Below, in pieces: positions 1-36,743 of a DNA stretch of 36,743 bases; position 1 is the stretch's first letter; every line of letters starts with the position of its first letter. The stretch is taken from positions 1 through 36,743 of the forward strand of contig PEUB01000077.1 in NCBI GenBank assembly GCA_002780895.1, read 5' to 3'. This DNA comes from Nitrospirae bacterium CG02_land_8_20_14_3_00_41_53 (GTDB lineage: Bacteria > Nitrospirota > Thermodesulfovibrionia > Thermodesulfovibrionales > SM23-35). The notes under the pieces are model-generated. The model was not told where the DNA came from. It saw only the letters and a list, made by a program, of their open reading frames with translations, and ran no database searches. The position numbers were made by a program, and so were the translations under genes.

Positions 1-76
1 CACTTCTGCAATTACAAAAGCAATTGCGAGATCGTGACATGGTAAGGGAGTTATCTAATAGAACAATTCCCATTAG

Positions 77-527
<451 letters not shown>

Positions 528-550
528 TTTAGGTCGTGTAGGATATAACG

Positions 551-746
551 ATGGGTGATAAAAATAAACGAATATGCCCTGTTAGATACTCAGGTCGCCT
601 CGATAATAAAATTAGAAAATTATTCCAGAATCCGCAAAAAATATTGGGGAATTATGTAAAAGATGGGATGACAGTTTTGGATTTAGGTTGCGGCCCTGGT
701 TTTTTTCGGTTGAAATGGCTAAAATGATTGGCGGATCCGGAGGCAT
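551..746 (+). pseudogene. Truncated, frameshifted SAM methyltransferase
   Basis: ATG at 551 opens a frame ending in GMTVLDLGCGPGFF, the glycine-rich SAM-binding motif I of class I methyltransferases, with an N-terminal stretch containing FQNPQKILGNYVKDG. In the T-run after the GPG codons one T appears to be missing. The original frame stops within nine codons, but shifting by one restores SVEMAKMIGGSGGI, which continues the family pattern. Similarity then ends abruptly just before the gltX stop codon, so at least two thirds of the gene is gone. Either the gltX end of the chromosome was joined to this fragment or a deletion removed the remainder. It is not functional. Confidence 0.65.
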
Positions 747-750
747 TATC

Positions 751-2157
751 TTATTTAATAATTGTTTTTATCGCCTTCTCTAATCTTTTCATGGTCTTTT
801 CCTTACCGATAATCTCAAGCACCTCAAATATTCCGGGACTTTCTGTCTTGCCTGTCATAGCAACCCGGACAGGCTGGGCTATATTGCCAAGCTTGATACC
901 ATGTTTTTCGATTATTGAGATAAAAACTTTTTCTATCTCTGATGCTGAAAAATCAGGAATAGAAGCAAGTCTGTCTTTCAGCTCTATCAAATAAGGAAGA
1001 GTCTTTTCATTAAGAAATTTTACCTTTGCTTTTTCATTGTATTCAACATCCTCTGAAATATAGTATCTCAAAGAATGTGCGAGTTCAATAAGTGTCTTTG
1101 AGCGTTCTTTCTGGGTGTTAACAGCCTTTGATAACCAGCCTTTATCGAGCGCCTGCCCCTCGTTGACAATCTTCTCTTTTAGTAGAAAAGGTATAACAAG
1201 CTCAGCAAGTTTTTCTGCTGGAGAGTTAATGATATAATGACTGTTAAGCCATAGAAATTTTTCCGGATTAAAGACTGCTGAAGATTTTCCAACATTCTCA
1301 AATGAGAAATACTTTATCAGCTCATCTCGCGAAAAGACCTCTTGATCTCCATATGACCAGCCGAGTCGGACAAGGTAATTAACAAGTGCTTCTGGAAGAT
1401 ATCCCGTTTCCTTATATGCCATAACTGAAGTTGCACCGTGCCTTTTGCTGAGTCTCGTTTTATCAGGGCCTAAAATCATCGGGAGATGTGCGAACAATGG
1501 CACTTTATACCCGAGGGCATCGTATACATGTATTTGTTTCGGGGTGTTGTTAAGGTGATCATCTCCTCTAATAACATGTGTAATATTCATATCCACATCA
1601 TCAACAACTACAGTGAAATTATATGTAGGTGTCCCATCAGATCGCATGATTATAAGGTCATCGAGATGGGCATTCTCAAAGACTATCTTACCTCTGATCA
1701 AATCATTAACAACGGTCTCCCCTTCCTGTGGCATCCTGAATCTTACAGCAGGGGTTACACCTGAAACAGGGGCTTTCAGGTTTCTGCATCTGCCATCATA
1801 TTTTGGTTGTTTCCCCTGTGCTAATGCTTCCTTTCTTCCCTGTTCAAGTTCTTCAGGCGAACAATAACAATAATATGCCTTCCCTTCCTTTAAGAGTTTA
1901 TCTGCGTAACTCCTATAAATATCAAACCTGTCTGTCTGCTTGTATGGTCCTTCATCCCAGTCGAGGTTAAGCCACTTCATCCCTTCAATAATTGAATTTA
2001 TGTATTCTTCGGTTGAGCGTGTCCTGTCAGTGTCTTCAATCCTGAGTATGAATGCACCTTTATTATGCCTTGCAAAAAGCCAGTTAAAAAGCGCTGCCCT
2101 TGCTCCGCCTATGTGCAGATGTCCTGTCGGGCTTGGTGCAAATCTTACTCTTACCAT
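751..2157 (-). CDS. gltX: Glutamyl-tRNA synthetase
   Basis: 468 residues, a normal GluRS length. This class I synthetase charges tRNA-Glu in the cytoplasm. The HIGH-type signature lies at residues 9-18 ([11 protein letters not shown]) and the KMSKS-type loop is LSKR at 236-239. C97, C99 and C124 form the zinc-site cysteines seen in many bacterial GluRS. The C-terminal third is the helical anticodon-binding region. The ATG at 2157 has AGGAGG about 9 bp upstream and lies 31 bp after tilS, so it is probably the last gene of the gatA-to-gltX run. Because gatAB is in the same block, the enzyme may be non-discriminating and also make Glu-tRNA-Gln. That is an inference which the sequence alone does not settle. 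Confidence 0.95.
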
Positions 2158-2188
2158 TACTTATCCTCCTCATCAATTACACACACTC

Positions 2189-3574
2189 TCATAACGCCCG
2201 CTTAATTTCCATTTTCAAAAACCTCTTTGTCTCATCTGATACCTTAAATCTTTCATCTCCTCTGAAGCCTGTGACCCATACAATATCGTTCCCTGACACA
2301 ACTATCGGTATTGAATCCCGTTCATCTCTCGGAACTTTTTCATCCACAAAATAGTCCTGGAGTTTCTTTCTTTTTCCAAATCCAATGGGATAGAAGAAAT
2401 CACCATGCTCCCTTGATCTAACAGTAAGTACAGTTCCTGTTTTATCTGCATCAAATACAGCCATTGTCTTTCCATCTCCATAACTTTCTACTTTATCTAC
2501 TACGGATGCTTTTATCACGGCCCTGCTTTCCTTCAAAACAACCTCCCCGGGCACATTTAGTGTAAAGGTCCCCAATCTCAGAGGAATTTCGGATGTAATC
2601 ACCAGTGTTGAATAATTCTTTATAACCCTTAGTCCCCTTGGAAGATAAATCCTGTCTCCTTGCCTTCCCTGTTTTATTAGATCAATTATGCCTTCTATAT
2701 GAATGAATTCCATACCTCTAAGACCTTTTGCAGCATCTACGGCCCTTCTCAAAACCCTTCTGAGTATAACCTTATCCATTGCCTCCAATGGTGTAAGAAA
2801 TAACTCCATGCGAAAATCGGTCTTCCTGCATATTAACTTCATCAGGGTCTTTGTAATAATGAGTTCAAAATATTTTTCTTCTTCTCTTAATATCTCCATT
2901 GTTCGTGATACAGTTTGTGCGATATGAGGGTTAATCTTTTTAATTTCAGGGATGAATGCGAGTCTGATCCTGTTTCTGAGGTAATCTTTTTTGAGATTTG
3001 ATGAATCAGTAATGTAGTTAATTTTCTGTTCATGAAGGAATTCTTCAATTTCCATACGCTCAATCTCAATCAAAGGCCGGATGATATTCCCTCTTACTGG
3101 CGGGATCCCTGAAAGCCCTGTTGGGCCTGATCCTCTGAAAAATCTCATGAAAAATGTTTCGAGCTGGTCATCTGCTGTATGGCCTAATGCGATTTTGTGC
3201 GCCTTGATCTCATAAGCTGTTTCTTCGAAAATCCTATAACGCAATTCCCTTGCAGCTTCCTGCTTGTTCAGACCTTGTTCTTTTGAATAGGTCTTTACAT
3301 CAATGACTTTTGTAGTAAAAGGAATGGAAAGACCCGCACAAAGTTTTTTACAGAACTCTGTCTCTTCCGGTGTTTCTTCTGGCCTCAGGCCATGGTCAAT
3401 ATATACTGTATATAAGTCGAGCATGAACTTATTCTTAAGATTATTAAGCACATTCAGGAGACATACTGAATCAGGCCCTCCTGATAGCCCTATAAGAATT
3501 TTTTCTTTTCCAGAAAGCATAGAGTATTTTTTGATGGTGGCGGTTACTTTGTTAGTTAATTCTGGAAACGACAT
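2189..3574 (-). CDS. tilS: tRNA(Ile)-lysidine synthase
   Basis: 461 residues. TilS attaches lysine to C34 of the CAU-anticodon tRNA-Ile using ATP, converting it to an AUA reader. The N-type ATP pyrophosphatase loop SGGPDS is at residues 31-36. It is followed by the HTADDQLETFFMRFFRG region typical of TilS and then a substrate-binding domain. The C-terminal domain (about 375-455) contains TVRSREHGD and the KKLQDYFVDEKVPRDERD segment that marks the TilS C-terminal fold. The ATG at 3574 is 3 bp after the HNH gene stop, so the two are co-transcribed. Full-length TilS normally has this N, substrate-binding and C domain order. Confidence 0.95.
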   Translation of the reverse strand: MSFPELTNKVTATIKKYSMLSGKEKILIGLSGGPDSVCLLNVLNNLKNKFMLDLYTVYIDHGLRPEETPEETEFCKKLCAGLSIPFTTKVIDVKTYSKEQGLNKQEAARELRYRIFEETAYEIKAHKIALGHTADDQLETFFMRFFRGSGPTGLSGIPPVRGNIIRPLIEIERMEIEEFLHEQKINYITDSSNLKKDYLRNRIRLAFIPEIKKINPHIAQTVSRTMEILREEEKYFELIITKTLMKLICRKTDFRMELFLTPLEAMDKVILRRVLRRAVDAAKGLRGMEFIHIEGIIDLIKQGRQGDRIYLPRGLRVIKNYSTLVITSEIPLRLGTFTLNVPGEVVLKESRAVIKASVVDKVESYGDGKTMAVFDADKTGTVLTVRSREHGDFFYPIGFGKRKKLQDYFVDEKVPRDERDSIPIVVSGNDIVWVTGFRGDERFKVSDETKRFLKMEIKRAL

Positions 3575-3577
3575 GTC

Positions 3578-3883
3578 TCAACTCCAGGAATCCTTCTTTA
3601 ATCTTTCGAGGTATTCTTCCCATTCAATCGGCAAGAGATATTTCTTCTTGCTGTTGCATTCCTTGCAGGCGGGAACGAGATTCCCCTTGGACGATTTACC
3701 ACCCCGTATTATAGGAACTACATGTTCCATCGTAAGTTCTTTTGGAGATACTTTTTTTCTACAGAAATAGCAAACGCCTTCTGCACATTTCCTCTTCCAC
3801 CACTGGGATTTTCTGAGCGATTGTGCCTTTACCTTTTCCCTTTTTATCTCTTCTTCAGAGACATATGGAATAAAAGGTTCCAT
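3578..3883 (-). CDS. HNH endonuclease family protein
   Basis: 101 residues from the ATG at 3883. A GTG at 3919 would add 12 residues but would overlap ybaB. A charged N-terminal part is followed by a compact HNH/McrA-type zinc fold: CYFC, then EHVVPI with the first catalytic His, GGKSSKGNLVPAC and CKECNSKK, so two CxxC pairs hold a zinc ion around the metal-binding site. Such small proteins are metal-dependent DNA nucleases, but many chromosomal copies have no known substrate. It lies between ybaB and tilS with 3 bp to tilS, in a block otherwise devoted to translation and replication. That placement hints at a housekeeping role, but no specific function can be stated. Confidence 0.85.
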   Translation of the reverse strand: MEPFIPYVSEEEIKREKVKAQSLRKSQWWKRKCAEGVCYFCRKKVSPKELTMEHVVPIIRGGKSSKGNLVPACKECNSKKKYLLPIEWEEYLERLKKDSWS

Positions 3884-3896
3884 AAGATATTTTAAC

Positions 3897-4232
3897 CTAA
3901 AAAAGCTTACCCAGGCCACCTAATCCTGGCAACTGTAATCCTCCGGTTAGTTTTGACATCTCGCTGTTTACCATCTCCTGTGCGCGGCGCAAAGCCTCAT
4001 TAACTGCTGCCAAGATAAGGTCCTGGAGCATTTCAACATCATCTGGATTAACAACATCCTTTTCAATTTTTATTGAAATAATATCCCCTGCTCCACTTGC
4101 TACAGCAGTAACCATGCCGCCACCTGCAGTTGCCTCAACTGTTTTTTTCTTTGCCTCTTCCTGCATCTTCGCCATTTCGGTCTGAAGCTTCTGGGCTTGG
4201 CGCATTATATCTCCAAGCATCTTTTTTGACAT
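3897..4232 (-). CDS. ybaB: YbaB/EbfC nucleoid-associated protein
   Basis: 111 residues from the ATG at 4232, chosen over an upstream in-frame start at 4271 because GGAGGATGAT directly precedes it. The start [17 protein letters not shown] and the helical segment [20 protein letters not shown] fit the YbaB fold, a small dimeric DNA-binding protein. The middle [20 protein letters not shown] is the second family helix, and the glycine/leucine-rich tail ([11 protein letters not shown]) is usual. The dnaX-ybaB-(recR) order is widely conserved in bacteria. Here recR is absent directly downstream and an HNH gene follows instead. Confidence 0.93.
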
Positions 4233-4261
4233 ATCATCCTCCATTATTTCAGAATACAGAT

Positions 4262-4335
4262 CCAAGAACACAGCACACAGATTTGAAACAAATTTAAGAA
4301 TCTCTGTCTTCTGTCTTCTGTCCTCTGTGTTCTGA
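4262..4335. repeat. TCTGT-rich inverted repeat covering the dnaX stop
   Basis: AGAACACAG (4265-4273) and CTGTGTTCT (4325-4333) form an inverted repeat around TCTGTCTTCTGTCTTCTGTC-type short direct repeats. The dnaX stop codon and its last 10-13 codons (reading [11 protein letters not shown]) lie inside it, so the C-terminal end of the DnaX protein is encoded by repeat DNA. It could act as an RNA hairpin between dnaX and ybaB. No T-tract marks it as a terminator. Confidence 0.5.
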
Positions 4336-5880
4336 TATCGGTGTTACATCCACAATCCTCCCCTCGAAAAGTTCAAGGGCCTCTTTAATAGCTGGTTCTG
4401 CCATCACTTCTTCCTTCAAATCTTTTTTACGGATTGTCTTTTTCTTTGCAGTTTCTACTTCTATCTCTATTTTACTTCCAAGTTCTTCTGAGAAGATTTG
4501 TTCTATTAATGCTGTATTCTTTTTAATAGAATCTGCAAAAAGTGAATCTCCTCCGTTAAGGGTAAGAATCAGTTTATCTCCAGCAAGTTTGAATGTTGCC
4601 TTTGATATTTTTGAGGCAAGTGGCGGCACCATCTTTTTTATGGCCCTGTCCCACATTTCATCTGTGACAGTTCTACCCTCTAATCGGTTTTCCTCAGATT
4701 CCTTCAAAGTATATGCAGGGGACGATACAGTATCAAGCTTTATATATTTCTCTATGTTTTCCATAAGCTCTTTCAGAGGTTTAATGCCACTCAGAAAACT
4801 TGCCTTTATGAGAGCCATCTCAAAGGTAAGGCTTGGTGATGATGCATTTCTCACATCAACCTCTGCTTTCAATAATTCTGAGAGCAGAAGGGTAAGCTGA
4901 TCTTCGGATGTCTTTAACAGGATATCCTTAATGATATCCATCTCCTCTTTACTCAGGTCAAGTATTTCCTCAGGCTTTTTCACAATACTTGCAACAAGCA
5001 TATCCCTGAAAAACTGAATAAGCTCTTTGGTAAAAGATCTGATATCAGTGCCTTTTTCCACGAGTTCTCCTGAAATCTTAAGTATCTCCTCTCTTTTCCC
5101 TTCAATCAGTGCTGCTGAGAGTTGAGAAAGGAACCCAAAATCTGCTATTCCAAGGAGGTCTTTAACATCAGACTCTTTTATATCAGATGAAAAAGATGAT
5201 ATCTGATCCAGGATTGTGAGTGAATCTCGCAGGCTTCCGTCTGCAGCCCTCGCGATCATTTCAATGGCAGGCCCAGAAATATTGATACCCTCGGCATCCG
5301 ATACCTTTTTTAACCTCTCCTTTATATTTTGTTTGGGTATCCTCCTGAAAGGCAGGTGCTGACAACGTGAAAGTACGGTCGGAGGGATCTTTTTTGGGGC
5401 TGTTGTAGCAAGGACAAAGACAACATGAGGTGGTGGTTCTTCAAGGGTTTTTAACAGTGCGTTAAATGCAGCATCAGATAGCATATGAGTTTCATCAATG
5501 ATGTAAACCTTATATCTACCACCTGAAGGGACATATTTCACCCTTTCCCTGAGGTCTCTTATATCATTAACGCTGTTGTTCGATGCACCGTCTATTTCCA
5601 TCACGTCTAGAGAATAACCGTCTGTTATCGAAGTGCAAAATGTACATGTACCGCATGGAGTAGATGTTGGGCCATCTTTACAGTTTAGTGCCTTTGCGAG
5701 TATCCTTGCTGCAGAGGTTTTACCAACCCCTCTTGGGCCGGAGAAGAGATAAGCATGTGCAATTTTTCCCTGATCTATCGAATTTTTAAGAAGACGTATT
5801 ATGGGTTCCTGACCGATAAGGTCATCAAACGCCTGAGGTCTCCATTTTCTTGCTAAAACTAAATAGCTCATATCTTTCAC
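4294..5880 (-). CDS. dnaX: DNA polymerase III subunit gamma/tau
   Basis: 528 residues. This AAA+ ATPase is the motor of the clamp loader that puts the beta sliding clamp on primed DNA. Walker A GPRGVGKT is at residues 48-55, zinc-finger cysteines at 67, 76, 79 and 82, and the Walker B segment IIDETHML at 127-134. The arginine-finger region [12 protein letters not shown] follows, and then domain III. The C-terminal part is short for a tau form and ends in a repeat-encoded tail. No well-placed slippery heptamer for programmed frameshifting could be identified. The gene starts 13 bp after the SRP RNA and precedes ybaB. An internal ATG 9 bp downstream (residue 4) is an alternative start. Confidence 0.95.
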
Positions 5881-5893
5881 CCTTCTTCTCTTT

Positions 5894-6008
5894 CTGCAGC
5901 CTGAGAGCGGCTACCTGCGGCACCCAGGAAAAATGCTTACCGCTGCTTCCTTCCGGATCTGACGGAGTTCACATCCACCTGCTGCGAAGGGCCGTTCCCA
6001 GACTGCAG
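5894..6008 (-). ncRNA. ffs: Signal recognition particle RNA, small bacterial type
   Basis: On the minus strand this stretch begins and ends with CTGCAG, giving a long closing stem. Its apical part carries the hallmark of SRP domain IV: GTCAGATCCGGAAGGAAGCA, then AGCGGTAAGC, with the GGAA tetraloop and the asymmetric internal loop bound by Ffh. The plus-strand position of this motif is about 5935-5963. At about 115 nt it is the short 4.5S type without an Alu domain. It sits between tRNA-Ser and dnaX with 13-bp gaps on both sides. Ends are estimated from the terminal stem. Confidence 0.93.
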
Positions 6009-6021
6009 AAAGACGAGATGA

Positions 6022-6109
6022 CGGAGAGAGTGGGATTTGAACCCACGGTACGGGTTTAGCGTACACACGATTTCCAGTCGTGCTCCTTCGGCCTCTCGGA
6101 CATCTCTCC
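6022..6109 (-). tRNA. tRNA-Ser (anticodon GGA)
   Basis: 88 nt with acceptor arms GGAGAGA and TCTCTCC, then discriminator G. The D arm contains TGTCCGAGAGGCCGAAGG, and the anticodon stem-loop CACGACTGGAAATCGTG places GGA at the anticodon. The long variable arm (GTACGCTAAACCCGTAC) is the class II feature of tRNA-Ser. The T arm is GTGGGTTCAAATCCCAC. CCA is not encoded. It reads UCC and UCU serine codons and is probably co-transcribed with the downstream SRP RNA. Confidence 0.97.
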
Positions 6110-6170
6110 AAAAAATTTATGATACTTTATTATGTAATAAGATTAATGAAAAAGCAGCATAAAATCAAGG

Positions 6171-7604
6171 TTACGCAGAAAGCCTTTTCTTTAGTAACTC
6201 ATTCACCATCTGAGGATTTGCTTTTCCTTTTGTTAGCTTCATTACCTGCCCTACAAAGAAACCTATGAGCTTTTCCTCACCTGCTTTGAATCTTTCAACC
6301 TCTTTTGGATTCTTTGCGATCACTTCATCCACCACCTTCTCTAATGATCCCGCATCACTTATTTGCACAAGACCTTTTTCCTTAACTATAACATCTGCAC
6401 CCCTGCTACTCTTATACATTTCTTCGAAGACCGTCTTTGCTATCTTCCCGCTAATTGTGCCGTTTTCTATAAGATTGAGCATGCTGACAAGCTGCTTTGG
6501 TTTTAAAGGACACTCTTCGATTGATTTATTTTCTACATTTAATAGTCTCAGTAGGTCACTCATAATCCAGTTAGAAACAGCTTTAGGTTGGCCCCCGAGT
6601 TTCACTGCATCTTCAAACCAATCAGCAAGGGCTTTTTCCGAGGTAAGAAAATCTGCATCTTCTTCAGGAAATCCATATACTGAAACAAAACGCTCCATTT
6701 TTATGCCGGGCAATTCTGGTAGGGATGACTTTATCTTATCAATCCATTCTTGTTCAACCATTATAGGCACAAGGTCAGGTTCTGGAAAATAGCGGTAGTC
6801 ATGAGCTTCTTCCTTTACGCGCATGGATTCTGTAATCCCCCTGCTTGCATCCCATAACCTCGTTGATGAAACGTTTATTCCGCCTTCTTCTTCAATGACC
6901 CTTATCTGCCGTTTAATCTCATATTCCAATGCTTTTTCCACGAACTTGAACGAATTAATGTTTTTTACCTCTGTCCTTATGCCGTATTCTTTCTGCCCAA
7001 CGGACCTTACAGATACATTCGCATCACATCGGAGAGAGCCCTGTTCCATATTCCCGTCACAGACACCGAGATACCTGAGGATGGTTCTGAGTTTTTTCAT
7101 ATACTCTACTGCTTCCCCAGAGCTTCTTATATCCGGTTCGGAGACGATTTCCATAAGCGGTACCCCAGCCCTGTTTAAATCTACAAAACTATAATTACCT
7201 GTACCCTCATGGATGTTTTTTCCTGCATCTTCTTCCATGTGAATTCTTGTAATACCAACTTTTTTAATATTACCGTCAACAACTATTTCAGTATATCCAT
7301 GCTCACATATTGGAAGCTCGTACTGACTTATCTGGTATCCCTTTGGAAGATCAGGATAAAAATAATTCTTTCTTGCAAACCTGCTGTATGGAGAAATTCT
7401 GCATTTCATTGCAAGGCCGGTTTTTATAGTAAACTCAAGGGCCTTTTTGTTCAATACAGGAAGCACGCCTGGCATTCCAATACATACCGGGCATGTCTGT
7501 GTATTGGGTTCAGAGCCGAATTTTGTTGAACAGCCGCAAAATATCTTTGTGTCTGTCAGCATCTGTGCATGAACCTCAAGACCGATAACCGCTTCGTATC
7601 TCAT
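6171..7604 (-). CDS. gatB: Asp/Glu-tRNA amidotransferase subunit B
   Basis: 477 residues. GatB binds and phosphorylates Glu-tRNA-Gln (or Asp-tRNA-Asn) so that ammonia from GatA can amidate it. The start [14 protein letters not shown] is the classical N-terminus. The zinc-site cysteines FCGCSTKFG and CPVCIGMPG follow, then the cradle domain with [12 protein letters not shown] and [12 protein letters not shown]. The C-terminal YqeY-like tRNA-binding domain ends at [15 protein letters not shown]. The ATG at 7604 gives an ATGA overlap with gatA and has GGAGG about 10 bp upstream. An in-frame ATG 24 bp earlier would start inside gatA and lacks that spacing. gatC is not adjacent. Confidence 0.96.
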
Positions 7605-9064
7605 AGGTCTGGCCTCCTCCTGTGCCATTCGGTGCTCTGCTCATAGGCATATGCGACTTTTAAAATAGACTCTTCATCAAAATGTCTTCCGATCAACTGT
7701 AGCCCGATCGGTAGATTATTTGAGGTAAAGCCGCAAGGTATAGAAACCCCTGGAACTCCGGCAAGATTAACCGAAATTGTAAATATGTCAGACAGATACA
7801 TCTGGAGAGGGTCAGCGGTCTTTTCGCCAATTTTAAATGCAGTAGTTGGTGATGTTGGGGTAACAATGACGTCCACCTTTCTGAATGCTTCTTCAAAGTC
7901 TCTTTTGATTAACGTCCTCACCTGCTGTGCCTTCTTATAATATGCCTCGTAGTATCCGGATGAAAGGGCATAAGTGCCGAGCATTATTCTCCTTTTGACT
8001 TCGGCACCAAATCCCTGTGCCCTTGTATTCATATACATCTCCATTAAATCCCTCCCCTCTGCCCTGAAGCCGTATTTCACACCATCATAGCGTGCAAGGT
8101 TAGATGATGCCTCTGAGGTCGCAAGGACATAATAGGTTGCAACCGCAAATCCGGTATGCGCTAGAGATACCTCAACAGGGATTGCACCGAGTGATTCAAG
8201 TTTTTTTATAGCCTCTTTTACTGATAACTCAACTTCTTTATCCATCCCTTCAATAAAATATTCATTTGGAATTCCGAGCCTCATACCCTTTATATCCTTG
8301 CCGAGGACTGCTGTAAAATCAGGTAGATGAACAGGCGCTGATGTGGAGTCAAGAGGGTCATGGCCTGAAATAACATTCATTAATATCGCAGAATCTCTTA
8401 CATTTTTTGTAATCGGCCCTATCTGATCAAGTGATGAGGCAAAGGCAAGAAGGCCATATCTTGACACCCGGCCATAAGTTGGCTTTAACCCGACAACCCC
8501 GCATAGAGCCGCCGGCTGCCTGATTGAACCCCCTGTATCAGAACCCAGCGCGGCAATACATTCATCTGCAGCAGCAGCAGCAGCAGAACCGCCGCTTGAA
8601 CCTCCTGGAATTCTTTCAAGACTCCATGGATTTTTTGTTGTATGGAAGCCTGAATTCTCTGTTGATGAGCCCATTGCAAACTCATCCATATTTGTCTTCC
8701 CGATAAGTATGTACCCATGCTCGACGAGTCGCGATGTGGCGGTACTTTCATACGGCGGCACAAAATTCTTTAGTATTTTCGATGCGCAGGTTGTGGGTAT
8801 ACCCTTTGTGCACATATTATCCTTGATAGCAAGCGGAATCCCGAGTATGGATATAGTTTTTTGTGTTTCTCCTTGATTAATCCTCTTCTGCGCCTCGTCA
8901 GCCATTTTCATGGCTCTATCTTTTGTTATGGTAACAAATGCCCTTACATTCTCCTCAACAGCATCTATCCTCTGATAGATTGAATTGACTATATCCTTAG
9001 CTGATATTTCTTTTTTATCGAGCAGTTCTCTTATTTCTGAAATCCCGAACCTGAATAATTCCAA
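7601..9064 (-). CDS. gatA: Asp/Glu-tRNA amidotransferase subunit A
   Basis: 487 residues. GatA is the amidase-signature subunit that hydrolyses glutamine and passes ammonia to GatB. The Ser-cisSer-Lys triad is visible: K81 in AIKDN, S156 in GGSSGGS and S180 in GSDTGGS. The start is a TTG at 9064 preceded by a purine-rich AAAGGGGGA. The first residues [20 protein letters not shown] match the family N-terminus, and the only nearby ATG is out of frame. It leads the minus-strand block and is divergent from rnhA, with a strong candidate promoter upstream (9094-9122). gatC, the small third subunit, is not seen in the window. Confidence 0.96.
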
Positions 9065-9093
9065 GACATCCCCCTTTGACCCTTATGTGTAAT

Positions 9094-9122
9094 ATAATAT
9101 ATTCTGATTGTATTGAAGTCAA
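9094..9122 (-). promoter_or_regulatory. Candidate sigma-70 promoter for gatA block
   Basis: On the minus strand, TTGACT (9117-9122) and TATTAT (9094-9099) are separated by exactly 17 bp in an AT-rich stretch. A start site near 9087 would give a leader of about 22 nt to the TTG of gatA. This is the first good promoter upstream of the whole gatA-gltX run. It was read by eye. Confidence 0.55.
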
Positions 9123-9254
9123 AGCACGAAAAGAGGCAGGTATCCTGCTTGACAAATTTTCAATAGATTTATCAAGTTAATCAGCTTAAGGTGGATTAAA
9201 TAAATTTTTTGAACAATGTCTGCATTATTCAGGTTAAAATAACGGGAAGTTCCA

Positions 9255-9713
9255 ATGAAGAAGAACGAGAAACCATTTGTAGAAATTTTTGCGGATGGTG
9301 CCTGCAGTGGCAACCCGGGTGTAGGTGGTTATGGTGCTATTTTGAGGTCCGGCACCAGTGAAAAGGAACTTTCTGGATGTGCCTCTATGACTACAAACAA
9401 CCGCATGGAACTGACAGCGATTATTAAAGCGCTTGAAGCCCTGAAAAAACCTTGCAAGGTCAGGATAGTTACCGATTCAAATTATGTTGTTCAGGGTATG
9501 ACGTCATGGGTTTTTAGATGGCTTAAAAATGGCTGGAAAACCAGTCAGAAACATAATGTTATAAACCAGGACCTCTGGGAGAGACTCCTTAATCTCTCAA
9601 ATCTTCATGATATTAAATGGGAGTGGATAAAAGGGCATAATGACCACCCCGAGAATGAAAGATGCGATAAACTTGCAAGGCTTGCAATAAAGAGATGCAA
9701 GAAAAATAAGTAA
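9255..9713 (+). CDS. rnhA: Ribonuclease HI
   Basis: 152 residues, typical of bacterial RNase HI, which cuts the RNA strand of RNA-DNA hybrids. The DEDD active site is present: D14 in [12 protein letters not shown]52 in NNRMELTA, D74 in VTDSNYV and D138 in ERCDKLA. The handle segment with [14 protein letters not shown] is the basic protrusion of E. coli-type enzymes. H129 in WIKGHND is the catalytic loop histidine. The stop codon at 9711-9713 overlaps the first bases of a GC-rich palindrome. Confidence 0.96.
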
Positions 9714-9775
9714 TCCCCCCATCCCCCCTTTGCCAAAGGGGGGATGGGGGGATTTAGAAAAGGGGGAAACGGGGG
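9712..9775. repeat. GC-rich palindromic repeat after rnhA
   Basis: 9712-9731 and 9735-9754 are perfect 20-bp inverted copies around a 3-base GCC loop, with a core of C6-TTT and AAA-G6. A second partial G-rich half follows at 9760-9778. The left arm begins within the rnhA stop codon. The same C-run/G-run palindrome recurs at 14208-14255, 14824-14900, 23694-23760 and 24218-24280. As RNA it would be a very stable hairpin able to affect transcription or 3' stability, but there is no T-tract. Confidence 0.8.
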
Positions 9776-9793
9776 ATTTGAGGTTTTTTCATA

Positions 9794-10375
9794 ATGAAAA
9801 ATGTTGATATCAGAAATCTGACATGTATGTTTTTGATAGCTATTCCAAGTTTAAAAGATCCGAATTTTGAACGCACTGTTATACTCATCTGTGACCACAC
9901 GAAAGACGGGGCGTTTGGACTTGTTGTAAACCGCATCCTGCTTAATAGTTTTGTGCCCCTGCTTGGTGGGTTGGATATAAAGGAATGTGCAATAGACCTG
10001 CCGGTATTCTATGGAGGTCCTGTTAAGCCTGAACAGGGATACATCCTGTATTCACCCTCTCGGTGCGAGTCGATTCCGACGGGCAGTTACTATCCCTCAA
10101 TAAAGATTAATGATAACCTTGCCCTGACTACTGCAAAGGAAATCCTGATTGATATCGCAGCGGGTAAGGGGCCGAAACAGTTTCTTTTTACTCTCGGGTT
10201 TGCAGGATGGGCTCCAGGACAGCTTGAGTACGAACTTATGACAGACAGCTGGCTGATTGCCCCTGTAAATAACAAAATTATCTTTGATATGCCGGTAAAT
10301 AAACGCTGGAAGGCTGCAGCAGACTCAATCGGGGTTGATTTAACGAGGCTTGTTTATAAGCAGGGAAGGGTATAG
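9794..10375 (+). CDS. yqgE: YqgE/AlgH family protein (UPF0301)
   Basis: 193 residues matching YqgE/AlgH length. The family pattern starts after a short lead with FLIAIPSLKDPNFERTVILI, then GAFGLVVNR, the core YGGPVKPEQGYIL and, near the C-terminus, LGFAGWAPGQLE, the most diagnostic string. No catalytic residues are known. AlgH was named from alginate regulation in Pseudomonas, but the general function is unsettled. The protein is cytosolic with no signal peptide. It lies between rnhA and mazG on the same strand. The upstream GC-rich hairpin separates it from rnhA. Confidence 0.93.
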   Translation: MKNVDIRNLTCMFLIAIPSLKDPNFERTVILICDHTKDGAFGLVVNRILLNSFVPLLGGLDIKECAIDLPVFYGGPVKPEQGYILYSPSRCESIPTGSYYPSIKINDNLALTTAKEILIDIAAGKGPKQFLFTLGFAGWAPGQLEYELMTDSWLIAPVNNKIIFDMPVNKRWKAAADSIGVDLTRLVYKQGRV

Positions 10376-10381
10376 ATTAGT

Positions 10382-10483
10382 GTGACCCGCTCCATCGAGT
10401 TGACTCCTGTGATAATTTTTGTGTTAACCTTAGTCCTTATTTCAATATCAGCATATTTTTACTTAATACAAAGAAAGAGATGA
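10382..10483 (+). CDS. Possible 33-aa single-span membrane peptide
   Basis: A GTG-started frame encodes 33 residues with a 20-residue hydrophobic core (VIIFVLTLVLISISAYFYLI) and a basic end QRKR, the shape of a tiny single-pass inner-membrane protein. It lies between yqgE (7 bp) and mazG (10 bp), filling the gap almost exactly, which is suggestive. The ribosome binding site is weak and no family could be recognised. It could be a chance reading of AT-rich spacer DNA. Confidence 0.35.
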   Translation: MTRSIELTPVIIFVLTLVLISISAYFYLIQRKR

Positions 10484-10493
10484 AATTTTAGGT

Positions 10494-11261
10494 ATGGATT
10501 TTCAGGAACTGTTAAAAATAATGGAGGCGCTCAGGAGTGAGAAAGGATGCCCCTGGGATAAGGAACAAACAAGGGAATCACTTAAACCATTCATTGTTGA
10601 AGAGGCATATGAGCTTATAGAGGCGATTGACGAGGGTGATCCTGAGAAAATAAAGGAGGAGCTTGGAGACCTCCTGTTTCAGATAGTCTTCCAGTGCCAG
10701 ATAGCAAAAGAGAACAATGAGTTTAAGGTTTCTGATGTTATCGAAAAGATTAGTAAAAAGATGATTGCAAGGCACCCTCATGTCTTCGGAAAGGCAGACT
10801 ACAAGACTGCAGATGAAGTACTTCTGCACTGGGAAGAACAGAAAAAGCTTGAGGGTAAAATGCGGGAATCTATACTTGAAGGAATCCCTAAAACATTGCC
10901 TTCCTTACTCAGGGCACACAGGCTTCAGAAGAGGGCGGCAGGAGTTGGTTTTGATTGGGAAAAGGTCGAGGATGTTTTAAAGAAGCTCGATGAAGAATTG
11001 AAGGAGTTTAAAGAGGCGCTTAAAACAAAAAGGCAGGACGAGATAGAAGATGAGCTTGGCGATATATTTTTTATGCTTGTGAATATTTCGAGGTTTATTG
11101 GTGTTAACCCTGAAGATGCCTTAAGGAAGACTATAAGTAAATTTATTCATAGATTCCGTTATATCGAGATGAATGCAGCAGAACAGGGCAAGAGGCTGTC
11201 AGATATGACGCTTCCTGAGATGGACAGATTATGGGATGAGGCAAAGGGAACGGGCAAATGA
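10494..11261 (+). CDS. mazG: Nucleoside triphosphate pyrophosphohydrolase
   Basis: 255 residues, the standard tandem-domain MazG, which hydrolyses NTPs and dNTPs to monophosphates and pyrophosphate. The first domain (about 1-110) starts with LMEALRSEKGCPWDKEQT-like sequence and carries EEAYELIEAID plus EELGDLLFQIVF, the EExxE and ExxD metal-binding helices. The linker contains VLLHWEEQKK. The second domain (about 145-250) carries LKELDEELKEFKEA-like and IEDELGDIFFMLVNISR helices and ends at EMDRLWDEAK. It is not the MazE partner gene. In E. coli mazG follows the mazEF toxin genes, but here it is in a housekeeping run. Confidence 0.95.
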   Translation: MDFQELLKIMEALRSEKGCPWDKEQTRESLKPFIVEEAYELIEAIDEGDPEKIKEELGDLLFQIVFQCQIAKENNEFKVSDVIEKISKKMIARHPHVFGKADYKTADEVLLHWEEQKKLEGKMRESILEGIPKTLPSLLRAHRLQKRAAGVGFDWEKVEDVLKKLDEELKEFKEALKTKRQDEIEDELGDIFFMLVNISRFIGVNPEDALRKTISKFIHRFRYIEMNAAEQGKRLSDMTLPEMDRLWDEAKGTGK

Positions 11262-11285
11262 AGAATAAAAAATGTCACATCTTAT

Positions 11286-11314
11286 TTGACAAAGTTTTAT
11301 ATTTCTTTTATTTT
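11286..11314 (+). promoter_or_regulatory. Candidate sigma-70 promoter for lipA
   Basis: TTGACA (11286-11291) and TATTTT (11309-11314) lie 17 bp apart in the 110-bp mazG-lipA gap, in AT-rich surroundings. The -35 box is a perfect consensus. Transcription would start about 50 bp before the lipA ATG. Confidence 0.5.
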
Positions 11315-11371
11315 TAATATCTATAGTAAAGCCAAAGAAACTGGAAGAAGTAAAGAAACTAAAAGAAGTAT

Positions 11372-12226
11372 ATGAACAAAGAGAGTTTGAGACTTCCAGA
11401 TTGGATAAGGGTAAAAAATTCTGAAAGTCTCCACAGTACAAAACAGGTATTAAGAAGATATGGACTCTCGACTGTATGCGAGGAGGCAAGATGTCCTAAT
11501 ATTGGCGAATGCTTTTCCAGGCCAACTGCTACTTTCATGATACTCGGTTCAAAATGCACAAGAAACTGTGGGTTCTGCTCAGTTGAATCTTCAATACCAG
11601 AGCCGCTTGATCCTGAGGAGCCCAAAAGGGTTGCAATGGCTGCAAAAGAAATGGGGCTTCGATATGTTGTCATTACTTCTGTAACACGTGATGACCTTCC
11701 TGATGGTGGCGCTGGACATTTTGCAAAAACTGTTTATGCTGTCAGAAGTTATTTGCCGGATGCAAAGGTTGAGGTGCTTACACCTGACTTCAAGGGTGAT
11801 GTGAATGCCCTGAAGATGGTACTCAACTCGAGGCCTAATGTCTATAACCATAATGTTGAGACTGTTCCGAGGCTTTATCCGATTGTCAGGCCACAGGCAG
11901 ACTACAGGCGTTCACTTAATATACTGGAATACGTTAAAAAGATGGCCCCACAAATGAATATAAAGTCGGGAATAATGCTTGGCCTCGGAGAGACGGTGGC
12001 AGAGGTTATAGATGTCTTGAGAGATATGCGAACTGCAGGCTGTGAACTTGTTACGATAGGCCAGTATCTGAGGCCTTCAAAGTTAAAACTGCCTGTTGTT
12101 GAATATATAAGGCCCGGGGTATTTGAAAGACTTCGTCTTAAAGCCCTAAACATGGGTTTTAAACATGTAGCTTCTGGACCACTTGTGAGGAGTTCAATGA
12201 ATGCTGAGGAGATGTATAATAGCTAA
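11372..12226 (+). CDS. lipA: Lipoyl synthase
   Basis: 284 residues. This radical-SAM enzyme inserts two sulfurs into octanoyl groups on lipoyl domains or GcvH. The auxiliary cluster motif is C36, C41 and C47 (in CEEARCPNIGEC). The radical-SAM cluster is C62, C66 and C69 (CTRNCGFC). Other family strings present are VITSVTRDDLPDGG, KVEVLTPDF, HNVETVPRLYP and VTIGQYLRPS. The C-terminal GPLVRSSMNAEE is also typical and supplies the serine ligand of the auxiliary cluster. It is slightly shorter than many LipA proteins because the N-terminus is brief. lipB is not in the window. Confidence 0.96.
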   Translation: MNKESLRLPDWIRVKNSESLHSTKQVLRRYGLSTVCEEARCPNIGECFSRPTATFMILGSKCTRNCGFCSVESSIPEPLDPEEPKRVAMAAKEMGLRYVVITSVTRDDLPDGGAGHFAKTVYAVRSYLPDAKVEVLTPDFKGDVNALKMVLNSRPNVYNHNVETVPRLYPIVRPQADYRRSLNILEYVKKMAPQMNIKSGIMLGLGETVAEVIDVLRDMRTAGCELVTIGQYLRPSKLKLPVVEYIRPGVFERLRLKALNMGFKHVASGPLVRSSMNAEEMYNS

Positions 12227-12281
12227 GAGCATAGAGCTCATAGTAAAGAATATAAAGCCAAATATAGAGAGCAGGTAAACC

Positions 12282-13457
12282 ATGTTTGAGTTTAACAGGA
12301 TAAAAAGGCTTCCACCGTATATTTTCAGTATTGTGAATGCCCTTAAGATAGAGGCAAGACACCGCGGAGAAGATATTATTGACCTCGGTATGGGAAACCC
12401 TGATGGCGCAACACCAAGGCACATTGTAGACAAATTATCTGAGGCTGCAAAAAACCCTAAAAACCACAGATATTCAGCATCAAAAGGGATAACCCAGTTG
12501 AGGAATGCGATATGTGAATGGTATGCGAGGCGTTATGATGTTATCCTTGATCCTGAATTAGAGGCTGTTGTGACAATAGGCTCCAAAGAAGGCCTTTCTC
12601 ATCTTGTGCTTGCAACCATAGGTCCTGGTGATGTAGTAATGACACCTGCCCCTGCTTATCCCATACATCCATACAGTGTAATAATAGCAGGTGGAGAGGT
12701 GAGGAGTATCCCGATAGGTCCGGGTATTGACTTCTTCGAGGAGATGGAAAAGGCATATAAATCGTCATGGCCGAGACCAAAGATGTTAATTATAAACTTC
12801 CCTCATAACCCTACAACACAGGTTGTGGAGGGACTCGATTTTTTTAGAAAGGTTGTAGATTTTGCAAAAGAAAATAATATTATTATTCTGCACGACCTGG
12901 CCTATGCAGACCTTGTTTTTGATGGATATAAGGCGCCGAGTTTTCTTCAGGTCCCAGGTGCAATGGATGTAGGTGTTGAGTTTTTCTCGATGACAAAGAG
13001 TTATTCAATGGCAGGGTGGAGGGTCGGTTTCTGCGTGGGAAATCAGGAGATTGTTGGAGCGCTGACAAAGATAAAGAGTTATCTTGACTATGGCATGTTT
13101 CAGCCGATACAGATCGCAAGCATTGTAGCTTTACGAGGCCCTCAGAATTGTGTTGAAGAAATAAGGAAGATATATGAGTCGAGGCGCAATGCACTTATAA
13201 AGGGACTTCACAAGGCTGGGTGGCATATAGAACCACCGAAGGCAACAATGTTTGCGTGGGCAGAGATACCAGAGCCGTTCAGGAAAATGGGTTCTCTTGA
13301 ATTTACCAAACTGCTTATAAAAGAGGGAGGCGTTGCAGTATCCCCTGGTATCGGATTTGGCGAGGGCGGAGATAACTATGTTAGGTTTGCCCTCGTAGAA
13401 AATGAACAAAGAATTAGACAGGCAACAAAAGGCATAAAAAAGGTGCTGAACAGATGA
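12282..13457 (+). CDS. alaC: Class I/II PLP aminotransferase, AlaC type
   Basis: 391 residues. The start [19 protein letters not shown], then [17 protein letters not shown], matches AlaC, a glutamate-pyruvate transaminase making alanine. The PLP lysine is K239 in [12 protein letters not shown], and FPHNPT supplies the cofactor-binding Asn. R385-region VRFALVEN is the substrate-carboxylate strand. Close relatives include LL-diaminopimelate aminotransferases, so a role in lysine synthesis cannot be excluded. Its ATGA overlap with hom shows translational coupling and supports an aspartate-family or alanine link. The start at 12282 fits the family N-terminus. Confidence 0.88.
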
Positions 13458-14788
13458 TAAACGTCGGTATAATAGGTTTTGGCACCGTAGGCAGTGGTAC
13501 TGTAAGGATCCTTCTTGGAAATAAGGATGTCCTGAAAGAAAGGCTGGGGTTTGAGATAAACCTCAGGAAAATTGCGGTCCGTGATATTATGCGGGTTAGG
13601 GATGTAAAAGTTCCTGAAGGTGTTCTGACCACGGATATAGATGCAGTTCTGAATGATCCTCATATTGATATAGTAGTAGAAGTCATAGGAGGAATCAGAC
13701 CTGCAAAAGACTTTATATTAAAGGCGATCAGTAATGGTAAACACGTGGTTACAGCTAATAAGGCCCTCCTTGCTACTGACGGTAACGAAATATTCACTGC
13801 TGCCCAGGACGCTGGAATTGAGATAGGTTTTGAGGCATCTGTGGCAGGGGGCATTCCCATTATAAAAGTAATAAGGGAAGGCCTTGTTGCAAACAGGATA
13901 AAGGCTGTATACGGGATAATAAACGGCACGTCAAACTATATACTTACAAAGATGACAGATGAGAATGTTGAATTTTCAGTTGCATTAAAAGAGGCACAGA
14001 AATTTGGCTATGCTGAAGCTGATCCAACTCTGGACATTGAAGGAATAGATTCTGCTCATAAACTCGCAATACTTGCTTATCTTTCGTATGGCATACCAAT
14101 CCCTTATAAAAATATCTATACAGAAGGTATTTCTAAAATATCTTCACAAGATATAGATTTTGCATCCGAGCTGGGCTATAAGGTAAAACTTCTTGCTATT
14201 GCAAAGGCAACCCCCCCGTCCCCCCCTTACCAAGGGGGGGAGAATGGGGGGGTTGAGGTGGAGCTCAGGGTTCATCCAACAATGATTCCAAAGGACTATC
14301 TCATATCCAAAGTGGATGGCCCTTTCAATGCAGTATATGTTGAGGGAGATGCTACAGGTTCTACCTTATATTATGGCAGAGGCGCTGGAGCTATGCCTAC
14401 CGGCAGTGCTGTGGTCAGCGACATTGTAGATATAGCAAGGGATATTAAAAAGAATGCAACAGGAAGGATACCTGTAATGGTAAAGACTATCAGGGATGTC
14501 AGGATAAAAAATATTGATGATGTGATATCTATGTACTATTTCAGGTTTTCTGCACTTGACAAACCAGGTGTCCTTTCAAAGATTTCCGGGATACTCGGCA
14601 ATTATAATATCAGTATTGCCTCAGTGATACAGAAAGGCAGAAGGATTGGCGAGGCTGTTCCACTCGTTGTCCTCACCCATGAGGCAAAAGAGAAGGATGT
14701 GAGGCATGCAATTGAAGAAATAGACCATTTACCTGTTGTAATGGATAAAACTGTGTTTATAAGGGTTGAGGGGAAAGAAGAAGGTTAA
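13454..14788 (+). CDS. hom: Homoserine dehydrogenase with ACT domain
   Basis: 444 residues. It reduces aspartate semialdehyde to homoserine with NAD(P)H. The Rossmann signature GFGTVGSGT begins at residue 8, followed by [24 protein letters not shown] and [14 protein letters not shown]. The catalytic region has [20 protein letters not shown]. An ACT domain (about 360-440, from [17 protein letters not shown]) suggests feedback by threonine. Between LAIAKAT and VELRVHPTM a 14-16 residue insert, [13 protein letters not shown], is translated from a GC-rich palindromic repeat and is not part of the usual protein. The gene overlaps alaC by ATGA. A repeat element begins at its stop codon. Confidence 0.96.
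14208..14255. repeat. GC-rich palindromic repeat in frame within hom
   Basis: A C7-GT-C6-TT arm and an AA-G7-AGAAT-G7 arm form an inverted repeat that opens with CAAC and closes with GTTG. It is read in frame as [13 protein letters not shown] at about residues 253-265 of homoserine dehydrogenase without breaking the gene. It belongs to the repeat family at 9712, 14824, 23694 and 24218. Confidence 0.8.
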
Positions 14789-14936
14789 TAACGGTCTCAT
14801 AATTGAATAGACATTTACCTTAAAATCTCCCCTCGCCCCTCTTTGCCAAAGAGGGGAAATCCTCCCTTTAGCAAAGGGAGGTAAGGAGGGATTTTCTTAT
14901 ATTGTGTAATTCTTATTATGAGACCCTTAATAACGG
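14785..14936. mobile_element. MITE-like element at the hom stop codon
   Basis: TTAATAACGG occurs at 14785-14794 and again at 14927-14936 as a 10-bp direct repeat. Just inside lie inverted repeats GGTCTCATAAT (14793-14803) and ATTATGAGACC (14915-14925). The interior (14824-14900) contains two GC-rich palindromes with CTTTGCCAAAG-type and CTTTAGCAAAG-type centres, the same family seen elsewhere here. The structure of direct repeat, terminal inverted repeat, non-coding core, terminal inverted repeat and direct repeat is that of a miniature inverted-repeat transposable element of about 130 bp. The hom stop TAA (14786-14788) is part of the left direct repeat. No transposase with matching ends is present. 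Confidence 0.6.
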
Positions 14937-14957
14937 ATTATTTTGATGGGAGGATTA

Positions 14958-15740
14958 ATGGAATTTACAGAAGACCAGCTCCAGCGGTATAGCAGACATA
15001 TTATCCTGCCCGAGGTTGGAGAGAAGGGACAGATAAAGCTTTTAAAGGCAAAGGTATTTATTGTAGGCGCTGGAGGTCTTGGTTCCCCTGTTGGTTATTA
15101 CCTAACAGCAGCAGGTGTCGGGACAATTGCAATAGTTGACAATGACAATGTTGAGCTGAGTAATCTTCAGCGTCAGATAGCGCATAGTACAAAGACCATT
15201 GGAGAACCAAAGGTAGAATCTGCAAAGAATACATTTGAATCCTTGAATCCTGATGTTCATGTTATTCCTATAAAACAGAGGTTAACTAAACACAATATCC
15301 TCGACTTGATACGTGATTATGATATTGTTGTTGATTGCAGTGATAACTATGCTACAAGGTTTCTGGTCAATGATGCCTGTGTTATGTCAAAGAAACCACT
15401 TGTAACTGGTGCGATTTTCAAATTTGAAGGACAGTTAACAGTTGTTATACCTGGCGATGGCCCATGTTACAGGTGTCTGTTTGAAGAACCCCCTCCTCAT
15501 GGTGTTCTTCCATCTCCTCAAGGTGCTGGACTCCTTGGCTTTCTTCCAGGCGTAATAGGTACTTTACAAGCAGCAGAGGTATTAAAACTTATTATTGGTA
15601 CAGGAGAGATACTAAAAGGAGAGCTTTTGATATATAATGCACTTAAGCCGTCCTTCAGAAAGGTAAAAATACCCAAAAACCCTGACTGCCCTATCTGCAG
15701 TGACCATCCGACAATAACCGAGTTGGTTGATTATAGCTAA
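14958..15740 (+). CDS. MoeB/ThiF-family adenylyltransferase
   Basis: 260 residues from the ATG at 14958, which has GGGAGG 4 bp upstream. Earlier in-frame starts (TTG at 14943, ATG at 14946) overlap that site. This E1-like enzyme adenylates the C-terminal Gly-Gly of a small ubiquitin-fold sulfur carrier. The start EDQLQRYSRHIILPEVG is diagnostic, GAGGLGSP (37-44) binds ATP, and DNDNVELSNLQRQ carries the adenylation residues. CSDNYATRFLVNDAC follows, and CYRC plus CPIC are zinc CxxC pairs. Its likely partner is the carrier at 17544. MoeB, ThiF and HesA cannot be separated from sequence, but the neighbours (JAMM protease, ThrC-like enzyme) favour sulfur amino-acid synthesis over molybdopterin or thiamin. 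Confidence 0.9.
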   Translation: MEFTEDQLQRYSRHIILPEVGEKGQIKLLKAKVFIVGAGGLGSPVGYYLTAAGVGTIAIVDNDNVELSNLQRQIAHSTKTIGEPKVESAKNTFESLNPDVHVIPIKQRLTKHNILDLIRDYDIVVDCSDNYATRFLVNDACVMSKKPLVTGAIFKFEGQLTVVIPGDGPCYRCLFEEPPPHGVLPSPQGAGLLGFLPGVIGTLQAAEVLKLIIGTGEILKGELLIYNALKPSFRKVKIPKNPDCPICSDHPTITELVDYS

Positions 15741-15768
15741 AGATAAAGTGCCAATCTATGGATACTTT

Positions 15769-16179
15769 ATGCAATCTGAAACATTAGTCGTCCCCCGACA
15801 TTTAGTTTCTGAAATGATTTTACACTGTAAAGAAATCTATCCGAATGAGGCTTGTGGTATTCTTGCAGGCAAAAATAGGACTGTACAAAAAGTTTATAAG
15901 ATGACAAATATCGAAAACTCCAGCGTCAGTTATATGATGGAGCCCAGGGAACAGTTTACTGTCATGAAGGAAATGAGAGAGCAAGGGCTTGAGATGTCGG
16001 CGATTTATCATTCTCATCCGCAATCGGATGTCCATCCATCTCCAAAAGACATAAATCTTGCATTTTATCCGGATTCATTGTATGTAATAGTAAGCCTTAT
16101 CAATGAAGAGCAGCCTGCAATAAAGGCATTTGAAATAAAAAACGGACTAATCAGAGAAGTAGAAATACTTATAATTTAG
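15769..16179 (+). CDS. JAMM/Mov34 metalloprotease (Mec+/HcyD-like)
   Basis: 136 residues from the ATG at 15769. A TTG at 15727 would overlap the preceding gene by 14 bp and add residues not typical of the family. The JAMM zinc-protease motif is complete: E27 in NEACGILAG, then H81 and H83, S91 and D94 in HSHPQSDVHPSPKD. In bacteria such proteins cut an amino acid from the C-terminal Gly-Gly of a sulfur-carrier protein, as Mec+ does for CysO in Mycobacterium and HcyD for HcyS in Wolinella. Lying between the E1-like gene and the ThrC-like and carrier genes, it most likely releases a newly made sulfur amino acid from the carrier. That specific role is inferred. Confidence 0.9.
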   Translation: MQSETLVVPRHLVSEMILHCKEIYPNEACGILAGKNRTVQKVYKMTNIENSSVSYMMEPREQFTVMKEMREQGLEMSAIYHSHPQSDVHPSPKDINLAFYPDSLYVIVSLINEEQPAIKAFEIKNGLIREVEILII

Positions 16180-16298
16180 TCAAAAAAACCCAAATATCTA
16201 TCTCCTCTTTAAATTATCATGCATTTTGAGGTAAAATGATTAATATTTTCATTGTCTCTATAGTCGTAGACTGATGCGAACAGACAGGAGGTGTTGGA

Positions 16299-17543
16299 AT
16301 GGGATATGTTAAAGATCTTAAGTGCAGGGAGTGCGGCAGAGAATATCCTGTAGCTCCTGTCTATGTCTGTGAGTTCTGTTTTGGCCCGCTTGAAGTAGTG
16401 TATGACTATAAAAGTATAAAAAAAGTACTGACAAGAAAGGTAATAGAAAGGCGTGAAAAGAACTTATGGAGATACAAGGAGCTGCTTCCTATAGACGGTG
16501 AGCCCCTGGTAGGTTTAAATTCAGGATATACCCCTCTTTTAAAGGCCGATAACCTTGCAAAAGAATTTGGTGTAAAAGAGCTTTATATAAAAGATGATAC
16601 CGTTACCCATCCTACCCTTTCATTTAAGGACAGGGTTGTAGCAATTGCCCTAACTAAGGCGAGGGAATTTGGTTTTGATACAGTTGCATGTGCCTCGACA
16701 GGAAACCTGGCACATTCTGTTTCAGCACAAGGCGCTAAGGCCGGATTCAAAAGATTTATATTTATCCCTGCAACACTCGAGGCGAGCAAGATAGTTGCCT
16801 CCCTCATATATGAGCCTAACCTTATTGCAGTAAACGGTAATTATGACGATGTGAACAGACTGTGCAGTGAGATAGCAAACAAATACAGATGGGCATTTGT
16901 GAATATAAATATAAGGCCATTCTATGCTGAGGGTTCAAAGACACATGGATTTGAGATTATAGAGCAGCTTGGGTGGAAGGCTCCGGACAATGTTATTATC
17001 CCGTGTGCAAGCGGCTCACTCCTGACGAAGATATGGAAGAGCTTCAAAGAGTTTAAGGAGATAGGGATAATAAAGGAGCTTAGTACAAAGGTATTTGCCT
17101 CTCAGGCAACAGGATGTTCTCCTATATCTACAGCAATAAAACAGGGTACAGACGTTATCAGACCGGTTAAGCCTGATACAATTGCTAAATCTCTTGCGAT
17201 AGGTAATCCAGCCGATGGCTATTACGCAACTCAGGTTGTAAATGAGACGGGAGGTTGGGGTGAAGATGTATCCGACCAGGAGATTATCGACGGTATAAAA
17301 TTACTTGCAAGGGCAGAGGGTATCTTTGCAGAGACGGCAGGTGGGGTTACTGTTGCGGTAACAAAAAAACTTATTGAGTCGGGTAAAATTGGCAGGGATG
17401 AAACAACAGTAATTTGCGTGACAGGGAATGGATTAAAGACTCAGGAGGCATTGAATGGCCAGACCATTTCACCATATTACATAAAACCAAATATTGGATC
17501 TTTTGAAGAGGTATTACAGAAAATAAGGAGAGGAGGTAAATAG
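16299..17543 (+). CDS. Threonine-synthase-like PLP enzyme with N-terminal zinc ribbon
   Basis: 414 residues. C9, C12, C24 and C27 form a zinc ribbon, followed by a fold-type II PLP domain. K110 in PTLSFKDRV is the cofactor lysine, SGYTPL lies upstream, and ACASTGNLAHS is the phosphate-binding loop. It is usually annotated as ThrC, which turns O-phosphohomoserine into threonine. Here a second, more conventional thrC lies four genes away, while this copy is directly followed by a Gly-Gly sulfur carrier. It may therefore be a beta- or gamma-replacing enzyme that takes sulfur from the carrier thiocarboxylate to give cysteine or homocysteine. This is an inference from context. AGGAGG lies 8 bp before the start. 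Confidence 0.85.
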   Translation: MGYVKDLKCRECGREYPVAPVYVCEFCFGPLEVVYDYKSIKKVLTRKVIERREKNLWRYKELLPIDGEPLVGLNSGYTPLLKADNLAKEFGVKELYIKDDTVTHPTLSFKDRVVAIALTKAREFGFDTVACASTGNLAHSVSAQGAKAGFKRFIFIPATLEASKIVASLIYEPNLIAVNGNYDDVNRLCSEIANKYRWAFVNINIRPFYAEGSKTHGFEIIEQLGWKAPDNVIIPCASGSLLTKIWKSFKEFKEIGIIKELSTKVFASQATGCSPISTAIKQGTDVIRPVKPDTIAKSLAIGNPADGYYATQVVNETGGWGEDVSDQEIIDGIKLLARAEGIFAETAGGVTVAVTKKLIESGKIGRDETTVICVTGNGLKTQEALNGQTISPYYIKPNIGSFEEVLQKIRRGGK

Positions 17544-17816
17544 ATGGCAGTAAAAGTCAGGATACCAACCCCGCTTCAAAAGCTTACAGACGGGAAAGAT
17601 GAAGTAGAAGGAGAGCCAGGCACGGTTATAAGTCTTATCAATAATCTTGATAAGAGATTCCCTGGGATAGGAGAAAGAATATCTGAAGGAGGAAAGATAA
17701 GAAGGTTTATAAATATTTACCTGAACGACGAGGATATAAGATTTCTTCAGAATGAAGGAACAGAGGTAAAAGATGATGACGAGGTCTCAATTGTCCCTGC
17801 AATCGCAGGGGGATAA
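17544..17816 (+). CDS. ThiS/MoaD-family sulfur-carrier protein (CysO-like)
   Basis: 90 residues with a beta-grasp pattern (VKVRIPTPLQKLTDGKDEV, LINNLDKRFPGI, FINIYLNDEDIRF, VKDDDEVSIVPAIAGG). The protein ends exactly in Gly-Gly, so no proteolytic trimming is needed before adenylation. The opening PTPLQKLTDGKDEVE resembles the CysO/MoaD group that partners with PLP enzymes. It starts immediately after the ThrC-like stop codon, so the two are translationally coupled. The E1-like enzyme (14958) would activate it, an unidentified sulfur donor would make the thiocarboxylate, and the JAMM protease (15769) would free the product. Confidence 0.9.
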   Translation: MAVKVRIPTPLQKLTDGKDEVEGEPGTVISLINNLDKRFPGIGERISEGGKIRRFINIYLNDEDIRFLQNEGTEVKDDDEVSIVPAIAGG

Positions 17817-17831
17817 TGTAAGGAGGGTACG

Positions 17832-18068
17832 ATGAAGCAAAGGGTAAAGCTGACCTTTCCCCAGCATCTTATCAAAAAGCCTGTTATTTTTACGATGGCT
17901 AAAAAATATGATGTTATGCCCAATATAAGGAGGGCGAGGGTTACAGAGACAGTGGGTGAGATGGTTCTTGAACTTGAGGGCACAGAAGAGAACCTCAAGA
18001 AAGGCATACAGTCCCTCAAGGATCAAGGAGTTGATGTAGAACTTGTTGAAGGAGATATCGTAGAATAG
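17832..18068 (+). CDS. NIL-domain protein
   Basis: 78 residues, a free-standing NIL domain: VKLTFPQHLIKKPVIFTMAK, then VMPNIRRARVTETVGEMVLE and LKKGIQSLKDQGVDVE. NIL domains occur at the end of MetN methionine transporters, where they sense methionine. They also occur fused to ferredoxin domains in proteins needed for homocysteine formation from aspartate semialdehyde in methanogens and sulfate reducers. No cysteine cluster is attached here. Position between a sulfur carrier and thrC fits regulation or catalysis in sulfur amino-acid synthesis. AGGAGG precedes the ATG at 17832. Confidence 0.85.
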   Translation: MKQRVKLTFPQHLIKKPVIFTMAKKYDVMPNIRRARVTETVGEMVLELEGTEENLKKGIQSLKDQGVDVELVEGDIVE

Positions 18069-18084
18069 TTAGTATGGAGATAGA

Positions 18085-19176
18085 ATGGAAATAGGAGAGT
18101 GTAAAAGTTCAAAAATTTTATGGAGAGGTATCATTGAAGAATATCGAGATTTTCTTCCTGTAACTGACAATACACCAATTATAACCCTTAAAGAGGGGAA
18201 TACGCCGCTTATCAAGGTTCAGAACATTAAGGAAAAGCTCGGCCTTGATCTTGAACTTTATTTCAAATTTGACGGTGCGAATCCAACAGGGTCTTTTAAG
18301 GATAGAGGTATGACCCTTGCAATCTCGAAAGCCCTGGAGAGCGGAGCAAAGGCAGTAATCTGTGCATCAACAGGAAATACTTCGGCATCTGCAGCAGCTT
18401 ATGCTGCAAAGGCTAATATCAGGGCTATAGTTCTGATACCAGAAGGGAAGATTGCCCTTGGAAAACTTGTGCAGGCACTTGTACACGGTGCATATGTCCT
18501 TCAGGTAAAGGGTAATTTTGATGAGGCATTGAGTATAGTAAAAGCCATTGTGGAAAAATATCCCATAACACTGGTAAATTCTATAAACCCGTTCAGGATT
18601 GAAGGCCAGAAATCTGCTGCATTCGAGGTCTGTGACCAGCTCGGCTTTGCACCTGACTACCATGCGCTTCCTGTGGGGAATGCAGGGAATATTACTGCGT
18701 ACTGGAAAGGTTACAAGGAATATAATAATGCGAAGAGGATTTCTTCTTTGCCTGTAATGCTTGGGTTTCAGGCAGCAGGGGCGGCGCCGATTGTACTCGG
18801 CAGACCTGTAAAAAATCCTGAGACGGTTGCTACAGCAATCAGGATAGGGAATCCAGCAAGTTGGGAAAGTGCGGTTGCAGCGCGGGATGAATCAGGCGGG
18901 AAAATCAATGCGGTAACCGATAAGGAGATATTGAATGCTTACAAACTTATTGCGTCTACAGAAGGGATTTTTTGCGAGCCTGCCTCAGCAGCATCTTTTG
19001 CTGGCGTGGTAAAATTATATAAAGAGAATTACTTTAGACATGGCGTCAGTGTCGTATGTACACTTACAGGTAGTGGTCTTAAGGACCCCGATACTGTCTT
19101 CAGTGTGGCTGAGAAACCTTTAAAGGTTAAGGCTGACATAAAGGCTGTTGAAAAGGCCTTAGAGGGAATTATATGA
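18085..19176 (+). CDS. thrC: Threonine synthase
   Basis: 363 residues without the zinc ribbon, close to the usual length of the short bacterial ThrC, which converts O-phosphohomoserine to threonine. The PLP lysine is K72 in [12 protein letters not shown]. Preceding it is [12 protein letters not shown], and [16 protein letters not shown] follows. The substrate loop [18 protein letters not shown] and the cofactor segment [12 protein letters not shown] are characteristic. GGAG lies about 8 bp before the ATG at 18085. Its stop overlaps the next gene by ATGA, tying it to the candidate homoserine kinase. I regard this as the true threonine synthase of the two paralogues. Confidence 0.93.
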
Positions 19177-20384
19177 AGTATGTTGTCATCATTGGTGACG
19201 GGATGGCTGACAGGCCAGTAAAAGGACTCGGCAGTAAAACGCCATTACAGAAGGCATTTAAACCCAATATGGATAGACTTGTACTTGAGGGAATAATAGG
19301 AAAGGTCAGGACTATACCGGCAGGGTTTCATCCAGGCTCAGACATTGCTAGTCTGAACATCCTCGGCTATAACCCCATGGAGTTTTATTCAGGCAGAGCA
19401 CCGCTTGAAGCAGCCAGTATAGGAATCAAATTAGAAAGAGATGATGTGGCATACAGGTGTAACCTGGTTACCCTCAAATTTAACAAAGACAAGACAAAGG
19501 CTGTTATGGAAGATTACAGCGGTGGTCATATAACAACAGAAGATGCAAGGGAGCTTATTAATGACATTAACAGGGGAATAGGTACAGAACAGATCAGTTT
19601 CTATGCAGGAGTGAGCTACAGGCATATTATGGTATGGTCTTCCGGTGCATTGAATAATGAATGCATTCCACCTCATGATATTACGGGTAAGGATATAACC
19701 GACTATCTTCCTGTTGGAGATGGAGAAGATGTGTTGAGGGGTTTAATGCTCAAATCAACTGACATCCTTATAAGCCATCCTGTTAACAGGGAGAGGATAA
19801 AAAGAGGTGATAAACCTGCTAATAGTATATGGCTCTGGGGACAGGGCAAGAAGCTGAGTCTTCCAACCTTCAGACAGAAATATTCGCTTGATGGTGCACT
19901 TGTTTCTGCTGTTGACCTTATGAAAGGGATTGGCATATATGCTGGATTTGAGATACTTGGAGTCCCGGGTATTACCGGGTATTTAGATACTAACTATGTC
20001 GGAAAGGCAGAGGCAGCTTTGAAGGCTCTCGAGAAGGTTGACCTTGCTTATATTCATGTCGAGGCGCCCGATGAGGCAGGCCATTCAGGTAATTATAATG
20101 ATAAGGTAAAGGCTATAGAAGATTTTGATGCACTTGTGGTAGGTACAGTCCTTAGAGGTATAGAATCCTTTGATGAATACAGGATACTTCTTCTGCCTGA
20201 CCATGCAACACCGATAGAGGTCAGAACCCACACAGATGAACCTGTGCCTTTTGTAATATACGATAGCCGCATTAAGAGGAAAAATGAAGGTGTTGCATTT
20301 GATGAATCGATTACTGGAAGAAAAGATATATTAGTTTTTGAGGAAGGGTATAAGCTAATGGAGTATTTCATTAAAGGGCACTGA
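19173..20384 (+). CDS. ApgM-family enzyme, candidate homoserine kinase
   Basis: 403 residues of the alkaline-phosphatase fold, cofactor-independent phosphoglycerate mutase of archaeal type. D9 in IGDGMADRP and S56 in [13 protein letters not shown] are the metal site and phosphorylated serine. [10 protein letters not shown] and LLPDHATP supply further metal ligands. Members found beside hom and thrC in genomes without thrB form a subfamily proposed to phosphorylate homoserine. Here the gene overlaps thrC by 4 bp and hom is in the same region, so homoserine phosphorylation is plausible. A glycolytic phosphoglycerate mutase remains possible. A GGGCA-CTGA-TGCCC hairpin spans its stop codon. Confidence 0.85.
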
Positions 20385-20425
20385 TGCCCTGGAAAATCTT
20401 CCTTCCCCGCCCGCAATGAATAAAT

Positions 20426-20494
20426 AACGTTCTCGGCTAAAAAAAGTCCCGCCGATGGCGGGATTTGGATGCTAATCTTTTAGACTGTGTTATC
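20426..20494 (-). other. attC-like site A (after Phd gene)
   Basis: On the minus strand, GATAACAC (20487-20494) and GTTATT (about 20423-20428) bracket inverted arms: CTAAAA with TTTTAG further in, and a CCCGCC-ATC-GGCGGG tip. The TAA stop of the antitoxin gene lies in the R''-like box, as often happens in cassettes. The total is about 70 bp. This is the 3' border of the four-unit array, next to apgM. Confidence 0.55.
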
Positions 20495-20768
20495 GGACGT
20501 GTGCCAAACGTTTTGGTTTTTCAAGCCGCCGACGCATTTCTTCTGTAGAAATTCCACCTTCAGATTTCTGTCTCGACCTTGACCGTTCGATTAAAGCAAT
20601 AAACTTCGGATTGTTGCTTAAGGACACGGTTTCCACATCTGCATTGGTTATCCTTACCAAGGCCGCCACTGGTTTGCCTCCTTTCATAATAATAAACGGT
20701 TCCTTTTTAACCTTTTTTGCGTAATTTGACAGAGGCAGTGTAGCCTTAGCAAATTCAACGGTTTTCAT
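20490..20768 (-). CDS. Phd/YefM-type antitoxin
   Basis: 92 residues. The N-terminal half (KTVEFAKATLPLSNYAKKVKK, then PFIIMKGGKPVAALVRI) is the Phd/YefM DNA-binding fold. The C-terminal half is charged and probably disordered until it wraps the toxin. It should neutralise the RelE/ParE-like toxin encoded just upstream and repress the pair. The start overlaps the toxin stop by ATGA, so the toxin comes first, the reverse of most phd-type pairs. The stop codon lies inside attC-like site A. Together with the toxin gene it fills one cassette. Confidence 0.85.
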   Translation of the reverse strand: MKTVEFAKATLPLSNYAKKVKKEPFIIMKGGKPVAALVRITNADVETVSLSNNPKFIALIERSRSRQKSEGGISTEEMRRRLEKPKRLAHVR

Positions 20769-21064
20769 AATTTTATCACCTCTTTCCCAATTCTAACATT
20801 ATTTCTCTCTTTGATTCCAATGGCTCGGATATAAACAACATGTTCCGGATCATCTTCGATATCATAATAAACGCGGAGATTGCCGATTCGCAACTCCCAC
20901 GGAGCGATTGGATTAGGACGCATAGGTTTACGATTCCTTGTTTCAACAGCAGGCTGATATTGCAGTTGTCCTTCAACTGTGTCAAGAACAGTCACCTGCT
21001 GGCGCGTTGTAAGGATGCGAAAATGATCTTCGGTGTCTGGGGAATATTCAATTCGATATTTCAA
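20765..21064 (-). CDS. RelE/ParE-superfamily toxin
   Basis: 99 residues. The pattern YRIEYSPDTEDHFRILTTRQQVTVLDTVEGQL, then KPMRPNPIAPWELRIGNLRVYYDIE and VVYIRAIGIKERNNVRI, is the RelE/ParE fold: an N-terminal helical hairpin and a C-terminal sheet with WELRIGNLRVYY as the core strand pair. Members either cut mRNA on the ribosome or poison gyrase, and which applies here cannot be decided. It is paired with the downstream Phd-like antitoxin by a 4-bp overlap. The gene begins 49 bp after attC-like site B, consistent with cassette structure. Confidence 0.85.
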   Translation of the reverse strand: MKYRIEYSPDTEDHFRILTTRQQVTVLDTVEGQLQYQPAVETRNRKPMRPNPIAPWELRIGNLRVYYDIEDDPEHVVYIRAIGIKERNNVRIGKEVIKL

Positions 21065-21112
21065 TCAAAATATCCTTTCAAATCGGCGGCAGATGTTTGG
21101 CACATGTACGAT

Positions 21113-21178
21113 AACGTGTTCCGTTGCAAAAGAAGCCCTAAAGGTTTGGACGTTAGTCTTTTGCAATGTGTTAGCCGT
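21113..21178 (-). other. attC-like site B (after mazF)
   Basis: TTGCAAAAGA (21126-21135) and TCTTTTGCAA (21159-21168) are a perfect 10-bp inverted repeat. Outside them, on the minus strand, lie GGCTAACAC (about 21170-21178) and CGTTATC (21112-21118) as R''/R'-like boxes, separated from the stem by short unpaired spacers. This is the layout of an attC. About 80% of its bases match site D (22414-22476). Confidence 0.6.
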
Positions 21179-21205
21179 CCGTTGCAGACACAGAAAAGTC
21201 TTTTA

Positions 21206-21538
21206 TCATTTCCGTATAATTTCAACTACCTTTTCAATAATCTCATTGAGCTTGATGACTGTAAGATTGCCAACTTTATAGAGAATAATATGACTATCTG
21301 CCGTAAATATACGGTTAGGTCTTATGTTACTTGGCTGTTTTAGACTTCCAGTTTCAAAGTCTTTATCATTAAGTGAGATTGCATAAGTGTCTTCAATAGA
21401 TTGACTGGTTATCTGGCAAAGAATCAGATCATCACCCTCTAATTTTGAAATGACTAAGGCAGGACGTCTTTTGGCTTGGGTTAAGTCAGAAAAAGGGAAA
21501 GGAACAACAACGACATTGCCTTTTACAAACTTTGCCAC
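21206..21538 (-). CDS. PemK/MazF-family toxin
   Basis: 110 residues. The start FVKGNVVVVPFPFSDLTQAKRRPALVI is the MazF SH3-like barrel with the RRPALV signature. ILCQITSQ follows, then SNIRPNRIFTADSHII and a C-terminal helix NEIIEKVVEIIRK. MazF toxins are sequence-specific mRNA endonucleases. The start overlaps the antitoxin gene by 16 bp. The unit lies between attC-like sites B and C. The stop is 28 bp before site B on the minus strand. Confidence 0.88.
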   Translation of the reverse strand: MAKFVKGNVVVVPFPFSDLTQAKRRPALVISKLEGDDLILCQITSQSIEDTYAISLNDKDFETGSLKQPSNIRPNRIFTADSHIILYKVGNLTVIKLNEIIEKVVEIIRK

Positions 21539-21717
21539 GCCTCATCTTCCTCTGGTCTTAGCCAATCTTTCTTGAGAGAAGACTCGCTTGCGATGGCAAT
21601 GTCAAGTCTTTCCTTTATTATCTTTGTCTTTAGAAAGTGGACGAAGTCCAACACTTCATCAAGAAAAGGCTCTGGAACTTGCTCAATCTCGTTTATAAGT
21701 AATTCCTTTTTACTCAT
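21523..21717 (-). CDS. Small antitoxin of the mazF pair (DUF2281-like)
   Basis: 64 residues: MSKKELLINEIEQVPEPFLDEVLDFVHFLKTK followed by an acidic tail LKKDWLRPEEDEAWQSL. The helical N-terminal segment with a P-x-x-x-L-x-E-V-L-D-F pattern is common in small antitoxins placed before PemK/MazF-like toxins. The tail ending in W probably docks on the toxin. GGGAGG lies about 6 bp before the ATG at 21717. The gene begins 34 bp after attC-like site C. The family name is a pattern match only. Confidence 0.75.
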   Translation of the reverse strand: MSKKELLINEIEQVPEPFLDEVLDFVHFLKTKIIKERLDIAIASESSLKKDWLRPEEDEAWQSL

Positions 21718-21750
21718 CGACGCCTCCCTTTCTAATCGGTTATAGCAATT

Positions 21751-21814
21751 ATAACAAATTAAAAGCTGATAAAGTAAAAGGACTTCTCATGTCTTTTTTG
21801 GCTTGTTGTTAGCC
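21751..21814 (-). other. attC-like site C (after the unknown gene)
   Basis: The minus strand shows GGCTAAC (21808-21814) and GTTATAA (21749-21755) around weaker inverted arms (AAAAAGAC, then GTCCTTTT). It has the same spacing to neighbouring genes as sites A, B, D and E. The sequence just outside (GTTAGCCGCC then GTTGCAG) resembles the matching position at site B. It is the least regular of the internal sites. Confidence 0.45.
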
Positions 21815-21852
21815 GCCAGTTGCAGGCATCTTTAAATAGGAGAACACATTTT

Positions 21853-22380
21853 TTATTTTCTTGTGTTATTTAGGTTTGACGTCTTTTGTATTACAAATGT
21901 CAATAAACAAGTCTGACCCCCTTTGGTCTCACAAGTTTCGAGTAATATGCGGTCTTTACCTGATAATAGTAGCTTTACATTCTTATAATTATCCTTGACG
22001 ACAACATTATAATGTGATGAAAAACCACTACTGAATTTAATATTAGATTCAGATTGTCCTCTTTGAATGACAAAATGCTGCCCTTTTTTTAATCCAATAA
22101 ACTCAGCTTGATTTTGAGTAAGAATAATGTTCCATTTCTTAGCTGATCTAAAAGATTTTTTTTGAATGCCTTCAATTTTTATCTCTTCCATATTTCCTAC
22201 TCTTACTACTTTTTTCTGAGGAGGAAGTGCTGCGCCTCGTTCTATGAGTAATTGTTTTATAGCTTCAAATGCCTCTTCGGAATATTGTTCTTTATTATTT
22301 CCCTCCCATATTTTAAGCAATTCTTCGGTGCTTTTAGATTCCATATTTGAATGAATCTGTTGAATTAATTTTAAATTCAT
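21853..22380 (-). CDS. Uncharacterised cassette protein, 175 aa
   Basis: 175 residues from the ATG at 22380, which follows AAGGAG by 8 bp. A TTG start further upstream would lie inside attC-like site D. Residues about 10-55 (STEELLKIWEGNNKEQYSEE, FEAIKQLLIERGAALPPQ) are a short helical motif seen at the ends of many unrelated proteins. The rest (about 70-170) is beta-rich with VRVGNMEEIKIEGIQKK and GLKKGQHFVIQRG. No signal peptide, membrane span or catalytic motif is seen, and I do not recognise the domain. It forms a single-gene cassette between sites C and D. Cassette proteins of unknown fold are common. Confidence 0.75.
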   Translation of the reverse strand: MNLKLIQQIHSNMESKSTEELLKIWEGNNKEQYSEEAFEAIKQLLIERGAALPPQKKVVRVGNMEEIKIEGIQKKSFRSAKKWNIILTQNQAEFIGLKKGQHFVIQRGQSESNIKFSSGFSSHYNVVVKDNYKNVKLLLSGKDRILLETCETKGGQTCLLTFVIQKTSNLNNTRK

Positions 22381-22413
22381 TTTATCTAACTCCTTCCTGC
22401 CCGCACTGAGCAG

Positions 22414-22476
22414 ATAACGTTCCCGTTGCAAAAGAAGCCCGAAGGGTTTGTCCGTTAGTCTTTTGCAGCGTGTTAT
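22414..22476 (-). other. attC-like site D (after the nuclease gene)
   Basis: TTGCAAAAGA (22426-22435) pairs with TCTTTTGCA (22459-22467). An inner GCCC-GAAG-GGGT tip is visible. On the minus strand AATAACAC (22469-22476) and GTTATC (22413-22418) are the R''/R'-like boxes. It is nearly a copy of site B, including the unpaired spacer GTTAGTC. Confidence 0.6.
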
Positions 22477-22502
22477 TTGAATGCGGCGGCGAAGTCCCTT
22501 TT

Positions 22503-23083
22503 CTATTTTTTAGAACCTGCCCAAATCCCAATGCCCCGCTGCTGTGCGTCGCTCTCCAGTGCCTGAAGGCGCTCCACGTACACTTTCGATTTCTCGCCAG
22601 TCGGCAATTTTACAATCACGCCCTTTGTCCGTGCCAATCCCATGCTGACCAGAATCTCCGCAAGCCCCTTCCCATCAATCTCGATGAATCCATAGTATCG
22701 CAGCACCCTGCTTCGCCTTGTGCAGTAGCCCAACGCGTCCACACGACAAAAGGTTTTTGCAAAATATCGCGTACGGCCTCCTTCGCTTTTACTCCAGCCT
22801 TCATGGTCTCGTCCAATGTTACTCCAAAGTGCTCGCTCTGCTCACGTGTGCGCTCCGCATAGCGCAAATTGGTCTCAGGCGCATCGACAAAATATAGCCG
22901 GAAAATATACTCGTCAGTGCCGCACTTGACACCAAAACTGTCTCCGTCGTTGTATTTCTGCGCCACATACTGGCAATCGGTCAGCTTTACCCATTCCTTT
23001 TTATCTGCCGCTTCAGCCTCGCAATAAGCGAAGATTAGCAACATCCATATTACTTGCGTTACTACTGTCCGTATCGGTCTCAT
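22503..23083 (-). pseudogene. Secreted thermonuclease-like (SNase) protein, frameshifted
   Basis: The first frame (23083 to about 22720) encodes a signal peptide (MRPIRTVVTQVIWMLLIFAY, cleaved after about CEAEA) and the SNase core DGDSFGV, then IFRLYFVDAPETN and the segment KPFVVWTRW. One base appears to be missing near 22715-22720, after WATAQG. Continuity resumes in another frame with RSRVLRYYGFIEIDGKGL and LVSMGLARTKG, ending in GIGIWAGSKK. Both parts belong to one OB-fold nuclease. AGGAGG precedes the ATG. As written the nuclease loses its C-terminal half. A sequencing or assembly error is an alternative to true decay. It is the fourth cassette-like unit. Confidence 0.8.
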
Positions 23084-23123
23084 TGTCGGTGCCTCCTAAC
23101 TTATTTTCCTCGCCGCCATTTCA

Positions 23124-23168
23124 TATAACGGGCGAAATGGAGCGAAGCGACATTTTGCGTATCTCGTT
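23124..23168 (-). other. Degenerate attC-like site E
   Basis: On the minus strand CGTTATA (23124-23130) is a good R'-like box and GGCGAAATG (23131-23139) pairs with CATTTTGCG (23151-23159). The outer partner box is altered to GAACGAG (about 23162-23168). The nuclease ATG is 41 bp further on, matching the 34-49 bp gaps at the other sites. It marks the 5' border of the array next to the broken recombinase. Confidence 0.4.
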
Positions 23169-23231
23169 CACAATTGCACTCAGGTACAACTTTTGTCCGA
23201 AAAATAGAATGAAAGTTGCACCACGGTGCGG

Positions 23232-24099
23232 TTATTTCACTTCTGGCCGCAGAGCGGCTTCTCCTTCCTCTTCATTTCTTTTGCCTCTATCACCTCCTTC
23301 AATATCCAGGTTATCCAAAGGGCTTCTTATTCTGCCTATGCTCATAGTACTCACATGGGTGTAGATTTCAGTCGTCTTGCTGCTCGCATGTCCAAGTAAT
23401 TCCTGAATATACCGAAGATCGGTTCCACATCCCTCCGTAGTAGAACTTGAGAGCATTTATCGCCTGGTTGAGTGTAGCAGTCGCGGATTCCTTCTCTTCG
23501 GCGAGATATACGAGGTAATCCTTTATGTCGCTTTCCCGAACATCGGCAGTCTCCTTCTTAATGAAACTTAGAAAGTCCCTATTGTAATAAATATATCCTT
23601 TGACTGTTTTGTAGCTGTATTTCCTTGAGACAAGTTCTCTACGTAGGTCCTCAAAATTGTGTTCTATAACGATTGTGGAATTATTTTTATCGGAAAATCC
23701 CCCCTCGCCCCCCTTTTCCAAAGTGGGGAAGTGAGAAGGTTTTGCTAAAGTGGGGTTTTGTCTGATAGAAGAATTTGAAAGCTCAGCTTGCAGGGCAGGG
23801 TCTACCCTCGCACTTATAGAAAGTGCGGGGTCTATCTGGATCTCTTCATCCTTAAAGGCTTCAAGAATCTTCTCCAGAGTTCCATTATCATCCGGAAAGC
23901 TCCAGTATTTTTCTTCCGGATGCCATCTGCGGCCTGCAACGGCACGGATTTTCTCGACAAATGCCGGATTGAATGGAAATAAAACTGTTATTTTATCCTG
24001 CAATGCTGCCTTATTTATGGTTATTACCCCATTTGCAATATCCCCCTGAGGAAAGGATTTATGAGTAATTATTCCTTTTTTGTAGAGATACAGATACAT
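23232..24099 (-). pseudogene. Tyrosine recombinase with deleted catalytic core
   Basis: The first frame (24099 to about 23440) has a HARP-like motif, LFPFNPAFVEKIRAVAGRRW, then HPEEKYWSFPDD. A repeat-encoded linker follows, then a phage-integrase SAM-like N-domain ([49 protein letters not shown]). Similarity jumps, in another frame, straight to [20 protein letters not shown] and IYTHVS, the C-terminal end with the last active-site His and Tyr. About 120 residues holding the first Arg and the HxxR motif are missing. The core-binding part resembles IntI and XerC. It lies beside the attC-like array on the same strand as the cassettes. Confidence 0.8.
23694..23760. repeat. GC-rich palindromic repeat inside the recombinase
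   Basis: AAAATCCCCCCTCGCCCCCC on the plus strand pairs loosely with the later AAAGTGGGG segments around TTTTCCAAAG and TTTGCTAAAG centres. On the minus strand it is translated as THREE-to-four turns of a Pro/Gly-rich linker including PSHFPTLEKGGEGGFSDK, between the HARP-like and SAM-like domains. It belongs to the repeat family at 9712, 14208, 14824 and 24218. Confidence 0.7.
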
Positions 24100-24160
24100 A
24101 AAATAGTAATTCTGAATGCTATCAATCTAAAGCTAATGATGTCTGACAATGGTGCGGGGT

Positions 24161-24230
24161 TTACAGTTTTATAGCTGTATTTTCTGGAGAGGAGTTCTCG
24201 GCGGAGGTCTTCAAAAGCTAACTCCCCTTG
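24161..24230 (-). pseudogene. Fragment of a second tyrosine recombinase
   Basis: The minus strand reads FEDLRRELLSRKYSYKTV, almost identical to residues FEDLRRELVSRKYSYKTV of the recombinase 560 bp away. DNA similarity ends at both sides (about 24161 and 24217). Upstream is a GC-rich palindrome, as at the matching place in the longer copy. It is a remnant of a duplicated or earlier recombinase and cannot be expressed as an enzyme. Confidence 0.7.
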
Positions 24231-24280
24231 CCCCTCCTCTACGAGTCGTAGACCATCAAGGGAGGGGAGATATAAGTTAG
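24218..24280. repeat. GC-rich hairpin before lysC
   Basis: CTAACTCCCC (24218-24227) and GGGGAGATATAAGTTAG (24264-24280) are inverted. Inside lie a CCCCTCC / GGAGGGG pair and a CTACGA-G-TCGTAG palindrome. It resembles the other C-run/G-run repeats here. It lies in a 315-bp stretch (24100-24414) without a working gene, which otherwise holds the second recombinase fragment and the lysC promoter. Confidence 0.65.
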
Positions 24281-24357
24281 ATAAGGGTTTGAATGGTCTA
24301 ATTATTGATTAAAACCCTTGCGGTGTCAAGGGATTTTCTCGACCGGGAAGAAAGGGT

Positions 24358-24386
24358 TTGAGTTTGGTATTTTTACATGTTATATT
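24358..24386 (+). promoter_or_regulatory. Candidate sigma-70 promoter for lysC-cimA
   Basis: TTGAGT (24358-24363) and TATATT (24381-24386) are 17 bp apart. A start near 24393 leaves a leader of about 22 nt that contains the GAGGAGG ribosome site. This also argues that lysC starts at 24415 and not at an in-frame TTG inside the promoter. Confidence 0.55.
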
Positions 24387-24414
24387 ACAAAATATTAGAG
24401 GAGGTCTTAAGTTA

Positions 24415-25635
24415 ATGCTGATTGTGCAAAAATATGGCGGTACATCTGTTGGGAACATAGAGAGGATAAGGGCAGTTGCAGAACGAGTTGCTGAAACAAA
24501 GAGGCAGGGTAATGATGTTGTTGTTATTGTCTCTGCAATGTCGGGAGAGACAGATAAGCTTATTGGGCTTGCAAATCAGATATCTTCGAATGCCGTTGAG
24601 CGTGAAATGGATCTACTGCTTTCATCCGGGGAACGGATAAGCGCTGCGCTTACAGCAATTGCAATAAATGAACTCGGCTTTAAATCAATGTCTTTTACAG
24701 GCAGACAGGTGGGGATTATCACAGATGACGTCCATACAAAGGCAAAGATCGAAATGATAACCGGAGAACGGGTAAGGAAGGCATTAGATAAAGGGATAAT
24801 ACCTGTTATTGCGGGATTTCAGGGCATAACAGAGACATCTGATGTTACAACCCTCGGAAGGGGCGGGTCTGACCTCACAGCAGTCGCTGTTGCAATAGCA
24901 CTTGAGGCAGACCTCTGCGAGATTTATACGGATGTTGACGGCGTTTATACCACGGACCCCGGTATAGTGCCTGACGCAAGACAACTCGATAAGATTTCGT
25001 ATGATGAGATGCTTGAGCTTGCAAGCCTTGGTGCAAAAGTGTTCCAGACGAGGTCGGTTGAATTTGCAAAGAAATATGGGGTTCCGGTTGTGGTCAGGTC
25101 GAGTTTCAATAATAATCCTGGTACACTTGTTGTTAAGGAGGACAGAGAGATGGAAAAGGTTATAGTGTCAGGTGTTGCCTATGACAAAAATCAGGCGAAA
25201 ATAACTGCAATAGCAGTTCATGACAGACCAGGTATTGCAGCAAAACTTTTTAATGCGATTGCAGGTGCAAATATCGTTGTTGATATGATTGTGCAGAATA
25301 TAAGCAGTGACGGAAAATCAACGGATATATCCTTTACAGTCCCTGAGACGGATAGCAAGAAGGCACTTAAAATCACTAAGGAGATTGTTGCTGAGCTCGG
25401 AGCAAAAGATGTTGTCCTCAGGGAGGATATAGCAAAGGTCTCCATTATAGGTGTTGGCATGAGGACCCACTCAGGTGTCGCAGCAAAGATGTTTGAGACA
25501 CTCGCGAAACATGGTATAAACATTATGATGATTAGCACATCAGAAATAAAAGTTTCCTGCATTATAGATACAAAATATACTGAACTTGCGGTCAGGGTAC
25601 TGCACGATGCATTTGAGCTTGGAGAAGGCAAATAA
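24415..25635 (+). CDS. lysC: Aspartate kinase
   Basis: 406 residues from the ATG at 24415, with GAGGAGG about 10 bp before it. It phosphorylates aspartate, the first step to lysine, methionine and threonine. The kinase domain opens with [11 protein letters not shown] and contains [16 protein letters not shown] and [15 protein letters not shown], then [15 protein letters not shown]. Two C-terminal ACT domains (about 265-400), with [22 protein letters not shown] and [20 protein letters not shown], indicate allosteric control by lysine or threonine. Together with hom and thrC across the accessory island it completes much of the aspartate family. cimA follows after 2 bp. Confidence 0.97.
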
Positions 25636-25637
25636 TC

Positions 25638-27206
25638 ATGCGCCAGATAGAAATTTATGATACGACATTGAGGGACGGGGCCCAGACAGAAGATATCTCG
25701 TTTTCTGTCGAGGATAAACTTCGGATTACAGAGAAGCTTGATGAACTCGGGGTGCATTATATAGAAGGCGGCTGGCCTGGCTCTAACCCGAGGGATATGG
25801 AATACTTTAAGAAGGTAAGAAAACTCGGACTTGAAAACTCAAAGATAGTTGCATTCGGGAGTACACACAGTACTAAACACAAAGCAGATGATGATGCTAA
25901 TATAAAAGCACTTCTCGATTCAAGGTCAAGGATTATTACTATTTTTGGAAAGACCTGGGATTTCCATGTGAAAGAGGCGCTGAAGATATCATACGATGAG
26001 AACATTGATATTATTCATAATTCAGTTGCCTATCTTAAAAAAAATGCCGGGAAGGTTTTTTTTGATGCAGAACATTTCTTTGATGGTTATAAGCATAATC
26101 CTCAATTTGCTCTGAAATGTCTTCTTGCAGCGCAGGATGCCGGTGCAGACTGCCTTATACTCTGTGATACAAACGGAGGAACACTTCCTGCCGATGTTAA
26201 AAATATTATAAATGACATAGTGAAAGATGTGCATACACCTCTCGGCATCCATGCACATAATGATTCAGAGTGTGCTGTTGCAAATTCTATAATCGCGGTT
26301 GAGGGCGGTGCATCACATGTGCAGGGTACGATCAACGGACTTGGTGAAAGATGCGGTAATGCAAACCTGTGCTCGGTAATTCCCAATCTCCAGGTTAAAC
26401 GCGAAATGAGTTGCATCACTGCTGAACAGCTAAGGAGGCTGAGGGATGTATCAAGGTTTGTGAACGAGATAGCCAATCTAAGACATTTCAAGAGACAGCC
26501 TTTTGTCGGAGACAGCGCCTTTGCACATAAAGCCGGTATCCATGTGAGCGCAGTAAGGAAAAGACCTGAAACATATGAACATATTAGGCCCGATCTTGTC
26601 GGTAATTCCCGGAGGGTCTTGATATCAGACCTTGCAGGCAGGAGCAGCATATTAAGAAAGGCGGAGGAATTCGGAATCCACCTTGACCCTGATTCTCCAC
26701 AGTTACAGGATATTGTCAGTACCTTGAAGAATCTTGAGAATGAGGGTTTTCAGTTTGAGGCAGCAGAGGCATCATTCGAACTCCTGATGAGGAAGGCCCT
26801 CGGCCTCCATAAGAGATTCTTTGACCTTATAGGTTTCAGGATTATAGTTGAGAAGAGAAGAGAGGGAGAGGACCCTATCAGCGAGGCAACAATAATGGTA
26901 AAGGTTGGCGGTCGCGTTGAACACACCGCAGCAACAGGAAACGGCCCTGTTAACGCAATTGATAATGCCCTGCGAAAGGCACTCGATAAGTTCTATCCTG
27001 AACTTAAAGAAGTGAGTCTCCATGACTATAAGGTTCGTGTCCTTACAGCAGGGAAGGGCACTTCTGCCAGGGTGAGGGTACTTATTGAGTCAGGTGACGA
27101 AGAGAAAAGATGGGGCACTGTCGGGGTCTCAGAGAATATTATTGAGGCGTCCTATCAGGCGCTTGTTGATAGCATAGAGTATAAATTACTTAAAGAGGAG
27201 GGTTAG
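25638..27206 (+). CDS. cimA: (R)-citramalate synthase
   Basis: 522 residues. It condenses acetyl-CoA and pyruvate to citramalate, a threonine-independent entry to isoleucine. The HMGL-like TIM barrel starts with [20 protein letters not shown] and the divalent metal site includes [15 protein letters not shown] and [12 protein letters not shown]. The [16 protein letters not shown] segment and a LeuA-type dimerisation/regulatory domain (about 380-515) follow. The long form and the [16 protein letters not shown] region separate it from 2-isopropylmalate synthase. The start is 2 bp after lysC. cimA suggests that isoleucine here need not come from threonine. Confidence 0.95.
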
Positions 27207-27217
27207 TAAGGCCATAT

Positions 27218-29344
27218 TCATTCAGAGGCAGATTTAAGTGCATTTTGATAAAACTTATTTATATATTCCTTTACCATCCTGCGGGCACTGAACACAGGGG
27301 CAGTACTCTTCATTGCCTCTTTCATAACCTTAACCCAATCGTGGGGAATGCCGTCATCTCCCAACCTGTAGTATAGCGGGATCACTTCCTTCTCAAGGAT
27401 GTTATAAATTGCCTCTGAATCCTTAACATCATTACCTGTGTCTCCACCAAAGGCCCAGCCGTTTTTACCATTAAACCCTTCTATCCACCAGCCGTCGAGA
27501 ATGCTCAGGTGAGGGACACCGTTCAGTGAGGCTTTCATTCCGCTTGTACCGCATGCTTCTGAGGGTGGTATTGGATTATTGAGCCAGAGGTCAACTCCGT
27601 GAACCATGTATTGTGCCAGTTGTTCATCATAGTTTTCGACAAAAGCAATTCTTCCGCCCAGAGAAGGGTCTTGGGCAAGATTAAATATTCGCTGTAGTAT
27701 TCTTTTACCGTCATCATCTACCGGATGAGCCTTCCCAGCGAATATTATCTGTACAGGGCGCCACCGAGTGTTCAGGAGTTTTTTGAGGCGATCGAGGTCG
27801 TGAAATATTAGGTCTGCCCTTTTATAGGCAGCAAAGCGTCGGGCGAAGCCGATAGTAAGCGTCAGTGGGTCAAGCAATGTACCACCGGTAATAATGTTGA
27901 TCGGATTAACACGATTTTCTATCCAGCGCCTACGTGCCTGTTCTCGAATAAAGTTGATCAGTTTAATCTTCAACCAATAATGAAGCTGCCATAATTCCTG
28001 GTCTGGTATATCATTAACTCGTTCCCAGATAACTTGTTTGTCGTGATCTTCAAGCCAATTGGGTCCCAGGTACTTATTAAAGAGGAGTTCCATTTTCGGT
28101 TCTATCCAGGTAGGGATATGAATTCCGTTAGTGATTGAATCAATAGGCACATCCTCTTCTTTCTTGTCAGGCCAGAGTGCCTGCCACATGTGTCGTGCAA
28201 CCTCGCCGTGCTTCCTGCTTACACCATTATGATAGTTTGACATCCTGAGTGAAAATGCAGTCATATTAAATCCTGCTGCAGGTTCTTTCGGGTTTATGCC
28301 AAGATGTAGAAAATCTTCACGGTTGAGACCAATGAGCTGGCAGTAATTACCGAAATATTTCTCAATGAGATTAAAAGGGAAAACATCATGCCCGGCAGGG
28401 AGAGGAGTATGAGTAGTAAAAATTGAGGTATTACGCACCTGTTCTGCCGCTTTTTCAAAACTCATCCCTTCTTCTATCTTTTCCCTGATCCGTTCCAATA
28501 GAGCAAATGCACAATGTCCTTCATTCAAGTGCAATACGGAATGCTTGATGCCAATGGTATTTAAAACCTCACTGCCGCCGATGCCAAGAACTATCTCCTG
28601 ACGCAGACGCTGCTCAATGTCTCCGATATAAAGATGGTAAGCTATTGACCTGTTCCATGGGTCGTTCATCTCAATATCCGTATCAACTAAGTACAGGGAT
28701 ATACGGCCTACAGCTATCTTCCATACAGCTACATAGATTGGAGGATCAATAAAAGGGACCTTGACAACAAGCTGTTCACCTTTTTCATTGAGCACTCTTA
28801 CAATCGGGGCAGCATCCCTGTCGAGGATTTCATCCGGATTTTCCTGCCAGCCGTCCATGCGAATTTTCTGATGCAAATAACCTTCTGGATACATAAAACC
28901 TACTGCCACCATAGGCACACCCAGGTCGCTGCACTCCTTGATATAATCACCGGCTAAAAAACCCAATCCACCCGCATAAAAAGGTAGGGAATGATGCAGT
29001 CCATACTCTGCGGAAAAATAGGCAATCGGTAAACATTCAGGATCAGTAATATTTTCCGAGAACCAGCATACCCTTGACTCAATATCCTCGCGAAACCTTG
29101 CATACACAACATCATGCTGATGTAAATACTCAGGGTCACTCGCGGCTGATTTTAAAATTTCTACAGGAAGCTCTCCTAACATCTTTACAGGATTATGGCC
29201 GCTTTCCTTCCACGTAGCTCGATTCAATATTTTAAAGAGCATCCTTGCTGCCGGATGCCAGCTCCACCAGAGGTTATATGCCAGCTCCGCAATGCCTGAT
29301 ATCCTGTCAGGGATACTTGGGAATTTGTCTCTAAATTTGTTCAT
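27218..29344 (-). CDS. glgP: Alpha-glucan phosphorylase
   Basis: 708 residues. This GT35 enzyme releases glucose-1-phosphate from glycogen or maltodextrin using PLP. The short form starts with ISGIAELAYNLWWSWHPAAR, the N-terminal signature of the alpha-glucan phosphorylase subgroup that is shorter than E. coli GlgP. HLNEGHCAFALLERI follows, then TTHTPLPAGHDVF, IGFARRFAAYKRADL and the PLP site EACGTSGMKASLNGV, then LSILDGWW. The C-terminus is intact. It is convergent with cimA (11 bp apart) and lies 20 bp after the glycosyltransferase gene, so it is probably co-transcribed with it. Confidence 0.95.
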   Translation of the reverse strand: MNKFRDKFPSIPDRISGIAELAYNLWWSWHPAARMLFKILNRATWKESGHNPVKMLGELPVEILKSAASDPEYLHQHDVVYARFREDIESRVCWFSENITDPECLPIAYFSAEYGLHHSLPFYAGGLGFLAGDYIKECSDLGVPMVAVGFMYPEGYLHQKIRMDGWQENPDEILDRDAAPIVRVLNEKGEQLVVKVPFIDPPIYVAVWKIAVGRISLYLVDTDIEMNDPWNRSIAYHLYIGDIEQRLRQEIVLGIGGSEVLNTIGIKHSVLHLNEGHCAFALLERIREKIEEGMSFEKAAEQVRNTSIFTTHTPLPAGHDVFPFNLIEKYFGNYCQLIGLNREDFLHLGINPKEPAAGFNMTAFSLRMSNYHNGVSRKHGEVARHMWQALWPDKKEEDVPIDSITNGIHIPTWIEPKMELLFNKYLGPNWLEDHDKQVIWERVNDIPDQELWQLHYWLKIKLINFIREQARRRWIENRVNPINIITGGTLLDPLTLTIGFARRFAAYKRADLIFHDLDRLKKLLNTRWRPVQIIFAGKAHPVDDDGKRILQRIFNLAQDPSLGGRIAFVENYDEQLAQYMVHGVDLWLNNPIPPSEACGTSGMKASLNGVPHLSILDGWWIEGFNGKNGWAFGGDTGNDVKDSEAIYNILEKEVIPLYYRLGDDGIPHDWVKVMKEAMKSTAPVFSARRMVKEYINKFYQNALKSASE

Positions 29345-29364
29345 GAAGTCCTGTGATTGTAAAT

Positions 29365-30894
29365 CTATTTTCTCTCAAAAATTGCATATTTTTCATCCTT
29401 CTCTAATAAATTAAAACCTAATTTTTTTAAAACTTCAACGTCCTTGGTCTTTGTAATGGCAATGGCATGTTTGCTATTTTTCATAAAAGTTATTAATTCA
29501 TCCTTATCCCTTACATTTATTATCTTATGTTCTGAATAAAATACAATACTTGGATTGTTTATCCTGTAAGTAATTATCTTCTCATCATCGTGAAGCCTTT
29601 CCTTTGCATACAGACTGTATTTATAAAGTGTACCTTGAAGATACTGGTTTGCGATAGGTAATCCTTTTGCTATAAATAAAAAAAGAAAGGCAACCACAAG
29701 GACAGATATAAAGCCATAAAGTTCTTTTTTAGCAAAAATAGAATAAAAACTCAGGATGGCTATCACCGTCATTATTGCAGTTATTAAAAGCGTCCAGTCA
29801 GTATCAGGAATCCCAATTTTAGAAAGATACCTTTTTGAAATCAAAAAGATAATACCTATCAGTACCGATATAATTGCCATAAATAGATTTGAGTATTGCC
29901 GCCATTTCTTATTTTGCGCTGTCATGCCAGAGGCAATAAGTATAGATGCAGCGGGTATTGCAGGAAGGAGATAGTTAGGAAGCTTTGTTGTCGAAAGTGA
30001 GAAGAATATAAATATAGAGGCAAGCCATATAAAGGCAAACGAATTCAGTCTGTCCTTTTCTTTGAAAACATTTCTAATTCCAGCAGGCAGAAATGCAATC
30101 CATGGGAATAACCCTATGATCAATACGGGGATGAAATAATACACAGGACCCTTATGCCCTGATATGACCCCTGTATATCTTTTGAAGTGGTGTTTTATAA
30201 AGAACTGCTGGATGAAATCTTCACCATTGATTATGTACTCTGCGATATACCAGGGCGCTGCGACAATCATGAAAAGGATAATACCTTTTAGACTGAATAC
30301 CTTTTTAATACCTGATAGTCCTTCAGCAGTTAAGACATAAATTACAGCGATACTAAAAGGGAAGACTATTCCAACAAGCCCCTTTGTCAGACAGGCCAGA
30401 GCTGAAAATAGATAGAACCCATAAATATAATATCTTTTTTTATTAAGTGAGAGAAAAAAAGAAAATATGGAAATGGTGATAAACAGGGTCATAGCCATGT
30501 CAGTAACTGCTGCACGGGAATATGCAAGGAAATATATGGATAGAACCAATGAAATTGCTGCGTAAAAAGCATCTTTTTCCCCGCGGAAGTGTCTTACAAA
30601 AAAGAAAACCAACAGAACAAGTAAAAGTGAGGCAATTGCAGATGGGAACCTTGCTGCAAATTCATTTATACCAAAAACCTTATAAGAGGCTGCGATAAGC
30701 CAGTAAAATAATATCGGTTTATCATATCGGTTTTCTCCATTGTAAGTCGGTGTTATCCAGTTGCCGCTTTCTACCATCTCCTTTGCTGCCTCTGCAAACA
30801 CAGCCTCATCAACATCGAAGAGCGTTACAGAACCGAGTCTGAAAAAAGACACAAATATAGTTATGGCAATTATGGGGCTAAGAAATCTTGTCAT
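29365..30894 (-). CDS. ArnT/PMT-like membrane glycosyltransferase
   Basis: 509 residues with about 11-12 predicted membrane spans and a soluble C-terminal part. The first periplasmic loop has VTLFDVDEAVFAEAAKEMVE, then NWITPTYNGENRYDKPILFYW, the D-E pair and K-P-x-x-x-W motif of the ArnT/PMT family (GT83/GT39). Such enzymes move a sugar from a polyprenyl phosphate donor to lipid A or protein in the periplasm. Further family strings are FAARFPSAIASLL and LSTTKLPNYLLPAIPA. The acceptor and sugar cannot be named. It is the first gene of the minus-strand pair with glgP. Confidence 0.85.
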   Translation of the reverse strand: MTRFLSPIIAITIFVSFFRLGSVTLFDVDEAVFAEAAKEMVESGNWITPTYNGENRYDKPILFYWLIAASYKVFGINEFAARFPSAIASLLLVLLVFFFVRHFRGEKDAFYAAISLVLSIYFLAYSRAAVTDMAMTLFITISIFSFFLSLNKKRYYIYGFYLFSALACLTKGLVGIVFPFSIAVIYVLTAEGLSGIKKVFSLKGIILFMIVAAPWYIAEYIINGEDFIQQFFIKHHFKRYTGVISGHKGPVYYFIPVLIIGLFPWIAFLPAGIRNVFKEKDRLNSFAFIWLASIFIFFSLSTTKLPNYLLPAIPAASILIASGMTAQNKKWRQYSNLFMAIISVLIGIIFLISKRYLSKIGIPDTDWTLLITAIMTVIAILSFYSIFAKKELYGFISVLVVAFLFLFIAKGLPIANQYLQGTLYKYSLYAKERLHDDEKIITYRINNPSIVFYSEHKIINVRDKDELITFMKNSKHAIAITKTKDVEVLKKLGFNLLEKDEKYAIFERK

Positions 30895-30956
30895 CCAGTA
30901 AGTTTCTCTATCTTCTTTTTTTTCATGACTACACTCCAGTTATTTCTGTTTTTTTC

Positions 30957-30984
30957 CTTAATATACACATCTTAATATACACAT
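30957..30984. repeat. 14-bp tandem duplication upstream of EF-G-like gene
   Basis: CTTAATATACACAT occurs twice head to tail in the 253-bp divergent gap between the ArnT-like and EF-G-like genes. The surrounding DNA is AT-rich and probably holds promoters for both directions. No clear pair of boxes could be fixed. Confidence 0.5.
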
Positions 30985-31147
30985 CTAATTTATATATCAC
31001 AAAAAGAAAATTTTGGTTCTTTCTCATTTCAAGTGAGTAAGTTCCCCTCCCTTGATAAAAAATCTAAAAATATTGGTCTCTTCAAGACCTGATATGTTAA
31101 AATGCAACACTGTGGTAGACTAAATAACTTAAATAGAGGGGGGATTT

Positions 31148-33250
31148 ATGGCAAGTCTTGAGGTAGACAAAATACGCAATATAGCTGTGGTTGCACATGG
31201 AGGTGCCGGCAAGACCACACTTGTTGAAGCAATGCTTTTTGATTCCGCCTCAACAGACAGGTTTGGCAATGTCGAGGACGGAACGACAACAACAGATTAT
31301 GAGCCTGAGGAGATAGCGCGGAAGATAACAATTACTTCTTCCATTGCTTTCTGCGGCTGGAATGGTCACAGGATTAATCTGATAGACACCCCGGGGTTTA
31401 TTAATTTTCTTGAGGATACGAGAGGGTGCTTACGCGCAGTTGATGGAGCAATTGTAATAGTTAGTGCAATCTCAGGTGTTAAGGCTGAAACGCAAAAGAT
31501 ATGGAAGTACGCATCCGAATTTGAGGTGCCAATGGTTGTATTTATAAATAAAATGGATAAGGAAACCGCAAATTTTTTTAGGGCGGTAGGAGAACTCGAA
31601 AAGGCTTTTGGAACAGAGGCATTACCCCTCCAGGTACCAATAGGCTCAGGGGATAGTTTTACAGGAATTGTTGACCTGATAAAGATGAAGGCGTTTAAGT
31701 TCAATAATGGAAAGGCAGAAGAATCTGATATTCCTGCTGAAATACTTGCTGAGGTTGAGGAATACAGGAGAAAACTTGTAGAAAAAATTGCTGAATCCGA
31801 TGATACATTACTCGAGAAGTACCTTGAAGGAGGCATGCTTTCGGACGATGAGATTATTAAAGGGGTCAGAGAAGGCTCATTAACAAAGAGGTTCATACCT
31901 GTCACGTGCGGCTCTGCAATCAGGAATATAGCAGTGCCGCAGCTTCTTGATACTGTACTCCTCTGCCTTCCATCACCATCTGAAATGGTACGAATATCAC
32001 CTATCAGGGGTAAAAACCCGAAGGATGGAAAAGAGATTGAGAGAAAGCCGTTGAAGACAGAACCATTGTCAGCTTATGTATTTAAAACAATAGCAGATCC
32101 TTATGCAGGAAGGCTTTCTATATTCAGGGTATATTCCGGCATATTCAGGGCTGACTCGAATATCCTTAATGCAACAACTGGCGCAAAGGAGAGGATAGGC
32201 CAGGTCTTTTATCTTATGGGCAAAAAACAGGTGTCAGCGCAGACAATCGGCCCTGGCGAAATAGGTGTTGTTGCAAAACTCAAAGAGACATATACTGGGG
32301 ATACACTCTCTGATGAGTCACATCCAATTGTTTTTGAAAAGGTAAAATTTACTGACCCTATAATCTCTTATGCAATAGCGCCTAAGAGTAAAGGGGACGA
32401 GGACAAGGTGAGCACAAGTCTTCACAGGATACTCGAAGAGGATCCAACACTGAGGTTTCAAAGGGATGAAGAGACAAAGGAGATGCTGCTTTCCGGAATG
32501 GGACAGGTACATCTTGAGGTTACCCTCGAAAGGCTGAAAAGGAAATTTGGAGTCGAGGTTGTGATGAAAACCCCCAAGGTCCCTTATAAAGAGACAATCA
32601 AGGTTTTGACACGGGCACAGGGAAGATATAAGAAGCAGTCAGGAGGCCGGGGACAGTATGGTGATTGCTATATAGAAATAGAGCCTCTTCCGCGGGGTGG
32701 AGGATATGAGTTTGTAGATAAGATTGTCGGAGGTTCGATACCGAGGCAGTATATCCCTGCTGTAGAAAAAGGGATTATAGAGACAATGCATGAAGGTGTA
32801 ATTGCAGGCTATCCAATTGTTGATTTAAAGGTAAAACTTTATGACGGCTCCTATCATACAGTAGATTCGTCCGAGATGGCATTTAAGATAGCCGGCTCTA
32901 TGGCATTAAAAAAGGCAATTCAGGATGCGAAGCCTGTATTGCTTGAACCGATAATGCAGGTTGAGGTTATAACCCCGGATGATACCCTTGGCTCTGTAAT
33001 AGGAGACCTGAATTCGAAAAGGGGTAGAGTTCAAGGGGTTGAACCTCAGGCTGGGGGAAATCAAAAGATAACGTCCCTTGTACCTATGTCTGAAATGCTT
33101 ACCTATGCAAACCAGCTACATAGTCTTACTTCAGGCAGAGGGTTTTATTCAATGGAATTTTTACATTATGAGGAATTACCTGCCCATTTAACACAAAAAA
33201 TAATCGCAGAACGTGAAGCACAGAAAAAAGAAAAAGCAGAGGAGAAGTAA
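31148..33250 (+). CDS. EF-G-like translation GTPase
   Basis: 700 residues with the full five-domain EF-G outline. G1 is AHGGAGKTTL (16-25), while canonical EF-G has AHIDAGKT, so this belongs to the EF-G-like or EF-G-2 group. G3 is DTPGFINF and G4 is NKMD. Switch I contains EPEEIARKITI. Domain IV includes GGRGQYGDCYIEIEP, and the C-terminus has GDLNSKRGRVQGVEPQ. Such paralogues may aid recycling, act under stress or replace elongation activity only in part. The role is unknown here. rpsL, rpsG and tuf, the usual neighbours of the main fusA, are absent. Confidence 0.9.
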   Translation: MASLEVDKIRNIAVVAHGGAGKTTLVEAMLFDSASTDRFGNVEDGTTTTDYEPEEIARKITITSSIAFCGWNGHRINLIDTPGFINFLEDTRGCLRAVDGAIVIVSAISGVKAETQKIWKYASEFEVPMVVFINKMDKETANFFRAVGELEKAFGTEALPLQVPIGSGDSFTGIVDLIKMKAFKFNNGKAEESDIPAEILAEVEEYRRKLVEKIAESDDTLLEKYLEGGMLSDDEIIKGVREGSLTKRFIPVTCGSAIRNIAVPQLLDTVLLCLPSPSEMVRISPIRGKNPKDGKEIERKPLKTEPLSAYVFKTIADPYAGRLSIFRVYSGIFRADSNILNATTGAKERIGQVFYLMGKKQVSAQTIGPGEIGVVAKLKETYTGDTLSDESHPIVFEKVKFTDPIISYAIAPKSKGDEDKVSTSLHRILEEDPTLRFQRDEETKEMLLSGMGQVHLEVTLERLKRKFGVEVVMKTPKVPYKETIKVLTRAQGRYKKQSGGRGQYGDCYIEIEPLPRGGGYEFVDKIVGGSIPRQYIPAVEKGIIETMHEGVIAGYPIVDLKVKLYDGSYHTVDSSEMAFKIAGSMALKKAIQDAKPVLLEPIMQVEVITPDDTLGSVIGDLNSKRGRVQGVEPQAGGNQKITSLVPMSEMLTYANQLHSLTSGRGFYSMEFLHYEELPAHLTQKIIAEREAQKKEKAEEK

Positions 33251-33288
33251 GGGAGTAAATTGCAAGATAACCTAAACGTTACAAAAAA

Positions 33289-33448
33289 GACAGGGCAGAC
33301 ATGCTGAAAAACCCCGTCAAAGCGACAAGAAATTATTATGATACACATGACTGCAAATCTCACGAAGTGTGTGGATAGAGGCTGGCTGGCCTTGCAAAAG
33401 GTCTCTAAGGAGTCGCTGGACGGCCTTTTTCAGCACATCTGCCCTGTC
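33289..33448. repeat. 23-bp imperfect inverted repeat upstream of ileS
   Basis: GACAGGGCAGACATGCTGAA (33289-33308, continuing AAA) is matched in reverse by 33426-33448 with only two mismatches, framing about 114 bp without coding sequence. Smaller hairpins lie inside (GGCC-TTGCAAAA-GGTC near 33393-33408). It could be a mobile palindromic element, or a structured RNA in the ileS leader. No T-box core sequence (TGGN-type) is present. Confidence 0.6.
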
Positions 33449-33482
33449 AATAATAGCAAGTTAATGCAACTGTTGAAATAAT

Positions 33483-36284
33483 ATGTTAATGAACTACAAA
33501 GATACACTGAATCTTCCAAAGACTGACTTTCCAATGAAGGCAAATCTTATCCAGAAAGAACCTGTGATAATGAAGTTCTGGGAAGAGAAAAAGATATATG
33601 AGAAGCTGCAGGAAAATAGAAAAAACAGTGAGCATTACATCCTTCATGACGGTCCTCCTTATGCAAACGGTCACATACACATTGGCCATGCATTGAATAA
33701 GATACTCAAGGATATTATCGTCAAATACAAGTCAATGAGGGGCTTTTATTCTCCCTATGTTCCTGGCTGGGACTGCCACGGCTTGCCAATAGAACTACAG
33801 GTTGACAAAAATCTGGGTGATAAGAAAGATAAGTTTGATATCCTCGAAAAGAGAAAACTCTGCAAGGAATACGCAGCAAAGTTCGTTGACATTCAAAGAG
33901 ATGAATTCAAAAGGTTGGGGGTTTTTGGCGACTGGCAGAATCCTTATCTGACCATGACATATACATATGAGGCAGCGATTGTAAGAGAGTTCTGTAAATT
34001 TATAGAGGCTGGATACGTATATAAAGGTAAAAAGCCGGTGCATTGGTGCCCTTCATGTATTACAGCACTCGCTGAGGCTGAGGTTGAATATGCTGATAAA
34101 GAATCTCCATCTATATTTGTTAAATTTGCACTTGATGAAGAAAATACTAATAAGTTTTTCCCTACCCTTAAGGGGAAAAAAATGTTTGTGCTCATATGGA
34201 CTACTACTCCGTGGACCCTTCCCGCAAATCTGGCTATTGCTTTCCATCCGGATTTTGATTATGTAGCTTTTAAAAATAATGGTGAAGTTTATATTGTTGC
34301 TGAAGGAAGGGTCGAAGCACTAAAAGAGAAAATCGGCCTTAATGGAAACGTTATCGCAAAAAAAACAGGTAAAGACCTTGAAGGTTTGAATGCGCTCCAT
34401 CCTTTTATTCAGAGGAAATCAAAGGCAGTATCAGGGGAATTTGTATCTCTTGATGAGGGAACTGGTATTGTCCACATTGCACCCGGTCATGGAGAAGATG
34501 ACTATAAGATCGGATTGAAATATGGCCTTGATATTTATGCGCCGGTGGACGATCATGGGAAGTTTAAATTCGTTGGTGATGAGCAAGCCTCACCTCTGCA
34601 GGGGAAATTTGTATTTAAAGCAAATGCAGAAATCATAGATATACTTAAAAATAAAAATGCGCTGATAAAAGAAGAAAAGGTCACGCATTCTTACCCCCAT
34701 TGCTGGCGGTGTAAAAAGCCTGTTATCTTCCGGGCGACTGAACAGTGGTTCATATCAATGGAAAGGAATAACCTTCGAGAAAAATCACTCTCAGAGATAA
34801 ATAATGTTATGTGGATTCCTAAATGGGGAAAGGATAGGATTCAAGGGATGGTTGCGAACAGGCCTGACTGGTGTGTATCAAGGCAGAGGGCATGGGGTGT
34901 GCCAATCACCCTTCTTAAATGCGAAACATGTGAAGAATTTGTGACAGACCATGATGTGCTGTCAGGTATAGTCAGTTTAGTTGAAGCCCATGGCGCTGAT
35001 ATATGGTTTATGAAAAAGACGGAGGAATTATTACCACCAGGGTATAAATGCAAAAAATGTGGCAGCGCTTCATTTTTAAAAGAGACGGACATACTCGATG
35101 TCTGGTTTGACTCAGGGGTCAGCCACGCTGCTGTTATGGAGGTGGATGACAGACTTTCCTGGCCTGCTGACATGTATCTTGAGGGAAGTGACCAGCACAG
35201 GGGATGGTTTCAGAGCTCACTCCTTGCATCAGTAGGCACAAGGGGCAAGGCCCCTTACAGGACAGTGCTCACACACGGGTTTGTTGTCGATGGCCAGGGC
35301 AAGAAGATGTCTAAATCTCTCGGCAATGTTGTTGCACCGCAGGAGGTCATAAAAACTAATGGCGCAGAAATATTGAGATTATGGGTTTCGGCAGAAGATT
35401 ACAGGGATGATATACGGATATCAAAAGAGATAATCGACAGGCTTACAGAAGCATACAGAAAGATAAGGAACACATGCAGGTTTTTACTCGGGAACATCTA
35501 TGATTTTGATTACAAGGACTACAGCAATGACCTGCTGGAAATAGACAGATGGGCCATGAGCAGATTACAGACATTTACAAAGAAGGTTATATCGGCTTAT
35601 GAAAAATTTGACTTCCATGAGGTTTTTCATGACATTTACAATTTCTGTGTTGTTGATATGAGTTCTTTTTATCTTGATGTCCTGAAAGACAGACTCTATA
35701 CATTCAAATCGGATTCTGCAGAGAGGCGTGCAGCTCAATGGGTCATTTGCCAGATATTATCAACAATGACACGATTAATGGCGCCGATACTTTCATTCAC
35801 TGCAGAAGAGGTCTGGCAGAGCATACGAAACAGAGAACAGAATACAGAGGATTCTGTATTCCTTGCTTCATTTCCAGAGGTCGATGAAAAATATTTTGAT
35901 CAGGAGCTTGGAAAAAAGTGGGATGATCTATTCGTACTAAGGAACGAAGTAAATAAGGCACTCGAGATAAAGAGGGCAGAGAGGTTCATAGGAAATTCCC
36001 TTGAGGCAAAGATAATACTCTATTGTCCTCAGAAATATAATACCCTTATTTCAGAATACAAAGATTTCTTATCTGCCTTTTTTATCGTCTCGGCAGTGGA
36101 GATTATAGATAAAAGCCCTGGTGACTCTTATAAAAGCACAGAGGTGGAGGGACTTGAGATTAAGGTTGAGATGGCACCGGGTGCAAAATGTCAAAGGTGC
36201 TGGAACTGGAGTGAAAGCGTTGGTATGTTTACAGAGGCACCTGAAATCTGCGAGAGGTGTTACAAGGTTATTTTTAATAAATAA
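33483..36284 (+). CDS. ileS: Isoleucyl-tRNA synthetase
   Basis: 933 residues, usual for the bacterial type. The HIGH motif is in PPYANGHIHIGHALNK and KMSKS in KKMSKSLGN. The editing domain has WTTTPWTLPANLAIA, then GTGIVHIAPGHGEDDY. The Cys-rich C-terminal end CQRCWNWSE and CERC bind zinc, a mark of the bacterial mupirocin-sensitive subtype. The start is the first ATG of two close in-frame ATGs (33483, 33489), neither with a good Shine-Dalgarno. The 232-bp gap to the EF-G-like gene holds a large inverted repeat. Its stop overlaps the lspA start. Confidence 0.96.
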   Translation: MLMNYKDTLNLPKTDFPMKANLIQKEPVIMKFWEEKKIYEKLQENRKNSEHYILHDGPPYANGHIHIGHALNKILKDIIVKYKSMRGFYSPYVPGWDCHGLPIELQVDKNLGDKKDKFDILEKRKLCKEYAAKFVDIQRDEFKRLGVFGDWQNPYLTMTYTYEAAIVREFCKFIEAGYVYKGKKPVHWCPSCITALAEAEVEYADKESPSIFVKFALDEENTNKFFPTLKGKKMFVLIWTTTPWTLPANLAIAFHPDFDYVAFKNNGEVYIVAEGRVEALKEKIGLNGNVIAKKTGKDLEGLNALHPFIQRKSKAVSGEFVSLDEGTGIVHIAPGHGEDDYKIGLKYGLDIYAPVDDHGKFKFVGDEQASPLQGKFVFKANAEIIDILKNKNALIKEEKVTHSYPHCWRCKKPVIFRATEQWFISMERNNLREKSLSEINNVMWIPKWGKDRIQGMVANRPDWCVSRQRAWGVPITLLKCETCEEFVTDHDVLSGIVSLVEAHGADIWFMKKTEELLPPGYKCKKCGSASFLKETDILDVWFDSGVSHAAVMEVDDRLSWPADMYLEGSDQHRGWFQSSLLASVGTRGKAPYRTVLTHGFVVDGQGKKMSKSLGNVVAPQEVIKTNGAEILRLWVSAEDYRDDIRISKEIIDRLTEAYRKIRNTCRFLLGNIYDFDYKDYSNDLLEIDRWAMSRLQTFTKKVISAYEKFDFHEVFHDIYNFCVVDMSSFYLDVLKDRLYTFKSDSAERRAAQWVICQILSTMTRLMAPILSFTAEEVWQSIRNREQNTEDSVFLASFPEVDEKYFDQELGKKWDDLFVLRNEVNKALEIKRAERFIGNSLEAKIILYCPQKYNTLISEYKDFLSAFFIVSAVEIIDKSPGDSYKSTEVEGLEIKVEMAPGAKCQRCWNWSESVGMFTEAPEICERCYKVIFNK

Positions 36285-36727
36285 TGAGGAAGTCTGTATA
36301 TGTATTGCTTATTGTCTTATCTATAATAGCGATAGACCAAATAACAAAATATCTTGTTATCAGCTATTTAACCCCCTCTGATTCTATAGAAATATTCCCT
36401 TTTCTGCATTTAGTGATTGTCAGAAATACAGGTGCTGCGTTCGGGATGTTTAGAAATTTTGGCAGCGTCTTCTTTATTGGAATATCTGTATTAGCTATAA
36501 TCTTTGTTATATGGCTACTGCTTACAAGCAAGTATAGCTATTTCGGACTTTCCCTTGTTCTCGGCGGTGCAATAGGAAATCTTATAGACAGGATACTTTA
36601 CGGAAAAGTTGTTGATTTCATAGATTTCTCGATAGGTAAATTCCACTGGTACACATTCAATGTAGCAGACTCTTCACTTACGATTGGCATCATGGTTATC
36701 TTCCTCACATCTCTTTTTAGGAAGTAA
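36284..36727 (+). CDS. lspA: Lipoprotein signal peptidase II
   Basis: 147 residues with four membrane spans. This inner-membrane aspartyl protease cuts diacylated prolipoproteins before the lipobox cysteine. Motifs in order: DQITK near residue 18, VRNTGAAFGMF (47-57), GGAIGNLIDR with N99 and D102, then VVDFIDF with D111, and FNVADSSLTIG with N126 and D129. D111 and D129 are the expected catalytic pair. The start ATG shares one base with the ileS stop (TAATG), the classic ileS-lspA coupling. The gene is complete, and 16 bp remain before the window ends. Confidence 0.96.
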   Translation: MRKSVYVLLIVLSIIAIDQITKYLVISYLTPSDSIEIFPFLHLVIVRNTGAAFGMFRNFGSVFFIGISVLAIIFVIWLLLTSKYSYFGLSLVLGGAIGNLIDRILYGKVVDFIDFSIGKFHWYTFNVADSSLTIGIMVIFLTSLFRK

Positions 36728-36743
36728 TGTTTCTCTTACCACT

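What the first reader, a model, noticed from the sequence alone, without database searches (positions are those of the whole stretch)
20426..23168. Four-unit gene-cassette array with attC-like sites and no working integrase nearby
Four consecutive minus-strand units of about 640-710 bp each hold one gene or one toxin-antitoxin pair and are each followed by a palindromic site with AAC/GTT outer boxes, unpaired spacers and inverted inner arms (A 20426-20494, B 21113-21178, C 21751-21814, D 22414-22476; E 23124-23168 is the 5' border). Genes begin 34-49 bp after each site. Stops lie within 0-40 bp before the next. Sites B and D are near copies. This is the architecture of an integron cassette array of the CALIN type. 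Such arrays are unusual to see in the apparent host lineage.
Basis: partly seen in the sequence, partly recalled or inferred. Interest (0 to 1): 0.78.

Follow-up and report, generated by a model that had tools for sequence, protein, structure and literature searches.

The report
Cassette array behind a non-IntI recombinase
The stretch is a genuine but decayed integron-type array of small mobile gene cassettes, and its platform enzyme is not the usual integron integrase but a different Xer-type recombinase that sits upstream of similar arrays in many related bacteria, including one complete genome in which no ordinary integron integrase was found.

Summary
The four-unit cassette array is real. 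A covariance model trained only on sites from other genomes finds sites A, B and D (E 1e-9 to 3e-19). Site C is decayed and not above chance; E is not an attC site but lies at the attI/cassette-1 junction. "No integrase nearby" is wrong: a broken recombinase gene (23232-24099, minus) lies directly upstream, reading toward the array. It is not IntI. Intact relatives are XerA-like tyrosine recombinases with a HARP-like N-terminal domain. They lack the IntI-specific insertion and fall outside a 100%-supported IntI clade. Across the order (Nitrospirota, Thermodesulfovibrionia), 12 of 12 loci holding both this gene ("HARP-Xer") and detected attC sites have every site downstream on the same strand (25/25), typically behind an attI-like dyad. 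One complete genome has HARP-Xer, attI and two attCs, and no IntI was found in it. The window's first cassette recurs at two other platforms with junctions exactly at G^TT. Best reading: remnant of an integron whose integrase is HARP-Xer, a type that IntI-based tools would label CALIN. I found no description of it in an open-access library. Recombination itself is inferred; IntI acting in trans remains the main rival.

The parts
24301..24329 (-). sigma70-type promoter of the recombinase gene: TTGACA (24329-24324), 17 bp, AATAAT (24306-24301)
   Evidence: 11/12 consensus match with 17-bp spacing, conserved upstream of HARP-Xer in C115, G018:C16, G018:C90 and G009 copies, intact or broken; activity not tested
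24160..24216 (-). second partial copy of a recombinase segment (FEDLRRELLSRKYSYKTV)
   Evidence: 81% DNA repeat of 23600-23656
23368..24099 (-). HARP-Xer remnant, N-terminal HARP-like + SAM domains (residues ~11-176 of the intact relative)
   Evidence: PF13495 60.5 bits; tblastn 53% to L107 protein
23232..23456 (-). HARP-Xer remnant, C-terminal ~40-60 residues in another frame (catalytic R, K and HxxR lost; H and Y retained)
   Evidence: junction at a GGAGG microhomology read from the sequence
23163..23231 (-). attI-like site (two dyads ending GTGAACGAG)
   Evidence: 98% identical to the C115 copy over a 254-bp block that ends at this point; dyads change sequence yet stay palindromic in 15 copies
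23129..23162 (-).
   Evidence: absent in C115; related sequence follows attI in G005:C151
22418..23128 (-). cassette 1: staphylococcal-nuclease-like gene, frameshifted, plus attC D
   Evidence: PF00565; same cassette as 4th in C115 and 1st in G108:C125, junctions at G^TT
22412..22478 (-). attC site D
   Evidence: R2 blind 89.9 bits, E 3e-19
21755..22417 (-). cassette 2: 175-aa protein of unknown family, plus degraded attC C
   Evidence: no Pfam match
21749..21814 (-). site C, decayed attC (R'' box and part of the arm)
   Evidence: R1 5.4 bits, E 2.8
21115..21754 (-). cassette 3: VapB/DUF2281-like antitoxin + PemK/MazF-like toxin, plus attC B
   Evidence: PF02452 39.8 bits, PF10047 25.0 bits (just under cut-off); homologous unit beside attC-like sites in G041 and without attC in four other genomes
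21109..21176 (-). attC site B
   Evidence: R2 blind 75 bits, E 1e-15
20427..21114 (-). cassette 4: ParE-like toxin + Phd/YefM-like antitoxin, plus attC A
   Evidence: weak Pfam matches 18.3 and 17.6 bits, below cut-off
20422..20495 (-). attC site A, end of the array
   Evidence: R2 blind 49.5 bits, E 1e-9
20385..20426 (-). right-hand part of the original attI/insertion site (TTATTTATTCATTGCGGGC...)
   Evidence: conserved at the same apgM-aspartokinase junction in G009 (L025), which also holds a recombinase relic

Best explanation
The window holds a decayed integron of a type whose integrase is HARP-Xer, a XerA-like tyrosine recombinase, and not IntI. Organisation: promoter, HARP-Xer gene, attI-like dyad site about 110 bp after its stop, then cassettes reading in the same direction, each ending in an attC hairpin. 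HARP-Xer would recombine the attC of a circular cassette with attI (G^TT), stacking new cassettes at attI, where read-through from the recombinase promoter could express them. Shown: the attC sites, the array, the co-directional coupling across genera and families, the conserved attI dyads, absence of the IntI-specific insertion, tree position, a cassette found at three platforms with exact junctions, and a complete genome without IntI. Inferred: that HARP-Xer performs the recombination, that a folded single strand is the substrate, and that the promoter drives the cassettes. In the window the enzyme has lost its catalytic core, so the array is fixed unless an enzyme elsewhere acts in trans.
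For: Blind attC model hits A, B, D. attC helices covary: 44 double-change cells against 19.6 in shuffles and at most 9 when slid. HARP-Xer remnant abuts attI and the array. 12 of 12 loci holding both HARP-Xer and detected attC sites have every site on the same strand and downstream, 25/25. attI-like dyads just before the first cassette in 15 aligned copies, arms changing in concert. Complete genome G030: HARP-Xer + attI + attCs at L195 4188-4264 (weak, 18 bits) and 5719-5812, while the TIGR02249 search returns only HARP-Xer itself. IntI insertion absent in all HARP-Xer and present in all IntI; IntI clade 100/100, HARP-Xer outside it at 94/98; NF040815 XerA 241 bits over its 220 cut-off, TIGR02249 216 bits under its 265 cut-off. 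The nuclease cassette sits at three platforms with breaks at G^TT. No R2-type attC near the intact IntI genes examined. The apgM-aspartokinase gap is 0-130 bp in most of the ~45 relatives where both genes lie on the locus, 4.0 kb here.
Against: No recombination was observed. The window's own genome has two intact IntI genes on other contigs, and genomes where IntI but no HARP-Xer was seen (G011, G014, G016) also hold R1-type attC sites, so this attC type is not exclusive to HARP-Xer. Most genomes are draft MAGs. Two of about ten HARP-Xer loci with enough downstream sequence (L202, L203) gave no attC. Some of the 12 loci were fetched because of their attC hits.
Confidence: 0.78

Rival explanations
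1. Ordinary CALIN: cassettes were placed here by a true IntI acting in trans (C15 or C55 in this genome), and the Xer-like gene is a bystander whose 3' flank happens to offer a secondary site.
For: Two intact IntI in the genome; R1-type attC also in genomes where only IntI was seen.
Against: The same side and strand of HARP-Xer is used in 12 of 12 loci of several families; attI-like dyads there are conserved and covarying; no IntI was found in G030 (complete), G018 or G108 although they hold arrays behind HARP-Xer; no R2-type attC beside the intact IntI genes.
Confidence: 0.15
2. HARP-Xer is the cargo: a mobile recombinase gene that inserts upstream of existing arrays, its 'attI' being its own integration site.
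For: The whole block is an insertion between apgM and the aspartokinase gene relative to most relatives; the recombinase is multicopy in some genomes.
Against: Arrays end at the HARP-Xer attI with varying first cassettes but the same junction; an insertion beside a pre-existing array would not create exact attI/cassette G^TT junctions in every copy.
Confidence: 0.05
3. Chance palindromes or REP-like repeats between unrelated small genes.
For: Sites C and E do not score as attC.
Against: Blind model E 1e-9 to 3e-19 for A, B, D, helix covariation, a cassette shared with exact junctions.
Confidence: 0.02

Closest known systems
Chromosomal integron with IntI (class 1 and sedentary chromosomal integrons)
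   Same: Tandem genes or toxin-antitoxin pairs each ending in an attC with R''/L''...L'/R' boxes and G^TT crossover; attI beside a tyrosine recombinase; cassettes shared between arrays.
   Different: Recombinase lacks the IntI-specific additional domain and lies outside the IntI clade; the gene reads toward the array; attC outer arms appear to continue past the R boxes in many sites (GCCYGCAA ... TTGCGGGC).
Inverted-integrase integrons (e.g. Spirochaetota)
   Same: Integrase transcribed in the cassette direction with attI after its 3' end.
   Different: Those integrases are IntI, a sub-clade within the IntI tree identified by the additional domain (PMC8352920); HARP-Xer has no such domain.
CALIN elements (clusters of attC lacking integron-integrase)
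   Same: Several attC sites with no IntI next to them.
   Different: A dedicated recombinase remnant and attI are attached; the CALIN label would be an artefact of the IntI-specific search model.
XerA / XerC-XerD family (NF040815, 4A8E, 5HXY)
   Same: Catalytic domain and SAM domain; best curated match above cut-off; 4A8E is the top fold match, IntI4 second, on a model of low overall confidence.
   Different: Extra N-terminal HARP-like domain (weak Pfam hit), multicopy, coupled to cassette arrays; no dif-like pairing was looked for.
Bacteroidota 'site-specific tyrosine recombinase/integron integrase' on plasmids and the Acinetobacter TnpF/xerD next to tet(X3)
   Same: 39-56% identical, no IntI insertion, followed co-directionally by small genes; attC-like hairpins visible in Pontibacter pls1.
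   Different: Not recognised by the Nitrospirota attC models; followed up only partly.

Membership tests
Integron cassette array (attC-bounded cassettes) | attC sites that fold into the R/L hairpin | tested here: met
   Blind model hits A, B, D; helix covariation; site C not met
Integron cassette array (attC-bounded cassettes) | Cassettes move as units bounded at G^TT | tested here: met
   Nuclease cassette at three platforms with breaks at G^TT
IntI integron | Adjacent integrase with the IntI-specific additional domain | tested here: not met
   Absent in all intact HARP-Xer relatives; the window copy is deleted across that region
IntI integron | Integrase falls within the IntI clade | tested here: not met
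   Tree: IntI 13 rows 100/100; HARP-Xer outside
IntI integron | attI site at the platform | tested here: inconclusive
   attI-like dyad with conserved junction found; recombination not tested
CALIN | Two or more attC sites with no IntI nearby | tested here: met
   Three attC sites, no TIGR02249 protein over cut-off on contig C122
XerA-type recombinase (NF040815) | Score over the curated cut-off | tested here: met
   Intact relative L107: 241 bits vs 220; the window remnant itself is truncated
Integron in the functional sense | Recombinase catalyses attC x attI recombination | not testable with these tools
   needs a bench assay

The most novel reading that the evidence does not exclude
HARP-Xer platforms are an independent, IntI-free integron system used by Nitrospirota and, through its 39-56% identical relatives, by Bacteroidota plasmids. 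Xer-type recombinases have then gained cassette capture separately from IntI (or IntI arose from such an enzyme), and genes such as tet(X), found right behind a truncated xerD of this group, may have been cassettes of it.
Probability: 0.35. Interest if true: 0.92.

Novelty: new variant of a known kind. Interest (0 to 1): 0.8.

Why it matters
Integrons are defined and searched for by IntI and its extra domain. If a Xer-type recombinase without that domain runs the same cassette system, then many arrays labelled CALIN have an undetected integrase, the extra domain is not required for attC use in general, and the origin of integrons from Xer recombinases becomes testable with living intermediates. 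It may also identify a cassette reservoir in phyla counted as integron-poor.

Tried and rejected
First pattern search for attC copies used wrong spacing and found nothing. Rfam gathering search gave no attC family. The idea that three recombinase remnants share one exact deletion point was dropped: the window junction lies about 15 bp before that of C115 and shows a GGAGG microhomology. The idea that site E is an attC was dropped. The AlphaFold model of the intact relative is poor overall (pLDDT 61.5; only the N-terminal domain, residues about 10-80, is good), so fold ranks are weak support. A 45-49% identical Xer group (L205-L208) has no detected attC nearby and forms its own clade, so it was treated as an outgroup.
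Full report
What was asked. The finding claims four cassette-like units at 20426-23168 on the minus strand, attC-like sites, and no integrase nearby. Coordinates, unit sizes, start and stop distances are right. The host is a Nitrospirota (Thermodesulfovibrionia) draft genome of 2.0 Mb in 159 contigs.

The attC sites. I built a covariance model (R1) from eight sites of this genome and searched the family: 11 of 20 genomes hold matches, 15 of them in this genome on seven contigs. A second model (R2) was trained on 22 sites from other genomes only, and thus is blind to the window. It finds A, B and D with E 1e-9, 1e-15 and 3e-19 and nothing else in the window beyond weak reverse-strand echoes. 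The two helices (R boxes, L arms) covary across the 22 sites: 90% of cells paired, 44 cells with changes on both sides against 19.6 in shuffles and 9 at most in slid controls. A strict structural scan recovers two of the three class 1 integron attCs of a plasmid used as control. Site C is not above chance (5.4 bits, E 2.8): its GTT box overlaps a TTGTTATAATTG sequence that also precedes non-cassette copies of the same toxin-antitoxin operon.

The cassettes move. Cassette 1 (nuclease-like) is also the fourth cassette on contig C115 (92-98% identical) and the first cassette behind a recombinase platform in G108, a different family (98% over the 131 bp before the contig ends). In all three the homology begins at the same G^TT. 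Cassette 3 has a homologue in G041 beside attC-like sites, while in several other genomes it lies outside arrays, with its own promoter-like sequence. In the window cassette 1 is frameshifted.

The missed recombinase. Directly upstream of the array, in the same direction, lie the N-terminal (23368-24099) and C-terminal (23232-23456) parts of a tyrosine recombinase with its core deleted. C115 carries a second broken copy; the C-terminal piece plus attI is 98% identical over 254 bp, and the identity stops at the end of attI, where C115 goes straight into its own first cassette and the window continues with the 34-bp insert and then cassette 1. The intact relative in G015 (L107) is a 380-aa protein with a HARP-like N-terminal domain (weak, 13.9 bits), a SAM_4 domain and a Phage_integrase domain with R229, K254, H319, R322, H345 and Y354 invariant in nine relatives. 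I call it HARP-Xer, to avoid confusion with Helicobacter XerH.

It is not IntI. NF040815 (XerA) scores 241 bits over its cut-off of 220; TIGR02249 (integron integrase) scores 216, below 265, and the match is split. Against IntI4 (2A3V) the alignment breaks over IntI4 residues 180-244, which include the additional domain. All nine HARP-Xer sequences lack that stretch and all intact IntI aligned have it. In the tree, 13 IntI form one clade (100/100) on a branch of length 1.98 and HARP-Xer (94/98) lies outside. Published work treats that domain as defining and as the search key (PMC9668308, PMC8352920, PMC2426708).

It is coupled to the arrays. In the order search I took the flanks of the HARP-Xer copies. 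In 12 loci where both HARP-Xer and attC hits are present, all 25 sites lie downstream on the same strand. Some of these loci were chosen for attC hits, others for HARP-Xer; in the second group eight of about ten loci with enough downstream sequence had attC sites. About 110 bp after the stop codon there is an attI-like sequence with two dyads whose arms differ between copies (GCACC..GGTGC, ATCCGAA..TTCGGAT, GTCGTCTA) but remain palindromic, ending in most copies in AAC(G/A)AG before TTA of the first cassette. A TTGACA-17-AATAAT promoter is kept upstream in several intact and broken copies.

IntI as an alternative. The window's genome has two intact IntI genes (C15, C55), so IntI could act in trans. 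Against this, G030 is a complete single-contig genome with HARP-Xer, attI and two attCs (one strong, one of 18 bits), where the TIGR02249 search at 1e-30 returns only HARP-Xer itself; G108 and G018 likewise lack IntI hits. None of the intact IntI loci inspected has an R2-type attC nearby; one has a classical attC divergent from the gene. On the other side, R1-type sites occur in genomes where only IntI was seen (G011, G014, G016), so the substrate may be shared.

History of the locus. apgM and the aspartokinase gene are separated by 0-130 bp in most of the ~45 relatives in which both lie on the fetched locus, with a few longer gaps, and by 4.0 kb here. G009 (L025) keeps a 723-bp relic at the same place, with the middle of a HARP-Xer gene and the same left and right borders. 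So the platform was probably inserted before these genera split and has decayed differently in each.

Literature. Nine searches of an open-access library found no description of an integron with a recombinase lacking the IntI domain. This is not a proof of novelty: subscription papers and preprints were not searched.

Wider lead. Bacteroidota plasmid proteins 39-48% identical to HARP-Xer, also without the IntI insertion, precede co-directional runs of small genes, and a Pontibacter plasmid shows attC-like hairpins there. A truncated relative sits just upstream of tet(X3) in an Acinetobacter plasmid. I regard this as a lead, not a result.

Verdict. A real cassette array, the remnant of an integron variant with a Xer-type integrase. 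The coupling and anatomy are shown by comparison; the enzymatic step is inferred.

Noticed in passing
L221 (Pontibacter plasmid pls1) 7146-12200; L220 (Chryseobacterium plasmid) 7000-9400: Bacteroidota relatives of HARP-Xer are followed co-directionally by small genes separated by attC-like hairpins (e.g. L221 11506-11559); IS110-family elements lie within or next to both runs.
   Followed up: partly
L222 (Acinetobacter pJAT2044) 2967-4988: A truncated xerD/TnpF-type gene 56% identical to HARP-Xer lies 190 bp upstream of tet(X3), with an attC-like half site after the gene; tet(X) may once have been a cassette.
   Followed up: no
L011 (G000:C25) 46-334: A true IntI remnant in which the N-terminal part is joined directly to the last ~40 residues (REIQELLGH...), the same kind of core loss as in the two HARP-Xer remnants.
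   Followed up: no
window 23129-23162 and L110 (G005:C151): A hairpin-forming sequence ATACGCAAAATGTCGC...CTCCATTT follows attI in two genera; it may be an empty cassette or part of an older attI.
   Followed up: partly
attC sites of G000 and relatives, e.g. L012 9209-9302: In many sites complementarity continues about 12 bp beyond the R boxes (GCCYGCAA ... TTGCGGGC), so the outer arm reaches into the next cassette's start.
   Followed up: partly
window 14814-14858 and about 23686-23730: A short C-rich repeat shared by the region just after the homoserine dehydrogenase gene and the recombinase linker; it also recurs on other contigs (L012, L014).
   Followed up: no
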